From Solwaraspora sp. WMMD1047 (lineage in GTDB: Bacteria > Actinomycetota > Actinomycetes > Mycobacteriales > Micromonosporaceae), in contig NZ_JARUBL010000001.1 in assembly GCF_029626155.1 (NCBI RefSeq), positions 6,600,501-6,664,500 on the forward strand: 64,000 nucleotides of DNA, given 5' to 3'. Shown here piece by piece: positions 1 to 64,000 of this stretch (position 1 is its first letter; each line of letters starts with the position of its first letter). A program made the translations under genes and the position numbers. Under the pieces are notes generated by a model that worked only from the letters and a program-made list of their open reading frames with translations, did no database searches and had not been told where the DNA came from.

Positions 1-899
1 CGCTCAAGGGCGAGACCATCTCGCTGGCCGTCGCGCTGGAGCTGCCGCTGGTCATCGTCGACGTGCAGCGGGCCGGCCCGTCCACCGGGATGCCGACCAA
101 GACCGAGCAGGCCGACCTGAACATGGCGCTGTTCGGCCGGCACGGGGAGGCGCCGGTGGCGGTGGTGGCACCCCGCTCGCCGTCGGACTGCTTCCACGCC
201 GCCATCGAGGCGGCCCGGATCGCGCTCACCTACCGCACGCCGGTGCTGCTGCTGTCGGACAACTACGTGGCCAACGGCTCCGAGCCGTGGCTGCTGCCGG
301 AGGTCGACTCCCTGCCGGACCTGCGGGTCGAGTTCGCCACCGCGCCCAACAGCGAGGACGGCAGCACCTTCCTGCCGTACCTTCGCGACCCGCAGACGCT
401 GGCCCGGCCGTGGGCGATCCCCGGCACCGCCGGCCTGGAGCACCGGATCGGCGGCCTGGAGAAGGCCGACAAGACCGGCGACATCTCGTACGACCCGGCG
501 AACCACGATTTCATGGTGCGGACCCGGGCGGCCCGGATCGAGTCGATCCCGGTGCCCGACGTCGAGGTCGAGGATCCCGACGGGGACGCCCGGCTGCTGG
601 TGCTCGGTTGGGGCTCCACCTACGGCCCGATCGGCGCCGCCTGCCGGGGGTTGCGCCAGCGTGGCCTGCCGGTGGCCCAGGCGCACCTGCGCCACCTGGC
701 GCCGCTGCCGGCCAACCTCGGCGAGGTGCTCGCCTCCTACGACAAGGTGGTGATCCCGGAGATGAACCTCGGTCAGCTCGGCCACGTCATCCGGGCCCGC
801 TACCTGGTCGACGCGATCGGATACAACCAGGTCCGCGGCCTGCCGTTCACCGCCGCGGAGCTGGAGACCATGCTGGAAGAGGTCGTCAAGAATGCCTGA
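1..899 (+). CDS. korA: 2-oxoglutarate:ferredoxin oxidoreductase subunit alpha, 5' truncated
   Basis: This is the C-terminal part of KorA, which with KorB oxidatively decarboxylates 2-oxoglutarate to succinyl-CoA and reduces ferredoxin, as the KGOR bypass of the TCA cycle. The frame is already open at base 3 and the true start lies outside the window. About 299 residues remain, roughly the second half of the usual ~600-residue fused gamma/alpha subunit. The motif PSTGMPTKTEQADL near the left edge is characteristic of the pyruvate/2-oxoglutarate ferredoxin oxidoreductase alpha domain. The rest contains the domain-II fold ending in LGQLGHVIRARY. Its stop overlaps the korB start by 8 bases, so the two are translationally coupled. 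Confidence 0.95.
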   Translation, partial: LKGETISLAVALELPLVIVDVQRAGPSTGMPTKTEQADLNMALFGRHGEAPVAVVAPRSPSDCFHAAIEAARIALTYRTPVLLLSDNYVANGSEPWLLPEVDSLPDLRVEFATAPNSEDGSTFLPYLRDPQTLARPWAIPGTAGLEHRIGGLEKADKTGDISYDPANHDFMVRTRAARIESIPVPDVEVEDPDGDARLLVLGWGSTYGPIGAACRGLRQRGLPVAQAHLRHLAPLPANLGEVLASYDKVVIPEMNLGQLGHVIRARYLVDAIGYNQVRGLPFTAAELETMLEEVVKNA

Positions 900-1959
900 G
901 CCCGTCGCCGTCAAGCTCACCGCGAAGGACTTCAAGTCCGACCAGGAGGTGCGCTGGTGCCCCGGTTGTGGCGACTACGCCATCCTCGCGGCGGTGCAGT
1001 CCTTCATGCCGGAGCTGCAGATCCCCCGGGAGCGGATCGTCTTCGTCTCCGGCATCGGCTGCTCGTCGCGGTTCCCGTACTACATGAACACCTACGGGCT
1101 GCACTCGATCCACGGCCGCGCCCCGGCGATCGCCACCGGCCTGTCGGTCTCCCGGCCGGACCTGTCGGTCTGGGTGGTCACCGGTGACGGCGACGCGCTC
1201 TCGATCGGCGGCAACCACCTGATCCACGCGCTGCGCCGCAACGTCAACTTCAAGATCCTGCTCTTCAACAACCGGATCTACGGTCTGACCAAGGGGCAGT
1301 ACTCCCCCACCTCCGAGGTCGGCAAGATCACCAAGTCGACTCCGGTCGGCTCGGCGGACGCTCCGTTCAACCCGCTCTCGCTGGCGCTGGGCGCCGAGGC
1401 GACCTTCGTCGCCCGGACCATCGACTCCGACCGCAAGCACCTGCAGTCGGTGCTGCGGGCCGCCGCCGAGCACGAGGGCTCCGCGTTCGTGGAGATCTAC
1501 CAGAACTGCAACATCTTCAACGACGGCGCGTTCGAGCAGCTCAAGGACCCGCAGACCCGCGACGACTACCTGATCCGGTTGGAGCACGGGGAGCCGATCG
1601 TCTTCGGCGCGACCGGCCACCCGAACAGCCAGGTCGGCGGCCGGGACGGGCAGTTCTGCGTGGTCCACCCGCCGGGCGGCTTCGGCCTGGAGGTCCGGGA
1701 GACCGCGTCGGTGCGGCCCGAGGAGATCGTCGTGCACGACGCGACGGTCAGCGAGCCCGCGTACGCCTTCGCGCTGTCCCGGCTGCCCGGCTTCGACCTG
1801 CGCAACACCCCGATCGGGGTGTTCCGGTCAGTCGACCGGCCGTCCTACGACAGCGCCATCCAGGCGCAGCTCGACGCCGCCAAGGCCAAGTCCACCGGTA
1901 CGCCGGAGGAGCAGCTCGCCGGCCTGCTCAACTCCGGCGACACCTGGACGATCCTGTAG
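892..1959 (+). CDS. korB: 2-oxoglutarate:ferredoxin oxidoreductase subunit beta
   Basis: KorB is the thiamine-diphosphate-binding subunit that partners KorA in the cytoplasmic 2-oxoglutarate:ferredoxin oxidoreductase. The 355-residue length is typical. WCPGCGDY (Cys23, Cys26) near the N-terminus matches the conserved cysteine motif of the family. A GDGD...GGNH stretch around residues 99-108 and NNRIYGLTKGQ further on form the TPP/Mg binding site. The ATG start lies inside the end of korA, with an 8-base overlap, which fits the usual korAB order in actinobacteria. A convergent sulfatase-fold gene ends 22 bases downstream. Confidence 0.96.
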   Translation: MPEPVAVKLTAKDFKSDQEVRWCPGCGDYAILAAVQSFMPELQIPRERIVFVSGIGCSSRFPYYMNTYGLHSIHGRAPAIATGLSVSRPDLSVWVVTGDGDALSIGGNHLIHALRRNVNFKILLFNNRIYGLTKGQYSPTSEVGKITKSTPVGSADAPFNPLSLALGAEATFVARTIDSDRKHLQSVLRAAAEHEGSAFVEIYQNCNIFNDGAFEQLKDPQTRDDYLIRLEHGEPIVFGATGHPNSQVGGRDGQFCVVHPPGGFGLEVRETASVRPEEIVVHDATVSEPAYAFALSRLPGFDLRNTPIGVFRSVDRPSYDSAIQAQLDAAKAKSTGTPEEQLAGLLNSGDTWTIL

Positions 1960-1981
1960 CTGTCTCGCCGGCGGGAGCCGG

Positions 1982-3733
1982 TCAGGAGAACGTGGTCAGG
2001 AACCGGTCCCGGAAGGTGTCCATCCGCCAGACCGGTGCCTGCGGACCCGGCATCAGGCCGTCCTGCCAGCCCCACCCGGCGGTCCGCGCCAGCACCGCCG
2101 GGTCGCGCGCGACGATGCTGATCGGCACGTCCCGACTGGCCCGCGGGCCGGTGATGAGCGGGGCCGGCTGGTGGTCGCCGAGGAAGACCAGGACCAGGTC
2201 GTCGTCGCCGTAGGTCTCGACGTACGAGATCAGGGTGCGCAGGGTGTACTCGACGGCCCGGCGGTACTCGGTGCGTACCTGTGCGGTGTCCGACCAGACC
2301 TCCTCGACCGACCGGCCGGTCTCCGGCATGCCCTCGAACGCCGAGCCGTCGCCGACGTCGGCCCAGTCGATCAGTTCGGGCAGCGGCGCCCACGGCGTGT
2401 GGCTGGAGAGCAGCGCGATCTCCGCCATCAGCGGGGGTTTTCCCGGCCCGGTGTACTCGGCCTGCCGGAAACCAGCGAGGGTGTACTGGTCGGGCATGGA
2501 CGAGAAGTTGAACCGGGGGCCGCGGTAACCGAGGTTGCGGGAGTCGTACACCTGGTGGTAGCCGTAGAAGTCCCCCTCCGGCCAGGCCCGGGTGATGCCC
2601 GGCATGACGCCGACGGTCCGCCAGTCGGCGCGCCGGAAGGCGCTGTTGAGGGTGAGCCGGTCGCTTACCACCAGGTTGTCGTACCGCTGCTGGTTGTTGA
2701 TCCACAGTCCGGACATCAGCGTGGCGTGGGCGAGCCAACTGTTGCCGCCGGCGGTCGGCGAGGTGAGGAAGCCGCTGCGGCCGGTGAATCCGGCCTCGGC
2801 CAGCCGGCGGTCGCCGTCCGCCAGCACCGCGCCGACCTGGGGGGCGTACTCCGGGTCGCTCACCGCGTCCCGCCCGTAGCTCTCCACGAAGGCGATGATG
2901 ACGTCCTTGCCGCGCAGGGCGGTCAGCAACTCGTCGCCCGGGGTGTCCCGGAAGGCGTCGATCTTCACCTCCGCGGCGAACCGCTCCCGGTCCCGCAGCC
3001 CGTCGTACACCCCGTACGCCCGGTCGACGGCGAGCACACCGACCGGAGCCTCCGGCAGGACCGGTACGCCGAACACCGCGGTCACGACGCTCACCACCGC
3101 GAACACCGCCACGGTGCGGGCGGTCGTCCGCTCGTGCCGGACCAGCAGTCCGGTCAGCCGCAGCACCGACAGCGTCACGAGAACGAGTACCGCGACGGCG
3201 AGCAGCAGGGCGGCGACGGCCACGCCGACGGTGCCGGTCCGGCCGATCGAACCGGTGAGGAACTCCGCACCGGCGCCGAAGAGGATCCAGTCCAGCACCG
3301 GGTCGAACGGCCGGTCGAGCACCGTGTAGAAGCCCATGTCGACGATCTTCACGATGCCGAGCACGCCGAGGCCGACACCGATGACGGCGGACGCGACCCG
3401 GCGCGGCCGCGCCGACAGGATCAGCAGCAGGGCGACGAGCAGCAGCCCGTCCACCGGAATCCGCAGGAACGCCCACGGGGTCAGACTGTCGATCCGGTTC
3501 GGTGTGACGAACACGAGCAGGACCAGCAGCCCGGCCAGCACGTCGAGCACGGTCGACCCGACCGGTCGACGCCGCCGCGGCCGACCGCCGGCACCGCCCG
3601 GGACGGCGTCTACCGCGCCGCCATCGCCCCCGGCCGCCCCGTCCGGGGCGGCCGCACCCGCGACGGCGGCGCCGCCGGGCGGGGTGCGCCGGGCCTGGGT
3701 CGGCAACCGACGCAGGTGGGTGAGCAGAGACAC
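1982..3733 (-). CDS. membrane-anchored sulfatase / LTA synthase-like protein
   Basis: A 583-residue integral membrane protein of the alkaline phosphatase/sulfatase superfamily. A Pro/Ala/Gly-rich cytoplasmic N-terminus (about residues 1-60) is followed by about five hydrophobic segments (residues 62-225). An extracytoplasmic catalytic domain then starts near DVIIAFVESYGRDAV. The segment TSPTAGGNSWLAHATLMSG holds the likely nucleophile Thr/Ser region. FLGDHQPAP near the C-terminus is the metal-binding Asp-His pair of this fold. Lipoteichoic acid synthases and related phosphoglycerol or phosphoethanolamine transferases share this layout, but the substrate cannot be told from sequence. The start is GTG. 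The gene lies 16 bases downstream of the K+ channel gene on the same strand, suggesting co-transcription. Confidence 0.85.
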   Translation of the reverse strand: MSLLTHLRRLPTQARRTPPGGAAVAGAAAPDGAAGGDGGAVDAVPGGAGGRPRRRRPVGSTVLDVLAGLLVLLVFVTPNRIDSLTPWAFLRIPVDGLLLVALLLILSARPRRVASAVIGVGLGVLGIVKIVDMGFYTVLDRPFDPVLDWILFGAGAEFLTGSIGRTGTVGVAVAALLLAVAVLVLVTLSVLRLTGLLVRHERTTARTVAVFAVVSVVTAVFGVPVLPEAPVGVLAVDRAYGVYDGLRDRERFAAEVKIDAFRDTPGDELLTALRGKDVIIAFVESYGRDAVSDPEYAPQVGAVLADGDRRLAEAGFTGRSGFLTSPTAGGNSWLAHATLMSGLWINNQQRYDNLVVSDRLTLNSAFRRADWRTVGVMPGITRAWPEGDFYGYHQVYDSRNLGYRGPRFNFSSMPDQYTLAGFRQAEYTGPGKPPLMAEIALLSSHTPWAPLPELIDWADVGDGSAFEGMPETGRSVEEVWSDTAQVRTEYRRAVEYTLRTLISYVETYGDDDLVLVFLGDHQPAPLITGPRASRDVPISIVARDPAVLARTAGWGWQDGLMPGPQAPVWRMDTFRDRFLTTFS

Positions 3734-3749
3734 CAGGCCCTCCGTCCCG

Positions 3750-4763
3750 TCAGGCGGAGGCCGGGGTCGGGGACCGATCGTCGCGGACGTAGACCAGCAT
3801 GTCGCCGGTCTCGATCCGGACCGCCGACGGCTCCGACAGCGAGACCACCTTGCCGCGCCGGACCAGGGCGATCACCAGCGTCTCCAGCTTGCGCGGCGAG
3901 AGCCCCACCTCGTGCCGCTCGGCCGACCGCATCGCCAGCGCCATCCCCTGTCCGGGAGTGAGCAGATCCTCGACCACGTCGATGAGCGGCGGCGCGGACG
4001 TCGACACCCCGAGCAGCCGGCCCGCGGTGGCCGACGAGACGATGACGTGATGGGCGCCGCTCTGCTTGAGCAGCGGCGCGTTCTCCGCCTCCCGGGCGGC
4101 GGCGATGATCCGTACCTTGCCGGCGGTGAGCTGCCGGACGGTGAGGGTGACCAGGACCGAGACCTCGTCGCTGTCGGTGGCGATGATCACCGCCTTGGCG
4201 TTGCGGACGTGGGCCTCGTTGAGCACCGAGGAGCGGGTGGCCGAGCCCTCCACCGCGACGAGGCCGGCCGAGGTCGCCTGCCGGACCCCGGCCGCCGACC
4301 GCTCGACGACGAGGATCCGGGACTTGTCGAAGCCGGTCTCCAGCAGGGCGGAGACGGCGCTGCGGCCCTTGGTGCCGTAGCCGCAGATGATGACGTGGTC
4401 CTTCACAGTTTTCCTCCACCGCGTCAAGCGGAGGTTGGTCCGGTACTGCTCGGTCAGGACTTCGAGGGTGGTGCCGACCAGGATGATCAGGAACAGCACC
4501 CGGGCCGGGGTGATCACCAGGACGTTCACCAACCGGGCGTTCTCCGACACCGGCGCGATGTCGCCGTAGCCGGTGGTGGAGAGGGAGACCACCGTGTAGT
4601 AGAAGCAGTCCAGCAGGGTGAGCCCGTCACCGTTGTTGTCCCGGTAGCCCTCCCGGTCGAGGTAGACCACCGCGACGATGAAGAAGATCAGGCCCAGCGC
4701 GGCGGCGAGGCGCAGGCTCAGGGCCCGGGCCGGACCCCGGTGTACGGCGGGAAAATGAATCAC
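3750..4763 (-). CDS. potassium channel with RCK/TrkA-N domain
   Basis: A 337-residue two-TM-type K+ channel subunit fused to a cytoplasmic regulator domain. A first membrane helix lies at residues 15-35. A pore loop contains the selectivity filter TTGYGD (residues 63-68), and a second helix lies at residues 80-103. The remainder is an RCK domain that starts with the Rossmann-like VIICGYGTKGRSAV and ends with a TrkA-C-like segment (GLSPRKLETLVIALVRRGK). This is the MthK-like arrangement, in which ligand binding to RCK gates the pore. It is the upstream member of a two-gene unit with the sulfatase-fold protein and is divergent from the GH10-like gene. Confidence 0.92.
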   Translation of the reverse strand: MIHFPAVHRGPARALSLRLAAALGLIFFIVAVVYLDREGYRDNNGDGLTLLDCFYYTVVSLSTTGYGDIAPVSENARLVNVLVITPARVLFLIILVGTTLEVLTEQYRTNLRLTRWRKTVKDHVIICGYGTKGRSAVSALLETGFDKSRILVVERSAAGVRQATSAGLVAVEGSATRSSVLNEAHVRNAKAVIIATDSDEVSVLVTLTVRQLTAGKVRIIAAAREAENAPLLKQSGAHHVIVSSATAGRLLGVSTSAPPLIDVVEDLLTPGQGMALAMRSAERHEVGLSPRKLETLVIALVRRGKVVSLSEPSAVRIETGDMLVYVRDDRSPTPASA

Positions 4764-4973
4764 GCTGGGTCACGCTCCACCATCTCGCCCACCTGCACGT
4801 GCTCAACATAGCCCCTGCTGTCCGGGGACGTTGACCGCCGGCTCGGATGACGCGACCGAGACGGTCGGAGTGTAACGATTAGTAGTGGACCGTCGACCTA
4901 CCGGTGCGGATCCGCCCGCATCGCGTCGCGCGCCCACCCCGTCCCCCGGGGGTCTGCTGAAGGGACGCCGCTG

Positions 4974-6584
4974 ATGAGGACTCATCGACTCGGCTCCGCC
5001 TTCCTGATGGTCGTACTCCTGCTGGTCGCTGTCCCGTTCGCGCTGCCGGTGGCCTCCGTCGCCTGTCCAGCCGCCGACCCGGCCGTGCCGAAACGCCAGT
5101 TTCGCGCGATGTGGATCGCCTCGGTGGTCAACATCGACTGGCCGAGCCGCTCCTCCCTGACCGCGCCGGATCGGATCGCCGTCCAGCAGGCCGAGTACCG
5201 GGGCTGGCTGGACCTGGCCCGGCGGCGCAACCACAACGCGGTGATCGTGCAGGTCCGACCGACCGCGGACGCCTTCTGGGCGTCGTCCTACGAGCCCTGG
5301 TCGGAGTACCTCACCGGGGTCCGGGGGCAGCACCCGGGCTGGGATCCGCTCGGCTACCTGGTCGACGCCGCGCACGAACGCGGCCTGGAGTTCCACGCCT
5401 GGTTCAACCCGTACCGGGCCTCGATGCCGGACGGCGCCGGGCCGAACCTGAACCTGCTGGCCCCCGGGCATCCGCTGCGGGCCAACCCGGACTGGGCGGT
5501 GGTCTACCCGGTCAACGCCGCCGGATCGCGGCTCTACTACAACCCGGGAGTGCCGGCGGCCCGGCAGTTCGTGCAGAACGCGATCATGGACGCGGTCACC
5601 CGCTACGACATCGACGGCGTGCACTTCGACGACTACTTCTACCCCTACCCGGCGGCCGGCCAGGACTTCCCCGACCAGGAAGCGTTCGCGCGGTACGGCG
5701 CCGGTTTCGGCAGCCGGGCCGACTGGCGGCGGCACAACGTCGACCTGCTCATCCAGGAGCTGGGTGCCCGGATCAAGGCCGCCAAGCCGTGGGTGAAGTT
5801 CGGGGTCAGTCCGTTCGGCATCTGGCGCAACCGGTCCGCCGACCCGCTCGGCTCGGCCACCAGCGGCCTGCAGTCGTGGGACGCGAACTTCGCCGACACC
5901 CGGTCCTGGGTACGCAACCAGTGGATCGACTACGTCGTGCCGCAGGTGTACTGGCACATCGGCTTCGCGACCGCCGACTACGCCGTCCTGGTGCCCTGGT
6001 GGGCGCAGGTGGTGGCCGGCACCCGGGTGCAGCTCTACATCGGGCAGGCCGACTACAAGATCGGTGACCCCGCCCAGCCGGCGCAGTGGCAGGACCCGGA
6101 GGAGATGTCCCGCCACCTGGCCCTGAACCGGTCCCATCCCGCCGTCGCCGGCAACGTGCACTTCAGCGCCGTGCAGGTGCGCGCCAACCGGCTCGGGGCG
6201 GTGGACCGGTACGCCGCGGCGCACTATTCGCGGCCGGCCCTGGTGCCCGCGATGCCGCACCTGCCGCGCCTGCCGATGCTGATGCCGACCCGGCTCGGTG
6301 CCACCCGGCAGGCCGACGGCATCCGGTTGAGCTGGCGCCGGCCGGCGCCGCCGTCAGCCGTCGCGACCGGGTACGCGGTGTACCGGGTCGACGGCGCCCA
6401 CCCGCCGGGCGGCTGCCTGCTCGTCGACGCCCGGTATCTGGTCGGCACCGTCGCCGGGACGGGCGACGGTGGCTCGTTCCTGGACTCCTCGGCGGTGCCG
6501 GGCCGCCGCTACACCTACCTGGTGACCGGCCTGGACCGGCTGGCCAACGAGGGTCCGCCGAGCCTGCCCCGACCGGTCCGCTGA
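4974..6584 (+). CDS. secreted glycoside hydrolase family 10-like (DUF187/GHL10) protein
   Basis: A 536-residue exported protein. The N-terminus (MRTHRLGSAFLMVVLLLVAV, then a cleavage region near Ala-Cys at residue 31) is a signal peptide, and the cysteine after SVA could even be a lipobox. The GHL10 (DUF187) domain follows from about residue 40 to 400, with FRAMWIASVVNIDWPS at its start and GVHFDDYFYPYP as the catalytic-site-like acidic motif. This family is related to YngK and is thought to act on cell-surface or complex polysaccharides. A fibronectin-III-like tail (residues 430-536, VSWRRP-type strands) closes the protein. A strong terminator hairpin follows the stop. Confidence 0.9.
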   Translation: MRTHRLGSAFLMVVLLLVAVPFALPVASVACPAADPAVPKRQFRAMWIASVVNIDWPSRSSLTAPDRIAVQQAEYRGWLDLARRRNHNAVIVQVRPTADAFWASSYEPWSEYLTGVRGQHPGWDPLGYLVDAAHERGLEFHAWFNPYRASMPDGAGPNLNLLAPGHPLRANPDWAVVYPVNAAGSRLYYNPGVPAARQFVQNAIMDAVTRYDIDGVHFDDYFYPYPAAGQDFPDQEAFARYGAGFGSRADWRRHNVDLLIQELGARIKAAKPWVKFGVSPFGIWRNRSADPLGSATSGLQSWDANFADTRSWVRNQWIDYVVPQVYWHIGFATADYAVLVPWWAQVVAGTRVQLYIGQADYKIGDPAQPAQWQDPEEMSRHLALNRSHPAVAGNVHFSAVQVRANRLGAVDRYAAAHYSRPALVPAMPHLPRLPMLMPTRLGATRQADGIRLSWRRPAPPSAVATGYAVYRVDGAHPPGGCLLVDARYLVGTVAGTGDGGSFLDSSAVPGRRYTYLVTGLDRLANEGPPSLPRPVR

Positions 6585-6593
6585 CCACTCCGG

Positions 6594-6622
6594 GCCCCGG
6601 CCGCCAACCCGGCGGCCGGGGC
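6594..6622 (+). terminator. Rho-independent-like hairpin after the GHL10 gene
   Basis: A perfect 12-bp stem GCCCCGGCCGCC / GGCGGCCGGGGC with a 5-base loop starts 10 bases after the stop of the GHL10 gene. No U-tract follows, as is usual in high-GC actinobacteria. Confidence 0.8.
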
Positions 6623-6792
6623 AAGGGCATTCGCCTGTTTCGACGGAGGTCGGCAAAAGTTAACGCTCACTAGAGATCGTTGCCCACCGATTCCCCGAGA
6701 CTGGTGACCATTCCGGTACCCACCGGTAACCATCGCTTTTCCGGCTGATGCCCGCACAACGGTCGTCAGTCCGTCTCGGAGGTGAACCACCC

Positions 6793-7329
6793 GTGCCCCG
6801 TCGACTCTCCACCCTGCTGGCGGCCGCCGCGCTCGCCCTGATCACCGTTCTCGGCGTCGCCACCCCGGCCGCCGCGGTGACCACGGCCCAGAAGCTCTCC
6901 GTCCTGTCGAGCTGGACCCAGACCAGTGCCAGCAGCTACAACTCCTGGAACGCGGCCCGCACCAACCGCGGCCCCTGGGCCGAGTACAACTTCAACTGGT
7001 CGACGGACTACTGCTCGTCGAGCCCCGACAACCCGCTCGGGTTCAACTTCACCCTCTCCTGCTACCGGCACGACTTCGGGTACCGCAACTACAAGGAGAT
7101 GAGCCGGTTCTCCGCCAACAAGCCCCGCCTGGACAGCGCCTTCTACGAGGACCTCAAGCGGGCCTGCGCCACCTACAACGCGGTGGTCCGGCCGGCCTGT
7201 CTCAGCCTGGCCTGGACCTACTACCAGGCGGTCCGCATCTTCGGAAACCTGACGGTCAGCCAGGCCGACCTGGACCGCGCCGCCAAGATGAAGGCCGACG
7301 CCGAACGACGGGCGGCCGCCGCACGTTGA
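6793..7329 (+). CDS. secreted prokaryotic phospholipase A2
   Basis: A 178-residue secreted phospholipase A2 of the Streptomyces violaceoruber type, hydrolysing the sn-2 acyl ester of phospholipids outside the cell. I start it at GTG 6793 because GGAGGTG sits 8 bases upstream. The signal peptide is residues 1-28, cleaved after TPAAA. The catalytic helix CYRHDFGYRNYK carries His93-Asp94, and DNPLGFNF just before it forms the calcium-binding loop. Further cysteines (74, 90 and two near the C-terminus) give the usual two disulfides. A second family member lies at 43.6 kb with a very similar core and a long extra N-terminal domain. The cyclase/ATPase gene converges on it. Confidence 0.93.
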   Translation: MPRRLSTLLAAAALALITVLGVATPAAAVTTAQKLSVLSSWTQTSASSYNSWNAARTNRGPWAEYNFNWSTDYCSSSPDNPLGFNFTLSCYRHDFGYRNYKEMSRFSANKPRLDSAFYEDLKRACATYNAVVRPACLSLAWTYYQAVRIFGNLTVSQADLDRAAKMKADAERRAAAAR

Positions 7330-7360
7330 TCCACCACGGCGGGGGCGGTCCGGGCCACGG

Positions 7361-10255
7361 TCAGGACCGCTCCCAGCCGTCGAGCGCCTCCCGCTGCGCG
7401 TCGGAGATCACCGGCCGGGGCAGCTCGACCGTCGCAGTCTCGTCGACCGGGCCGCGCCGGTCCCGGGACCGCTGGGTCGGGGTGTCGACCGCGGCGAACC
7501 GGATCGAGCCGGCCGCCAGGTCGGGGTGCTCCACGCCGAGGGCCACCGCCGCGGCCTCCTCCAGGTTCAGCTCGGCACCCTCGGCGTACGCGGTGTCGAA
7601 GGCGGCGTCGCCCAGGGTGGCCCGCAGCTCGGCCTGCTGCTCCAGCCAGTAGCTGCCGAACATACCCGGCGTACAGCGCATCGCCGAGCGGGTGAGCTGC
7701 GCGGCGCCGAACAGCCGGGTGGCGGTGACCGGATCGCCGCCGAGGGCGCAGCGCACCGCGATCGCGTTCACCGTGTCACAGGCCCGGCCGTGGAAGCCGT
7801 GGCTCATCCGGGACCGCAGCGCGACCACCAGGTGGTCGTGCGCGGCGACCAGATCCCCGCGGGCCAGCGCGACCATGCCGAGCAGCATGTCCACCGACCG
7901 TTTGCCCCGGTCGGTGGGGCGGGCCGCCTCCACCGGACGGGCCGCGCCGAGCAGGTCCGCCGCCTCGTCCAGCGCACCCCGCCGCCAGAGCAGCTCGGCG
8001 AGGCTGTAGACGGCCAGCAGCGCCTCGCTGGCGACCCGGTTCTCCCGGGCCCAGTCGATCACCTCCCGGCAGACCCGCTCGGCCTCGACGAACTGCCCCA
8101 TGTCGATGAGCGGCGCGGCCCGGCCGGCGAGCACCCGGGCCAGCAGGCCGGCGTCGCCGGCCTGCCGGGCCGCTGACTCCGCCCGCTGGGAGAACCGCAG
8201 CTCCTCGGCGAACTCACCGTCCGCGCCGGCATGCAGCGAATGCATGTGGTACGCCGCCGCCAGCTCCGCCTCCGGGATCGACTCACCGGTCTCGGCGATC
8301 CGGCCGTAGAGCCGGAACAGCCAGAGCCGCCCCTCCCGGGCCAGCCCGCGCTCCCGCCACCACTCGTCCAGGCCGCTGGCCAGCTGCAGCCCGCGCCGGG
8401 CGCTGCCGCCGGTGGCCGTCCAGCGCAGCGCGGCGCGGGCCTCGTCGGCGAGCGGGTCGAGGGCGTACAGCGAGAGCGTCACCGGCCGCTCGTCCGGACC
8501 GAGGTAGGCCCGCTGCAGGGCGTGCAGCGACCAGGCGACGTGTCGATCCCGGGCGCCGCGTTCCTCGCCCGCGTCGACCAGCCGGCGGGCGGCGTACGCC
8601 CGGATCGGGTCGAGCATCCGGTAGGTGCTGCCGGAGGCGTTCGGTTCGGCCTGGATCATCGACTTGTCGACGAGCACGGAGAGCGGGTCGAGCGGGTCGT
8701 CGTCGAGCAGCCACTCCACCGTGGCCAGGTCGACCGGCCCGGAGAAGACGGCCAGCCAGCGCAGCAGCCGGGCCGCGCGGGGGCCGAGGGTGCGGTAGGA
8801 CCAGGTGACCGTGGCCTGCATGGTCACGTGCCGTTGCAGGGCGGATCGCTGGACCGCCCGGGCGCCGGGCGGCGTCCGGACCGTGCCGAGGGCGGCGGCG
8901 GCCAGGTCCACGGTGTCGTGCTGGTTGGCGACCCAGCGCCGGCCGGCGGGCGCCTGGTCGGGTGCCTCCCGGCCGGCGTCCAGCGCGCCGAGCACGTCGT
9001 CGAGGCGCTCGGCGAGCTGGCTGGCCGACAGGACCCGCAGCCGGGCGGCGGCCAGTTCGATCGCCAGCGGCAGCCCATCGAGCCGGGTGACCACCCGCTG
9101 CAGTGCCGCGTACTCCGCGTCGGTGGCGCGCTGCCCGCCGCGGGCCGCGACGGTCCGGTCGAGCAACAGGGCGATCGCGTCGCTGGGTCCGCCGTCCGGC
9201 CCGGGTTCCACCGACAGCGGCGGGATCCGCCAGACCACCTCGCCGGGCAGGCCGAGCGATTCCCGGCTGGTGACCAGTACCCGGACCCCGGCGCCGCCGG
9301 TGAGCAGCCGGGAGAGCACCTCGGCGCAGGCGCGCGGCTGGGCGTCGCAGGTGTCCAGCACCAGCAGCATCCGCCGGGGGGCCGCGAACTCGACGAGCGT
9401 CTCGAGTATCGGGCGACCCGGTTCGGGCCGCAGCCCGAGCACCGCCGCGATCGCGAACGCCACCAGCCCCGGATCGGTCACGGTGGCGACGTCGACGAAC
9501 CAGACCCCGTCCGGGTACGACTCGACCACGCCGCCGGCCAGCTCCACGGCGAGCCGGGTCTTGCCGGCACCGCCCGCCCCGACCACGTTGACCAGCCGGT
9601 GCTCGCTCACCAGTCGGCCCAGTTCGGCGTGCTCGGTGCGGCGGCCGACGAAGGAGGTCACCTGGGTCGGCAGGTTGTGCGGGACGGCGTCGGCGGTCCG
9701 GGGGCGCGGGAACTGGCGTTCCAGCCCCGGCGCGATCAACTGGAACAGCCGTTCCCGGTCGTCGAAGCCCCGCAGCCGGTGCAGCCCGAGGTCGAGCAGG
9801 GACATGCCGGGCGGCAGCGGCGCGGCGTGCCGGGCGGTGGCGCCGGAGCAGAGCACCTGGCCGCCGTGGGCGGCGGCGGCGATCCGGGCCGCCCGGTGCA
9901 CCTCGGCGCTGGCGTACTCGCCGGCCAGGGGTACGGCGTGTCCGGTGTGCAGCCCCATCCGGACCCGGGGGGCGGCTTCCGGGGTCGGCCAGTCGTGGCT
10001 GGCCAGCGCCCGCTGCGCGGCCAGGCAGGCGTCCAGGGCGGCGGCCGCCTCGGCGAAGGCGATGAAGAACGAGTCGCCCTCGGTGAACAGCTCGGTGCCG
10101 TCGCTGGCGGCCAGGGTGGCGCGGAGCAGCCGCCGGTGCTCACTGAGGACCGGTCGGTAGCCCGAGCCGAGCATCTGGGCGAGTCGGGTGGAGCCCTCGA
10201 TGTCGGTGAACATGAACGTGACCAGCCCGCTCGGCAGATGGGTCCGTGCCGACAT
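7361..10255 (-). CDS. class III adenylate/guanylate cyclase - NB-ARC ATPase - TPR regulator
   Basis: A 964-residue multidomain signalling protein. I start at ATG 10255, 8 bases after GGGAGG. Residues ~8-180 are a class III nucleotide cyclase homology domain (TFMFTDIEGSTRLAQ, then DGTELFTEGDSFFIAF and VRMGLHTGHA). Next is a STAND-type ATPase with Walker A GAGGAGKTRLAVE near residue 223 and an RLLVLDTCDA-like Walker B. The C-terminal ~400 residues are helical TPR-like repeats. Such proteins are common in actinomycetes as sensors or transcriptional regulators, but no DNA-binding domain is visible here. Whether it really makes cAMP is uncertain. It lies downstream of the FmdB zinc-ribbon gene on the same strand. 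Confidence 0.88.
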   Translation of the reverse strand: MSARTHLPSGLVTFMFTDIEGSTRLAQMLGSGYRPVLSEHRRLLRATLAASDGTELFTEGDSFFIAFAEAAAALDACLAAQRALASHDWPTPEAAPRVRMGLHTGHAVPLAGEYASAEVHRAARIAAAAHGGQVLCSGATARHAAPLPPGMSLLDLGLHRLRGFDDRERLFQLIAPGLERQFPRPRTADAVPHNLPTQVTSFVGRRTEHAELGRLVSEHRLVNVVGAGGAGKTRLAVELAGGVVESYPDGVWFVDVATVTDPGLVAFAIAAVLGLRPEPGRPILETLVEFAAPRRMLLVLDTCDAQPRACAEVLSRLLTGGAGVRVLVTSRESLGLPGEVVWRIPPLSVEPGPDGGPSDAIALLLDRTVAARGGQRATDAEYAALQRVVTRLDGLPLAIELAAARLRVLSASQLAERLDDVLGALDAGREAPDQAPAGRRWVANQHDTVDLAAAALGTVRTPPGARAVQRSALQRHVTMQATVTWSYRTLGPRAARLLRWLAVFSGPVDLATVEWLLDDDPLDPLSVLVDKSMIQAEPNASGSTYRMLDPIRAYAARRLVDAGEERGARDRHVAWSLHALQRAYLGPDERPVTLSLYALDPLADEARAALRWTATGGSARRGLQLASGLDEWWRERGLAREGRLWLFRLYGRIAETGESIPEAELAAAYHMHSLHAGADGEFAEELRFSQRAESAARQAGDAGLLARVLAGRAAPLIDMGQFVEAERVCREVIDWARENRVASEALLAVYSLAELLWRRGALDEAADLLGAARPVEAARPTDRGKRSVDMLLGMVALARGDLVAAHDHLVVALRSRMSHGFHGRACDTVNAIAVRCALGGDPVTATRLFGAAQLTRSAMRCTPGMFGSYWLEQQAELRATLGDAAFDTAYAEGAELNLEEAAAVALGVEHPDLAAGSIRFAAVDTPTQRSRDRRGPVDETATVELPRPVISDAQREALDGWERS

Positions 10256-10434
10256 GCGTGGAACCTCCCGCCCCCTGGAAGTCGGGTTCATGCTGCCGCA
10301 AATCGTCGGGCCGGCGCATCGTAGGAACGGACGGGACGAGCCCGCCCCAAGGTGCTAACCGCCGACTAATCAGCAAAAAAGACATCTCGGACATCGGCGA
10401 TCGTGCCGGTCCACCCGCGATCAGCCGGACTCGG

Positions 10435-10650
10435 TCAGCAGCCGCAGCCGCCACCGCAACAGCCGCCTCCCCCGCCCGCCGCCGGGGCGGCGGCCGGGCC
10501 GCCGCGACCGGTCACCGCGACGGTGGAGAGAAGTTTGACCGTGTCGTCGTGACCGCTCGGACAGGACGCCGGCGCGGAGGCCTCGGCCATCGGCCGGTTC
10601 ATCTCGAAGGTGTCGCCACAGGCTCGGCAACGGTATTCGTACCGGGGCAT
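10435..10650 (-). CDS. FmdB-family zinc ribbon protein
   Basis: A 71-residue protein with the N-terminal FmdB zinc ribbon MPRYEYRCRACGDTFEMNR and a second cysteine in SCPSGH. A low-complexity Ala/Gly tail ends in a Cys-rich cluster (GGGCCGGGCGC). FmdB-type proteins are small putative regulatory proteins first seen with formamidase genes; the true role is unknown. It is divergent from the lytic transglycosylase gene, 57 bases away, and upstream of the cyclase gene by about 180 bases. Confidence 0.9.
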   Translation of the reverse strand: MPRYEYRCRACGDTFEMNRPMAEASAPASCPSGHDDTVKLLSTVAVTGRGGPAAAPAAGGGGGCCGGGCGC

Positions 10651-10707
10651 GCCGACAGCCTACGGCCGCACCTGTCATTTGCCGGTCAATGGGTAATACT
10701 CGAACGC

Positions 10708-12171
10708 GTGGCGGACGGCGACGAAACCCCGACGGCTCGGCCGCTGCGGCGCGCCGCGCCCACATTCGACGGACCGCTGGCCTCCTCCGGCGCCGCCCCC
10801 GAGTCGGCCCGACCGGCCGGACCCGCGCCGGATGTCGCACCGCCCACCTCGATTCCCGCGCAGCGCGCCGGGACCGATGCGCCCGCACCCGCGCCACCCG
10901 ACCCCGCCGGACCACCGACGAGTCCGGACGCCCCGGAGGCACAGCCCCGCCCCGATCCCGAGCCGACGGGAGCGGCGCCGGGGACCCCGGCAGCACCGGC
11001 GGAGCCCTCCGCAACCCTCCCGCCCACGCCGACCGACCCCGCCACGGACCCGGACGCCGCGACACCCGGCGACCCGGCCACCTCCGCCGACGCCGCGACA
11101 CCCGCCGGCGCTTCAACACCCACCGGCGCCGCGTCACCCGCCGACGCTTCAACACCCACCGACCCGACCACCCCCGCCGACGCCGCGACACCCACGGACC
11201 CCGCGACACCCACGGACCCCGCCACGCAGGTCGGCGCGCCGGGCGCGGTCGGTGCGGCCGCTGCCGCCGCACCGGCGGCAGCGGGGCGGCGGCGGATTCC
11301 GAACCCTCGGCGGCTCGCCGCCAGCTCGGTCCGGGCCACCCGGGACTGGTCCCGGCGACCGGCCGGCAGGCTCGCCGTACCCGGGCTGTCGCTGCTGCTG
11401 GTGGTGCTGGCGACCGGGGTGGCCGGGGCGGTTCTCGTGCCGGCCGCCGGCCGCGGACCGCAGGCCACCGGCGCCACCGCCACCCCCGAGACCAGCCTGC
11501 CGCCGTCCGCGGTCACCCCCGGCCCCGGAGTGCCCACCCCGGACCTGCCGGGCGCGCTCCCGCCGCTCGGCCAACCCACCGCCGATCCGATCGGCGGCGC
11601 CCCCGGCGAGGTGCTCACCGACTGGGCCACCCAGGTCGGCCAGCGGGTGGTGATCTCCGAGGTGGCGATGCGGGCGTACGGCTACGCCGAACTCGTGCTG
11701 GCCCGGACCACGCCCGGCTGCCAGCTCACCTGGACCACGCTGGCCGCGATCGGGCTGGTCGAGTCGAACCACGGCCGGGCCAACGGCGCCACCCTGCAGT
11801 CCGACGGGCTCGCCTCGCCACACATCATCGGCCTGCCGCTGGACGGCAAGGGCGACCGGCAACTCATCGCCGACACCGACGACGGCGCGATGGACGGCGA
11901 CCCGGTCTACGACCGGGCGGTCGGACCGATGCAGTTCATCCCGACCACCTGGGACGAAAACGGCGCCGACGCCGACAACGACGGGGTGAAAAACCCCCAC
12001 GACATCGACGACGCGGCACTTGCCGCTGGTAACTATCTGTGCAAGGGCGGCCGGAATTTGTCCACCGCCCAGGACTGGTGGAATGCCATCCTCTCCTATA
12101 ACGACGTGCGGCCTTACGCCCAAGCGGTGTTCGAGGCGGCTAACAGGTACGGCACAGAAAGTCGCACATAG
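10708..12171 (+). CDS. membrane-anchored lytic murein transglycosylase
   Basis: A 487-residue cell-wall enzyme. The cytoplasmic N-terminal ~200 residues are low-complexity Pro/Ala/Thr/Asp, with repeated DAATPxDPAT-like units. One TM helix follows at about residues 221-244 (LAVPGLSLLLVVLATGVAG). The extracytoplasmic SLT-type domain (about 315-487) begins AMRAYGYAELVLA. The catalytic glutamate is likely Glu352 in IGLVESNHGR, and VGPMQFIPTTWDENG plus ILSYN are the other goose-lysozyme/MltB-like motifs. It cleaves glycan strands of peptidoglycan. The GTG start is chosen because upstream in-frame sequence would run through the divergent FmdB gene; no clear ribosome site is visible, so it may be leaderless. 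Confidence 0.88.
   Translation: MADGDETPTARPLRRAAPTFDGPLASSGAAPESARPAGPAPDVAPPTSIPAQRAGTDAPAPAPPDPAGPPTSPDAPEAQPRPDPEPTGAAPGTPAAPAEPSATLPPTPTDPATDPDAATPGDPATSADAATPAGASTPTGAASPADASTPTDPTTPADAATPTDPATPTDPATQVGAPGAVGAAAAAAPAAAGRRRIPNPRRLAASSVRATRDWSRRPAGRLAVPGLSLLLVVLATGVAGAVLVPAAGRGPQATGATATPETSLPPSAVTPGPGVPTPDLPGALPPLGQPTADPIGGAPGEVLTDWATQVGQRVVISEVAMRAYGYAELVLARTTPGCQLTWTTLAAIGLVESNHGRANGATLQSDGLASPHIIGLPLDGKGDRQLIADTDDGAMDGDPVYDRAVGPMQFIPTTWDENGADADNDGVKNPHDIDDAALAAGNYLCKGGRNLSTAQDWWNAILSYNDVRPYAQAVFEAANRYGTESRT
11059..11224 (+). repeat. degenerate coding repeats in the transglycosylase linker
   Basis: A run of degenerate 24-36 base units built on GACGCCGCGACACCC and CTTCAACACCCACC encodes a Thr-Pro-Ala-Asp linker (DAATPTDPATPT-like) before the membrane helix. 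Such tracts are prone to unequal recombination, so the linker length probably varies between strains. Confidence 0.75.
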
Positions 12172-12240
12172 AGTGACGAGCTCGGCACATTGAAGAACTA
12201 GGCACTTTCGCCTGGCTGCTATAAGCGGCAAGCTAGACGG

Positions 12241-13269
12241 GTGATGGTGCGCGAGTGGGATCCCCGAACCGCGTCGTCCGCCGAGATCGAGTCGCTGCTG
12301 GACGCTGTCAACGCGGGCTTGGCGACCGACCAGCCGGAGGATCCCCAGTGGCAGAACAGTTCGTTGCGGGAGTACCTCACGGAGGTCATGCCCGGTGCGC
12401 GACGAATATCCTGGGTCGCCCAGGACGACCCGACCGAGGACGGCCAACCCGGGCCGATCCTCGGGCACATCCACGTGCTCCTGCTCGGCAACATGGGCGT
12501 GGTGGAGGTGCTGGTGCATCCCCGGGCCCGCCGACGCGGCCTGGGCCGGGAGCTGATGATCACGGCCGCCCGGCGGACCTACCAGGAGGGCTTCTCCGCC
12601 CTCGGCGCGGAGGTCGTCGGCGACACCCCGGCGGTGGCGTTCTTCGAGGCCCTCGGCTTCGCCAAGGAGTACATCGAGACCCGCAGCGTGCTGCGCCTGC
12701 CGACGGTGGACTGGAGCGCCCTGGGCGGGATGGCCGAGAGCGCCGCGCCGGGCTACCGGTTGGAGTTCCACCCCGGCAGCCCGCCGGATGAGCTGATCGA
12801 GCCGTACGCCCGGGCGAAGGCCGAGACCCGCGACATCGACGACGGCGACCTCAACCTGCGGCCCAGCTCGCACGACCCGCAGCAGCTGCGGGACAGCCTC
12901 GCCTGCCTGAACAACCGGGGCATGAAGCCGTACATCGTGCTGGCGATCCACGAGGCCAGCGGCGAGGTGGCCGGCCTGACCGAGGTGGTGGTGCCGGCCC
13001 AGCGCCCGACCCGCGCCGACCAGTACGACACGATCGTCACGCGGGCCCACGTCGGCCAGGGGATCGACCGGGCGATCAAGGCCCGGATGCTGCTCGAACT
13101 CCGCACCGCCGAGCCGAACCTGACCGAGGTGCAGACCTGGAACGCGCAGGTCAACGAGCCGATGCTCAAGGTCAACGCCGAGCTCGGCTTCCAACCGGAC
13201 CGCGACTGGCTGGAGTACGGCGTCGACGTGGCCGAGCTGGTGCACCGGCTGGACGCCAACCCCCGCTGA
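12241..13269 (+). CDS. tandem GNAT-family N-acetyltransferase
   Basis: A 342-residue protein with two GNAT folds. The N-terminal copy has VVEVLVHPRARRRGLGREL (residues ~85-103), the acetyl-CoA pyrophosphate loop (R/Q-x-x-G-x-G/A). A degenerate second copy follows from about residue 180, with TIVTRAHVGQGIDRAIKARM in the equivalent place. The two-domain layout recalls mycothiol synthase and other actinobacterial double-GNAT enzymes, but the sequence does not look like MshD and the substrate is unknown. GTG 12241, ATG 12244 and GTG 12247 are all possible starts. A strong bidirectional hairpin separates it from convergent hemB. Confidence 0.85.
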   Translation: MMVREWDPRTASSAEIESLLDAVNAGLATDQPEDPQWQNSSLREYLTEVMPGARRISWVAQDDPTEDGQPGPILGHIHVLLLGNMGVVEVLVHPRARRRGLGRELMITAARRTYQEGFSALGAEVVGDTPAVAFFEALGFAKEYIETRSVLRLPTVDWSALGGMAESAAPGYRLEFHPGSPPDELIEPYARAKAETRDIDDGDLNLRPSSHDPQQLRDSLACLNNRGMKPYIVLAIHEASGEVAGLTEVVVPAQRPTRADQYDTIVTRAHVGQGIDRAIKARMLLELRTAEPNLTEVQTWNAQVNEPMLKVNAELGFQPDRDWLEYGVDVAELVHRLDANPR

Positions 13270-13310
13270 CCCGCGGACCGGCCGCCCGCGCGAGGCGGCC
13301 GGCCCGCGGG
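13270..13310. terminator. bidirectional terminator between GNAT gene and hemB
   Basis: A 17-bp stem (13270-13286 with 13294-13310, one mismatch) and a 7-base loop fill the whole gap between the two convergent stops. It can serve both transcripts. Confidence 0.82.
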
Positions 13311-14294
13311 CTAGTAGCGTTCGCGCAGCAGCCGAGCCGCCTCGACCGCCCAGTAGGTGAGGATGATCTGCGCGCCGGCCCGCCGGATCGACGTCAGCGT
13401 CTCCAGGATGACCTGCTCCCGGTCCACCCACCCGTTGGCGGCGGCGGCCTCGACCGTGGCGTACTCGCCGGAGACCTGGTAGGCGGCGACCGGGACGTCG
13501 ACCCGGTCGCGGACCGCGGCGATCACGTCCAGGTACGGCAGGGCAGGCTTCACCATCACCAGGTCGGCGCCCTCGGCCACGTCCAGCTCCACCTCGCGCA
13601 GCGACTCCCGCAGGTTCGCCGGGTCCTGCTGGTAGCTGCGCCGGTCGCCCTGCAACGCCGACTCGACCGCGTCCCGGAACGGGCCGAAGAAGGCCGAGGC
13701 GTACTTCACCGCGTACGCCAGGATCGTGGTGTCCTGGTGGCCGGCGGCGTCCAGCGCCCGCCGAACGGCCGCCACCTGGCCGTCCATCATCCCGGACGGG
13801 CCGACCACCGCCGTCCCGGCGGCGGCCTGCGCGACCGCCATCTCGGCGTACGCGGCCAGGGTGGCGTCGTTGTCCACCCGGCCGTCCGGGGTCAGCAGGC
13901 CGCAGTGTCCGTGCGAGGTGAACTCGTCCAGGCAGAGGTCGCTCATCAGCACCGTGCTGTCGCCGAGTTCGGCGGTCAGGTCGCGCAGCGCCACGTTGAG
14001 GATGCCGTCCGGGTCGATCCCGCCGGAGCCGGTCTCGTCCCGGCGAGCCGGTACGCCGAAGAGCATGATGCCGCCGACCCCGGCCTGGACCGCCTCGACG
14101 GCGGCCTTGCGCAGCGAGTCCCGGGAGTGCTGCAGCACCCCGGGCAGCGAGCCGACCGGCCGCGGCTCGGTCAGCCCTTCCTTGACGAACATCGGCAGTA
14201 CCAGCTCGGCCGGGGCGGGGCGGCTCTCCGCCACCAGCCGCCGGAGCGCGGGCGTGCGCCGCAGCCGGCGCGGCCGGATGTCGGGGTAAGGCAT
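13311..14294 (-). CDS. hemB: delta-aminolevulinic acid dehydratase (porphobilinogen synthase)
   Basis: A 327-residue enzyme condensing two 5-aminolevulinate molecules into porphobilinogen, the second committed step of tetrapyrrole synthesis in the cytoplasm. [15 protein letters not shown] and [10 protein letters not shown] mark the N-terminus. The segment from [16 protein letters not shown] (active-site metal region) to [20 protein letters not shown] carries the first Schiff-base lysine. [13 protein letters not shown] carries the second. It starts at ATG 14294 after an AAAGGG ribosome site. It is the last gene of the rex-hemA-hemC-hemD-hemB unit, 55 bases after hemD. Confidence 0.96.
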
Positions 14295-14349
14295 GGCTCG
14301 ACCCTTTCTTACCGGCCGCGGGGGGCGGCCGTGTCGGGCGGCGCGGCGG

Positions 14350-15930
14350 TTACCGGAACCGCAGTGCCGTCGGCCCCTGCACCTTGGAGCCGCGGCGCTG
14401 CTTGGCCGGCATCGCCGCCAGCTTCTCGCGCAGCTCCACCGCGTACGCGGCGAGGGCCTCGACCAGGTCGGGCACTGACGCGTGCGCGGGCTGGGCGTCG
14501 ACCCGCAGGCCGAACTCCGTCGCCGTCTCCGCCGTTTTCGGACCAATCACCGCAACCACGGTACGCGCGTGCGGCTTGCCGGCGATACCCACCAGGTTCC
14601 GCACCGTGGACGAGGAGGTGAAGAGCACCGCGTCGAAACCACCCGACTTGATCGCGTCGCGGATCTCGGCGGGCGGCGGCGCGGCCCGCACCGTCCGGTA
14701 CGCGGTCACGTCGTCCACCTCCCAGCCCCGCTCGGTGAGCCCGGCGGCGAGGGTCTCGGTGGCGATGTCGGCCCGCGGCAGCAGCACCCGGCCGACCGGG
14801 TCGAGCACCTCGTCGTGCGGGGAGAACTCGGCGAGCAGTCCTTCGGAGGACTGCTCCCCGCTCGGGATCAGCTCCGGCCGGATGCCGAACGCCCGGACCG
14901 CGTCCGCGGTGGCCTCCCCGATGCAGGCAATCTTGACGCCGCCGAAGTGCCGGGCGTCGAGGCCGTGCTCGGCGAACTTCTCCCAGACCGCCCGGACGGC
15001 GTTGACCGAGGTGAAGATCACCCAGGCGTACCTGCCGTCGACCAGGCCCTTGACGGCCCGCTCCATCTGGGCCGGGGTGCGCGGCGGCTCGACGGCGATG
15101 GTCGGCACCTCGCACGGGATCGCCCCGTACGCCCGCAACCGGGCGCTCATCACGCCGGCCTGCTCCTTGGTCCGGGGCACCAGCACCTTCCAGCCGTACA
15201 GCGGCCGGTTCTCCCACCAGCTCAGCTTGTCGCGCTGGCCGACCCCGGCGCCCAGGGTGAGCACCACCCGGCCGGTGAAGCCGAGCGCGGCGGCCACGAA
15301 GCTGTCCACCGTCGAGGTGGTGGTGTACTGCGTCTCGCCGGTGCCGTCGCCGGTCACCCCGACGGCGGTGGTGCCGTCCACGCCGGCGGCGAGCAGGCCG
15401 TCCCGGATGGCGGCCAGGTCGCCGGCGTCGACCGCCAGCGCGAGCGAGCCCCGGCCGATCGCGGCGGCCAGCGCCTCGAAGTCGAGCGCGCCGACGTCGT
15501 CGACGTCGGCCGCGGTCCGTACGCCGGGCAGCGGTACGCCCGCGTAGGTCGCCACCCCCTCGGCCTGGCTGACCCCGGGCACCACCTCGAAGTGCACGGC
15601 GGTACGCGCCACCGCCTGCACCTCCTTGACCACCGAGTCGTGCCCGAACGGGTCGCCGGCGACCAGGTGCACGGCGGCGAGGCCGGACCGGGCCGCCGAG
15701 ATCAGCACCTTCGCCACGTCGCCGGGGGCGCCCTCGGCCGGGGTGAACTGGGCGTCCTCCTTGGCCTCGGCGCGGATGGCGGCCAGCAGCGAGTCGGGCA
15801 CGCTCCGGTCGAAGATCACCTGGTCGGCGTCGACCAGGGCGTCGTGCGCCCGGCGGGTCAGCAGGCCCGGGTCGCCGGGGCCGGCCCCGACGAAGGCGAT
15901 CTGGCCTGCGGGCTTACGGGTGCGGGTCAT
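14350..15930 (-). CDS. hemD: uroporphyrinogen-III methyltransferase-like / uroporphyrinogen-III synthase fusion
   Basis: A 526-residue two-domain protein. Residues 1-245 are a tetrapyrrole (SUMT-like) methylase fold, beginning [20 protein letters not shown] with the glycine-rich SAM loop, and [10 protein letters not shown] further on. Residues ~260-510 are uroporphyrinogen-III synthase ([35 protein letters not shown]), which closes hydroxymethylbilane with inversion of ring D. The first domain lacks the strongest SUMT signatures in places, so methylation of uroporphyrinogen III (siroheme/B12 branch) is likely but not certain. Its ATG overlaps the hemC stop (ATGA). Confidence 0.93.
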
Positions 15931-16910
15931 CCTGTAGCTCCAGATTCCTGAGTCCTCGCGCCGGTGGAGTTGGGCGTGCCGAGGATCGTGTCGGCGCCGA
16001 GGTCGAGCAGTTCGGTGGCGAGGGCCTTGCCGACCTCCGCCGCCTCGGCGGGCGTACCGGTGCGGGACAGCCGCAGGTCGCGGTCACCGTCCGGGCTGAT
16101 CACCGCCCCGCGCAGGTAGATCTCATCGGTGGCCCCGCCGGAGTCGTCCGGTTCGCCTTCGGCGATGACCGCGAACGCGGCGACCGGCGCACTGCAGCCG
16201 GCCTCCAGGGTGGCCAGGAAGGTCCGTTCCGCGGTGATCGCGGCCCGGGTCGGTGCGTGGTCGAGCCGGGCGAGCAGCTCGATCAGGTCCGGGTCGTCGA
16301 GCCGACACTCCACCGCGAGCGCGCCCTGGGCGGGCGCGGGCAGCATCAGCATCGGATCGAGCGTCTCGGTGATCTCGGCGGTCCGACCGATCCGGGCCAG
16401 CCCGGCCCGGGCCAGCACCACCGCGTCGAGGTCGGCGTCCGGGCCGAGCACCCGGCCGAGCCGGGTGTCGATGTTGCCGCGGATCGGGGTGACCGTCAGT
16501 TGCAGGCCGAGGGCGTGCAGCTGGGCGATCCGGCGGGGCGCACCGGTGCCGACCGTGGCGCCGGGCGCGAGCTCGGCGAGGGTACGCCCGTCCCGGGCCA
16601 CCAGCGCGTCGCGTGGGTCCTCCCGGGGCGGTACGGCCGCGATGTGCAGGCCGGGGTGGGCCGCCGTGGGCAGGTCCTTGTACGAGTGGACGGCGAAGTC
16701 GATCTCCTTGGCCTCCAGCGCGTCGCGCAGCGCGGAGACGAAGACCCCGACGCCGAGCCGCTGCACCGGGGCGCTGGACCGGTCGCCGGCGGTGGTCACC
16801 TCGACCAGTTCGACCTCGCGGCCGGTGGCGTCCCGCAGCGCGGTGGCGATCTGCCCGGCCTGGGCCATCGCCAGCGTGCTGCCCCTGGTGCCGAGTCGCA
16901 GTGCGGTCAT
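15927..16910 (-). CDS. hemC: hydroxymethylbilane synthase (porphobilinogen deaminase)
   Basis: A 327-residue enzyme that polymerises four porphobilinogens into hydroxymethylbilane. The N-terminus LRLGTRGSTLAMAQAGQIA is the family hallmark. HSYKDLPT, PREDPRDALV and RGNIDTRLGR line the active site. EAGCSAPVAAFA contains the cysteine that covalently carries the dipyrromethane cofactor. It overlaps hemA upstream and hemD downstream by 4 bases each (ATGA), so the three are tightly coupled. Confidence 0.97.
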   Translation of the reverse strand: MTALRLGTRGSTLAMAQAGQIATALRDATGREVELVEVTTAGDRSSAPVQRLGVGVFVSALRDALEAKEIDFAVHSYKDLPTAAHPGLHIAAVPPREDPRDALVARDGRTLAELAPGATVGTGAPRRIAQLHALGLQLTVTPIRGNIDTRLGRVLGPDADLDAVVLARAGLARIGRTAEITETLDPMLMLPAPAQGALAVECRLDDPDLIELLARLDHAPTRAAITAERTFLATLEAGCSAPVAAFAVIAEGEPDDSGGATDEIYLRGAVISPDGDRDLRLSRTGTPAEAAEVGKALATELLDLGADTILGTPNSTGARTQESGATG

Positions 16911-18247
16911 CGACCATCTCCCGTTCCGGTGCCGGAGTACCCGATGTCCGGGATCCGGTCCACCTGGCCGGTGCGCGGCACCTCCAGGTCGAACAGTTCG
17001 CGCAGCAGCGCGGTGTACTGGTCGCCGCCGGGCTCGGCGGCGAGTTGGCGGACCCGTACGGTCGGCGAGTGCAGCAGGCGTTGCACCACCCGGTGCACGG
17101 TGTGGGCGACGTCGGCCCGCTGGTCGTCGGTGAGGTCGGGGCGGCGCTGCGCGAGTCGCCCCAGCTCGGCGGCGACCACCTCGTCGGCGCGGGTCCGCAG
17201 GGCCGCCACGGTCGGCGCCACGTCCGCGCCGCGCAGCCAGCTCAGGAACGCCTCCACCTCGGCGGCGACGATCTGCGCCACGGCGGTGGTCTCGGTGGCG
17301 GCCGGTCCGTCCGGCAGCCCGGCCGCCAGCGAGTCGATGTCGATCACCTCGACGCCGGGCAGGTCCGCGACGGTCGGTTCGATGTCGCGGGGCACCGCGA
17401 GATCGAGCAGGACCAGGGTGGACCGGCCGGCGGATCGCCGGGCGGCCACCGCCGGGGCGACCAGGTCGCGGGTGAGGACCGCTTCCGTGGACGCCGTGGC
17501 GGCCACTACGATGTCTACAGTGGACAAGATGGCGGCCAGGTCGGCGATCGGGACGGCGTGCGCGCCGTACGCCCCGGCCAGCCGGGCGGCCCGGTCGGCC
17601 CCCCGGTTGGTGACGGTCAGCGACCCGGCGCCGAGCCGGGAGAGCGTCGCCACCGCGAGTGCGCCCATCGAGCCGGCGCCGACGACAAGCGCCGGGCGGC
17701 CGGCGAGGCCGTCGGCGAAGTGCCCGGCTGCGAGCCCCAGCGCGGCGGTGACCACGTTCTGGCCGGCCCGGTCGATGCCGGTCTCGGTGTGCGCCCGCTT
17801 GCCCACCCGCAGGGCCTGCTGCATCAGCTCGTGCAGCAACCGGCCGGCGCTGTCGGACTCGCTCGCCGCGTGGTAGGCGTCCCGCAGCTGGCCGAGGATC
17901 TGCGCCTCGCCGACGACCATCGAGTCGAGCCCGGCCGCGACCCGGAACGCGTGTTCGACGGCGGCGGAGTCGTAGTGCACGTAGAGGTGGTTGGCGAGCG
18001 CCGCTGGTGGGCAGCCGGCCTTGGCCGCCAGCACCGAGCAGATGTCGCCGAGGCCACCGTGGAACCCGGAGACCGCGGCGTACACCTCGACCCGGTTGCA
18101 GGTGGAGACCACCACGGCCTCGCCGACGTACGGCAGCGCGAGCAGCCGGCCGAGGAAGTCCGGGAGGTCGGCGGGGGCGACCGCCAGCCGCTCCAGGGTG
18201 CCGACCGGAGCGGTGCGGTAGGAGGCGCCGACGACGAGCAGGTTCAC
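16907..18247 (-). CDS. hemA: glutamyl-tRNA reductase
   Basis: A 446-residue NADPH-dependent enzyme that reduces glutamyl-tRNA(Glu) to glutamate-1-semialdehyde, the first and regulated step of heme synthesis by the C5 route. MNLLVVGASYRTAPV opens the protein, and VVSTCNRVEVYA contains the catalytic Cys. PALVVGAGSMGALAVATLSR is the NADPH-binding Rossmann loop. The C-terminal dimerisation helix ends near LLRELFDLEV. It starts with GTG overlapping the rex stop (GTGA). Placement directly behind rex indicates redox control of heme supply. Confidence 0.97.
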   Translation of the reverse strand: MNLLVVGASYRTAPVGTLERLAVAPADLPDFLGRLLALPYVGEAVVVSTCNRVEVYAAVSGFHGGLGDICSVLAAKAGCPPAALANHLYVHYDSAAVEHAFRVAAGLDSMVVGEAQILGQLRDAYHAASESDSAGRLLHELMQQALRVGKRAHTETGIDRAGQNVVTAALGLAAGHFADGLAGRPALVVGAGSMGALAVATLSRLGAGSLTVTNRGADRAARLAGAYGAHAVPIADLAAILSTVDIVVAATASTEAVLTRDLVAPAVAARRSAGRSTLVLLDLAVPRDIEPTVADLPGVEVIDIDSLAAGLPDGPAATETTAVAQIVAAEVEAFLSWLRGADVAPTVAALRTRADEVVAAELGRLAQRRPDLTDDQRADVAHTVHRVVQRLLHSPTVRVRQLAAEPGGDQYTALLRELFDLEVPRTGQVDRIPDIGYSGTGTGDGR

Positions 18248-19137
18248 GTACCGACCGCCTCTGCATCAGGGTCTGCCGGTCGGCGTACCCCGGCCGGCGG
18301 GGCGTCCGGCGCCGCCCGGCGAATCCGGGGCGGCGGGGCGTCCGGGTGCGACGACGGCCGGCGGTGCGCGCCCGGGGCCGCGTCGGTGGTGCCGGTGGCG
18401 GCCAGCCCGGCCGACACGGCGGCCAGGCCGGCGCCCGCCGTCGCCGGCAGCGAGGTGAGCGAGGACTTGCGGTGCTCGTGGAACGACAGGATCTGCAGCT
18501 CGATCGCGAGATCCACCTTGCGGACGTCGACGCCGTCGGGGACCGAGAGCACGCACGGCGCGAAGTTGAGGATGCTGGTGACCCCGGCGGCCACCAGCTG
18601 CGCCGCCACCTGCTGCGCGGCGGTCGCGGGGGTGGCGATGACGCCGATCGTGATCGCCTCCTCGGCGACCGTCCGTTCCAGGTCGTCGATGTGCCGGACC
18701 AGCACCCCGTTGATCCGTTCGCCGACCCGGGCCGGGTCGGCGTCGAAGAGCGCCGCGATCCGGAAACCCCGGGTGGCGAAGCCGGCGTACCCGGAGAGAG
18801 CGTGACCGAGATTACCCACGCCGACCAGCGCGACCGCCCGCCGCTGGGTGAGTCCGAGCACGTACTCGATCTGGTCGACGAGCAACGCGACGTCGTAGCC
18901 GACCCCGCGGGTGCCGTACGAGCCGAGGTGGGAGAGGTCCTTGCGGAGCTTCGCCGAGTTCACCCCCGCCGCCGCGGCCAGGCCCTCGCTGGAGATGGTG
19001 TCGTTGCCGGCCTCCGCGAGGTGGTGCAGCGCGCGGAGGTACTCGGGGAGCCGGGCCACCGTGGCCTCGGGCAGGTCCGGCAGCGCCGGAACGGCACCGG
19101 TGCGGCCCGCGACGCCGGCGGGACGGTCCTGGCTCAT
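18244..19137 (-). CDS. rex: redox-sensing transcriptional repressor Rex
   Basis: A 297-residue NADH/NAD+-responsive repressor. Residues ~20-95 are a winged helix (LPEYLRALHHLAEAG, SEGLAAAAGVNSAKLRKDLSHLGSYGTRGVGY). They are followed by a Rossmann domain, AVALVGVGNLGHALSGY, that binds the dinucleotide. A high NADH/NAD+ ratio releases it from DNA. A poorly conserved Ala/Pro/Arg tail of about 70 residues extends beyond the usual ~230-residue length. The ATG at 19137 is chosen from homology of the N-terminus. It heads the heme operon as in Streptomyces coelicolor, and a Rex operator lies 120 bases upstream, implying autoregulation. Confidence 0.95.
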   Translation of the reverse strand: MSQDRPAGVAGRTGAVPALPDLPEATVARLPEYLRALHHLAEAGNDTISSEGLAAAAGVNSAKLRKDLSHLGSYGTRGVGYDVALLVDQIEYVLGLTQRRAVALVGVGNLGHALSGYAGFATRGFRIAALFDADPARVGERINGVLVRHIDDLERTVAEEAITIGVIATPATAAQQVAAQLVAAGVTSILNFAPCVLSVPDGVDVRKVDLAIELQILSFHEHRKSSLTSLPATAGAGLAAVSAGLAATGTTDAAPGAHRRPSSHPDAPPPRIRRAAPDAPPAGVRRPADPDAEAVGT

Positions 19138-19492
19138 GCGACTCCGTGCGGTGCGATCGTCGACCGGCCCGACCGACCGGTCACTATGGGGCTCCCGCTG
19201 GCGGCCACTGTGACCGGCTGTGCTAGCAGGGCTCGTCGGTGTAACAGAGTAGGCGCTTGTGAAGACGTGCACAAATCGCGATCTTGTAAGACCGCGACCG
19301 CGGTTCATCAGGTCCTCCGTTCTCAAGATCGGATAAACGGGGTGCGGGGCGGTGGTGCGGCGATTATGGCGCAATTCAGACTTCTCCGCCCAGTCGTACC
19401 GGCCGCCACGCCGGCCGGTGGGGCCAGCCCTACCAGGAAAAGACCGGCCGATGGGATGGGAGTGGCCGGCCGTGCTGCCTAGCGTCGACGAC
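19138..19492. other. 355-bp divergent intergenic region between rex and the sensor kinase gene
   Basis: No gene is visible. It holds the Rex operator (19257-19274) and must hold the promoters of the rex-hem operon (leftward) and the histidine kinase pair (rightward). An open frame continues upstream of the kinase start but lacks a ribosome site and family similarity. Confidence 0.7.
19257..19274 (-). promoter_or_regulatory. Rex operator (ROP) upstream of rex-hem operon
   Basis: TTGTGAAGACGTGCACAA matches the published Rex consensus TTGTGAAnnnnTTCACAA with a single mismatch (G for T in the right half). It lies 120 bases upstream of the rex ATG, in the region shared with the divergent kinase gene. 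Confidence 0.85.
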
Positions 19493-20794
19493 ATGAGCGC
19501 GTCCCAACCCCTGTCCGCCGGTGTCGAGCCCGGCCCACCAAGCATGCTCCGGCAACTCGGCATCGACTCGGGCTACGTGCTCCTCGGCCTCCCGCTCGGA
19601 CTGGCCAGCTTCATCGTGCTGCTGGCCGGCCTGGTGGCCGGCGTCTCGCTCGCGGTCTCCGTGATCGGCCTGCCGATCCTCGCCGGCACCCTCTACGCCG
19701 CCCGCGGCTGGGCCGACATCGAACGGCTCCGGCTGCCCGCGGTGCTCCGGCAACCCCGGATCCGACCGCACTACCGGATCGCCGAGCCGGGCGCGAACGC
19801 CTGGCGGCGGATCTTCGTACCGATCGCCGACGCCCAGTCCTGGCTCGACCTGGCGCACGGCTGCCTCAAGATCGCCATTGCTTCGGCCACCTTCGTGATC
19901 ACGGTCGCCTGGTGGGTCGCCGCCATCGCCGGCTCGTTCTACTGGGCGTACGACTGGACCATCCCGCCGTATCCCGAGGGGGACGGGCTGCACCAGCTGC
20001 TCGGGCTCGGCGACTCCGCGGCGGCCCGGATCGGCCTCTACACCGCGATGGGCCTGTTCTTCCTGATCACCCTCCCGATCGTGGTACGCGGCTGCGCGCT
20101 GATGCAGGCCGGCTTCGCCCGGGCGCTGCTGACCGGGGTGGCCGAGATGCGCAACCGGATCACCGTGCTGGAGGAGCAGAAGCGGGCCGCCGTGTCGGCC
20201 GAGGCGACCGCCCTGCGCCGGCTGGAACGCGACATCCACGACGGGCCGCAGCAACGGCTGGTGCGGCTGGCCATGGACCTCAGCCGGGCCCGCCAACAGC
20301 TCGCCACCGATCCGGAGGCGGCCGGCCGGACCATCGACGAGGCGCTCACCCAGACCCGGGACACGCTGGCCGAGCTGCGGGCCCTCTCCCGGGGCATCGC
20401 GCCACCGATCCTGGTGGACCGGGGCCTGCCCAGTGCGCTGGCGGCGCTCGCCGGCCGGGGGGTGATCCCGATCGAGCTGACCGTCGACCCCCGGCTCGGC
20501 ACCCCCGAGGGTCGGCTGGAGCCGGCGGTGGAGAGCACCGCCTACTTCGTGGTCGCCGAGGCGCTCACCAACGTCGCCAAGCACAGCCGGGCCACCGAGT
20601 GCTGGCTGACCGTCACCCGGACCGAACACGGACTGGACATCGTGGTGATCGACGACGGCGAGGGCGGCGCCCACCTCTCCAAGGGGCACGGCCTGGCCGG
20701 CATCGCCGACCGGACCCGGGCGACCGGTGGGACGCTCACCGTGACCAGCCCGCCGGGCGGCCCCACCGAGATCCACGCCCGGCTGCCATGCTGA
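19493..20794 (+). CDS. two-component sensor histidine kinase (NarL-type partner)
   Basis: A 433-residue membrane kinase. Residues ~25-215 form a membrane sensor domain with four hydrophobic segments (for example GYVLLGLPLGLASFIVLL). The dimerisation/phosphoacceptor helix LERDIHDGPQQRLVRLA places the phosphorylated histidine at His249. The HATPase_c domain follows, with VVAEALTNVAKHS (N box), VIDDGEGG (G1) and GHGLAGIADR (G2). It is the HisKA_3 type that partners LuxR-class regulators, and the response regulator lies 28 bases downstream. ATG 19493 is chosen by domain position; its ribosome site is weak. Confidence 0.9.
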   Translation: MSASQPLSAGVEPGPPSMLRQLGIDSGYVLLGLPLGLASFIVLLAGLVAGVSLAVSVIGLPILAGTLYAARGWADIERLRLPAVLRQPRIRPHYRIAEPGANAWRRIFVPIADAQSWLDLAHGCLKIAIASATFVITVAWWVAAIAGSFYWAYDWTIPPYPEGDGLHQLLGLGDSAAARIGLYTAMGLFFLITLPIVVRGCALMQAGFARALLTGVAEMRNRITVLEEQKRAAVSAEATALRRLERDIHDGPQQRLVRLAMDLSRARQQLATDPEAAGRTIDEALTQTRDTLAELRALSRGIAPPILVDRGLPSALAALAGRGVIPIELTVDPRLGTPEGRLEPAVESTAYFVVAEALTNVAKHSRATECWLTVTRTEHGLDIVVIDDGEGGAHLSKGHGLAGIADRTRATGGTLTVTSPPGGPTEIHARLPC

Positions 20795-20822
20795 TCCCGT
20801 CCAAGCCCGGAGGGGAGGCTCC

Positions 20823-21491
20823 ATGCGCCTGGTGATCGCCGACGACGCCGTACTGCTCCGGGAGGGGCTGGTCCGGCTGCTCACCGAGCACGGCCACCAG
20901 GTGGTGGCGGCGGTGGGCGACGGCGACGCCCTGGTCGAGGCGGTCGTCGAACACCAGCCCGACGTCTCGATCGTCGACGTCCGGATGCCGCCCACACACA
21001 CCGACGAAGGGCTCCGGGCCGCGGTCGAGGCCCGCCGCCGGGTGCCCCGTACCCCGATCCTGGTCCTCTCCCAGTACGTCGAGGTCTCCTACGCCGACGA
21101 CCTGCTGGCCACCGTCAAACCGGTCGGCGGGGTCGGCTCCGGCGGCGGCATCGGCTACCTGCTCAAGGACCGGGTGGCCGCGATCGACGAGTTCCTCGAC
21201 GCGCTGAACCGGGTGGCCGCCGGCGGCACCGTCCTGGACCCCGAGGTGGTCGGGCAGCTGCTGGTCCGGCGCCGCCGCGACGACCCACTACGCGAGCTGA
21301 CCCCCCGGGAACGGGAGGTGCTCGGGCTGATGGCCGAGGGCCGCTCCAACACCGCGATCGCCCGGGCGATGGTGGTCAGCGACGGCGCGGTGGAGAAGCA
21401 CGTGCGCAACATCTTCACCAAGCTGCAGTTGCCGCCCGACGAGGAGCAGCACCGCCGGGTCCTCGCGGTGCTGACCTACCTGCGCGGCTGA
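20823..21491 (+). CDS. LuxR/NarL-family response regulator
   Basis: A 222-residue DNA-binding regulator, cognate to the kinase just upstream. The receiver domain has the acidic pocket IADD (Asp7-8), the phosphorylation site Asp52 in VDVRMPP, and the conserved Lys in YLLKDRV. A Gly-rich stretch VKPVGGVGSGGG between beta-4 and beta-5 is longer than in most receivers. The C-terminal HTH (LTPREREVLGLMAEGRSNTAIARAM then EKHVRNIFTKL) is typical LuxR. GGAGGGGAGGC lies just before the ATG. Confidence 0.95.
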   Translation: MRLVIADDAVLLREGLVRLLTEHGHQVVAAVGDGDALVEAVVEHQPDVSIVDVRMPPTHTDEGLRAAVEARRRVPRTPILVLSQYVEVSYADDLLATVKPVGGVGSGGGIGYLLKDRVAAIDEFLDALNRVAAGGTVLDPEVVGQLLVRRRRDDPLRELTPREREVLGLMAEGRSNTAIARAMVVSDGAVEKHVRNIFTKLQLPPDEEQHRRVLAVLTYLRG

Positions 21492-21506
21492 CCACCGCCC
21501 CGGCCC

Positions 21507-22217
21507 TCAGTCCAGGCCGGCGGCGATCTCGACCGCCTCGGTGAGCGTGTCGGCGAACGGCCGCCCGGAGCGGCGCACCCGATCCGGGTCGGTGAAGCCG
21601 CCGGTGTAGAGCACGCAGCGGGCGCCGACCGACTCGGCCGCCTCGGCGTCGTCGATCGAGTCCCCGATCAGCACCACCGACCCGCCGTCCAGGCCGAGCT
21701 CGGTCAGGTGCTCGGCCAGATGCCCGGCCTTCGGCCCGCCGCCGACCGCGGACCGCAGGCCGTCGACCCGCGCGAAGACGCCGGTCAACCCGTAGGTCTC
21801 GACGGTCGGCACCAGCTCGTCGTGGAACCACATGGACAGCAGCGACTGCGAACCGGCCCAGGCCCGCATCGCCGCGGCGGCGTCGGCCGCCAGCTCGCAG
21901 TTGGTCAGCCCGACCCGGTACGCGTCGTGGAAGATCCGGTCCAGCCGCCCGTACTCGTCGGCGTCGACGAGCCGGCCCAGCACCTCGGCGTAGTACTCCG
22001 CGATCGGGCGGCGGAACCGCCGCCGGTGCTCGTCGGCGGAGACCACCGGCCCGGCGACGGTGGCGAAGGCGGCGTTCGTCGAGGCGACGACGAGGTCGAT
22101 GTCGTTGAGCAGGGTGCCGTTCCAGTCCCAGACCAGGTGGCTGCGCGCGAGGTCCACCCCGGCACGATACGACCCGGCACCGACACCCGCACCGCGCGGG
22201 CGGGTGCCCGCGCTCAC
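21507..22217 (-). CDS. HAD-superfamily hydrolase (phosphoglycolate phosphatase-like)
   Basis: A 236-residue phosphatase of the haloacid dehalogenase superfamily. Motif I is VWDWNGTLLND (nucleophile Asp and acid/base Asp replaced by the W-N variant), motif III is the lysine in GPKAGH, and motif IV is VVLIGDSIDDAEAA. An all-alpha C1 cap lies between motifs I and II, as in Gph-type enzymes. The substrate is unknown. GTG 22217 overlaps the glutaredoxin-like stop (GTGA). An internal GTG at 22157, just before the first conserved strand, is a possible alternative start. Confidence 0.85.
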   Translation of the reverse strand: MSAGTRPRGAGVGAGSYRAGVDLARSHLVWDWNGTLLNDIDLVVASTNAAFATVAGPVVSADEHRRRFRRPIAEYYAEVLGRLVDADEYGRLDRIFHDAYRVGLTNCELAADAAAAMRAWAGSQSLLSMWFHDELVPTVETYGLTGVFARVDGLRSAVGGGPKAGHLAEHLTELGLDGGSVVLIGDSIDDAEAAESVGARCVLYTGGFTDPDRVRRSGRPFADTLTEAVEIAAGLD

Positions 22218-22465
22218 GGTCGGGGTGCGGTCAGGTCCCGCAGCAGCCGGTCCTCCTCCACCCGCCAGTAGCCGTGTTCCCGGCCGTCCAGCAGCACCAC
22301 CGGCACCCGGTCGCCGTACTCGCCCTCCAGCTCCGGGTCGCCGTTGAGCTCCACCTCGACCCAGCGGTCCCCGGTCACCGCGGTGACCCGTTCGATCGCC
22401 TCCTTGGCCACCTCGCAGAGGTGGCAGCCGGACCGGGTGATCAGGGTCAACCGGGCCTCACGCAT
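22214..22465 (-). CDS. glutaredoxin-family protein
   Basis: An 83-residue thioredoxin-fold protein with the redox motif CHLC near residue 14 and the cis-proline region VPVVLLDGRE. The size and fold fit the DUF836/glutaredoxin-like group, which forms dithiol/disulfide pairs in the cytoplasm; its partner is unknown. It sits between an acyl-CoA ligase gene (8-base overlap) and a HAD gene (4-base overlap). In Streptomyces a similar small thiol protein is found near rex and bldN, so this neighbourhood is conserved. Confidence 0.88.
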   Translation of the reverse strand: MREARLTLITRSGCHLCEVAKEAIERVTAVTGDRWVEVELNGDPELEGEYGDRVPVVLLDGREHGYWRVEEDRLLRDLTAPRP

Positions 22466-24152
22466 CGCCGTACTCCGATCTGAGCTGGGTCTTGCGAACC
22501 TTGCCGATCACCGACCGGGGCAGCGTGTCGACGAACCGCACCCGGGTCGGCCGCTTGAACCGGGCCAGGCTGGTCGCGCAGTGGGCCAGCACCTCGTCGG
22601 CGGTGAGCGAGCTGCCCGGCGTGCGGACCACGTACGCCTCGACGGCCTGGCCGGTGCGCGGGTCCGGCACCGCCACCGCGGCCGACTCCCGCACCTGCGG
22701 ATGCGCCTCGAGCACCAGCTCCACCTCGCGTGGGTAGACGTTGAAGCCGTTGACCAGGATCAGCTCGCCGAGCCGGTCCACCAGGAACAGATCACCGTCG
22801 GCGTCCGCGTAGCCGACGTCGCCGGTCGGCCACCAGCCGTCCGGGTCCGGGCCGTCCCGCCCGTCCGGCCAGTAGCCGGCGAAGAGGTTGTCCCCCCGGA
22901 CCACGAGCTGGCCCGGGTCCGTGCCGGCCGAGGGCAGATCCAACTCCGGCCCGTCGTCGCCGGGCCCGGTGCCGTCCGGCCCGGCGCCGTCGGTGCTCGC
23001 CCGGGTGGCCCGGCCTTGCGCGCGCCAGAACTCGTCCCCGGCGGCGGAGACCAGCCGCACCTCGACGCCGGGGATGGGGCGGCCGATCGAGCCGGGCTTG
23101 GGCCGGTCGACGGGGAGCGTCGAGGTCAGCACCGGAGCGGTCTCGGTCAGGCCGTACCCGATCTGCACGGGCGTGCCGAACAGGGCGGCGCAGCGCGTCG
23201 CGACGGCCGGGTCCAGCGGCGCGGCGCCACACACCGCGAGCCGGACGGCGGCCAGCTCCCCGGCGGACGCCGGCCGGTCGGCGCCGGCGGCCGCCCAACC
23301 GGCGAACATCGACGGTACGCCGACCAGCACGCTCACCCGGTGCCGGGCGATCAGCGCCAGCCCTTCCGCCGGTTCGAACCGGTCGACGAGTACGCCACAC
23401 GCCCCGTGGTGGACGACGGCGCCGAGCGCGGAGTTCAGCCCGTAGGCGTGGAACAGCGGCAGGGCGAGCAGCACCACGTCGTCCGGCCCGAGTACCGGCG
23501 GCTCGATCCGGCCGAGCTGCTCATGGTTGGCGAGCAGGGCGCGGTGCGACAGCATGGCGCCCTTGGCCCGGCCGGTGGTGCCGGAGGTGTAGAGCAGCAC
23601 GGCGAGGTCGTCCAACCCGGCCCCACCCGGCGACCCGCCCGCGCCGGTGTCGGGCTCGGCGGTCGGCGGCGCGGGCAGGGACCGGGCCAGCGCCGGCAGC
23701 TCGGCCCCGAGCCCGGCCACCAGTTCCCGCACCGGGGCGGTGCCGATCAGCACCTTGGCGCCCGAGTCGGCGAGCACGTGCCGCAGTTCGGGGGCCGTGT
23801 AGTCGGGGTTCACCGGCACCGCGACCAGCCCGGCTCGCAGCGTGGCGAAGTACGCCACCACGAAGTCCACCCCGTTGCCGAGCGCGATGGCCACCCGGGC
23901 CGCCGGCCCGGCCGCGGTGCCGGCTCCGGTGGGCGGCCGGGTGGGGTCGGGTTGGACGGTCCGGGCCAGGGCGGCGGCGGTCCGGTCCACAGCGGTGTCC
24001 AGGTCGGCCCAGGTGACGATCCGGTCGTCGGCGAGCAGCGCTGGTCGGTCGGGCCGATCCTGGGCGGTGAGCCGGATCCGGTCGGCGAGAGTGGCGCCCA
24101 GTCCTTCCTGCACGGTCGCTGAGTCTGGCACAGCCGTGATCCCGATCGCCAC
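22458..24152 (-). CDS. AMP-dependent acyl-CoA synthetase/ligase
   Basis: A ~564-residue ANL-superfamily enzyme that activates a carboxylate as its adenylate and transfers it to CoA. LLYTSGTTGRAKGAMLSHR is the AMP-binding P-loop motif, IGYGLTETAPV is the A5 motif, GWWPTGDVGYAD is A7, and LVNGFNVYPREVE is A8. The last lysine sits in RSVIGKVRKTQLR. A long Asp/Gly/Pro-rich insertion (around STDGAGPDGTGPGDDG) interrupts the loop before A7 and is unusual. Several GTG codons are possible starts; 24152 is my best guess and the first 40 residues are uncertain. It heads the ligase-glutaredoxin-HAD operon. Confidence 0.87.
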   Translation of the reverse strand: MAIGITAVPDSATVQEGLGATLADRIRLTAQDRPDRPALLADDRIVTWADLDTAVDRTAAALARTVQPDPTRPPTGAGTAAGPAARVAIALGNGVDFVVAYFATLRAGLVAVPVNPDYTAPELRHVLADSGAKVLIGTAPVRELVAGLGAELPALARSLPAPPTAEPDTGAGGSPGGAGLDDLAVLLYTSGTTGRAKGAMLSHRALLANHEQLGRIEPPVLGPDDVVLLALPLFHAYGLNSALGAVVHHGACGVLVDRFEPAEGLALIARHRVSVLVGVPSMFAGWAAAGADRPASAGELAAVRLAVCGAAPLDPAVATRCAALFGTPVQIGYGLTETAPVLTSTLPVDRPKPGSIGRPIPGVEVRLVSAAGDEFWRAQGRATRASTDGAGPDGTGPGDDGPELDLPSAGTDPGQLVVRGDNLFAGYWPDGRDGPDPDGWWPTGDVGYADADGDLFLVDRLGELILVNGFNVYPREVELVLEAHPQVRESAAVAVPDPRTGQAVEAYVVRTPGSSLTADEVLAHCATSLARFKRPTRVRFVDTLPRSVIGKVRKTQLRSEYGDA

Positions 24153-24502
24153 GCCTCGACTACCGCTCGCCGGGGCGGTACCTTCCACGGAAGCGGCCCG
24201 ATCACCTTGCCGGGCTCGCCGGCCCGGTCCGGCCGGCATCTTTAGCAAGACCATCACCGGCACGGCAAGCCCGTGCCGGCCTTCGGCATGTCCGGCTGTC
24301 TTGCCTGGTCAGAGCCCTCTTCAACGGCCTGTCACCGATCCGACAGCGGACAGTACGTGCGGCCGGCATGGGCTGATCGGCGAAATACTTCGGCACCTCT
24401 GTAATGGACTCGCCACACACGGGTGACGTTGGCCCTATCATCACTCGGGTCGGCTCACCCCTTTTGCCGTGAGTCGACACCCCTCAGCCCGAGGAGGCCG
24501 CC
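24153..24502. other. 350-bp divergent intergenic region upstream of bldN
   Basis: No convincing gene. It lies between the acyl-CoA ligase (leftward) and the bldN leader ORF (rightward). TATCAT at 24436-24441 resembles a -10 element about 60 bases before the leader ORF. I found no convincing BldD-type box by eye. Confidence 0.5.
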
Positions 24503-24670
24503 GTGCCTGTAAGAGCACCGCACCAGCACCTCACCGGCGCGTGCCGCCCCACGGCGCGCCCGGCCCGCACGATCCGGGGTCGCGCACCGCGCCGCGCGAA
24601 CCCCGTGGCCGCGGCCGCCCCGTGCCGCCCCGCTTCCGTGCCGGCGCGGGCTGTCGGGGAGGCCAAGTGA
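24503..24670 (+). CDS. 55-residue leader ORF translationally coupled to bldN
   Basis: A short GTG-initiated ORF with a very strong ribosome site (GAGGAGG, 5 bases upstream). It encodes an Arg/Pro/Ala-rich peptide of 55 residues. Its TGA overlaps the GTG start of the sigma factor (GTGA), so ribosomes finishing this ORF would be delivered to bldN. The peptide resembles nothing I recognise and may matter only through its translation. Confidence 0.55.
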   Translation: MPVRAPHQHLTGACRPTARPARTIRGRAPRRANPVAAAAPCRPASVPARAVGEAK

Positions 24671-25749
24671 GCACATACGGGTACGCGAACGGACGCGGGC
24701 ACTGGCAGGGTTCCGGTGGTCATCCGGGCAGGCCGGCCAGCCGGGAGGTGAGCGGCGCGCGACGCGCCCTCGCCGAAGGGCTGACCGCGCTCCGGCTGTC
24801 CATGGACGACATGCTGAGCCTGGCGGTCCGGGGGGACGGCACCCCGAAACGCACCCGGAACCGGCCGCATCCGAACGAGACCCCGGCCCGGCACGCGCCG
24901 CCCGGGAGCAACGCCAAGCCGATCGGCGGCCGGGTGGCCACCCCACCGCGACCGGCGATGCCGAACCAGCCCGGCCCGGGGCAGCAGACCCCCGGCCAGC
25001 AGACACCGGGGCAACCGACGCCGGGGCAGCAGCCTCCCGGGCAACCGGCGGCGCCGGACGGCGGCGGGCGGGCGACCACGGCCGAGGCGGAGACCGCCCT
25101 GCTGCCGGTGGTGCCGGCCCAGGACACCCCGCGGCCGGCCGGCGGCAGCCCGACCGGCTACCCGGACCGGCCGGATCCCTCCGACCCGGCGAACGTGGTC
25201 TGGTCGCTGGTGGAACGCGCCCAGGCCGGCGAGTCGGAGGCGTTCGGTCTGATCTACGACCGGTACGTGGACACGGTCTTCCGGTTCGTCTACTTCCGGG
25301 TGGGCAACCGGCAACTCGCGGAGGATCTGACCTCCGACACCTTCCTGCGGGCGCTCAAGCGGATCGGCAGCTTCACCTGGCAGGGCCGGGACCTGGGCGC
25401 GTGGCTGGTCACCATCGCCCGCAACCTCGTCGCCGACCACTTCAAGTCCGGTCGGTACCGACTGGAAGTTACTACGGGTGACGTTCTGGATGCGGACCGC
25501 GAGGATCGCGGCCCGGAGGGCAGCCCCGAGGCCGCCGTCGTGGAGCACATCACGAACGTCGCCCTGTTGACCGCGGTCAAGCAGCTCAACCCCGAACAGC
25601 AGGAGTGCATCGTGCTCCGCTTCCTACAGGGCTTCTCAGTCGCGGAGACCGCCCAGGCGATGGGGAAGAACGAGGGCGCCATCAAGGCCCTGCAGTACCG
25701 CGCGGTCCGGGCGCTGGCCCGGTTGCTGCCGGACGGGTTCCAACCGTGA
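24667..25749 (+). CDS. bldN: BldN-family ECF RNA polymerase sigma factor
   Basis: A 360-residue extracytoplasmic-function sigma factor. Region 2 lies at about residues 188-255 (EAFGLIYDRYVDTVFRFVYF, then RQLAEDLTSDTFLRALK). Region 4 is at about 300-355 (LNPEQQECIVLRFLQGFSVA, then GAIKALQYRAVRALARLL). BldN/AdsA controls aerial mycelium genes in Streptomyces and is made with an N-terminal extension that is removed. Here the extension is about 180 residues, Pro/Gln-rich (PGQQTPGQQTPGQPTPGQ), longer than the ~86 residues known for S. coelicolor. GGGGAGG precedes the GTG at 24667. The probable anti-sigma gene follows. Confidence 0.88.
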   Translation: MSTYGYANGRGHWQGSGGHPGRPASREVSGARRALAEGLTALRLSMDDMLSLAVRGDGTPKRTRNRPHPNETPARHAPPGSNAKPIGGRVATPPRPAMPNQPGPGQQTPGQQTPGQPTPGQQPPGQPAAPDGGGRATTAEAETALLPVVPAQDTPRPAGGSPTGYPDRPDPSDPANVVWSLVERAQAGESEAFGLIYDRYVDTVFRFVYFRVGNRQLAEDLTSDTFLRALKRIGSFTWQGRDLGAWLVTIARNLVADHFKSGRYRLEVTTGDVLDADREDRGPEGSPEAAVVEHITNVALLTAVKQLNPEQQECIVLRFLQGFSVAETAQAMGKNEGAIKALQYRAVRALARLLPDGFQP

Positions 25750-25999
25750 GCCGGTCCACCGCGCGGTCAGCGACGCCCCTCACTCTTCGTGATATCCGCC
25801 GCCGCGTGGCCGTAACCGTCCCACCCCGACAACCGTTTGTCCGGGTGCGACCGGCGGTTCATTCCGCACCGCTGCGGACCACCGGCTCAGCCAGCTGACC
25901 GGGCTCGGACCACCGCGACCGGTCCGCCGCCGCAGTCGCTCCGGCCAGCGATGACGGCCGATCGCACGGGGCCGTGAACAGCGAAGGGAGGTGCCGGCG

Positions 26000-27082
26000 G
26001 TGGGTAGCAGCAGAGAAATGTTCGACCGCCGGCGCGCCGAGCGCTTCGCGCAACTTCTTGACGAAGCCAACGGCGGTCGCCGCCACCATGTCCGGTCCCG
26101 CCACGACGACGAGCTGACCAGCCTGGTCGCCTTCGGCAAACGGGTCTGTGACACCTCGCCGGCCGCGCCGCTCGACCCGGAGTTCCGGTCCGCCCTGCGC
26201 GCCAGCCTGATGGCCACGGCCGAGCGGGACGGCATCGGCAGCACCGCCATCGAGGAGCCCGCCAGCCGGCCCTTCTGGCGTCAGAACGCGGCCGGGCTGT
26301 CGCCAGCCGCCCGCGCCCAGCAGACCCGACGTCGGGCGCGCCGCACCATCGTGGTCACCGTCGCCGCCGGGGCGATCGCCGTGTCGGGGATGTCCGCGGC
26401 CAGCGAAGGCGCCCTGCCCGGCGACGCCCTGTACGGGATGAAGCGATCCACCGAACGCGCCCAGCTCGCCCTGACCAGCTCGGACCTGAGCCGCGGCCAA
26501 CTCTTCCTGGAGTTCGCCCGGACCCGGCTGGCCGAGGCGGAGGCGGTCCAGGGCGACGTGTACGGCTTCGACGCGGTCCTCGACGACATGGACGACGACA
26601 CCAGGCAGGGTGTCCGGTTGCTGACCACCGCAGCCGTCGACCGGCGGGACGCGGGGGCGCTCGACACCATCGTCACCTTCCTGACCTCCCAGCACCGCCA
26701 GGTGGCCACCCTGCGCGAGGGCGCCACCGCGGCCGAACGGCGCCGGGCCGGCCAGTCGCTCGCCCTGCTGGACCAGATCAAGGCGCGGGCCGACGGCCTG
26801 CGGATGGCACTGCTCTGCGGTGCCGAGCCGGTGGCCGGCCGGCCGGACTCGCTCGGCCCGCTGCCGCAGCAGTGCCCGATCAGCCGGGCGCCGATCGGTG
26901 ACCAACCGTCCGCGCCGACCGACGAGGGCGCCGGTGAGGTCCGGTCACCGGAGACGCCCCGCGCGGAGCGGAAGGCCCCGGCCGGGCCGGACACCGACCA
27001 GCCGGCGGACGACGACTCCGCCGAGGTCCAGCCGAAGCCGGAGGACCTGATCGACCGGACGGACCGCAAGTCCGTCGACTGA
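26000..27082 (+). CDS. rsbN: probable membrane anti-sigma factor RsbN-like (DUF5667)
   Basis: A 360-residue single-pass membrane protein. The cytoplasmic N-terminus (about 1-105) is helical and charged (RRRAERFAQLLDEANGG), as in anti-sigma domains. One TM helix follows (RTIVVTVAAGAIAVSGMSAA, about residues 112-132). The outside part has the DUF5667 signature LPGDALYGMKRSTERAQLAL and an acidic Pro-rich tail. In Streptomyces, RsbN is encoded next to bldN and sequesters its sigma factor at the membrane; position and topology support the same role here. It starts at GTG 26000 behind AAGGGAGGTG, 250 bases after bldN. Confidence 0.82.
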   Translation: MGSSREMFDRRRAERFAQLLDEANGGRRHHVRSRHDDELTSLVAFGKRVCDTSPAAPLDPEFRSALRASLMATAERDGIGSTAIEEPASRPFWRQNAAGLSPAARAQQTRRRARRTIVVTVAAGAIAVSGMSAASEGALPGDALYGMKRSTERAQLALTSSDLSRGQLFLEFARTRLAEAEAVQGDVYGFDAVLDDMDDDTRQGVRLLTTAAVDRRDAGALDTIVTFLTSQHRQVATLREGATAAERRRAGQSLALLDQIKARADGLRMALLCGAEPVAGRPDSLGPLPQQCPISRAPIGDQPSAPTDEGAGEVRSPETPRAERKAPAGPDTDQPADDDSAEVQPKPEDLIDRTDRKSVD

Positions 27083-27185
27083 GTCGCCTCCGCCCACGCA
27101 CCGGCGGCGACTGCGGCTACCCTCGCTGGAGGCACGCCTCGCCGCCGCGGCGCGTGCCGTCCATCGAGCGGAGGGAGAGCATCGG

Positions 27186-28067
27186 GTGGCCCGCACCCCG
27201 AAGGTGACCGTCAGCGCCGACGCGCACGGACACATCGCCGGTTGGGGCACGACCGGGCTCGCCGAGCCGCCGCCGTCCGCGCCGGGCCCGGAGCGCGCCG
27301 CCGCCGGGTTCTTCGACATCGACAACACGATGCTGCAGGGCGCCTCCCTCTACTGGTTCGCCCGCGGGCTGGCCGCCCGCAACTACTTCACCGCCGGGGA
27401 CCTGGCCCGGTTCGCCTGGCGGCAGGCCCGGTTCCGGCTGCTCGCCACCGAGCACCCCGGTGACATGTCGCACGCCCGGCAGGCCGCGCTCGCGTTCGTC
27501 GAGGGCTGGCGGGTGGACGAGCTGGAGCGCCTCACCCTGGAGATCTTCGACGAGCTGATGGCCAGCCGGATCTGGCCGGGCAGCCGCGCCCTGGCCGAGC
27601 TGCACCTGGCCGCCGGGGAGCGGGTCTGGCTGGTCAGCGCCGCCCCGGTCGAGATCGGCCGGGTGATCGCCGCCCGGCTCGGCCTGACCGGCGCCATCGG
27701 CACGGTGGCCGAGATCCGCGGCGGCGCCTACACCGGGCGGCTGGTGGGCGACCTGATGCACGGCCCGGCCAAGGCCGACGCGGTCCGGCAGCTCGCCGAG
27801 GTGGAAGGGCTCGATCTGCGCCGCTGCGCGGCGTACAGCGACTCGGCGAACGACATCCCGATGCTCTCCGCCGTCGGGCGGCCGGTCGCGGTCAACCCGG
27901 ACGGCGCGCTGCTGCAGCAGGCCCGGCTGCGCGGCTGGACCGTGCACGACTTCCGCTCCGGGCGGCGGGCCGCGCGGATCGCCGTACCCTCGACGGTGGC
28001 TGCCGGGCTGGTGGCCGGCGCGGTCACCGCGGGGCTGGCCGCCCGGCGGAGGTGGCAGGTCCGATGA
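27186..28067 (+). CDS. HAD-IB family phosphatase (SerB-like)
   Basis: A 293-residue HAD-superfamily IB hydrolase. GFFDIDNTMLQGAS near residue 41 holds the nucleophile Asp and the acid/base Asp. LVSAAPVEIGRVIA is motif II. KADAVRQLA and YSDSANDIPMLSAVG are motifs III and IV with the Mg2+-binding Asp. A hydrophobic C-terminal stretch (VAAGLVAGAVTAGLAARRR) suggests a membrane tail. A similar HAD gene follows bldN/rsbN in streptomycetes. The substrate is unknown, a phosphomonoester such as phosphoserine or lysophosphatidate being possible. GGAGGGAG lies upstream of the GTG. Confidence 0.88.
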   Translation: MARTPKVTVSADAHGHIAGWGTTGLAEPPPSAPGPERAAAGFFDIDNTMLQGASLYWFARGLAARNYFTAGDLARFAWRQARFRLLATEHPGDMSHARQAALAFVEGWRVDELERLTLEIFDELMASRIWPGSRALAELHLAAGERVWLVSAAPVEIGRVIAARLGLTGAIGTVAEIRGGAYTGRLVGDLMHGPAKADAVRQLAEVEGLDLRRCAAYSDSANDIPMLSAVGRPVAVNPDGALLQQARLRGWTVHDFRSGRRAARIAVPSTVAAGLVAGAVTAGLAARRRWQVR

Positions 28068-29164
28068 GGCTTGCCAGTTCCCGGTCCGGCCTGATCGGGC
28101 TGGCGGTGGCGTTGGTCGCCGCGACCGTGCTGCTGGTGCTTCCGTCGGCCGGCTCGGAGCCCGCCGAGCAGGCGGTGTTCACCGTCGAGCAGGCCTGGCC
28201 GGACGCCCAGCGGGTGGAGATCCCGGCGTCGCTGCCCGACGGCCCGGCGTTCAATCCGGTCTACCTGCTCGACGGCGGGGCCGCGGTGGGCACCGCCCCC
28301 AGCCCGAGCGGGGACGCGTTACGGCTGCTGGTGCACACCGCCGCCGGCGAGGTGCGCGAGCTGCGCCGGCTGCCCACCGACATCGCGCCGCAGTACAGCG
28401 GGGTCACCGTCGCGGGTGACCGGATCGCCTGGGCCGAGACCACGAACGATCCGGACGGCCTGGGCCGCACCACGCTCTGGCTGGCCGGGTTGGCCGCGGA
28501 CCAGCCGGCCCGCCAGCTCACCGCCGACGCCGGCGACGTCGTCTTCTTCAATTCCGAGTACGACCTGCTGCTGCACTCCGAGCGGCTGCACTGGGTGGCG
28601 GTCGCGCCCGGCGAGGAGACCGCCACCGAGCTGCGGTCGGTGCCGCTGGCCGGCGGCACCGTCGAGATCCGCACCGAGCCGGGCGCCTGGGCGCGGTCGG
28701 CCTGGCCCTGGCTGGTCAGCGCGGGCACCGGCGAGAGCGGGCCGATCCAGCTGCGTGACCTGGAAGCTCGCAAGATCATCGAGGTGGATGCGGCCGGCAC
28801 CGAGCTGGTGAGCTGCAGCCCGGCCTGGTGCCGGGTGCTGGTGCTGGGCAGCGACGGGCCGGGCCGGATCGACCTGATGCGCCCGGATGGCGCCGACCGC
28901 CGGGAGGTGGCGGCCGGCACCGCGACCGCCTCGATCATCGACGTGGCGGTGCTGGACCGGTTCGAGGTGCTGTCCCTCTCCGATGCGCAGCGCACCGCCA
29001 CCGGCACCCAGCAGCTGCTCCTCTACGACCTGCGCGAGGAGCGGACGGTGACGGTGGCCGAGGGCATCGGCTCGGTGCTGTACCGGAGCGGCCGGCTCTG
29101 GTGGTCCACCGGCGGCTCCGAGATCACCGGCTGGAGCGGGCTGGACCTGCGCAGCCTGGACTGA
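28064..29164 (+). CDS. TolB-like beta-propeller exported protein
   Basis: A 366-residue protein with an N-terminal signal peptide or anchor (SGLIGLAVALVAATVLLVLP). Repeated beta-strand motifs follow, of the form DRIAWAETTNDPDG, ERLHWVAVAPGEE and GRLWWSTGGSEITGW, consistent with a six- to seven-bladed propeller. No enzymatic residues are visible. I start it at ATG 28064, which overlaps the HAD stop (ATGA) and has GGAGG 11 bases before. It is the last gene of the rsbN-HAD-propeller group. Confidence 0.75.
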   Translation: MRLASSRSGLIGLAVALVAATVLLVLPSAGSEPAEQAVFTVEQAWPDAQRVEIPASLPDGPAFNPVYLLDGGAAVGTAPSPSGDALRLLVHTAAGEVRELRRLPTDIAPQYSGVTVAGDRIAWAETTNDPDGLGRTTLWLAGLAADQPARQLTADAGDVVFFNSEYDLLLHSERLHWVAVAPGEETATELRSVPLAGGTVEIRTEPGAWARSAWPWLVSAGTGESGPIQLRDLEARKIIEVDAAGTELVSCSPAWCRVLVLGSDGPGRIDLMRPDGADRREVAAGTATASIIDVAVLDRFEVLSLSDAQRTATGTQQLLLYDLREERTVTVAEGIGSVLYRSGRLWWSTGGSEITGWSGLDLRSLD

Positions 29165-29185
29165 GCTACCGACCAGCGGGCGCGC

Positions 29186-30238
29186 TCACGGCCCGAACGG
29201 ATCGGGCCGCCGCTCCAGCAGCTTGTGCAGGGTCTGCTGGATGGTCTCCCGGACCTGGTCGGCGAGGTTGAACACGACGAGCGGGTCGTCCGCGTGGTCG
29301 GCCAGGCCCTCGGTGGAGATCGGCGGGCAGAACTCGATGAGCCACTTGCTGGGCAGCGGCACCATGCCCAGCGGACCCAGCCACGGGAACGTCGGGGTCA
29401 GCGGGAAGTACGGCAGCTTGAGCAGCCGGGCCAGCGGCTTGACGTCGGCGAGCATCGGATAGGTCTCCTCGGCGCCGACGATGGCGGCCGGGATGATCGG
29501 CTTTCCGGTCCGCAGGGCGGCCGAGACGAACCCGCCCCGCCCGAACCGCTGCAGCTTGTAGCGGTCGGCGTAGAGCTTCCCGACGCCCTTGAACCCCTCC
29601 GGGAAGACGCCGACCAGTTCGCCGCCGGCGAGCAGCCGTTCCGCGTCGGAGTTGCAGGCCATCGTGCCGCCGGTCTTGCGGGCCAGCTCCGACAGCACCG
29701 GCACCCGGAACACCAGGTCGGCGCCGAGCAGCCGGAGGTAGCGGCGGGCCGGGTGCTGATCGCGCAGCACCGCCGAGAGGATGAGCGCATCCAGCGCCAC
29801 GGTGCCGGAGTGGTTGCCGACCACCAGACCGGCGCCGGTGCGGGGCAGGTTCTCCAGCCCGGTCACCTCGGTGCGGAACCAGTCGCGGTAGAGCATCCGC
29901 AGGATCGGGTGGAAGACCTGGTCGGTCAGTTCCGGGTCAAAGCCGAACTCGTCCACCTCGTACTGCCCGGAGAGGCGGCGGCGCAGGAAGGCCAGCCCGG
30001 CCGCGACCCGCCGGTCCCAGACGTCACCGCGCTGACCAACCGCCGGGCCGCCGGCGGCTGAGCCACCGACCGGTACGACGTCGGAGCCACCGGGCACCGG
30101 TCCGGCGCCGGAGCCGCCGGGCAGCCTTCCGGCGCCGGACCGGCCGGTCATCCCCGGGGCGCTGCCGTTCGGGCTGGCCGCGGGCGGGCCGCCGTTGGGG
30201 CTGACCGGGGGCGGGCCGCCGTTCGGTTCGGCGGTCAT
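29186..30238 (-). CDS. lysophospholipid acyltransferase family protein
   Basis: A 350-residue PlsC-fold acyltransferase. The first ~105 residues are a Pro/Gly/Ala-rich tail (GGPPPVSPNGGPPAASPNG). The catalytic motif appears as VGNHSGTVALDAL (His...Asp), the glycerol-3-phosphate/lysolipid binding motif as GVFPEGFKGVGK, and a third block as IIPAAIVGAEETYP. It transfers a fatty acyl group to a lysophospholipid or similar acceptor at the inner membrane face. Its ATG overlaps the stop of the upstream epimerase gene by 4 bases, so the two form an operon. Confidence 0.88.
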   Translation of the reverse strand: MTAEPNGGPPPVSPNGGPPAASPNGSAPGMTGRSGAGRLPGGSGAGPVPGGSDVVPVGGSAAGGPAVGQRGDVWDRRVAAGLAFLRRRLSGQYEVDEFGFDPELTDQVFHPILRMLYRDWFRTEVTGLENLPRTGAGLVVGNHSGTVALDALILSAVLRDQHPARRYLRLLGADLVFRVPVLSELARKTGGTMACNSDAERLLAGGELVGVFPEGFKGVGKLYADRYKLQRFGRGGFVSAALRTGKPIIPAAIVGAEETYPMLADVKPLARLLKLPYFPLTPTFPWLGPLGMVPLPSKWLIEFCPPISTEGLADHADDPLVVFNLADQVRETIQQTLHKLLERRPDPFGP

Positions 30239-31308
30239 GACCGCTCCCGTACGGTGGCGCGGACCTGCCGGATGCCGTCCAGGATCGCCTGCTCGGCCAG
30301 GGCGAGTTGGGTCGGCCCGAGCACCGTCCGGTCGGGGTGGCCGGCGATGAAGTCGTCGAAGGCGGCGGCCGTGGACCGGGGCGTGAAGCCGTACTCGTTG
30401 GTCAGCCTGGTGATGTCCACCACCCGGCCGTGCACGAAGAGGTCGACCTGGTCGAGGCTGTAGCGCCCGAAGCCGAGCAGGCGGGCGACGCCGGCGGCCC
30501 CGGACAGGCCGGGCTCCAGCACCGGTACGGCGATCCGGCCGGCCCGACGGATCGCCTGGGAGAGGGCGAGCACGCCCGGTCCGGCGACGTTGAAGGTGCC
30601 GGGGTGTTCTCCCACCACCGACCGGTGCAGCACCTCCAAGGCGTCGTCGAAGTGCACGAACTGCAGCCGGGGGTCGCGGCCGAGCACGGTCGGCACGACC
30701 GGCTGGGCGAAGTAGCGGGTCAGCGTGGTTTCGGCGATCGAGCCGATGAAGGGGGCGAACCGCAACACGGTCGCGGTCACGTCCGGCCGGCGCCGGCGGA
30801 AGCCCCGGACGTACCCCTCGATGTCAAGGATGTCCCGGGCGAATCCCCCGCGGGGTACCGCCCGCGGTTCGGTGTCCTCGGTGAAGACCGCCGGGTCGCG
30901 GAACGAGGCGCCGTAGGCGGCGGTGGAGGAGCGGACGACCAGCTTGCGCAGCCCGGGCGCCCGTTGGCAGGCGGCCAGCAGCTGCATGGTGCCGATGACG
31001 TTCTGCTCCTTCATCGCGGCCCGGCCGCCGTTCTGCTTGTCGGGCGCGGTGGCCAGGGCCAGGTGTACGACCGCGTCGGCGTGCAGGTCGGCGATGATGC
31101 TGCCGACCGAGCCGGGGTCGGCCCGGACCCGTTCCACGCCGGTGAGCAGCGGAACCAGCTCGTCGACGGGGTCGGACGGGTCGAGGCCGACGACGCGGCC
31201 GACCCGGGGGTCGGCGACCAGGCGCGCGGCGACGTGCGCGCCGAGGAACCGGCTGACGCCGGTCACCACAACGACCCCCGGGGCCCGGGTGGACCGGCCG
31301 GAGGTCAC
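30235..31308 (-). CDS. NAD(P)-dependent sugar epimerase/dehydratase family protein
   Basis: A 357-residue extended short-chain dehydrogenase. APGVVVVTGVSRFLGAHVAARL is the nucleotide-binding loop. The active-site tyrosine is in STAAYGASFRDPA, followed by a modified lysine position. FNVAGPGVLALSQAIRRAG near the C-terminus is shared with actinobacterial NAD-dependent epimerases. GTG 31308 with GGGAG 6 bases upstream fixes the start. It is the promoter-proximal gene of an operon with the acyltransferase and sits just downstream of the bS22 gene. Confidence 0.88.
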   Translation of the reverse strand: MTSGRSTRAPGVVVVTGVSRFLGAHVAARLVADPRVGRVVGLDPSDPVDELVPLLTGVERVRADPGSVGSIIADLHADAVVHLALATAPDKQNGGRAAMKEQNVIGTMQLLAACQRAPGLRKLVVRSSTAAYGASFRDPAVFTEDTEPRAVPRGGFARDILDIEGYVRGFRRRRPDVTATVLRFAPFIGSIAETTLTRYFAQPVVPTVLGRDPRLQFVHFDDALEVLHRSVVGEHPGTFNVAGPGVLALSQAIRRAGRIAVPVLEPGLSGAAGVARLLGFGRYSLDQVDLFVHGRVVDITRLTNEYGFTPRSTAAAFDDFIAGHPDRTVLGPTQLALAEQAILDGIRQVRATVRERS

Positions 31309-31400
31309 GGTGCGCTCCCGACCGGCAGGCGCGGGTCGGTGCCGGCCTGCCGCCACGTCATCACCTGGGCCTGTCGAAGATCGGCAGATCGACGGTGCTG

Positions 31401-31429
31401 CCACGGGCCGGGCCGGAGCCCGGCCGTGG
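31401..31429 (-). terminator. hairpin terminator after bS22 gene
   Basis: A near-perfect 12-bp stem (CCACGGGCCGGGC with GCCCGGCCGTGG, one bulged base) lies immediately downstream of the bS22 stop on the minus strand. Confidence 0.75.
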
Positions 31430-31531
31430 TCACTTGCCGAGACGGCGACGCTGGACGCGGGTCTTGCGCAGCAGCTTGCGGTGCTTCTTCTTTGCCATGC
31501 GCTTGCGGCGCTTCTTGACCACCGAGCCCAT
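31430..31531 (-). CDS. small ribosomal protein bS22 (AURKAIP1/COX24 domain)
   Basis: A 33-residue, extremely basic protein reading [16 protein letters not shown] and continuing to QRRRLGK. It is nearly identical to mycobacterial bS22, a small-subunit ribosomal protein conserved in actinobacteria and often missed by gene callers. GGAGAGG lies about 9 bases before the ATG. A terminator hairpin follows the stop directly, so it appears to be its own transcription unit. Confidence 0.93.
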
Positions 31532-31729
31532 ACGAAAGCCTCTCCAGTGCGGCGAGCGGGTCGGACCGGGAGCCACCCTGAGGCGCCGCCGGTAACCGAA
31601 CTGACAACGGACCGGACCCGCCGGGCGGGTGTGGAACGCACCGAGGTGGGGTCACGGTCGTTGTCAAGGGTAGCCTCCGCCGGCCGACCGAACCACAGCG
31701 CCCCCGGTCGCGGCCGACCGGAACCGCGG

Positions 31730-31942
31730 TCAGGCCGATGCCTGGAACGCTCCCCGCAGATAGTCGTGCACCGCGTGCTCGGGCACCCGGAACGACCGGC
31801 CGACCCGCACGGCGGTGAGGTCGCCGGAGTGCACCAGTCGATACACCGTCATCTTGGAGACCCGCATGAGCGTCGCCACCTCGGCGACGGTCAGGAACTT
31901 CACCTCCGACAGCCGGCCGTCGGACTGTGGTGATCCGGACAT
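31730..31942 (-). CDS. BldC/BdtA-like excisionase-family DNA-binding protein
   Basis: A 70-residue MerR-like winged HTH protein. FLTVAEVATLMRVSKMTVYRLVHSGDLTAVRVGRSFRV is the helix-turn-helix plus wing that is typical of BldC-type proteins. Streptomyces has two well-known relatives, BldC itself and BdtA, the latter encoded near bldN and a target of BldD. The location about 6 kb from bldN favours the BdtA-like identity, but I cannot separate the two by eye. The ATG at 31942 follows a GGTGAG ribosome site. Confidence 0.85.
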   Translation of the reverse strand: MSGSPQSDGRLSEVKFLTVAEVATLMRVSKMTVYRLVHSGDLTAVRVGRSFRVPEHAVHDYLRGAFQASA

Positions 31943-32139
31943 GGCTCACCAACCCATCACAGTTCGGCGCGTGCCACCGGCGGGACGCTTCCGGACCGTA
32001 GCGACGCGCGTGTTACCAGTACGGTAGCGGGACCGCTGTGACCCGCGCGATCCCTTCGGGCAGTTGATCTCGTCCAGTCAAGTCAACACGCCCACCCGAT
32101 CGGACAATTCTCCCTTTTTCTGGCAAATCAATCCGCCGG

Positions 32140-32892
32140 TCAGCCGCGGACCGCCTGCGGCCATTCGCCGCCGGGCAACCGGGAGTGGTCGCTGAGCCTG
32201 GCCTGCACGTCGCGGACATTGCCGATCGCGTCCACGAACCGTTCGCCGATCCGCAGCAGGTTGTCCAGGCCGGCCCGGACCAGGTCACCGGTCGCCTCGG
32301 CCAGCGCCTCGATCGCCCACGGGATGTCGATGACGGTGCCGATCTCGATCGCGGCCTCCACCAGCTTGCCGGCCAGCGCGGTCACGATCCGAGCGAGCTC
32401 GATCGCGTAGTCGACGTTGGCCCGGGCGATCTCGAACAGCCAGCGGCTGATGAAGTCCGCCCGGTCCGCCACCTCGGCCGCGGCGGCCCGCTGCCGGTCG
32501 ACCTTTGCCGCGTACGCCGTCGCGGCGTCGCCGGTCCAGGCGGCGAAGCGGTCGTCGGCCGGCTCGCCGATCGCCGACACGCACCCGGAGACCGGCATCC
32601 GCACCTGCTCCAGCCAGGCGAAGCTGGTGGAGATCAGGGCCAGCACCGGGGTCTGGTGTTCGGCGGCCCGCTCGACCCGGTCGACCACCTCGCGCAGCGC
32701 CTCGCGTACCTCGCCCAGTCGCCGCCGGACCCAGAGCAGCACCGGCGGGGCGACGCTGAAGAACCAGCGCCGGACCTGGTCGACGATGTCGTTGAAGGTG
32801 ACGATGGCCAGCTCGACCCCCGCGTCGATCTGTGCGAAGGCCCGGTTCAACGGCTCCGAGTAGTCGATCTCCGGAAGCTCCGGCTGGCTCAT
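32140..32892 (-). CDS. WXG-like helical protein of a type VII-secretion-style cluster
   Basis: A 250-residue mostly helical protein without signal peptide. The segment FAAWTGDAATAYAAKVDRQR has the W-x-G turn and helix pattern of WXG100/ESX substrates in the middle of a longer chain. The C-terminal half (ARIVTALAGKLVEAAIEIGTVIDI) is amphipathic to hydrophobic. No enzymatic domain is seen. ATG 32892 is preceded by GGAGAGG. It follows an EspC-like gene with 55 bases between them, so they are probably co-expressed, but no ESX ATPase or membrane component is in the window. Confidence 0.6.
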   Translation of the reverse strand: MSQPELPEIDYSEPLNRAFAQIDAGVELAIVTFNDIVDQVRRWFFSVAPPVLLWVRRRLGEVREALREVVDRVERAAEHQTPVLALISTSFAWLEQVRMPVSGCVSAIGEPADDRFAAWTGDAATAYAAKVDRQRAAAAEVADRADFISRWLFEIARANVDYAIELARIVTALAGKLVEAAIEIGTVIDIPWAIEALAEATGDLVRAGLDNLLRIGERFVDAIGNVRDVQARLSDHSRLPGGEWPQAVRG

Positions 32893-32947
32893 CGTCGGCC
32901 TCTCCGCTCTGCTTCGGCACCAGCCAGGTCGGCCCGGCCCGCGGCGC

Positions 32948-33265
32948 TCACCGCCGGTAGATCCGGTCCAGGTCGACCGCGACCATCGCGTCGGCCTGGT
33001 CGTACGCGTCCGCGATCCGGTCGACGGCCGCGCCGAGCTGCTCGAACTCGGTTGTCGCGGCATCGAGCACCACCGTCATGAAGGACCGGAACGTCTCATA
33101 CGCCTCGGCGTGGGTGGTCATGTTGCCGTCGCCGATGAAGAACGCAGCCGGGTGCAGGGTGAGCCGCCCGGCCGCGCGGCTCGCCGCGCCGGCCTGGTCG
33201 GCCAGGCCGCGCCATTTCCGCGCCTCGGCGCGCAGTGGTTCGGTGACGGCGGTGATCTGGGCCAT
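32948..33265 (-). CDS. EspC-like small helical protein (T7SS-associated)
   Basis: A 105-residue helical protein resembling the ESX secretion-associated EspC family. Two long amphipathic helices are separated by FFIGDGNMTTHAEAYETF, and the second helix ends in a YDQADAMVAVDLDRIYR tail similar to the YxxxD/E export signal of type VII substrates. It starts at ATG 33265 behind GGGAG. It is flanked by the WXG-like gene and a YbaB-like gene on the same strand. Confidence 0.65.
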   Translation of the reverse strand: MAQITAVTEPLRAEARKWRGLADQAGAASRAAGRLTLHPAAFFIGDGNMTTHAEAYETFRSFMTVVLDAATTEFEQLGAAVDRIADAYDQADAMVAVDLDRIYRR

Positions 33266-33313
33266 GGGTCGCTCCCTTTGCGGCGGCGGTGTGGCGGTGG
33301 GTGGACGGTCGGC

Positions 33314-34006
33314 TCAGGTGCGGGTGGTCAACTCGGCGGCCCGGAACGCGGCGAGCAGGTCGAGCCGGAGCTGTTCCGGCCCGGCGGCGCCGATCCGCCG
33401 CGGGTCGCCGTCGACGGCGGTCAACTGCTGGCCCCGCAGCCGCAGGGTGAGGCAGCCGCGCGGGCTGGCGACCGTCCGTTCCGGCGTGCCGGCGGTGGGG
33501 CGACGGCCGGCCAGGTGGTCCAGCTCGGCGCCGAGTTCGTCGAGGGTGGCCCGGGTCCGCCGCGCCCATTCCCGGGGCGCCGGGTCCTCCACAGGGGATC
33601 GCTGCCCGATCACCGTCGGGCGCCCGCTTGTCGCGGGCCGATCGGTGCGCAGGGCCGTCCGGGCGGCGAGCTGGTACGTCTTGCGCAGCGCCTCGGCGTA
33701 CGCCTCGAAGACGGCGGCGGCGAAGCCGGCCACCGCGACCCGCTCCCGCCAGTGGTGGTCGATGTCGACGGTCTCGACCCGCCCGCGCGCGTCGACCTGC
33801 ACCCGGACCGCGTTGGACCGGTCGGCGCCGTACTGGTGACCGGAGTTCTCGATGCTCGTCGACCCCCACCGGCCAGCGCCGCCCGGGCCGCCGCGGGGGA
33901 GCACGCCGGCCCGCGCGGGCGGGTCGGTCGACAGCCGGTCCGGCTCGCCGAAGAAGTCCAAACTGGCCAACGTCGGTCGTCCCTCGCGCCCGTCTCGCGG
34001 TTGCAT
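33314..34006 (-). CDS. YbaB/EbfC-like protein with Gly/Pro-rich N-terminus (tentative)
   Basis: A 230-residue protein with a Gly/Pro-rich first third. A segment NAVRVQVDARGRVETVDIDHHW resembles the beta-hairpin of YbaB-fold nucleoid proteins, as often found beside WXG100-type genes in actinomycetes. The following helix (FAAAVFEAYAEALRKTYQLA) fits that fold. The C-terminal half has no clear similarity. ATG 34006 has GGAGG at good spacing; ATG 34039 is an alternative. It heads a three-gene unit with the EspC-like and WXG-like genes. Confidence 0.5.
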   Translation of the reverse strand: MQPRDGREGRPTLASLDFFGEPDRLSTDPPARAGVLPRGGPGGAGRWGSTSIENSGHQYGADRSNAVRVQVDARGRVETVDIDHHWRERVAVAGFAAAVFEAYAEALRKTYQLAARTALRTDRPATSGRPTVIGQRSPVEDPAPREWARRTRATLDELGAELDHLAGRRPTAGTPERTVASPRGCLTLRLRGQQLTAVDGDPRRIGAAGPEQLRLDLLAAFRAAELTTRT

Positions 34007-34139
34007 GCCGCCCTCCGACCTCGTTCGCCGCGCCGACATCAGCGCTCCGTGACGTACCTGTCACGACGGAGCAGGACCAAGATACGGGAAGGCCGGCCGG
34101 TTGTGGTGTCCGCCGGCGAATTACGGGAAACTCCGGGAC

Positions 34140-34520
34140 ATGACCAGCCGCATCGCCGTCGTCGCCATAAATGCCATCGACCCGCCCCGGGTGGCCGAGT
34201 TCTGGGCCGCCGCGCTCGGTTGGCGGGTGGTCGAGCAGGACGCCGCCGGGGTGAGCATCGCCCCGGCCGACGCGTCCTGGCCGACCATCGACGTGCTGCC
34301 GGTCTCCGAGCCGAAGACCGGCCACAACCGACTCCACCTCGACCTGCGGGCCGACGGCTCGTCGACCGACGAGGAGATCGCCCGGCTGGTGAAGCTGGGC
34401 GCCCGCCTGGTGGACGTGGGTCAGCCGGCGGACGCCACCTGGACGGTGCTGGCCGACCCGGAGGGCAACGAGTTCTGCCTCCTGTCTCGCACGGTGCAGG
34501 AGGTGCGGTCGGCCTCCTGA
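34140..34520 (+). CDS. VOC-superfamily (glyoxalase-like) protein
   Basis: A 126-residue vicinal-oxygen-chelate protein with the paired beta-alpha-beta-beta-beta units: INAIDPPRVAEFWAAALGWRV, then HLDLRADGSSTDEEIARLVKLGA and VLADPEGNEFCLL. The Glu in GNEFCLL is the usual metal ligand. Members of the Glyoxalase_6 group are found throughout actinobacteria with unknown substrates. It is divergent from the YbaB-like gene and ends before a strong bidirectional terminator. Confidence 0.85.
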   Translation: MTSRIAVVAINAIDPPRVAEFWAAALGWRVVEQDAAGVSIAPADASWPTIDVLPVSEPKTGHNRLHLDLRADGSSTDEEIARLVKLGARLVDVGQPADATWTVLADPEGNEFCLLSRTVQEVRSAS

Positions 34521-34530
34521 TCATGCAGGC

Positions 34531-34569
34531 GGTCCGCCGGCTCCGGGTCTGACCCGGAGCCGGCGGACC
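34531..34569. terminator. bidirectional terminator, VOC gene / polysaccharide lyase-like gene
   Basis: A perfect 19-bp inverted repeat (34531-34549 with 34551-34569; about 17 bp would pair around a small loop) lies between two convergent genes. Confidence 0.85.
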
Positions 34570-34584
34570 AAGGTGGCTAGCGGC

Positions 34585-36150
34585 TCAGCACCAGTAGAGG
34601 GTGGAGTTGACCCGGTTGACGTTGCTGATCGTGTTGTTCGCGCCGCCGCAGGGGTTCTGGCGGATGTTGGTGTTGGTCACGGTCAGGTTCTGGAAACGGA
34701 TCCCCGACGAGATCGGGAACTCGGTACGGGAGGCGATGCGGACCTCACCACCACCGGTGACCGTGCCGGAGATCCCGGCGATGGTCACGTTGTAGCAGTT
34801 CTCGATCAGGATCGCGTTGTTGCCCGTGTTCGTAATCGTCACCCGGTCGATGACCGCGCCGCCGGACTCCGACACGCAGAAGATCCCCCGACCACCACCG
34901 GAGGCGATCACGTTACCCACCCGGATGTTCGTCGGATAACCACTGCCGACCCGGCCGTTACGGTTGGCCATCCGAAACGCCGCGTACCCCGTCCCCGCGC
35001 CGGCGTTCTGCGCGTCCACCGTCCCCACCGTCGCGTTGATCGTGTCGTTGAGCAGCAACCCCGAATAGCCGGTGTTCCGAGCCGTCACCGTCCCGATCGT
35101 CAACCCGTCGACACCGTAGGTCTCCACCCCGTGCGCACCCGTACCCGAGACGTACACGTTGTCGATGCGCACGTTGCGGACCTTCACCGCCCGGTCCCCA
35201 CCGTGGTTGTCGATCCGCACCCCCAACCCGCTCGACAGCCGCATGTCGATCTGCCCCAACGTCAAATTGTTCACGTTGCGGGCGAAGATCCCATACAACG
35301 GCGAACCCGTCAGGGTCAGGTTCTGCACCTCCACATCCGTGGCCCCCCGCGAGTACACCGGCGCGTAGTCACCCGACCCCGAACCGGTCACGTTGATCGT
35401 CCCGCACACCGCAAGAGTCGTGTACGACGGCAACGACAACCGCGAACCCGCCGACATCGACCCCGACCCCCGCACCACCACCCGCTGCTTCGACGACCGA
35501 CCAGCCGACAAACTGTTCACCGCCGCCTGCATCGCCTCAAGCATCCCGCCACCGGTGTAGACCGTGCTCCCACCATTACGGGCCGTCCAGGTACCCCCCG
35601 ACACCGTCACCTCGGCATTGAACGCACCACTACCACAACCGGTCGTCGGCGGCGGCGTCGTCGGGTTCGGCGGGGGTGTCGTGGGGTTCGGCGGCGGGGT
35701 GGTCGGGTTCGGCGGCGGCGCGGTGGTCGGCGCGGTGCCGCCGTTGCAGGTAACCCCGTTCATGGCGAAGCTGGTCGGGACCGGGTTCGTGGTGCCGTTC
35801 GACGACCCGTTGAACCCGAACGAGACGCTGCCGCCGGTCGCGATGCTGCCGTTGTAGCCGACGTTCGTCGCCGACACCTGACCGCCGGACTGGCTGTGGC
35901 TGGCGTTCCACATCTGGGTGACGGTCTGCCCCGCCGAGAAGGTCCAGGTCAATGTCCATCCATTGACCGGGTCGGCGAGGTTGTTGATGGTCACGCTGGC
36001 ACCGAAGCCGCCCTGCCACTGGCTGGTGACGGCGTAGTCGACGCGGCAGGCGGTCGCCGCCTGGGCGACGGTGGCGGTGAGCACGCCGCCGGCCATGATC
36101 GCGGCGGTGGCGCTGGCGAAGACGGCAAGACGGTGTCGTCTGGTGAACAT
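34585..36150 (-). CDS. secreted CBM2 - right-handed beta-helix protein (polysaccharide lyase-like)
   Basis: A 521-residue exported protein. The signal peptide (MFTRRHRLAVFASATAAIMA, cleaved after VAQAA) is followed by a family 2 carbohydrate-binding module, residues 34-140 (CRVDYAVTSQWQGGFGASV, NGWTLTWTF, QMWNASHSQ). A linker of repeated PPPNPTT units (residues 140-168) comes next. The rest is a right-handed parallel beta-helix rich in N-L-T-L, V-R-I-D-N and I-T-N-T turns, as in pectate lyases and related enzymes. It ends LYWC. It likely binds cellulose or another plant polymer; the precise lyase family is not clear. Confidence 0.82.
   Translation of the reverse strand: MFTRRHRLAVFASATAAIMAGGVLTATVAQAATACRVDYAVTSQWQGGFGASVTINNLADPVNGWTLTWTFSAGQTVTQMWNASHSQSGGQVSATNVGYNGSIATGGSVSFGFNGSSNGTTNPVPTSFAMNGVTCNGGTAPTTAPPPNPTTPPPNPTTPPPNPTTPPPTTGCGSGAFNAEVTVSGGTWTARNGGSTVYTGGGMLEAMQAAVNSLSAGRSSKQRVVVRGSGSMSAGSRLSLPSYTTLAVCGTINVTGSGSGDYAPVYSRGATDVEVQNLTLTGSPLYGIFARNVNNLTLGQIDMRLSSGLGVRIDNHGGDRAVKVRNVRIDNVYVSGTGAHGVETYGVDGLTIGTVTARNTGYSGLLLNDTINATVGTVDAQNAGAGTGYAAFRMANRNGRVGSGYPTNIRVGNVIASGGGRGIFCVSESGGAVIDRVTITNTGNNAILIENCYNVTIAGISGTVTGGGEVRIASRTEFPISSGIRFQNLTVTNTNIRQNPCGGANNTISNVNRVNSTLYWC
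35640..35720 (-). repeat. short tandem repeats coding the PTTPPPNP linker
   Basis: Three to four near-identical 24-base units code for the PPPNPTT linker between the CBM2 and the beta-helix domain. Confidence 0.8.
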
Positions 36151-36352
36151 GACTGGGTCTCCTCAGAGGTACGAGCACGCGGCGGGTCAGGCCCGTCGGT
36201 ACCGCGACCCGGCATGCCGGTGCGGCTCGCCCTCGACAAGCGTCCACGGATCCGTAGAAACGATTCCGGACTTCGACGGCTGACTATATCAGCCGCCGCT
36301 CCGAACCCGGCCTTCGTCGAGCCTGCCCAGGTTCACCCGCGCCAGGAGAGGC

Positions 36353-36574
36353 TCACCGGCCCAACCGGTTCAACCGATCCCGCATCGCGTCGTCGACCTC
36401 GCGGCGATCGTAGCCGCGCAGCCGCGTCCGGAAAGCGGCCGACTGCAACGCCTCGCGGGCCGACGCGCGCAGGCTCTCGCTGCCCGACGCCAGCGCCTCG
36501 TCAGCCTGCGCCAGGACTCCGTCGACCTCTTTGATGTCGTAGCCGCGCAACGCGATCATGAAGGGGGAAGACAT
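36353..36574 (-). CDS. small DivIVA-domain protein
   Basis: A 73-residue protein with two copies of the short DivIVA-type motif: LRGYDIKEVDGVLAQADEAL and LRGYDRREVDDAMRDRLNRL. This is the conserved R-G-Y-D-x-x-E-V-D helix start found in DivIVA/Wag31 N-terminal domains. It lacks the long coiled coil of true DivIVA. ATG 36574 is preceded by no clear ribosome site; an in-frame GTG at 36604 is an alternative start. It is the only gene between the two carbohydrate-active enzymes. Confidence 0.7.
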   Translation of the reverse strand: MSSPFMIALRGYDIKEVDGVLAQADEALASGSESLRASAREALQSAAFRTRLRGYDRREVDDAMRDRLNRLGR

Positions 36575-36607
36575 GTCCGGCAGCCTATCGGCCGGCCGCG
36601 ACACGGG

Positions 36608-36659
36608 CCGGCGCCCGGGATGGCGGACCGTCCGCTGACGGTGCCATCCCGGGCGCCGG
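36608..36659 (-). terminator. strong terminator after the GH27 gene
   Basis: A perfect 17-bp stem (36608-36624 with 36643-36659) around an 18-base loop follows the alpha-galactosidase stop by 14 bases. It separates that gene from the DivIVA-like gene. Confidence 0.82.
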
Positions 36660-36672
36660 GTCGATCAGGGTG

Positions 36673-38343
36673 TCAGGCCCGGCTCCACCGCTGGTTCGCG
36701 TTGGAGTGGCAGTTCCAGACGAGCACCGTGGTGCCGTTCGCCGTACCGGCGTTGTTGACGTCCAGGCAGAGCGACGGGAACCGTCCGTTGCTGATGGTCC
36801 CGTTGCTGTTGAAGGTCCACTGCTGGTTGGTGCCGCCGTTGCAGTCCCAGATCTGCGCCCGGGTGCCGGCGACCGCGTTGGTCGGCAGGTCCAGGCACTT
36901 GCCGAGCACCTGGAGGGTCTGGCCGACCTGGGTGAACCGCTGGTTGGCGTTGGAGTGGCAGTCCCAGATCAGCATCCCCGTACCGTTCGCCGAGTTGTTG
37001 TTGTCGACGTCCAGGCATCGGCCGCTGGACTCGCTGCGGAGCCGGAACGTGCTGCTCGGCGGGGGCGTGGTGGTGGGCGGCGGGGTGACGGTGCCACCGC
37101 CGCTGACCCGGTAGACGACCGTGCCGTGCGCCGGGACGCTGGCCGAGATGCTGCCGCTGGTGGTGGAGGTCCCGTTGGTCCAGGCGTCGGTGAGGGTGAA
37201 CGAGCTGCCCGACTTGCCGATCGCCGCCGCGGTGGTGGAGATGGTGGTGGTGGAGTTGCCCTGGTTGAACAGGGCCACCGCGACGTCACCGTTGGCGAGC
37301 CGCTTGGCCAGCACCCGGCGGGTCCCGTCGAAGGAGACCTGCACGCCCTGCAGACCGAGGCTGTCCTGGTTGATCGCGATGAGTCGCGGGTTGGTGAGGA
37401 TCGTCCGGGTGGCCTCGTTCATGTTGCGGATGTCGTTGCCGGCGATCAGGGGTGACGCCATGATCGCCCACATCGCGAAGTGGCTGCGCATTTCGGTGTC
37501 GTTCATGCCGCCCCGGCCGACCTCCATCATGTCCGGGTCGTTGAACGCACCCGGCCGCGCGTAACCGGCCAGCGGAACGGTCACGTTGATGATGTTCTGG
37601 ATACCCATCGGGTAGCCGTTTGTCTGGCCGGTGTCCCAGGCGTTCGTAATGTCCTCTGTGGTGCGCCAGATGTTGGCGACGTCACCCCAGTTGCGCATCG
37701 GGCCGGTCTTCTCGTGGATGCTGTTGGAGTTGATGCTGTAGAGAATGGGGCGGCCGGTGGCGGCGAGCGCGTCGCGCATGATGGCGAACCGGTTGACCTG
37801 GTCGTTGATGGTGCCGGTCGGCGAGCACCAGTCGTACTTGAGGTAGTCCACGCCCCAGGCGGCGAACTGGCGGGCGTCCTGATATTCGCGGCCGATAGCA
37901 CCGGTGGCGCCGGGGTAGGAGTCGAAGTACTGGGCGCAGGTCTGGTCCAGCGGCGCCTGGTAGATGCCGAACTTGAGGCCACGGGCGTGGATGTAGTCAC
38001 CGAGGGCCTTCATGCCGCTGGGGAACCGCCCCGGGTCGGCCTGCAGGTTGCCGGCCGAGTCGCGGTTGGGGTTCATCCAGCAGTCGTCGACGACGACGTA
38101 CTCGTAGCCGGCGTCCCGCATGCCCGAGCTGACGATGGCGTCGGTCATCTGCCGGATCAGCGTCTCGTTGATGTTGCAGTAGAACGTGTTCCAGCTGTTC
38201 CAGCCCATCGGCGGGGTACGACCCACCCCGTTCTCCAACGCCAGGGCCGGCTTCGGCGCGGAGATCGTCTGGACCACGGTCAGGCCGGCTGCCCCCAGCA
38301 GCGCGACGCTCAGGGCGGCCAACCATCTCGTACGAACGCGCAT
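36673..38343 (-). CDS. secreted alpha-galactosidase (GH27) with ricin-type lectin domain
   Basis: A 556-residue exported glycosidase. The signal peptide (residues 1-36, ALSVALLGAAGLTVV core) is followed by the GH27 barrel, starting RTPPMGWNSWNTF. The nucleophile is Asp171 in YLKYDWC, and RPGAFNDPDMMEVG contains the acid/base Asp (Asp269). A beta-sandwich follows the barrel (residues ~330-415), then a Thr/Pro linker. The CBM13/ricin-B domain (about 428-556) has three QxW-like repeats: LDVDNNNSANG, LDLPTNAVAG, LDVNNAGTANG. It would release terminal alpha-galactose from plant galactomannans or oligosaccharides. A LacI-type operator lies about 195 bases upstream. Confidence 0.94.
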   Translation of the reverse strand: MRVRTRWLAALSVALLGAAGLTVVQTISAPKPALALENGVGRTPPMGWNSWNTFYCNINETLIRQMTDAIVSSGMRDAGYEYVVVDDCWMNPNRDSAGNLQADPGRFPSGMKALGDYIHARGLKFGIYQAPLDQTCAQYFDSYPGATGAIGREYQDARQFAAWGVDYLKYDWCSPTGTINDQVNRFAIMRDALAATGRPILYSINSNSIHEKTGPMRNWGDVANIWRTTEDITNAWDTGQTNGYPMGIQNIINVTVPLAGYARPGAFNDPDMMEVGRGGMNDTEMRSHFAMWAIMASPLIAGNDIRNMNEATRTILTNPRLIAINQDSLGLQGVQVSFDGTRRVLAKRLANGDVAVALFNQGNSTTTISTTAAAIGKSGSSFTLTDAWTNGTSTTSGSISASVPAHGTVVYRVSGGGTVTPPPTTTPPPSSTFRLRSESSGRCLDVDNNNSANGTGMLIWDCHSNANQRFTQVGQTLQVLGKCLDLPTNAVAGTRAQIWDCNGGTNQQWTFNSNGTISNGRFPSLCLDVNNAGTANGTTVLVWNCHSNANQRWSRA

Positions 38344-38638
38344 TTGAACTCCACTTTTTTTCGGACGACGAATGTCGTGAGGTCGCCCGCCAATTGGGGC
38401 CGATTGGCGGGCAGGGGACGGCGAACTTGGTGGTGGAATGGGCGCGGCAAGACACCGCGATACGCATCATTCAGGGGCCGCATGGGGCCCCGATAGGCTG
38501 ACGTGGAGCTGCCCGGTAGCTCCTTGGGGAAGCTATCATGTGACCGCTCACACAGGCAAGCAAGGGCGTCGATGCATGGCAATCGCTGGCATCAATTTGT
38601 CACGCCCCGTATACGGCCCCTCCGAGCCGCCCCGGCGC
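38344..38638. other. 295-bp region between GH27 and rox
   Basis: No gene is visible. It contains the LacI-like operator (38539-38552) and a small hairpin (38505-38523, GGAGCT/AGCTCC) that may lie in the GH27 leader. Both flanking genes are read leftward. Confidence 0.6.
38539..38552 (-). promoter_or_regulatory. LacI-family-type operator upstream of the alpha-galactosidase
   Basis: TGTGACCGCTCACA is a perfect 5-4-5 palindrome close to the ideal lac operator core TGTGAGCGCTCACA. On the minus strand it is followed by TGATAGCTT, a possible -10. No LacI gene is in the window. Confidence 0.55.
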
Positions 38639-40171
<1,533 letters not shown>

Positions 40172-40397
40172 CTATATGGTGAGGTTGGCCCGCATCCAGA
40201 CCACCCGCTCGGGCCACCGCAGCTCGGTCACCCCGCTGGGCCGCCACAGCCAGCTGGCCAGGTCCATCTCGTCGAGGCCGATGCTGGGCGATGTGGCCGC
40301 GGGCGTTCATCCGGATCGAATGCCCGGGTGGCAGGTCGATCGGTTCGTGGTTGCGGTAGTCGCGCCAATCCGGAGGAACATGCGAGTCCGAAGGCAC
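40172..40397 (-). pseudogene. small frameshifted coding sequence (74 codons if repaired)
   Basis: Two minus-strand frames join convincingly. The first starts at GTG 40397 and codes DWRDYRNHEPIDLPPGHSIR through MNARGHIA. The second codes SIGLDEMDLASWLWRPSG and ends at the stop at 40172-40174. Both halves show typical high-GC codon use. Dropping one base from GGG at 40286-40288 fuses them. I do not recognise the family. It may be a decayed gene fragment or a sequencing error; the stop lies only a few bases from the RAE-like site of rox. Confidence 0.4.
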
Positions 40398-40447
40398 GGA
40401 TGACGCCTGAACACCCGCGCCCTCGCGGGGCGCGCGGCGGCTCGACC

Positions 40448-40849
40448 TCAGTCCCAGGTCACGGACCAGATCGTCAGGCCGTCCGGGACCGGCGGCACGC
40501 CGACATACTCGTCGACCAGGCCCTCGATGACCCCGCTGGACTCCAGCCCGTCGATCCACGCATCGCAGGTGGCCTCGTCGGCCGAGGTGCAGATGGCGAC
40601 CGCCTCGCCGGCGAGCTCCTCGAACTCCCAGGTCTCCGGGTGCAACTGCACCCGCACCCAGGCAACGTCGTCGCGCTGGTCGATCTCGTGGAACCGTTTC
40701 GCCAACTCGGCCAGCGGCGGCCGCCCGAACTCCCACTGGTTGGGGGCGATGGACTCTTCGTTGTCGTTGCCGTCGAAGAACTCCGTCACGCTGATCAGCG
40801 GCAGGGCTTCCGTACCACCGGCTCGCCGCTCCAACTCCGCCATCGACAT
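40448..40849 (-). CDS. unknown acidic protein
   Basis: A 133-residue soluble, strongly acidic protein, MSMAELERRAGGTEALPLIS onwards, with motifs EFFDGNDNEESIAPNQWEFG and AICTSADEATCDAWIDGLES. No domain is recognised. The size, acidity and lack of any signal would suit an immunity-type or regulatory protein, but this is speculation. Codon use is normal for the chromosome. It lies immediately left of the palindrome in which the IS element is inserted. Confidence 0.6.
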   Translation of the reverse strand: MSMAELERRAGGTEALPLISVTEFFDGNDNEESIAPNQWEFGRPPLAELAKRFHEIDQRDDVAWVRVQLHPETWEFEELAGEAVAICTSADEATCDAWIDGLESSGVIEGLVDEYVGVPPVPDGLTIWSVTWD

Positions 40850-40883
40850 CACGCCACGCAGTCTCCCACCCCCGATTAGCACC

Positions 40884-40914
40884 CCTGTTGTGAAGGGCTG
40901 TTGTCGCTGGGATG
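40884..40914. repeat. left half of 52-bp nested palindrome, interrupted by IS
   Basis: The left arm reads CCTGTTGTGAAG, GGCT, GTTGTC, then the loop GCTGGGAT. The right arm (GACAAC, GGCG, CGTCTCAACAGG) lies beyond the IS at 42447-42468. Before insertion it formed one 52-base nested hairpin matching the copy at 43485-43536. Confidence 0.8.
40905..40914. repeat. 10-bp target-site duplication, left copy
   Basis: CGCTGGGATG directly abuts the left inverted repeat of the IS and is repeated exactly at 42438-42447. Confidence 0.9.
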
Positions 40915-42437
40915 CAATGCCAGGAAGTTAAGGGTGTGTCACGTGCCTGAATAAGACGAAGCTCCTGTAGAACGTGGATCGACCAAGATCTAAATTCATA
41001 CAGGAGCTTCGTTGTCCGGGGATTCTTCCATGGATGCGTTGCCGCGGCTTGGTGCGGGCGCCGCGTGGCAACACATCGGGCTGGGCGTGCTGTCACAGTC
41101 GGTGCCGCGAGAGCTCATCGATGAGGCGGTAGCGGCGACCGGAGTCACTCAGCGGCGGGTACGTCTGCTGCCGGCTCGGGTGGTGGTGTTGTTTGTGTTG
41201 GCGATGTGCCTGTTCAGTACGGACGGCTACCGGCAGGTGTGGCGGTTGCTGGTTTCGGGCTGGCCCGCGTTGGCCAGGATCACCCCTACCACCTCGGCGT
41301 TTTCTCAGGCCCGTCAGCGGTTGGGGGAGGCGCCTCTGAGATATCTGTTCGAGCGGGTGGCCGGGGCGCGGGGCGAGCCGGGCATGCCCGGCGTGTTCGT
41401 GGCCGGACGGCGGGTCGTGGCCTGGGACGGCACCAAGCTGCAGACGGCCGACAGTCCCGCCAATGAGGCCGCTTTTGGTCGTGATGCGGGTGGCGGTGGC
41501 AACACGGCGGGCTACCCACGGCTGTGGCTGTTGACGTTGATCGAGTGTGGCACGCATGCGGTCATCGGTGCGTCGTTCGGCCGCGAAGCGGAAATGGTCC
41601 AGGCCCGCGCCCTGCTTCCCCTGCTACGGGAAGACATGCTGCTCGTCGCTGACCGGAACTTTCACGGCTATGACCTGTGGCGGGCAGCGGAGGCCACCGG
41701 CGCAGGACTGCTCTGGCGGATGAAGTCCAACCGCCACCTGCCCGTGGTAAGGGCACTGCCAGATGGATCTTGGATATCAGTCATCAAACCCCCACCAGGG
41801 CGGCGGCGGGGCACCGAACCGGTCATCACCGTCCGGGTGATCGAGTACACCGTCACGGTCGCCACCACCAACCGACACGGCGTGACGGCATGCCGGACCG
41901 AGCGGTACCGGCTGGTCACCAACCTACTCTGCCCGCAGGACATCACCGCGGGACAGCTGATCGACTGCTACCACCAACGCTGGGAAACAGAGAACAGCTA
42001 CCAGAACCTCAAGACCCACCAGCGAGGGTCGAAGGTCGTACTACGTTCCCACGATCCCACCGGTGTCCGGCAGGAGATGTGGGCTCATCTCATCGTCTAC
42101 CAAGCGTTACGGGACCTGATCACCACGACCGCCGCCGAGCATCACCTCGACCCCGACCGACTACCGTTCCTGACCTGCCTACGCCTGGCACGTCGACACG
42201 TCATCAACACCGCGATCACCACCAGCCGGGACCTCACCAGCGCACTGATCACGGTCGCTGACGAACTCCTAGACGATCAGACCGGCCCACGCCGGTCACG
42301 CTCCAGCCCCCGAGCGGTCAAACGCCCTACCTCGCCCTACCGCGGCAAGAAACGAACCGAACCAGCATCAACCACAGCCACCTACACCACCAACCTCACC
42401 AAACCCGGCCCGGAAAGCACTTAACTTCCTGGCATTG
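40915..42437 (+). mobile_element. complete IS4-family insertion sequence, 1523 bp
   Basis: The element is bounded by perfect 18-bp terminal inverted repeats, CAATGCCAGGAAGTTAAG (40915-40932) and its complement (42420-42437). It is flanked by the 10-bp duplication CGCTGGGATG and carries one intact transposase gene. The intact ends, duplication and ORF point to a recent insertion that may still be active. The size of the duplication fits the IS4 family. Confidence 0.95.
41012..42424 (+). CDS. IS4-family DDE transposase
   Basis: A 470-residue transposase. The first Asp is in VAWDGTKLQTADS, the second in LLVADRNFHGYDLW. The C-terminal YREK signature Y-x2-R-x3-E-x6-K is present intact as YHQRWETENSYQNLK. 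A Lys/Arg/Thr-rich tail follows. TTG 41012 is favoured by AGGAG 5 bases upstream; ATG 41030 is an alternative. The stop TAA lies inside the right inverted repeat, so the gene fills the element. Confidence 0.95.
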   Translation: MSGDSSMDALPRLGAGAAWQHIGLGVLSQSVPRELIDEAVAATGVTQRRVRLLPARVVVLFVLAMCLFSTDGYRQVWRLLVSGWPALARITPTTSAFSQARQRLGEAPLRYLFERVAGARGEPGMPGVFVAGRRVVAWDGTKLQTADSPANEAAFGRDAGGGGNTAGYPRLWLLTLIECGTHAVIGASFGREAEMVQARALLPLLREDMLLVADRNFHGYDLWRAAEATGAGLLWRMKSNRHLPVVRALPDGSWISVIKPPPGRRRGTEPVITVRVIEYTVTVATTNRHGVTACRTERYRLVTNLLCPQDITAGQLIDCYHQRWETENSYQNLKTHQRGSKVVLRSHDPTGVRQEMWAHLIVYQALRDLITTTAAEHHLDPDRLPFLTCLRLARRHVINTAITTSRDLTSALITVADELLDDQTGPRRSRSSPRAVKRPTSPYRGKKRTEPASTTATYTTNLTKPGPEST

Positions 42438-42447
42438 CGCTGGGATG
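42438..42447. repeat. 10-bp target-site duplication, right copy
   Basis: CGCTGGGATG directly abuts the right inverted repeat, identical to 40905-40914. Confidence 0.9.
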
Positions 42448-42468
42448 ACAACGGCGCGTCTCAACAGG
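42447..42468. repeat. right half of the interrupted 52-bp nested palindrome
   Basis: GACAAC, GGCG and CGTCTCAACAGG complete the hairpin begun at 40884-40914. It ends 12 bases before the start of the nuclease gene. Confidence 0.8.
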
Positions 42469-42480
42469 AACAAACGGTGA

Positions 42481-43479
42481 GTGACGGGGCGGCGGCGGGG
42501 GGTGGTGGGGTGGTTTTATCGGCGGGTGCGGTTGCCGCGGGATGATGCGAGCGCTCTGGACTGGCTGCTGTTCGAGCAGGCGGGGGTGGTGACGTGGGGG
42601 CAGGCGGTGGCCGAGTTGGGGCCGTCGCGGGTGCGGCACCTGCTCGCCACCGGCCGCTGGCAACGTCTCTGCCGAGGCGTGCTGGCCAGCGGAACGGGAC
42701 CGCTGACCCAGGATGCACAGTGGTGGGTGGCTGTGCTCGCCGCGGGTGAGAGGGCCGTGCTGGCGGGCCTGACCGCCGCGCTCGCCGGAGGGCTCAAGGG
42801 CTACTGGCGGCGGCAGGTGATCGACGTCCTCGTTCCCTATCCCCGGCACGCGAGCCGGCTGCCGCGTACCTTCTCTTTCGAGCTGCCGGCGGTGAAGGTG
42901 CGCCGCACCAGGCACCTGCCCGACAGCGACCTGCAGTTCGCGCGCCCGATGCGCACGACGATGGCCCGCGCGCTTGTCGACGCCGCGCAGTGGGCCGAGA
43001 GTGACCGCGATGCGCAGGGAATGTTGGCGGCGGGCTGCCAGCAGCGCAAGGTCACACCGGACGAGATAACGCAGGTGCTGGACCGGATGCCGCAGATTCC
43101 CCGCCGGACGCTGATCAGGCGGACGGTCGAGGACATCGCCGGCGGAGCGCACGCGCTTTCCGAGATCGACTTCATCCGGCTCTGCCGCCGCCACGGGCTC
43201 CCCGAGCCCAGCCGGCAGGAACGCCGCAAGGACGGGCAGGGCAGGAACCGCTACCTGGACGCGTACTGGCGCCAGTGGCGGCTGCACGTCGAGATCGACG
43301 GCGCGCACCACATGGACGCCCGCCAGTGGGCCGCCGACCTGCAGCGGCAGAACGAGGTCTGGCTGACCGGCGACCGCATCCTGCGCTTCACCGCCTTCGA
43401 CGTCCGCAACCGCCCCGACTACGTCATCACCCAGATCCGCACCGCCCTCCTAGCCGCCGGCTGGCGCCCCCCGCAGTAG
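42481..43479 (+). CDS. AbiEi-like N-terminus plus DUF559/Vsr-like nuclease protein
   Basis: A 332-residue protein. The N-terminal ~90 residues (GVVTWGQAVAELGPSRVRHL, GRWQRLCRGVLASG) are the winged-HTH found in AbiEi-type antitoxin and related actinobacterial proteins. The C-terminal ~90 residues (DAYWRQWRLHVEIDGAHHMD, then DRILRFTAFDVRNRPDYV) form a DUF559/Vsr-like PD-(D/E)xK nuclease fold with HVEIDG as the metal-binding strand. Such genes are abundant in actinomycetes with no proven role. No AbiEii partner gene is adjacent. It is bounded on both sides by inverted copies of a 52-bp nested palindrome. GTG 42481 is the likely start; its ribosome site is poor. Confidence 0.8.
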   Translation: MTGRRRGVVGWFYRRVRLPRDDASALDWLLFEQAGVVTWGQAVAELGPSRVRHLLATGRWQRLCRGVLASGTGPLTQDAQWWVAVLAAGERAVLAGLTAALAGGLKGYWRRQVIDVLVPYPRHASRLPRTFSFELPAVKVRRTRHLPDSDLQFARPMRTTMARALVDAAQWAESDRDAQGMLAAGCQQRKVTPDEITQVLDRMPQIPRRTLIRRTVEDIAGGAHALSEIDFIRLCRRHGLPEPSRQERRKDGQGRNRYLDAYWRQWRLHVEIDGAHHMDARQWAADLQRQNEVWLTGDRILRFTAFDVRNRPDYVITQIRTALLAAGWRPPQ

Positions 43480-43484
43480 CCAAG

Positions 43485-43536
43485 GGTGTTGAGACGTTCT
43501 GTCGTCGTCCCAGCGACAACGCAGCGTCTCAACACC
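43485..43536. repeat. 52-bp nested palindrome, intact copy
   Basis: Outer 12-bp stem GGTGTTGAGACG / CGTCTCAACACC (perfect), inner 6-bp stem GTCGTC / GACAAC (one G-T), loop GTCCCAGC. It is in inverted orientation to the copy at 40884/42468. It starts 6 bases after the nuclease stop and could also act as a terminator. Confidence 0.85.
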
Positions 43537-43640
43537 TCGCCAGCTGGTGGTTCCGTGATCAGCGACGCCCCGGTGCACGGGTGGGGCCGGGCGCGGCCTC
43601 GTCGTGCACCGGGGGTCGTTGGGAAGGGTGGGGTTGTGGG

Positions 43641-44813
43641 TCAGGCTGACTGGGTCTTGGCGGCAGCGGAGTCCGGCATGAGTTTGGCGGCCTCGGCGAT
43701 TTGTTCGTCGGTGACCTGCACGCGGCCGAAGATGACGGTGGCCTCGTAGTAGAGCCAGGCCAGGGCGTAGCAGGGCGGCTGGAGTGCCGCCTCGTACCCG
43801 GCGCAGACCCGCTTCAGGTCCTCGTAGAAGGCGGAGTCGAGGCGGGGCTTGTTCTCCGGGAACCGCTGGGCCGCCTTGTAGTTGCGGTAGCCGAAGTCGT
43901 GGCGGATGCAGGAGCGTTCGAAGGAGAAGCCGAGCGGGTTGTCCGGCGCCCAGGTGCAGTAGTCGTGGGACCAGTCGAACTGGTAAGCCGCGTACGCGGC
44001 CTGGTTCTGCCGGGCCGAGTGGAACGCCTGGGAGCTGCTCTCGCTGATCTGCGTCCAGCTCGCCAGCAGGTCCAGCCGGCCCGGGGCGAGGCCGGTGGCG
44101 AACCCGCCGGTGCCGACCGCCACCGACACGTAGGTGGTGCCGACGCCGTAGCAGGGGCTCAGGTAGCGGTGCCCGGCCGGCAACGCGAAGCAGCCGGCCC
44201 AGGTCGCGCCGTTGAGGGTCTGCAGGCCGATGTCGAACCCGACCTCCATGACGGCACCGCCGTCGTAGACGGCGCCATCGATCAGCACCGCCCCGAGGCT
44301 GTATCCGTAGTAGCCGTTGTAGAAGGTGAAGGGAGTGGCGACGGAGACGACCTGACCGTCGTACGGGGAGCCGGCGGTCCGTTCGAGCAGGTACGCCTGA
44401 CCCGCTCCGGCGAGGTAGAAGTTGCAGACGATCTCGGCCAGGTAGTCAATCCGCACCATCAGGCCGCTCTTGCTCACGTACCCGCTGATGTAGGGCGTGC
44501 ATCCGGCGGCCTGGGGCGCGGCGGCGACCATGCGCACCGCGGACCCCGCGTCCAGCTCCAGCACGGCGGTGTCGCCCTTGTTCATTGTCGATCGCGGACC
44601 TGCGGGCCGCTTGGCGCCGTCCGCCTTCGTGGCGGTGAGGCCGTCCACCTTGACGGCCGTCCGGCTCGGCGGGGCCGGGGCCGCCCCCGGGTCCGCCGGT
44701 GCCTGGGCGTGCGCCGGCAGGGCGGTACCGACCGCCCCGAGCAGCACCACCGCGGTCGCCACCGTCGACGCCAATGCCCGGCTGACCATCCGGGCGGTTC
44801 TCGTCCGTCTCAT
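43641..44813 (-). CDS. secreted phospholipase A2 with long novel N-terminal region
   Basis: A 390-residue exported protein. The signal peptide (residues 1-36, VVLLGAVGTALPAHA) is followed by a ~200-residue region without recognised domain, rich in Gly/Tyr (TFYNGYYGYSLGAVLIDG) and with two Cys pairs. The C-terminal ~130 residues are a prokaryotic phospholipase A2: DNPLGFSF calcium loop, then the active-site helix CIRHDFGYRNYK with His305-Asp306. The PLA2 core is strongly similar to the enzyme at 6.8 kb, including RLDSAFYEDLKR. GGAG precedes the ATG. The extra domain may direct binding or act as a propeptide. Confidence 0.9.
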   Translation of the reverse strand: MRRTRTARMVSRALASTVATAVVLLGAVGTALPAHAQAPADPGAAPAPPSRTAVKVDGLTATKADGAKRPAGPRSTMNKGDTAVLELDAGSAVRMVAAAPQAAGCTPYISGYVSKSGLMVRIDYLAEIVCNFYLAGAGQAYLLERTAGSPYDGQVVSVATPFTFYNGYYGYSLGAVLIDGAVYDGGAVMEVGFDIGLQTLNGATWAGCFALPAGHRYLSPCYGVGTTYVSVAVGTGGFATGLAPGRLDLLASWTQISESSSQAFHSARQNQAAYAAYQFDWSHDYCTWAPDNPLGFSFERSCIRHDFGYRNYKAAQRFPENKPRLDSAFYEDLKRVCAGYEAALQPPCYALAWLYYEATVIFGRVQVTDEQIAEAAKLMPDSAAAKTQSA

Positions 44814-45309
44814 GCCTGCTCCATCCCTGGTGTCGGTCAGGGCAGGCTCTCAGTCCTCGTTGGACAGAAACTGGACTCCGGCTGGACGCGGATCCGGCCG
44901 GCAGACGCTGAACCGTCAGGCGTCCCAGCGCTGCGTCACGCCGGACAGCCGGGAATCAGCGGACGGGTCCTCGAAGTGCCGCGACCGTGTGAGAGGTCCC
45001 GAAGTCAACGCCCAGCCGCCAGCCCGCCGCAGCCATGGCAGGACCACGCGAGCCAGATGGACTGGGCGGCATCATAGGATCGGAGAATATCGTTCGCCCA
45101 CCAGATCCGGCGGGTAGTCGACTGTGGCTGGTCAGCGCCGTCCTGGACTGTGGCGGCGGCTTGCGAGCGAAGTCGCGCGAGTCCTGGTCGTGTCCAGGCC
45201 GACGCTGACCAGCCTGCTCGAGATGGTTCGATCACGTCACACAAGGTGAGCACTCATCGGAGAGTCGCCTTGCAGGAACCTACTGACCTACCGTCGCTGG
45301 GGCATGGGG
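44814..45309. other. 496-bp region without a convincing gene
   Basis: It must carry the promoter of the phospholipase A2 fusion gene. It also holds a 12-bp inverted repeat GGCTGGTCAGCG / CGCTGACCAGCC (45126-45137 and 45203-45214). An 82-codon minus-strand frame (45005-45253) has atypical composition and I do not call it a gene. Confidence 0.6.
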
Positions 45310-45780
45310 TCAGAATTGCGGGTCGAGCCGACTGACCCAGTTGACCGTCCCGCCGAGCGGAAGCGCGAAGTAGTAGAGCCCCGATGAGGGTACGTAGACA
45401 GTTTGATAGTTCGTATTTTCCGGGTCAAGGTAGCAGTACGTGTAGTAGTTACTGTCGCCTATACCGGGATTGCCAGTGCCATTGATGTGGCAGCGCCAGT
45501 TGTACCAACCGGCCGCCAGATAGATCGTCCTTTCAGGGCCAACGCTGCTCCCCGAGAGTGAGATTGTCGCATCCCACAGGTAGGTGCCGGATGCCAAGTA
45601 GATGCGCCGGGGTGCGCTGACTGGCAGGGGCGCGTTGCCTGTCGACTGAGGCGCAAGATAGATCGACCGGGAGATCGTGGCGGTCTCCGCGGCCTGAGCA
45701 GGAGTGGACACAGCCATCAGCGTTGCTCCCACCGCTACTACGACGGCCGTCGCTTTGGCTACAATACGCTGCCATTTCAT
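45310..45780 (-). CDS. small secreted protein of unknown function
   Basis: A 156-residue exported protein. The signal peptide MKWQRIVAKATAVVVAVGAT to AQA is closely related to that of the PLD-like gene upstream. The mature part (~125 residues) is rich in Tyr, Thr and Gly. It contains repeated RxIYLAxGxYxWxxxIx units (RRIYLASGTYLWDATISLSG; RTIYLAAGWYNWRCHINGTG) that suggest a small beta-sandwich. No catalytic motif is seen. I start it at ATG 45780 with AAGGGAAG upstream. It lies 74 bases downstream of the PLD-like gene on the same strand. Confidence 0.7.
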   Translation of the reverse strand: MKWQRIVAKATAVVVAVGATLMAVSTPAQAAETATISRSIYLAPQSTGNAPLPVSAPRRIYLASGTYLWDATISLSGSSVGPERTIYLAAGWYNWRCHINGTGNPGIGDSNYYTYCYLDPENTNYQTVYVPSSGLYYFALPLGGTVNWVSRLDPQF

Positions 45781-45854
45781 CTCCAGTCTTCCCTTCGGGG
45801 TTCGCCTTTGTGATCCTTCTAGGTAGAGCTTGCTTCTAGATTCCCGGAGCAGCA

Positions 45855-47000
45855 CTAATCGGCATCACATTGCCCCGGGGAGTTCCACTGTTGGTTGAAC
45901 TGGTCGATGTACCGGTTGGTGACCCATCCGTTGATGATTCGCAACATCGCGTCGTTGGCTCGGTCGTTTGAGTTCTCGCTCAGGTTGTATGAGCCGACGA
46001 ACACCGCCTTCCGCCACTCTCCCGCATACTTCGCGTCGATGAGGACCAGCTTGTTGTGGTTGTAGCCGTCGCAACGAGCGGGCAACGCGTACCTCGACAC
46101 GATGTACATCTGACTGGTCTTCTGGACGATGATCCTGACGTCACACCCGAGTGCGCGCAGCCGCCCCAGTTCGATGAACACGTTCTGGGAGAACGACGAT
46201 TCGTCGATGTGGCTCGCCTGCACCCAGACCCGGTTGTTTCCGCTCGTACATTCGGTGACGTTGCGAAGGACGCCTGGCAGCGGCTGTTTGGTGGGTTGCG
46301 GGAAGAAGTAGGCCCGGGAGTTGCCGTTGCTGCCATAGTGGTTCTTGGCGTCGTCGTCGTTCCAACTTACTCCTTCCCAGGTCCAGCTCCTGGCGTACAG
46401 CCGGCGCCAGTAGTTGACATAGGCCGAGAACAACTCGGTGTCGTCGCGGACGATCAGCATGTTCTGCGCATGCATCGCCTGGTTGGCGTCCAGGTTCGAC
46501 GAGGTCTGCAACACCAGCCTGGTGTCGCCCTTCTTGATCGCGATGAACTTGTTGTGCATGGCACCCCGCTCGGGCGGCATGCAAGAATCTCTACACTGGA
46601 CGAGGTCGATGTCGACGTCTTTATCTTCGAACTTCGCCACGATCCCCGAATCGACATGTTCCGTGCCCATGACGATGCGAACGCTGACGCCCTTCTGCTT
46701 GGCGCGGACCAGCGCATCAGCGACCTCCTCACCGTGGCCGGACTTCCGCCAGGCGAACATCGCGACCCGGATGTAGTCACCGCTCTGCGCCGCGTTGGCA
46801 GTCGCGTTGATTTTCGCGATCATCTTTCGGGCGATCAGCGTGTCCTCTGCGGCGCCGCCGAAGATGGAACAGACCTCGTAGTTCCCCTGCTCGTTGCATA
46901 CGCCGGCCGCGGCCTGAGCAGGAGTGGCCACGGCCGTCAGCGCTGCCCCCGCTGCCACTACGAACGCTGTCGTGTTGGCTACGATGCGCTGCCATTTCAT
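45855..47000 (-). CDS. secreted phospholipase D-like (HKD) protein
   Basis: A 381-residue exported protein with two HKD half-motifs: His149-Lys151 in GAMHNKFIAI and His315-Lys317 in NHNKLVLIDAKY. The first copy lacks the usual Asp six residues after the Lys, but the second is complete. The signal peptide (MKWQRIVANTTAFVVAAGAA to AQA) is nearly the same as in the downstream small secreted protein. Enzymes of this superfamily cleave phospholipids or nucleic acids through a phosphohistidine intermediate. The SGDYIRVAMFAWRKSGHGEE region is typical. With the neighbouring PLA2 it forms a secreted lipase cluster. Confidence 0.85.
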   Translation of the reverse strand: MKWQRIVANTTAFVVAAGAALTAVATPAQAAAGVCNEQGNYEVCSIFGGAAEDTLIARKMIAKINATANAAQSGDYIRVAMFAWRKSGHGEEVADALVRAKQKGVSVRIVMGTEHVDSGIVAKFEDKDVDIDLVQCRDSCMPPERGAMHNKFIAIKKGDTRLVLQTSSNLDANQAMHAQNMLIVRDDTELFSAYVNYWRRLYARSWTWEGVSWNDDDAKNHYGSNGNSRAYFFPQPTKQPLPGVLRNVTECTSGNNRVWVQASHIDESSFSQNVFIELGRLRALGCDVRIIVQKTSQMYIVSRYALPARCDGYNHNKLVLIDAKYAGEWRKAVFVGSYNLSENSNDRANDAMLRIINGWVTNRYIDQFNQQWNSPGQCDAD

Positions 47001-47169
47001 CGTCGAACTTCCCTCCTGGACGCGAAATATCTCGGACCGTTGTCCCGAGCAACAATTCTCGGTCCACAGACCCGGCCTGTCGTTAGCACAGAGCGCACGG
47101 TTGTACTCCTGCGGCGCACATCGACGGATCTCTCGCTATGCTGTAGCCGCACCGAGGGAAGCGGGGGCC

Positions 47170-48129
47170 ATGATCACTGTGTTCGACGGCGCCACGATCG
47201 CCGCACGAGAACGCTTGGATGCCTGGCGTGACATCACCAGCACCTTCCTGATACCGACGGCCGTCGACAGCCCGAAGCCGGAGGCGTTCACCGCGCAGCT
47301 CCGCGTCATGCCGTTCGGCGACGCGCAGCTGGCCTCCATGGCGTACACGTCATTGTCATCACGACGATCGCCAAGGGATATTCGCAGGTCAGACCCGGAG
47401 TACTACCAACTCGCTCTCGTCCGGGCTGGTTGCCAGATTATCGAACAGAACGACAACAGCTCCGTGCTGGCCGGCGGGGACCTGGTCCTCTACGACAGCT
47501 CCCGGCCCCTCAGGACGATGTTCGATGCAACCTCACCGGCGGAGACCGTGCAACTGCACTTCCCCAAGAGGATGCTTCCGCTGCCCGCTCATCAGGTCGC
47601 CGACCTGTGCGCTACTTCGCTGCTACCCGGAGCCGAAGTCGTCGGCCGCCCGTTAGCAGCCTTCCTCGCCTCTCTGGCCGCCTGCCGGACCCACTGCACC
47701 GACCGTGATGCGCTGCGCCTGGAGACCATCATGGTGGACCTCACCACCGCGGTACTCGCCCACCACCTGGAACGCAAGAATCCCCCGCTGCGCTCTGCCA
47801 CGCACACCCTCTACCTGCGCATCATCGCCTTCATTGAGGAGAACCTGCACCGGCCGCAGCTCCGTCCCACCATGGTCGCCGCTGCCCACCGCATCTCCCT
47901 GCGCTACCTGCACCGCATCTTCCAGCAGCACCACCTGGTCAGCGTCGCCACCCACATCCGCACCCGTCGCCTGGAGCGGGCCGGCCGTGACCTGGCCGAC
48001 CGCCGTCTCGACCACCTCACCATCGCCACCATCGCCCGCCGCTGGGGCTTCAGCCGCCCCGCCGAATTCAGCCGCGCCTTCCAGCGCCACACCGGCATCC
48101 CACCCCGCGACTACCGCAACAACACCTGA
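47170..48129 (+). CDS. AraC-family transcriptional regulator
   Basis: A 319-residue regulator. The N-terminal ~180 residues are an AraC_binding_2-type (cupin-like) domain (RERLDAWRDITSTFLIP, LALVRAGCQIIEQND, LVLYDSSRPLRTMFD). The C-terminal double HTH is clear: IAFIEENLHRPQLRPTMVA and ISLRYLHRIFQQH, then ATIARRWGFSRPAEFSRAFQ ending GIPPRDYR. It is divergent from the PLD-like gene, separated by 169 bases, and could control that secreted cluster. ATG 47170 is chosen over upstream codons because the family start fits and GAGGGAAG lies nearby. Confidence 0.9.
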   Translation: MITVFDGATIAARERLDAWRDITSTFLIPTAVDSPKPEAFTAQLRVMPFGDAQLASMAYTSLSSRRSPRDIRRSDPEYYQLALVRAGCQIIEQNDNSSVLAGGDLVLYDSSRPLRTMFDATSPAETVQLHFPKRMLPLPAHQVADLCATSLLPGAEVVGRPLAAFLASLAACRTHCTDRDALRLETIMVDLTTAVLAHHLERKNPPLRSATHTLYLRIIAFIEENLHRPQLRPTMVAAAHRISLRYLHRIFQQHHLVSVATHIRTRRLERAGRDLADRRLDHLTIATIARRWGFSRPAEFSRAFQRHTGIPPRDYRNNT

Positions 48130-48180
48130 CCCAGATAGCCGTGGCCGTGGGGGAAGCGATTCTCAGCTTCCGTGCCTTGA

Positions 48181-49654
48181 TCAAGGCGCCGCTCCATAAA
48201 GGTCGTCGAGCCCTACCGTCCGTACCCGTTCCCCGCCACCAAGGAGACCGGGCTCAAAGCCGGCGCCGCTGTAGCAGGTCAACACGGTGTCGCGGGTGTC
48301 GTAGCCGCGGCCGGCGAGCAGGTCGCGAGCCCGCCGTAGCCGGTCGACGTGCCGCGCCCCCATCACCTCGCCCCACTTCACCTCGCCGAGTGAGAGCAGC
48401 CGCCGCCGCTCCCCCGGTACCGCCGGCGCGAACACCGCGACATCCACCTCGATCTGACGCCGCCGCTGCGGATCGGCCACCACCCCCGCCCCAACCTCAC
48501 CCGGCAACGCCCCGAACAGCTCCGGCGGCGCGTTCAGCGCGTACTCCCGGCACAGCCGCTCGAAGTGCGGCCCGACAACCTGCGCCGCGAACCGCGACCG
48601 CGCGTCCCGCCACACCAGCTCGGCCCGCCCGCTCTCCAACTGCCCCCACTGCGGTCGCATCACCACCTGATAGAAGGTGATCAGCGGCTCCGCAATCCGG
48701 TACACCGCCCGCCCGGACCGGAACACGTCCGGCTCCCGCACCAGCAGGCAACTGTCCTCCAGGACGTTGAGGTGATGGCCGATGTCGGCCGCCTTACGCC
48801 CGATGTAGCCGGCGATCCCGCCCCTGGTGTTGTTCCCGGCGGCAACGGCGGCCAGCACCGAGTGATACAGCGCGGTGTCCCGGACGTCAGCCTCCTCCGC
48901 CAACAGGTGCAGCGCCTCCCGGAACAACGCCGTGGCCGGGCTGAGCACGGTTCGAATGAGCCAGTCGTCGAAGTCGCCCAGGTCGCCCGGCGCGTCGTCA
49001 CCCACAAATCGCCGGTACGCCGGAGTGCCCCCAACCACGGCGTGATGCAGTACGGCCAACCGTGGATCGGTCAGCCCCCAGAACTGGGCGGTGAGCAGAT
49101 AGTCGAACGGCCGGATGACGAGTTCCAGGCTGGCCCGCCCCCGCAGCGGCGCCGACCCGGCAAGCAGCCCGCCCATGACGGACATCGCCGACCCGCAGAG
49201 CAGCAGGGACAGTGACCGCTCGGCCGACACCGCCCGATCGATCTCCCGTTGCAGGATCGAAGGCAGCGCCGGCTCAACCTTGCTGAGGTAGGGAAACTCG
49301 TCCAGCACGATCGGGCCGGGCCGCTCGTGCGGCGCACACAGGTAGGTGATCGCCTCGTCCCAGTCGCCGAACCGGACGGGCGCCGTAACGCCCAGCCAGG
49401 AAGTGAGCGCCTGGGTGAAAGAGCCGCAACGACTCCGCCGCCGTGGCCTGGGTGGCCCCGAAGTAGAGCCCACCGGTCTCCCGGGTCAGGGCCTCCAACA
49501 GGTACGTCTTGCCCTGCCGTCGCCGCCCGCTGACCACCCCCAGTTGCGGCCCCGCCCGCTCAACGAACACCGCAAGCGGCCGCCACTCGAAGTCGCGGTC
49601 AAAGATCCGGTCGGGCTTGACGATCAAGCGAACCCCTAGAGAACGAGGAGCCAT
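48181..49654 (-). pseudogene. AAA-family ATPase with C-terminal nuclease-like domain, frameshifted
   Basis: Two overlapping minus-strand frames make one gene. The first (49654 to about 49420) has the P-loop VVSGRRRQGKTYLLEALTRE and ends GATQATAAESLRLF. The second continues TQALTSWLGVTAPVRFGDWD, IVLDEFPYLSK (Walker B) to the end. Removing one base from AAA at 49418-49420 joins them into 490 residues. The C-terminal half (LERLCREYAL, RRQIEVDVAVFAP, LGEVKWG) is a DUF234/PD-(D/E)xK-type segment of archaeal-type AAA ATPases found near toxin-antitoxin and defence genes. It may be a true pseudogene or a sequencing error. Confidence 0.75.
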
Positions 49655-49890
49655 GTCGCCGAACGCGCACACATACACACGAAGGCCTGGGTCCTCAACT
49701 GTCTCGGGTAAGAAGGAAAGTGTAGGAACAGGACCTGTGGAACCTCAAGTCTTCGACGGGATAACTACACATCCGGCAGATCCGAACGATCGACCATGCG
49801 GAGGCCAAGACCTCTTGATCAAGCTACATCTTGATCAAGAAACCACGACGGCACATGGGAGGTGCCGAAGGTGAGTTTTTATCAGCTACT

Positions 49891-50376
49891 ATGATGCGCG
49901 TCATGGCCAAGGACATCCAGCCCGGCACGCCTCGTATCGAGATCGCCGTGCTGCGTGCAGAACAAGCCGAGCTTCGGGCCGACCGCGCAGAACTACGCAC
50001 TGCTGAGGCGATGCTTCGAATCAAGGATCTTGAGGCAGACCTCACCAGAGCCCGCGATGACAACCTTGCGAAGCAGCGCTACACGCGGTACCAACTGTGG
50101 AGCCGCGGAATCAACGGCGCAACCTATGCCGCAATTGTCGCTGTTGCATATTTCCCCCTTACCGCAGCCGAGGGCGTAATCACGCGTTTGATCGCAAGTC
50201 CGACAGCCATCCGTACCGATACATACATATCGATTGCGTTCGCTCTCGCTGTCGTAGTAGTCTTGGGTGTTGTCGGCGTGCAGAGTCGGCTGCGCAAGCG
50301 CAAGATCAAGAGCCAGCGCGAGCGGCTGGAACGGTTGGAACGCGAGCTGGACGATCTACGCAGGAACCGGGGGTGA
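49891..50376 (+). CDS. small membrane protein with two coiled coils, unknown
   Basis: A 161-residue protein, MMRVMAKDIQPGTPRIEIAV onward. The N-terminal ~60 residues are a charged coiled coil (RAEQAELRADRAELRTAEAM). Two hydrophobic helices follow (ATYAAIVAVAYFPLTAAEGV and ISIAFALAVVVVLGVVG), and the last ~35 residues are again a coiled coil (KSQRERLERLERELDDLRRN). The gene is visibly less GC-rich than its surroundings. It is 7 bases from the next gene, so the two probably act together. The start could also be ATG 49894 or 49903. No function is recognised. Confidence 0.7.
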   Translation: MMRVMAKDIQPGTPRIEIAVLRAEQAELRADRAELRTAEAMLRIKDLEADLTRARDDNLAKQRYTRYQLWSRGINGATYAAIVAVAYFPLTAAEGVITRLIASPTAIRTDTYISIAFALAVVVVLGVVGVQSRLRKRKIKSQRERLERLERELDDLRRNRG

Positions 50377-50383
50377 GCGCGAA

Positions 50384-51112
50384 GTGAATCTCGATCCCAT
50401 CATTTTGTTCGGAATGGTTACATTCATCGCATTCGCCCCGTTGATCCTGGCAATGCAGCTGACCAGACTCGCCCATAGCTCATACCGCAACCGACTATGG
50501 CTGGTTCGCGACCGGCTCGCCGACGACATAAGGACCGGAGGAGTTTCACGAAGCACCGCCGCCGAAACCATTTACCACCTTCTAGAGAAGCAGATACAAG
50601 TTGCAGGTAGGCATACGCTAAAGGACACCATCCTCGCGATCGCCATCTTTGAGGTTGACGGAGAAACGTCAATCTTCCGCGAGATATATGCAGAAATTCC
50701 TCCGGCCGATGTCGAGAAGCTTGCCCTATATCTTCAAGAGATTCGAGCGGCGACGGTTAGCCACTTGAGGTGGGGATCCGTGCTGGGATGGTTTGCGGTA
50801 CCTGGCTTCAAGATGTTGAAGCGGGTGCTCCGACTCTGGCTACGACTGCGACACACTCCAATTCCGGCGCAGAGAGTCACTGGCCAGAGCATCGCTATAG
50901 CTCGAGAGGACGAGCCCGACACCGTTGAGATGAAGGGCATGGATACAGTGGTGGCCGGCAATACGGTTATTCGAGGCCTACAGGAGCGAACGTTCTTACG
51001 CGCAGGAGAAATGACACAGAAACTCGAGCGAGCAGAGGTGGAGATCATGCCAGATGCGGCGCCGAATCGCCACGTCCGAAACGTAAAGGAACAAGAGATG
51101 GCAGGATGTTAA
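50384..51112 (+). CDS. membrane-anchored protein of unknown function
   Basis: A 242-residue protein. One N-terminal helix (LFGMVTFIAFAPLILAMQL) anchors it. The central part (RNRLWLVRDRLADDIRTGG, EIPPADVEKLALYLQEIRAA) is helical and mildly similar to nothing I know. A second weakly hydrophobic stretch (SVLGWFAVPGFKMLKRVLRL) may associate with the membrane. The C-terminal ~60 residues are charged. GGGGGTGAG lies 7 bases before the GTG at 50384. Codon use is more AT-rich than neighbouring chromosome genes. It converges with the next gene, the stops overlapping in TTAA. Confidence 0.65.
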   Translation: MNLDPIILFGMVTFIAFAPLILAMQLTRLAHSSYRNRLWLVRDRLADDIRTGGVSRSTAAETIYHLLEKQIQVAGRHTLKDTILAIAIFEVDGETSIFREIYAEIPPADVEKLALYLQEIRAATVSHLRWGSVLGWFAVPGFKMLKRVLRLWLRLRHTPIPAQRVTGQSIAIAREDEPDTVEMKGMDTVVAGNTVIRGLQERTFLRAGEMTQKLERAEVEIMPDAAPNRHVRNVKEQEMAGC

Positions 51113-51558
51113 TGAGGGCTTGAACTCTTCTTTCCAACCAACTCTGCGCGCATCACTTGGAGGACGGCGGCTTTGTAAGCAACAATCTCATCCCTGTCGC
51201 TCTGTAGCCCGTTTCGCACAAGTGTCGAGAGGTAAGCTTCTGCAATATCAAACACAGCATCGGGGCCGAGAATCGACACTTCAGCCAAGGCGGCAGTTGC
51301 TCCCGATCGGGCATCTTTGTATGCTGTGATGCTCACTTCGGTCGGTTCAGGTAACGACGACTCCGCTCGCAGCCTCGCCGCACAATCTTCCATCTGCTGT
51401 GTGTACTTCAGAAACGCGCCATAGGCGGTCCGCCGGTCGGTATTCAGTGCTCTTTCCTCCTGGATCCGAAATTGCTTATGTGCCAGCCAGACAGTCGCTG
51501 ATATGCCAACGGTCCCGACAGCACCCGTCACAATCGGTCCGATCCATTCATTCGCCAC
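51109..51558 (-). CDS. single-TM protein of unknown function
   Basis: A 149-residue protein with an N-terminal membrane helix (IGPIVTGAVGTVGISATVWL) and a helical cytoplasmic part (HKQFRIQEERALNTDRRTAY, GAFLKYTQQMEDCAARLRAE). It resembles the short membrane-anchored helical proteins often found in accessory regions. GTG 51558 is chosen because the preceding residues are not hydrophobic-compatible and AAGGTG lies upstream. Base composition is lower in GC, like the two genes it converges on. Confidence 0.6.
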   Translation of the reverse strand: MANEWIGPIVTGAVGTVGISATVWLAHKQFRIQEERALNTDRRTAYGAFLKYTQQMEDCAARLRAESSLPEPTEVSITAYKDARSGATAALAEVSILGPDAVFDIAEAYLSTLVRNGLQSDRDEIVAYKAAVLQVMRAELVGKKSSSPH

Positions 51559-51744
51559 AGGTCCACACCTTCTATTCTGCAACGCAGAGCGCATCAGATC
51601 GCCCACCCGTCACGTCGATGCACATCCTCGGCGACTGTCCGCATCATCGCTACGAGCTCCAGTACCTTCGACGCCACGACGACGTCCGCCCTCCGATCCT
51701 AGGCGGACCAACTTCAGACCAGCCATTGGATCCGATGATCCCCG

Positions 51745-51984
51745 CTATGGTTTGCGGAGCCAGGTGCCCGGGTCGGTCACGAAAATGCCCTTGCCCTGGT
51801 GACGGTCGATCACTTCGAGGGCTTCGAGGCGGACGAAGACGAGTCGGATCGTCGAAGGACTGACGTGGTAATTCTTGCAGAGCTGGTCTATCGACGGGAG
51901 CTTGTCTCCCGCCTTCAGCCGACGACTTCTGGCGTCGTCCATGATCGCGTTCGCGATCCGGAGGTAGTCCGGGATTGCCGGCAA
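51745..51984 (-). CDS. minimal GntR-type winged-helix protein
   Basis: A 79-residue protein consisting only of a GntR winged helix: IANAIMDDARSRRLKAGDKL, PSIDQLCKNYHVSPSTIRLV and RHQGKGIFVTDP (wing). There is no effector-binding domain. It follows the second GntR-like gene by 5 bases on the same strand. Such stripped GntR proteins are common in integrative or conjugative actinomycete elements as local regulators. Confidence 0.85.
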   Translation of the reverse strand: MPAIPDYLRIANAIMDDARSRRLKAGDKLPSIDQLCKNYHVSPSTIRLVFVRLEALEVIDRHQGKGIFVTDPGTWLRKP

Positions 51985-51989
51985 GGCAG

Positions 51990-52208
51990 TTACCGGCGCT
52001 CAGCAACGTAGACGCCGACTCCTTCGAGGGTCTCGGTCAGGCCGGTGGCGCGAAGGATCATCATCGCCTTGCCGACCACGGTGTCCGAGACCCCGTACTC
52101 CTTGCAGAGTTGAGAGCGGCTGGGCAGCTTCGTCCCAGCCGGCCACTCGCCCGACTCGATCTTCCGCCGCAGTTCGTCTGCGAGCACCTGGTACTGCTGC
52201 TTGGGCAT
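51990..52208 (-). CDS. minimal GntR-type winged-helix protein
   Basis: A 72-residue DNA-binding protein with only the GntR winged helix: YQVLADELRRKIESGEWPAG, LPSRSQLCKEYGVSDTVVGK and GVGVYVAERR. It is the promoter-proximal member of the tandem pair and is clearly paralogous to its neighbour. A candidate operator with three TTGTAGGT-type half-sites lies about 60-100 bases upstream, suggesting autoregulation. Confidence 0.87.
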   Translation of the reverse strand: MPKQQYQVLADELRRKIESGEWPAGTKLPSRSQLCKEYGVSDTVVGKAMMILRATGLTETLEGVGVYVAERR

Positions 52209-52562
52209 ACACGCTCCCCGGATGGCATGCCCATGAGATCACGTCGAGACCTCCAATCTCAACCAGTTGCAGGTATCGCCTTGACCTACAATCGCCACCG
52301 GTTGTAGGTTCCAAGCGAACGCTCCCGGATGGCTCTTGGGGCGCTCACCCCCGGTCGGGGCGGGCTTGGTGTTTGCGTAGGTCCGGATGGTCCGCCCCGG
52401 CCGACCACGTGCGGCTCTGTGGTCGTACCGCTGAAGTGATGGCTGCGGTCGCAGGGCGGGTGGCCCGACCCTGCTCTCCCCCTATCCGGGGTCGGGCCGC
52501 CCTTCCAACGGCTCATGGCACGACCCGGCCGGATCCCGTGACCCCGAAGGGTGGTACCCCGC
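52209..52562. other. 354-bp divergent region with candidate GntR operator
   Basis: It lies between the GntR pair (leftward) and the Cys-rich gene unit (rightward). Besides the operator at 52267-52309, TTGACC (52281-52286) and TAGGTT (52305-52310), 18 bases apart, could be a rightward promoter overlapping the operator. The rest shows GC-rich hairpin potential but no gene I trust. Confidence 0.6.
52267..52309. promoter_or_regulatory. candidate GntR operator with three half-sites
   Basis: TTGCAGGT (52267-52274), ACCTACAA (52284-52291) and TTGTAGGT (52302-52309). The last two form a perfect 8-bp inverted repeat with a 10-base spacer. It is placed upstream of the tandem GntR genes. Confidence 0.55.
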
Positions 52563-52673
52563 GTGCGTCGACTGTTTCACCTGATCTTTCCCCGCTGCCG
52601 GCGTGGCCGGCGGCCGGTCCGGCGGATGCCGAACGAGGGCGCCTACTACGACCGGAGGCGCCGGCATGGCTGA
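52563..52673 (+). CDS. 36-residue Arg-rich ORF coupled to the Cys-rich protein gene
   Basis: GTG 52563 with GAAGGGTGG upstream opens a 36-codon frame rich in Arg, starting VRRLFHLIFPRCRRGRRPVR and ending MPNEGAYYDRRRRHG. Its TGA overlaps the ATG of the following gene by 8 bases, which suggests translational coupling. Similar short basic ORFs precede regulators in actinomycete accessory elements, but I do not recognise a family. Confidence 0.5.
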   Translation: MRRLFHLIFPRCRRGRRPVRRMPNEGAYYDRRRRHG

Positions 52674-54678
52674 CGCGTACACGGTGATCTGCGGTTGGTG
52701 TGCCGGGCTGACCTGGCGGCAGCGCACCTGCGACTGCCGGGACGGGCAGCTCGCCGCCGTCACCGGCCGACCCGGCACCGCCAAGCCGCTACGTGACCTG
52801 CGCGGACCGTGGGTCGGCTGCCGGGACTGCCGGGGCACCGGCATCATCACCGTGCCCTGCCACGACTGTGAGCGGCGCGGCCGGCGACGCGCCCAGGTGG
52901 TGCTCACCGTCGGCAACCTCGACACCGGGCAGGTCGCCTCCGCGAACCTCGTGCCCGGATCCCTTGATCTTGCCCCCACCCCGGACGGGCGCTGGTGGCT
53001 GCCGCTGCGGCCTATCGTGGCCGACCTCGCCGGCCGGGCCGGGGTCGCCCCCGCCAGCCTCTACGACCCCGACTTTCCCGAGCGACCCGGCGGGCTCGAC
53101 CGGGACGGCATCACCCTGCCGCCCGACTGGCGGCCCGACCTGCCCGAAGCGCGCCGGCACGAGCTGGAGGGCGCCGCCCTCGCCGAGCAGGCCAGCCTGC
53201 GCTGGCTGGTCCTGCTCGGCCACACCACCGCGCCCGGGCCGGCCGACCATCTCAAGCTACTCGGCCGGCTCTGCGCGCTCGCCGACCAGCTCCGCGTCGA
53301 CCTGGTCGTCGAGGCCCGCCGCGACCCGGTACGCGCCGAGCCGAGCTGGGACATCCGCTACGAGCTGCCCGGCTCGCCCGTGCCGGAGCTGCCGCGACGC
53401 CGGCTCCGCGACCTGCTCACGGCCGTCGCCACAGTCAATCCGGTACGCGCGGCAGCCGCCCTCGCCCACGCCGACCCGGCCGCCCCCGCCCACTACTTCG
53501 CCTCCGACGATCCAGCGAACCTGCCCCGGTCAGTGGGCGTCAACGGGTACCCGGCCGCGCACGACCTCGACCAGCTCGAACGCCGCATCCTCCGGGACGC
53601 GCACGACAGCGTCGGCGGGCAGGCCATCTGGCGGGACCGCACCTGGTGGCACGTCACCCTGCGGTCCGCCCCCGATGTCGCCTCCGCCCCGCACCGGCCG
53701 GTGCCGCTGGTGCGCGGCTGGGAACCGCCCGCCCCCGCCTACCAGGGCGACCCGATCCCGTCGTCGGACTGCCCGCACTGCCCGCCGCCGGAGCCGGGCG
53801 CCGGCCGGCCACACTGCCCCTACTGCGGCGGCACCCGGATCGTGCGGCACGGCTCCACCCTCACCGTCACCGATCTGCACGCCCGCTGCGTACACGTGAA
53901 CCTGCGCCCGGACGACGGCGCCGGCGCCGCGGTGGCCGCCAGCTACGGCACGGGCGCCCCGGTGCTCCGGCTCCCCGCGCACCTGCGGCTCGGCGCCCAC
54001 GCCAGCACTTTCGCGGTACGCCCAGAGGACCTGACCAGCGTCGACGGCGAGCTGGTGCTGGACTGGTTCCTCCGGGAGGGGATCGTGCACCACACCGACC
54101 CGGACGCCGACCCGGTCGCGCTGTACCTGGCCCGCGCCACCGCCGGAGTGCCCGGCGCGCGGCTGTTCGTGCGTGCCAACGACTGGGCCGGCCCGTCCCT
54201 TGACGACCTCGCCCGACTGGTGCTCGGCCTCGGCCTGGCGCTGGACGTCACCGCCGTCGACCACCGCCTCAACGCCGGCAACCCGCATCTGGTCCAGGGC
54301 GTGAGCTGGTCCGTCCGCGTCGTCCACCCGTCCGCCCCGCTCACCGCCGACGAGTTCCCCGTCCACAACGGACTCCCCGAAGCGGTCGCCCACTGCCTCC
54401 GCTACCTCGGCGGCGCCCTCCGCTCCACCCTCCCCACCGACCCCACCCACCCCATCCCGGTCCCCGGCGCACCCCCTCCCACCAGCGCACCCACTCCACC
54501 GGACGCGCACACTCCCGCCGACGCCGCCACCCCCAACGCCGCCGCCCTGACGATCCGCCTCCGCACCCTCGCCGCCACCCACCCCGGCCGACCTGTCGCC
54601 TCCCGCCTCGACCCCACCGGCTCCCGCCTCACAACCCCGCTCGACTCAACAGATCTTGGCAAGAAACGGCCCTCATAG
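52666..54678 (+). CDS. large Cys-rich (CxxC zinc motif) protein, unknown
   Basis: A 670-residue cytoplasmic protein. The N-terminus has CGWCAGLTWRQRTCDC, then CRDCRGTGIITVPCHDC, a DnaJ-like zinc-finger pattern. A second set, CPHCPPPEPG followed by CPYCGGTRIV, lies at about residues 390-420. The flanking regions are alpha/beta and Pro-rich (residues 600-650 are PTPPDAHTPADAATP-like). No catalytic motif is recognised. ATG 52666 is fixed by GGAGGCG. The DnaJ-type zinc modules suggest binding to protein or nucleic acid. It is preceded by a coupled 36-codon ORF and a candidate GntR-controlled promoter. Confidence 0.75.
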   Translation: MADAYTVICGWCAGLTWRQRTCDCRDGQLAAVTGRPGTAKPLRDLRGPWVGCRDCRGTGIITVPCHDCERRGRRRAQVVLTVGNLDTGQVASANLVPGSLDLAPTPDGRWWLPLRPIVADLAGRAGVAPASLYDPDFPERPGGLDRDGITLPPDWRPDLPEARRHELEGAALAEQASLRWLVLLGHTTAPGPADHLKLLGRLCALADQLRVDLVVEARRDPVRAEPSWDIRYELPGSPVPELPRRRLRDLLTAVATVNPVRAAAALAHADPAAPAHYFASDDPANLPRSVGVNGYPAAHDLDQLERRILRDAHDSVGGQAIWRDRTWWHVTLRSAPDVASAPHRPVPLVRGWEPPAPAYQGDPIPSSDCPHCPPPEPGAGRPHCPYCGGTRIVRHGSTLTVTDLHARCVHVNLRPDDGAGAAVAASYGTGAPVLRLPAHLRLGAHASTFAVRPEDLTSVDGELVLDWFLREGIVHHTDPDADPVALYLARATAGVPGARLFVRANDWAGPSLDDLARLVLGLGLALDVTAVDHRLNAGNPHLVQGVSWSVRVVHPSAPLTADEFPVHNGLPEAVAHCLRYLGGALRSTLPTDPTHPIPVPGAPPPTSAPTPPDAHTPADAATPNAAALTIRLRTLAATHPGRPVASRLDPTGSRLTTPLDSTDLGKKRPS

Positions 54679-54682
54679 GCCC

Positions 54683-55290
54683 TCATAGGGGCCATTGGCT
54701 CCCAAGATCGGAGCCGGTTGATAGGTCGAGGCGGGCGCTGATGCGGTCGGCGAAGGTTGCGGCGCCGCATTTGCTGAGCCGGTCGAGCACCTCGGGCACG
54801 GTTCGCCGTCGGTGCCCCGGGGCACGCCCTGTCATCGCGCTCTGTCGACGGATGATGTCGGCCACCAGATTTGGTTGCAGATCGTACTGATGACAGAGGA
54901 ACTGGTAGGGATCCTGCGCCTCCAACTCGAACGGCACCAGAGAGAGATCGGAAAGTCGCTCAGATTCCTGGTGACGATCAGATCCGCGCGGCCCACGACG
55001 GCAGCCGCGAGCACGTGGCGGTCGCCGTCGTCGTTCGACATGTGGGGAATGATCGACTGGTAGCCCGTCACGCAGGCGCCCTCGAACGCCTCGTTCATTC
55101 GGCTGAAGGTGTAGTCAAGCCGATCTGGCCGAATGTCGGGTCGAAGCCGCAGGACCGTCCGGCGCACCTCCGCGAGAATGTCCCCACTCCACAGTGGACG
55201 ATATAGCCCAGACTCCGCGACGAGGAGAAGCGTGTCTCGAAGCACGTTCGGCACCAGGACGTTCGCGTCAAGAAGGGCGGAGAACGGCAC
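54683..55290 (-). pseudogene. PIN-domain toxin, frameshifted at a TC repeat
   Basis: Two minus-strand frames make one PIN-domain gene. The first (GTG 55290 to about 54940) has LLDANVLVPNVLRDTLLLVA (first Asp), LWSGDILAEVRRTVL, NDDGDRHVLAAAVVG (acidic site) and SDFPISL. The second continues VPFELEAQDPYQFLCHQYDL to the stop at 54683. They join exactly if one TC unit is removed from the (TC)4 tract at 54939-54946, giving 201 residues. As it stands the reading frame breaks in the last third. The HTH antitoxin gene lies 42 bases upstream, the usual order for this toxin-antitoxin type. Confidence 0.8.
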
Positions 55291-55332
55291 CGGACGAGGA
55301 TAGGCGGCGATTGCTCACCACGGAAGTTGACC

Positions 55333-55842
55333 TTAACCGGATGCGGAATCGCGCTCGTCGTACGCGGAACCGGAGAGATCGTAAAGGCCGAGGTCCATTG
55401 CCTCGTTGGTCAACTCCTGCAGGATCTCCTGCCGCTCGCCCCTTCTCCGCTCCTGATAGCGCAACAGATCGGCAAGCTTGATGCGACGATGGCTGTTGGG
55501 ACGCTCGAATGGGATCTTGCCATCGTCGAGCAGCTTCGTCAGCGTTGGACGCGACACCCCCAGCATGTCGGCGGCCTGCTGACTGGTCAGGGTCGTGTGG
55601 TGCGGCGCGATGGTGATCGCGTAACCGCTCGCCAATGCCTCAAGCGCCTTGACCAGCACCGCATGCAGCCCGTCCGGCAATTCGATGGCGCTGGAGCCGT
55701 CGGCACTCAACAGCTTCGCCCGGGCCTCGGGCACGTCTTGCCCACGCCGTCGGAGCACCTGGAGCAGGTCCACGACGACGCCGGTGTCGGCCGCCTCCGG
55801 AAGAATCGTCTGCTCGTCCATGACCCGTTGAGCATCCCCCAT
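55333..55842 (-). CDS. excisionase-type HTH antitoxin of a PIN toxin-antitoxin pair
   Basis: A 169-residue protein. TTLTSQQAADMLGVSRPTLTKLLDDGKIPFERPNSHRRI is a MerR/excisionase-like HTH plus wing, occupying the last third. The N-terminal part is helical (DEQTILPEAADTGVVVDLLQ, PDGLHAVLVKALEALASGYA). Proteins of this plan occur directly before PIN toxin genes and neutralise them. The ATG at 55842 is the likely start. With the toxin frame broken, the pair is probably inactive in this sequence. Confidence 0.85.
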   Translation of the reverse strand: MGDAQRVMDEQTILPEAADTGVVVDLLQVLRRRGQDVPEARAKLLSADGSSAIELPDGLHAVLVKALEALASGYAITIAPHHTTLTSQQAADMLGVSRPTLTKLLDDGKIPFERPNSHRRIKLADLLRYQERRRGERQEILQELTNEAMDLGLYDLSGSAYDERDSASG

Positions 55843-55920
55843 GGACACATCCTGTCGACCAACTCGAAAGATTCGCAAGCGATCCGCTATTTTCGTCAGA
55901 TTCCTTAATTCCGGACAAAA

Positions 55921-58260
55921 TCACAGGGTTGCGGTGCGGGGGCAGCTCCAGTTGCCCTGGCCGCTGTCCCAGCTCATGACCGGGGCGTTGAAGCGGCCGG
56001 TGGACTGTGACGCGAAGAGCCAGAGGCCGGTGCGGTAGTCGCCGTAGTCGTAGAGTGCGGCGATGTCCACCACGTGATCGCCGGTGAACTCGCCGGACAC
56101 GAACCGGGAGGCGCCTGCGTGCCAGTTGCCCGGACCGCTGTCCCAGCCCACCATCGGCGCGGCGAACCGGCCCCGGCCGACCGCCTCGAACACGAACAAC
56201 CGGGTCAACCCACCCCCGTAATCGTAGAACGCGCCGACGTCGGCGAGCCCGTCGGCGGTGAAGTCCCCGGCCACATACCTGGCCCGGCCGGCGTCCCACG
56301 CGTCGTCGCCGCTGTCCCACCGGACCGCCGGCTCGACGAACCGACCGTCGCCGGCCGCCTCGAACACGAACAACCGGGTCAACCCGCCCCCGTAGTCGTA
56401 GAACGCGCCGATGTCGATGATCCGGTCGTCGGTGAAGTCGCCCACCACCAGCCGGGAACTCCCCAGCTCCCAGCCACCCTCCCCGCTGTCCCAGCGCTGC
56501 ACCGGGTCGTGGAAGCCACCGGTCCCGTCCGCCTCGAAGACCAACAACCGGGTACGCGCGTCGCCGTAGTCGTAGAACGCGCCGATGTCGGCGGACCCGT
56601 CGCCGGTGAAGTCGCCCGCGACGAACCGGGACCGGGGCAGATCCCAGTTACCCTCCCCGCTCTCCCATCTGACCAGCGGCTCGTAGAACCCGCCGAACCC
56701 GTCGGACTCGAACACCAGCAGCCGCGCCAGGCCGCCGCCGTAGTCGTAGAAGACCGCCACGTCGGCGTACTCGTCGCCGTTGAAGTCGCCGGCCACCAGC
56801 CGCGACCGGTTCAGGTCCCAGTTGCCCCGACCGCTGTCCCACACCATCTCGGGCGCCCAGAACTCGCCCCCCGGCCGGCCCTGCGTCACCCACAGCTCAA
56901 CCTGCCCGGCGCCGTTGTCGAGGAACATCACCACGTCGTCGAGGTGGTCCCGGTTGATGTCGACCCGGAGGCTGCCGCGCTCGCTGTCGGCCGGCGACCG
57001 GTTCCACCACGGATCCGGGTCCGGCTCCGGCACGGTACGCAACGTGAGGCCGTAGGCGGCCAGGGCCGGGTTCACCGGCTGGAACATCGAATCCCCGCCC
57101 TCGGTGCAGTCCCCGCGACCGACGGACGTCAGCCCCTGCGCCTGGTCACCGGCGAGGTAGGGCCCGCCGGAGTCGCCCGGCTCCACGCACGCGGTGGTGA
57201 GCGTCAACCCTTCGATGTAGTTACCCGATTTCGTGGTGGTGCTCACGTCCTTGGCCACGACGGTGCCGCACCGCACGCCGGTCTTGAAGCCGCTGCGGCA
57301 CACCGCCGCCCCCACCGCGGCCTCCTGCGAGCCCGCCACCGCGCCCAGCCCGACCACCTCGGGCAGGTTGTTCCACTTCGGGGTGGTCCGGACCCAGGCG
57401 TGGTCGTGGATCGGGAAGGTGACGCCGGCCCACTCGCCGAGTTTGACGCCGAGCGGCGACTTCACCTCCCCTTCCTCGTAGCAGTGCCCGGCGGTGAGGA
57501 ACCCGCCCTCGACGGCGAACCCGACCGAGCACCGCCCCCGCGAGGACCGGAACGCCTCCCCGCCCCGCAGGTCCTCCACCGTCTGCATCGGCCCGTCCCG
57601 GAACTCGACCCGCACGGCCGCCGCGTCGACGCCGGAGTCGACGGCGAACCCGACCGCGTCGGCCCGCCGGCCCGGCTGGGCGTGCACGGTCACGCTGTTG
57701 CTGGGCAGATCCACGTACCAGGCGAAGACCGATCCGGGTACGGCCGCCGCGTTGCGGTCCAGCGCCTCCTTCATCTCGTCGAGCTGGGCCGCGCGGTAGC
57801 GCACCAACCGCGTCCGGACTCCGGCCCGCTCGACCACCGCACCGTCGCCCGCGCCGGTCACCCCGGCGACCAGGCCCGACCCGTCCGCCGCCACCCACAC
57901 CCCGGCGAAACCCGCCCCGAGCTTCGCCCGCAACACCGACTCCATCGGGTACGCGGACCCCTCGGTCGCCCGCCGCGCCCGGAGCTGGTCGTCGGTGATC
58001 CCCAGGTCCCGCCGCAGCGCCCCGGCCGCCGGCCCGGGCTGCGTCACCGCCGCCGGCCCGGGACGCGTTGCCGTCTCGTGGCCGGTCGACGCGGCCAGGG
58101 CTGCCGGCGGCAGGGCTGCTGCGGCCAGGGCTGCCGGCGGCAGGGCTGCTGCCGCCGGGTCCACCGTCAGCCCGGCCGTGCCGGCGGCCAGGCCGAGCAG
58201 CGCCGCCGACAGACCGGCAATCAGCCGCGCCCGCCGGCCCGCGTGTCGCCGTACCCCCAT
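55921..58260 (-). CDS. secreted S1 serine protease with six FG-GAP/VCBS-like repeats
   Basis: A 779-residue exported protein. The signal peptide (about residues 1-38) precedes an Ala/Pro-rich stretch with AALPPAALAA repeats and an alpha-lytic-protease-type prodomain (ALRRDLGITDDQLRARRATE). The protease domain (about 235-415) has triad His259 (FLTAGHC), Asp286 (HDHAWVR) and Ser364 (GDSGGP). Six repeats of about 56 residues follow (430-779), each like VAGDFTGDGSADIGAFYDYG, of the FG-GAP beta-propeller type. Trypsin-like domains fused to such propellers are found in actinomycetes and may bind surface polymers. GGGGAGGA lies 5 bases before the ATG. Confidence 0.9.
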   Translation of the reverse strand: MGVRRHAGRRARLIAGLSAALLGLAAGTAGLTVDPAAAALPPAALAAAALPPAALAASTGHETATRPGPAAVTQPGPAAGALRRDLGITDDQLRARRATEGSAYPMESVLRAKLGAGFAGVWVAADGSGLVAGVTGAGDGAVVERAGVRTRLVRYRAAQLDEMKEALDRNAAAVPGSVFAWYVDLPSNSVTVHAQPGRRADAVGFAVDSGVDAAAVRVEFRDGPMQTVEDLRGGEAFRSSRGRCSVGFAVEGGFLTAGHCYEEGEVKSPLGVKLGEWAGVTFPIHDHAWVRTTPKWNNLPEVVGLGAVAGSQEAAVGAAVCRSGFKTGVRCGTVVAKDVSTTTKSGNYIEGLTLTTACVEPGDSGGPYLAGDQAQGLTSVGRGDCTEGGDSMFQPVNPALAAYGLTLRTVPEPDPDPWWNRSPADSERGSLRVDINRDHLDDVVMFLDNGAGQVELWVTQGRPGGEFWAPEMVWDSGRGNWDLNRSRLVAGDFNGDEYADVAVFYDYGGGLARLLVFESDGFGGFYEPLVRWESGEGNWDLPRSRFVAGDFTGDGSADIGAFYDYGDARTRLLVFEADGTGGFHDPVQRWDSGEGGWELGSSRLVVGDFTDDRIIDIGAFYDYGGGLTRLFVFEAAGDGRFVEPAVRWDSGDDAWDAGRARYVAGDFTADGLADVGAFYDYGGGLTRLFVFEAVGRGRFAAPMVGWDSGPGNWHAGASRFVSGEFTGDHVVDIAALYDYGDYRTGLWLFASQSTGRFNAPVMSWDSGQGNWSCPRTATL
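58091..58150 (-). repeat. perfect 30-bp tandem duplication in the protease N-terminal region
   Basis: The 30-base unit at 58091-58120 is repeated exactly at 58121-58150. It codes two copies of the Ala/Pro-rich decapeptide in the linker behind the signal peptide. It looks like a slippage hotspot. Confidence 0.85.
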
Positions 58261-58650
58261 CCGGTCCTCCCCACCTCGCACCCGATGAGGCAGCACGCTA
58301 CATAGGGATCAGCCGATTTCGTGTCGGCTTTGGACCGGGAAACTGTCGCTCAGCCGATGCTCGCGGGACGGCCCGCGCCACCGCGTCCACCGCCCTCGGG
58401 CCGCAAGAGGCCACAGGCAACAGGGCGGGAGCGGGTTGCGCGGCAGGTTCCCGGCCACTCCGCGTCGGCCGGCCTGAGCTGGGACGACGGCGACGACGTG
58501 TGCCGAGCGGCCCGGTACCCCGTCGGCTTTTCGGTCAGGTTGACCATCCCGGGTGGACCGACGGTGGAACGGATCAAGCGATCCCCGCGACCAATCCGCG
58601 AAACCTACTCTTGCCCTCCATTCGCAGCGGCGGACAGGAGTGGCTCCGAC
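58261..58650. other. 390-bp divergent intergenic region
   Basis: It lies between the protease gene (leftward) and the four-TM protein gene (rightward), and should hold both promoters. An in-frame extension upstream of the latter gene crosses it, but the true start is supported by AGGAG before ATG 58651. Nothing else is recognised. Confidence 0.6.
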
Positions 58651-60447
58651 ATGACAGATCCTGCTGGGTACGGGCAGCGGACGACGCCGTACTTCTACAC
58701 ACCAGCACCGGCCCCGCCACCGCCGTCGTTCAGCACCACCACCCGACTGCTCTGCAGTGCGGCGTACCTTGATCACGGGTTTGCCCGCACGGTCATCGAC
58801 GAGGTGGTGGAGAACGAGCAGCGGGCGGTCGCCCCGAGCGCCGACTTCGACCTCGAACCGGTGGTCCGGCACTCGTACCGGGCCCGGAAGATGCTCTTCG
58901 TCCGCGACCTCGTCCTCACCGGACTGCTGCTCGCCGGCCTGATCCTGGTCCCGTTCGTCACGCTGGCCTGGATCCTCACCGCCGCCGGCATCCTCGCCAT
59001 GCGCAGGAACGCGACCCTCGGCTCGGGAGCCGCTGCCGGTCTTCGGAGCACCGCGCTCTTCGTCACCGCCCTGATCGTGCTCTGCTGCCTCGGCGCCTTC
59101 ACCCCGCTGCTGCTGCTGCCGGGCGGCTCGGACACCTCCTCCGCCAGCGACCCCTTCGGCGGACCGTACGGCGGCGATACCGGAGGACTCGGCAGCAGCT
59201 TGGAGGAGGCGGCCCTGCAGACCGCGTTCTCGGCGACCGCGCTCGTGTTCCTGCTCGTGATGCTGCCGGTGGCGCTCGCGGCGGGCACCCTCGTCACCAG
59301 CGCCGTGCACCGGATCTCCGCGTTCCGGGCGATGCTGTCGTCATTCGGCGCCGCCGTGCCCGGCACCGCCCCGCCGCTGCCGAACGACCGGATCGCCCGC
59401 CGGATGGCCTGGGTACGCGCCGCGCAGTACGGCAACGTCACCGTGCACGCCCGCAATCCCCTGCTCGGCGCCGGCAACCCGGTCAGCGGCGCGTCCTGGA
59501 CGATGGCGCTGACCCTGCGTCCCGACCCGAACGCCACCCACGGCGGTTCCCGGCCGCCCACCGACGTGCACACCCTGGTCGACCCGCAGGAGATCCACCT
59601 GCGGCTGCGTGAGCGGGTACTGGCGCTCGCCGACCCGGCGCTGCCGGAGCACCAGCGGGTGCCGGGGGTGCGGATCGCCGACCACGTCGTCGCCGACGGT
59701 GAACGCCGCGACGGCGACCCGCTCCTCGACCGGGAACACCGGCCGCACGCGGTCGCCGCACCGGAGGCGATCACGGCGATCATCCGGCACCCGCAGGGTG
59801 GGCTCCGCTACTACCAGCGGTTCGTCGTCGGGGTCGACGGCAAGCAGGTGATGGCCGACGACGGGAGCCTGGTCCTGCCGGCGCAGAGCCAGGAGATCGC
59901 CATCTCCGCCTTCGTGCACGTCGCGGTCGAGGGTGGCCGCCTCTACGCCGAGTTCATCGGGATGCTGCTCCCGCCGGTCCGGGAGGAGTTCCACGTCGCC
60001 GACCGGCTCCGCCCCACGGCGGCCCCCGGGTTCGGCGCGGCGCTGCTGACGGCGGTGAAGAGCTGGCCCGACACGGTGAAGGCGCCGCTGCGGGTGGCCC
60101 GCTCGCTGTGGCAGATGGCCACCCTGCAGTCCCGGATGAACCGGGCCCGCACCGACAGCCGGGAGAACCTGATCAACGACTACGGGGCGCGGATCAGCGT
60201 CCGGGAACTGGCGAGCGAGGAGCTGCCCCGCAAGTTCCTTCAGGCCCTCGACGCGGAGAAATACCTGCAGCTCGTCGAGAAGGCGGTCTCCGAAGCGCTG
60301 CTGGACTATCTCGATGAGCGCCAGATCGACACCTCCGAGTACCGCCGCCGGATGGCCTTCATCCAGAACAACAACACCACCATCTCCGACAGCACCTTCG
60401 TCAACAGCGCGGTGGCGGTCGGCGCCAACGCGTCGGCGAGCAAGTGA
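58651..60447 (+). CDS. four-TM protein with C-terminal homotypic-type motif, unknown
   Basis: A 598-residue membrane protein. A Pro-rich N-terminus (YFYTPAPAPPPPSFS) is followed by a helical domain (SAAYLDHGFARTVIDEVVEN). Two TM helices lie at about 90-130 (LTGLLLAGLILVPFVTLAWI) and two more at about 130-215 (FVTALIVLCCLGAFTPLLLL; ALVFLLVMLPVALAAGTLVT). The rest is cytoplasmic and alpha/beta. The last ~25 residues, NNNTTISDSTFVNSAVAVGA onward, contain a short Ser/Thr/Asn/Val motif repeated at the start of the next protein. No function is known. ATG 58651 has AGGAG 11 bases upstream. Confidence 0.75.
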   Translation: MTDPAGYGQRTTPYFYTPAPAPPPPSFSTTTRLLCSAAYLDHGFARTVIDEVVENEQRAVAPSADFDLEPVVRHSYRARKMLFVRDLVLTGLLLAGLILVPFVTLAWILTAAGILAMRRNATLGSGAAAGLRSTALFVTALIVLCCLGAFTPLLLLPGGSDTSSASDPFGGPYGGDTGGLGSSLEEAALQTAFSATALVFLLVMLPVALAAGTLVTSAVHRISAFRAMLSSFGAAVPGTAPPLPNDRIARRMAWVRAAQYGNVTVHARNPLLGAGNPVSGASWTMALTLRPDPNATHGGSRPPTDVHTLVDPQEIHLRLRERVLALADPALPEHQRVPGVRIADHVVADGERRDGDPLLDREHRPHAVAAPEAITAIIRHPQGGLRYYQRFVVGVDGKQVMADDGSLVLPAQSQEIAISAFVHVAVEGGRLYAEFIGMLLPPVREEFHVADRLRPTAAPGFGAALLTAVKSWPDTVKAPLRVARSLWQMATLQSRMNRARTDSRENLINDYGARISVRELASEELPRKFLQALDAEKYLQLVEKAVSEALLDYLDERQIDTSEYRRRMAFIQNNNTTISDSTFVNSAVAVGANASASK

Positions 60448-60466
60448 GCGGAAAGGACGACCGACC

Positions 60467-60850
60467 GTGGGCGATGACATCCGGATCGAGCACAGCACGT
60501 TCGACAATTCGGCGGTGGCCGCCGGCCGGGGCGCGACCGCCCGGCACGGCGGGTCCGGCGGGCCGGACGAGCGGTTCTGGGCCGAACTCGAAAAGCTCCG
60601 TCGGGACCTGACGAACCTGCTCGTCCGGTTGGTCGCCCAGCCTCCTACCGCGCAGACGGACGACGCCGTCAGCCACATCTACGCCGTGCAGGGGGAGTTG
60701 GCGACCGGTCGGCGGGACCGGCGCGGCGTACTGCGGAATCTCGACCAACTGCTGGCGAGCCTTTCCGCGGCGGTAACGGTGGGGCCGTACGTGGTGCCGG
60801 CCGAACAGATCGCGCCGATCCAGGAATTCGTGGCCCGCCATGGCGAATGA
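60467..60850 (+). CDS. small helical protein with N-terminal motif shared with the four-TM protein
   Basis: A 127-residue protein. Its N-terminus, DDIRIEHSTFDNSAVAAGRG, matches the C-terminus of the protein encoded just upstream (I..STF.NSAVA.G..A.A). After a Gly/His linker a mainly helical domain follows (FWAELEKLRRDLTNLLVRLV, DAVSHIYAVQGELATG, GVLRNLDQLLASLSAAV). GTG 60467 has AAAGGA upstream; 19 bases separate it from the stop of the upstream gene. The arrangement suggests that the two proteins associate through the short motif. Confidence 0.75.
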   Translation: MGDDIRIEHSTFDNSAVAAGRGATARHGGSGGPDERFWAELEKLRRDLTNLLVRLVAQPPTAQTDDAVSHIYAVQGELATGRRDRRGVLRNLDQLLASLSAAVTVGPYVVPAEQIAPIQEFVARHGE

Positions 60851-60898
60851 ACGCACGCGTTGTGCGACTCCTCCGCTACCGAATGCCACAATCAGCTC

Positions 60899-62041
60899 AT
60901 GACTGAGAATCCGTTCGGCATCGACCGGGTCAAGGCGGGCGCGGACTTTCTGGAGTGGAACTTCACCATCACGATGAAGACCTCGCCGTGGTCGGTCGAG
61001 GAGGGGATGACCCAGCTGCTCGCCCACCAGAGCGCCGAGGGCTTCTCGCCCCGGCTGGAGATCTGCGCCGAGGACGACGCCAAGATCATTCATGAGCTGG
61101 GTCGGCGGCCGACTCCGACGGCGGTGGCCGCGCTGCGCGGCTTCCAGGCGATGAGCACCATCGACACCCAACGCGAGCTGGCCCGCATCAACGCCGACCG
61201 GCTCGTCCAGCAGGGCCAGCCGGAGCCGCCCTGGGTGGACACCGTCGGCCGGGTCCGGGTGGACGACTGCTGGTGGGCCCACGACGAGTACGGCGAGACC
61301 GCCGTCGTGGTCTGCGCGTTCTCCTACGACGGCACCGACGAACACGCCATCTTCGTCATGATCGACCGCGCGCTCGGCGGCGGGATGGTCCGGGAGATCC
61401 TGCTCAGCATGAACCCCGACTCGCTGCTGAGCATCGTCCGCAAGGCCGACGGGAGCGAGGACGGACTGGTCAGCGAGCCGCTCGACCCGGCCCTGGCCCG
61501 GCGGTTGCTGGAGGACGCGATAAGCACCTCCGACGAGCTGAGCGAGCACAAGGAATACAACCTGCGGCCGGTGCCCGTGCCGTACCGGAAGATGCGGGCG
61601 CTGATCCTGGCTCGCGCCCGCGCGCTGAGCGACCGGCCGGCCCCGCCGGAAACCCTGCCCAACAGCGTCGAGATCGAGCTGTTGAAGCAGTCGTTCCTCG
61701 CCTCCCCCGCCGCCGCCCGGCTGCCGGCCGGCGAGGCGACCGGCCGGGCGCTCGACCTGCTCATCCACCAGTTCCTCGACGCCGCCGCCTGCCACCCGCT
61801 GCAGATCGGCCCGCGCCGGGTCAAGGCGGTCCTCGGCCTGCCGGACCTGCTCGCCGAACTGGACGCCGACCCCGACCTGGCCCGGCTCTTCCCCGACCTC
61901 GCGTACGCCTGGGTCGCCTGGACCGCCACCGAGCGCGACCTCTCCCCGGCCGCCACCGACCGGCTCACCGAGGCCGCACGCCAGGCGTGCACCCCGCAGC
62001 GCCCGGCCGAGGACGCGGGCCACAACGGCCCGGCGGGATAG
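60899..62041 (+). CDS. unknown protein, third gene of the four-TM cluster
   Basis: A 380-residue soluble protein, MTENPFGIDRVKAGADFLEW onward. The first two-thirds include TPTAVAALRGFQAMSTIDTQ and WVDTVGRVRVDDCWWAHDEY, then FSYDGTDEHAIFVMIDRALG. The last third is helical (RALDLLIHQFLDAAACHPLQ, LPDLLAELDADPDLARLFPD). I recognise no family. It starts 48 bases after the small helical protein gene and is likely part of the same transcript. Confidence 0.65.
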   Translation: MTENPFGIDRVKAGADFLEWNFTITMKTSPWSVEEGMTQLLAHQSAEGFSPRLEICAEDDAKIIHELGRRPTPTAVAALRGFQAMSTIDTQRELARINADRLVQQGQPEPPWVDTVGRVRVDDCWWAHDEYGETAVVVCAFSYDGTDEHAIFVMIDRALGGGMVREILLSMNPDSLLSIVRKADGSEDGLVSEPLDPALARRLLEDAISTSDELSEHKEYNLRPVPVPYRKMRALILARARALSDRPAPPETLPNSVEIELLKQSFLASPAAARLPAGEATGRALDLLIHQFLDAAACHPLQIGPRRVKAVLGLPDLLAELDADPDLARLFPDLAYAWVAWTATERDLSPAATDRLTEAARQACTPQRPAEDAGHNGPAG

Positions 62042-62066
62042 GCCGGTCCCCCGGCGACGTGCGACG

Positions 62067-63335
62067 CTACTGGCTGACCGCGCCGGCCAGGACGTCGGCG
62101 ACGGCGACCCGGACCGGGTCGGGGTTCGACCAGCTCCAGTTGGGGTGGGCGCGGTTGGTGAGCAGGGCGAGCACCAGCCGGCGGCCCGGGTCCACCAGGA
62201 ACGACGGGCCGGCGAAGCCGGTGTGGCCGAAGGTGGCCGCCGACGAGAGCCGGCCCATGAACCAGGGCTGGCCGAGCACCACGCCGAGCCCGTGCGCCGA
62301 GGTCCGGTTCGGCCGCTCCGGGTCGATCGCCGGCTTGCCGGCGTTGTGGTTGGTCAGCATCCGCTGCACCGTCTCCGCGGCGAGCACTCGGTGACCCCGG
62401 TAGCTGCCGCCGTCGAGGAGCAGTTGGCCGATCGCGGCGACGTCGGCCGCGCTGGCGAAGATGCCGGCATGACCGGCGATTCCGCCCAGGTGGTTGGCGA
62501 CGTCGTCGTGCACCACCCCGCGGAGCAGGCCGCGTGACGAGCGGGCGTCGGTGGCGACCAGCCGCAGGATCTTGGCGCTGCGCGACAGCCAGGTGTTCGG
62601 GGTGAAGCCGGTGTCGCGCAGGCCGAGCGGCCCGGTCAGGTTCGCCGTCAGCGCCTGGTCCAGCCGCTGCCCGGTGACCGCCTCCACGATCTTGCCGGCC
62701 ACCATCACGCCGACGCTGGAGTAGCGGAACGTGTTGCCCGGCACCGCGCCCGCGACCAGCGGGGTGGTCAGCACCGCCTGCCAGCGGGCGTCGTTGTTCG
62801 GCAGCCCGGTGACCGTCGCGCCGACCGGCAGGCCGCTGGTGTGGGTGAGCAGCATCTCGACCGTGACGGCGGCCTTGCCGGTGCCGGTGAAGCCGGGCAG
62901 ATAGTCGCGGACCGGGGCGTCCAGCCGCACCCGTCCCCGCTCGACCTGCTGCAGCAGCAGGATCGAGGTGTAGACCTTGGTGATCGACGCCAGGTCGAAG
63001 ATCGAGTCGGGGCGCATCGGGATGCGCTCGGTGGCCGGCAGCAGCTTCGGGCCGGCGCCGTAGCGCAGCGCCTCGCCGACCACGCTGTACACCGTCATCT
63101 CCCCGTCGACGAGCGCCAGCGCGACCGCGCCGGGGAAGCCCTGGTGTTGCAGCGTCTGTGCGGTGGCCGGCAGGTGCCGGTTCAGCACGGCGGTCACCTG
63201 GGCGGCGTACGGCGCCTGCCCGGCCACCGGCCGACCGCCGGTGACACCCAGTTGGGGCGCCGGCACCGCACCGGGCTTGCGCGGAACCGTCCCGCCCCCA
63301 CCAACCCGCCGCGGGTTTCTCAGCACGTCAGACAC
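62067..63335 (-). CDS. beta-lactamase-family serine hydrolase
   Basis: A 422-residue class C-like serine hydrolase or esterase. The active-site motif S-x-x-K is SITK in FDLASITKVYTSILLLQ. The tyrosine motif is FRYSSVGVMVAG, and the KTG-equivalent is HTG in TFGHTGFAGPSF. No clear signal peptide is visible from GTG 63335 (AGGA upstream), so it may be cytoplasmic or exported by other means. Such proteins include esterases, D-amino acid peptidases and penicillin-binding-protein-like enzymes; the substrate is unknown. Confidence 0.88.
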   Translation of the reverse strand: MSDVLRNPRRVGGGGTVPRKPGAVPAPQLGVTGGRPVAGQAPYAAQVTAVLNRHLPATAQTLQHQGFPGAVALALVDGEMTVYSVVGEALRYGAGPKLLPATERIPMRPDSIFDLASITKVYTSILLLQQVERGRVRLDAPVRDYLPGFTGTGKAAVTVEMLLTHTSGLPVGATVTGLPNNDARWQAVLTTPLVAGAVPGNTFRYSSVGVMVAGKIVEAVTGQRLDQALTANLTGPLGLRDTGFTPNTWLSRSAKILRLVATDARSSRGLLRGVVHDDVANHLGGIAGHAGIFASAADVAAIGQLLLDGGSYRGHRVLAAETVQRMLTNHNAGKPAIDPERPNRTSAHGLGVVLGQPWFMGRLSSAATFGHTGFAGPSFLVDPGRRLVLALLTNRAHPNWSWSNPDPVRVAVADVLAGAVSQ

Positions 63336-63371
63336 GCTGGCGATCCTGCCAGCACCCCCCACCTGCGTCCA

Positions 63372-64000
63372 TCAGCCGGTCAGGCGGGCGATCCGGGCCG
63401 CCAACTCGTTGAGCTGGGTGTAGTTCGCCCGCCCCCGCATCTCGAAGTTGATCTGCAGCGCGGTGATCCCGTCCCGGTGCTCCTCGGTGTCGGCGTGGAA
63501 GTCCTGGCCGGTGCTGCGGACCCGCTGCTCCGGCGGCACCCGGGCCGCCGCCAGCAGTTGGTCGGGGTTCACCTCGTCGATGGTGATCAGGTGCGCCTGC
63601 CGGATCTCCAGGATGCGTTCGCGCAGCTCCGGCTTTGCGGCCAGCGGACGCAACGCGTCGGCCGCCAGATCGCGTACGGCGTCCGGCCCGGCCTCCTTGG
63701 CCGGGTTCAGCCGCTCCGGTGCGACCGCGTCGGTGAGCCCGCGCACGATGGCGGTCAGCGGCTGCCCGTCGGCCAGCCCGGCCAGCTCCGCCCGGTCCGC
63801 GTCGGTGAGCCCCTTGTCCAGCCGGGCCAGCCGGGCGCCCAGGGTGGCCACCTCGTCCGGGCTGGCGGTCAGGGCGTCGGCCCTGCGCAGCAGGTCGCGC
63901 AGGCTGACCTGCTGCTCGGTGTGGCGCTGCAGCGGCACCGCCTCGTCCAGGTCGCCCTCGGTGACCCCGACCGCGTCCACGATCACGAACCGGTCCTTGA
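63372..64000 (-). CDS. hsdR: type I restriction enzyme R subunit, C-terminal part (truncated by window)
   Basis: The frame is open to the right edge, so the start lies outside the window. The visible ~209 residues begin DRFVIVDAVGVTEGDL, a block found after the helicase domains of EcoEI-type HsdR proteins. A long helical C-terminal region follows (SLRDLLRRADALTASPDEVA, LTAIVRGLTDAVAPERL, ITIDEVNPDQLLAAARV). Its role would be ATP-dependent DNA translocation and cleavage with HsdM and HsdS. The identification rests on this tail alone. Confidence 0.75.
   Translation of the reverse strand, partial: KDRFVIVDAVGVTEGDLDEAVPLQRHTEQQVSLRDLLRRADALTASPDEVATLGARLARLDKGLTDADRAELAGLADGQPLTAIVRGLTDAVAPERLNPAKEAGPDAVRDLAADALRPLAAKPELRERILEIRQAHLITIDEVNPDQLLAAARVPPEQRVRSTGQDFHADTEEHRDGITALQINFEMRGRANYTQLNELAARIARLTG

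Follow-up and report, generated by a model that had tools for sequence, protein, structure and literature searches.

The window, a stretch of 64,000 nucleotides in the 8.16 Mb, two-contig genome of Solwaraspora sp. WMMD1047, contains adjacent genes for a membrane protein (A) and a small partner (B) that carry similar short motifs at the C-terminus of A and the N-terminus of B (Table 1). Matching motifs recur in pairs of relatives, and on the evidence of sequence comparison the coupling of the motif of A to that of its partner is close to certain. With moderate confidence we interpret A and B as an NLR-free membrane signalling system whose motifs are tags that would co-assemble in an amyloid-like manner.

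The gene pair and its proteins

Genes A, B and C lie in the same direction, with gene B starting 19 bases past the stop of A, and none of their products has a Pfam match at E ≤ 1. The motifs of A and B align gap-free with 12 of 19 residues identical (about 12 of 22 in the preliminary description), giving a local score of 51 compared with a shuffled 99.9% level of 48 and a shuffled maximum of 53 (5,000 shuffles, all pairs pooled). Among 125 partner N-termini, that of B ranks first for the tail of A. A search of the last 26 residues of A against its own genome returned three matches at E ≤ 10: A itself, the N-terminus of B (57% identity, E 0.85) and a site in a further protein that looks secreted (E 5.7). 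Apart from A itself, nothing in the genome matches the tail better than B, and the motif is not scattered there, as the tail of A finds no convincing copy besides B. Chance similarity of the two motifs was considered and is ruled out by the own-genome search, the shuffles, and the permutations and relatives described below. The same codon is used at seven of the 12 identical residues, with 6.1 expected from codon usage, so a recent DNA duplication is not apparent and finds no support from the codons of the window.

Table 1 Features of the locus, in window positions
Feature	Position	Strand	Remarks
Gene A, membrane protein with C-terminal motif	58651..60447	+	598 aa, intact ORF
Conserved N-terminal segment of A, residues 29-79	58735..58887	+	Alignments; model helices 29-40, 42-54
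Membrane region of A	58909..59295	+	Hydropathy; AlphaFold helices
Soluble domain of A, about residues 240-575	59368..60375	+	Model; helix-grip-like shape
C-terminal motif of A, residues 578-596	60382..60438	+	ISDSTFVNSAVAVGANASA; disordered/low confidence in model
Gene B, partner of A	60467..60850	+	127 aa, GTG start
N-terminal motif of B, residues 7-25	60485..60541	+	IEHSTFDNSAVAAGRGATA; disordered/low confidence in model
Four-helix bundle of B, residues 33-125	60563..60841	+	AlphaFold, 24 sequences
Gene C	60899-62041	+	380 aa

In the AlphaFold model of A (pLDDT 83.9, pTM 0.80) a membrane portion made of helices is joined by a soluble domain and by a tail of low confidence (residues 578–598). 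Hydrophobic peaks in the hydropathy profile are located at residues 87–105, 138–156 and 197–215, and the model contains a possible fourth membrane helix (residues 101–122). We infer that the conserved N-terminal segment is probably cytosolic. Foldseek gave no match to the model at E ≤ 0.001. VIA-align related the soluble domain to KA1 and Bet v 1/StARkin-like chains with a best Z of 9.7 and values mostly of 7–9, which are largely within the range that the tool calls a common arrangement, and a lipid-binding fold is therefore not claimed. The family has no name: 24 members gave isolated weak Pfam/NCBIfam matches at most (best 0.0063) and zero PADLOC matches. As regards a Bell domain, comparison of these 24 A proteins with the general Pfam profiles gave no convincing family. 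In the model of B the four-helix blocks are mostly above pLDDT 90, residues 1–26 are of low confidence, and a PDB search with the model returned nothing at E ≤ 0.001. The description of the pair as membrane-linked and without an NLR is borne out, with A a membrane protein and B a four-helix protein.

Gene C had been suggested as a further component. A tblastn search of C against the loci of relatives matched only those that contain the window's own C, with no relative in other loci, and on this comparison, in which many loci had only about 1.5 kb of flank so that distant linkage could escape, gene C is outside the A/B system.

A is sporadic in its distribution. Within the same family, 72 of the 200 genomes sampled have a member (E ≤ 0.001) and the other 128 have no match; in the sample from the class the share is 18 of 197 (E ≤ 1e-5), the window's genome being counted in both samples. 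Named genomes contribute 29 loci, with Actinomadura, Nonomuraea and Microtetraspora among the carriers. The named carriers are mostly Micromonosporaceae, for example Actinoplanes, Micromonospora, Dactylosporangium and Catellatospora, and the nearest carrier relatives of gene A belong to the same family as the window's genome.

Matching of the motifs among relatives

Partners were taken as the next gene, picked by rules blind to the motif. By the first rule, 84 of 91 A genes had a usable next ORF; mean scores were 66.2 for cognate pairs, 27.4 (s.d. 11.7) for non-cognate pairs and 23.7 for shuffled sequences, two control segments scored 20.1 and 20.3, and the cognate partner ranked first in 41 of the 84. 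The second rule was applied to 138 loci with 141 A frames and left 125 pairs once nine duplicates, three partial or open frames and four frames without a next ORF had been dropped. Cognate pairs then averaged 65.3 and non-cognate pairs 27.0, and the score exceeded the shuffled 99.9% level in 96 of the 125 blind-chosen pairs and the 99% level in 101, so that the motif is indeed shared by homologues. Covariation between the partners, as proposed earlier, is seen in a non-redundant set of 57 pairs with A bodies less than 45% identical: the cognate mean was 63.2, the non-cognate mean 26.2 and the highest of 20,000 permutations 33.2, with the cognate partner first in 38 of 57.

Relatives with 35–60% body identity score higher with the cognate than with the crossed partner in 1582 of 1796 comparisons. 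Above 60% identity this holds for only 82 of 160 (61 lower, 17 equal), the advantage being small because close relatives have a common motif type. With body identity taken into account, the similarity of tails still correlates with that of partner N-termini (rank partial r of 0.246; highest of 500 permutations 0.105). The tags of A and its partners match beyond relatedness, and this implies that the match is under selection.

The remaining 24 of the 125 pairs do not exceed the 99% shuffled level. They include two CHAT pairs with scores of 35 (L009) and 34 (L010) against a level of 41, in which the motif match was judged by eye, and six other matches that are weak by eye (L012, L082, L091, L115, L116 and L120). 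For L045 and L139 the rule picked the wrong frame, and a matching frame exists in both. By eye, A has no recognisable motif in L038, L041, L080, L084, L086 and L125, with L148 doubtful; for none of the six motif-less A proteins did the second rule yield a next gene that matches, and L084 reached 42 with another ORF under the first. Finally, A carries a motif and no matching gene follows in L043, L050 (twice), L066, L088, L089 and L092.

Among the 101 pairs above the 99% level the two genes overlap in 68, 40 of these overlaps being of the four-base kind. Over all pairs, codon identity at identical residues is 0.644, with 0.580 expected, from which it appears that recent DNA copying may contribute in a few pairs, such as L070, where 21 of 22 codons are identical.

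The motif has strongly diverged between lineages yet is matched within pairs. Tail and partner motifs read VFHGGVQNFGGTNT and NFQGGIQNFGGQNT in L015, GIGNFGSGDMTFN and GIGNFGSGNMTFN in L047, and GGTFNGPVAAGTGAHAT and GGTFNGPMAAGAGAHAV in L136, and the tail and partner of L061 have NTGPVYTAAQGTGSTGYVAAQGP in common. In the 96 strong pairs (median of 26 aligned residues, 58% identity) the motif is enriched relative to the protein bodies in N (6.4-fold), G (2.5) and Q (1.7) as well as S and T, and is depleted in L, R, E, P, K and D. By the medians, it ends seven residues before the end of A and begins six residues after the start of B; by eye, the partners in L147 and L149 contain it twice. Single linkage of the 96 strong motifs gives 13 groups at chance level, with 80 motifs in one group, and 37 and 47 groups at stricter scores. 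Since 80 of 96 chain together and the number of types depends on the cut, we regard the motifs as a graded set and do not call the types unrelated.

Two candidate identities of the motif were tried. None of eight motif peptides matched any Pfam family at E ≤ 10, a YadA-head-like β-roll repeat included, with the reservation that such short queries have little power. Neither a published BASS3 peptide nor an archaeal BASS3-like peptide scored above the 99.9% shuffled level with any of 250 motifs, so that BASS3 identity has no support from these two peptides; a fungal sigma peptide exceeded that level with two of the 250.

Partner bodies and further copies of the motif

For a scan of partner bodies the 101 pairs above the 99% level were supplemented by hand with the CHAT pairs L009 and L010. 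At E ≤ 0.01 the 103 partners comprise 34 with DUF5955, 24 with PNP_UDP_1, two with bDLD3 and two with CHAT; the others have isolated weak matches at most, and no NTPase family was among the families found in the 103. The PNP partner in L071 has a bDLD3 death-like domain at its end, and L085 (labelled PNP, with a truncated A and a score of 42) is probably a spurious ORF. Comparison with the PDB shows a likeness of the L047 PNP partner to MTA/SAH nucleosidases (best 4.7e-15) and of the CHAT partner to a CHAT protein (1.8e-17); the corresponding PADLOC resemblances are to a PN-superfamily effector (3e-24) and to SAVED_CHAT (2.3e-10). Several of the partner bodies resemble anti-phage effectors.

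For the A proteins closest to that of the window (67% and 66%) the next gene encodes a CHAT protease, and the motifs of these pairs match less well. A quick maximum-likelihood tree built from 103 A proteins places the window's A as the sister of these CHAT-paired proteins (SH-aLRT 100), and the kind of partner requires at least five changes, with partners labelled by length only (under or over 250 residues, 'helix' meaning short). The window's B has no match to DUF5955 (PF19380) at E ≤ 1 or at E ≤ 0.1, and three weak matches to DUF5955 in its own genome are all under the cut-off. As B has no enzyme domain, it more likely serves as adaptor or regulator or connects to effectors encoded elsewhere.

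A restriction of the motif to facing ends, which the preliminary description had proposed to test, does not hold: in other genomes the motif also occurs at the C-terminus of upstream gene products and inside an ATPase, and a partner may be encoded in another part of the genome. L011 has no matching next gene. When its genome was searched with the tail, the gene directly upstream proved to encode a second copy (64%, E 0.023), located at the C-terminus of its product. That product has about 247 residues, is without a Pfam match and weakly resembles the cyclase Ma1120 (E 0.018). Several A genes of one genus (g12) are without a matching neighbour, and all seven such genomes that were searched encode a full-length B (E ≤ 1.5e-35), either adjoining other copies of A (G153 and G156) or on another contig or 11 kb away (G144, G168, G165, G068 and G048). 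The eighth genome of the search belongs to another genus and has none.

In the three genomes looked at (G144, G165 and G168), the gene directly upstream of A encodes a nucleosidase-like protein of 292 residues with a C-terminal motif (E 0.0067, 0.0060 and 5e-4), that of G144 matching Pfam PNP_UDP_1 (1.6e-20). A single open frame in G068 joins a nucleosidase (3.3e-18), the motif and a helical B-like part. G153 and G048 encode an ATPase of about 1,100 residues, not adjacent to A, with an internal motif (E 1e-4 and 7e-4). Of these two ATPases, the one in G153 has matches to HerA (5e-10) and PADLOC mad8 (2.6e-18). Its presence in upstream genes, the ATPase and distant partners indicates that the tag is common to several components.

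Known systems and a possible mechanism

BASS systems were reportedly described by Dyrka et al. 2020 and defined around Bell domains. They consist of a motif at the C-terminus of a Bell-type effector and at the N-terminus of an adjacent NLR (PMC7889193, PMC8086366 and PMC9815663), and such motifs also occur on CHAT proteins (PMC7889193). The A/B pairs resemble BASS in having adjacent or overlapping genes in filamentous actinobacteria, a C-terminal/N-terminal motif on a membrane-related carrier, diverse motif families matched within pairs and occasional CHAT carriers. Unlike BASS, the A/B pairs lack an NLR and have a small helical protein or an enzyme as the partner. Their C-terminal carrier, of 600 aa, crosses the membrane with several helices and belongs to a family without a name, and copies of the motif turn up in upstream genes and within an ATPase as well. 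Fungal PUASM systems couple PNP_UDP effectors with an amyloid motif to NLRs (PMC9815663) and likewise show a phosphorylase-superfamily effector bearing a short amyloid-type motif. The motif follows the enzyme in fungal PUASM, whereas in partners of A it mostly precedes it; the three upstream nucleosidase-like genes have it after the enzyme, as in PUASM.

In the two-gene conflict system of Kaur et al. 2020 (PMC7159879), a caspase-like protein is coupled to EACC1, a small domain with a single TM. The likeness lies in a 5' membrane gene and a 3' effector gene with variable domains, caspase-like ones included, in actinobacteria; the difference is that A is large, has three or four membrane helices and is coupled by a short motif. 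The EACC1 two-gene layout is not present in the window, where B has no protease match and A no Pfam match. Short motifs also template between sensor and executor in the RHIM necrosome and the HET-s/HELL signalosomes (PMC7889193); the A/B system, with the doubled motif in L147 and L149, would work like these and is not counted as a member of them. Of two surveys of conflict systems, PMC7159879 uses neither amyloid nor RHIM in its main text, and PMC8195603 has amyloid a single time, within a reference. Among the matches listed for open-access papers, neither a bacterial motif pair with a membrane protein and without an NLR nor a paper on the family of A was found.

Partners of relatives have catalytic domains homologous to those of the SAVED_CHAT and PN-superfamily effectors in PADLOC and differ from these in bearing a motif matched to a membrane protein. 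Effectors of the SAVED_CHAT and PN types are known to use other switches. ATP-cleaving nucleosidases such as Detocs are immune effectors whose catalytic domains are likewise homologous to those of partners.

In the mechanism that we propose, A would sit in the membrane and present its disordered, N/G-rich tail to the cytosol, and B would offer the matching tag ahead of its four-helix domain. The tags would bind like to like, most probably by co-assembling as a cross-β (amyloid-type) template; we infer this open-ended binding from the composition and disorder of the motif, from its multiplicity and from the parallel with BASS and PUASM. Once clustered or activated, A would recruit and polymerise the partner. 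A would be the membrane hub or sensor and the enzyme partners the output. Because the partners of relatives are often immune-type enzymes (PNP/MTAN-type nucleosidases and, in the lineage that is sister to the window's, a CHAT protease), the likely output would be defence by metabolic shutdown or collapse, or by regulated death of the infected cell, and by this analogy the system would probably have an immune role. Divergence of the motif between lineages may hold systems apart.

The direction of signalling could be reversed, with A as the effector, a dormant pore or channel that kills the cell, and B or the enzyme as an upstream sensor that seeds the tail of A. BASS and HET-s systems have this polarity, the motif being C-terminal in the protein that acts on the membrane. 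We consider this reversal less likely, though a serious rival. It is favoured by the C-terminal position of the motif in A, which is that of Bell effectors (PMC7889193), and by the three or four membrane helices; against it stand the effector-type catalytic domains of many partners and the size and conservation of the soluble domain of A. A pore is compatible with amyloid coupling and differs from the proposed mechanism in polarity alone.

Docking tags at protein ends occur in assembly lines. The tags of A and B might similarly pair as an ordinary small heteromeric β-structure (a β-roll, solenoid cap or docking-like element) in a complex of fixed size, with no templating amyloid, and the A-x-G-x-x-A pattern of the window motif is one that we take to be reminiscent of β-roll repeats. 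Covariation and disorder of the tags would be expected equally on both accounts. A fixed complex nevertheless seems unlikely to us: the charge-poor, N/G/Q/S/T-rich motif resembles amyloid signalling motifs, open-ended assembly fits better with several components per genome that have the same tag and with two partners in which it is doubled, and the motif peptides, short queries of little power, lack a Pfam match. A functionless by-product at the DNA level, a segment duplicated or gene-converted across the gene junction, is highly improbable and as a general cause largely refuted, for in spite of the slight excess of codon identity and near-identical pairs such as L070, the codons of the window are at chance level and the match survives deep divergence of A, differing partner bodies and partners elsewhere in the genome.

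If the cross-β coupling that we favour is correct, A may be a membrane hub with diverged cross-β tags that act as an address code for interchangeable partners, forming NLR-independent amyloid signalosomes in actinobacteria; we offer this wider reading tentatively, as possible rather than probable. The components concerned are nucleosidases, a CHAT protease, a cyclase-like protein and helical adaptors, sometimes at least three in one genome.

Starting from one membrane protein, the analysis arrived at roughly a hundred matched pairs, whose motifs fall into between 13 and 47 groups according to the cut. If the tags are amyloid, amyloid signalling would extend to membrane hubs, the pairs would provide natural motif pairs for studies of specificity, and the nameless membrane family of A and the DUF5955-like proteins would gain a role. 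The system, if true, would answer the published question of whether NLR-independent bacterial pathways use signalling amyloids.

Genes on either side of genes A and B

Gene C has no relatives among the other loci of gene A, which encodes the membrane protein, that were collected for comparison. Among the minus-strand genes preceding gene A, a putative PIN-like toxin gene has a gene for an HTH protein upstream of it; judged from their translations, the two are arranged like a toxin-antitoxin pair. The putative protease gene adjoins gene A in the opposite orientation.

Further features of the window
Feature	Position	Strand	Remarks
PIN-like toxin gene and upstream HTH (excisionase-type) protein	54832-55290 and 55333-55878	minus	Translations read by eye
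Secreted trypsin-like protease, then FG-GAP/VCBS-like repeats	55921-58296	minus	Translation read by eye
Gene C, 380-aa protein	60899-62041	plus	No match in Pfam search

Tandem A genes and a fused partner

Locus L174 of genome G168 (contig C11, 28500-37500) contains a tandem pair of A genes preceded by a nucleosidase-like gene, which carries the motif at its C-terminus; B lies on a different contig in this genome. A single open frame in G068 (L160:664-1890) comprises a PNP-like nucleosidase, the motif and a helical B-like part and is a natural fusion of two partner kinds.

An ATPase with an internal motif

An ATPase of ∼1100 residues, consisting of an AAA half and a HerA-like half, is encoded in G153 (L177:2343-5660) and G048 (L166). 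The g12-type motif, the tag version of genus g12, is located between the two halves, and the ATPase may serve as a sensor NTPase in the network of proteins that share this tag.
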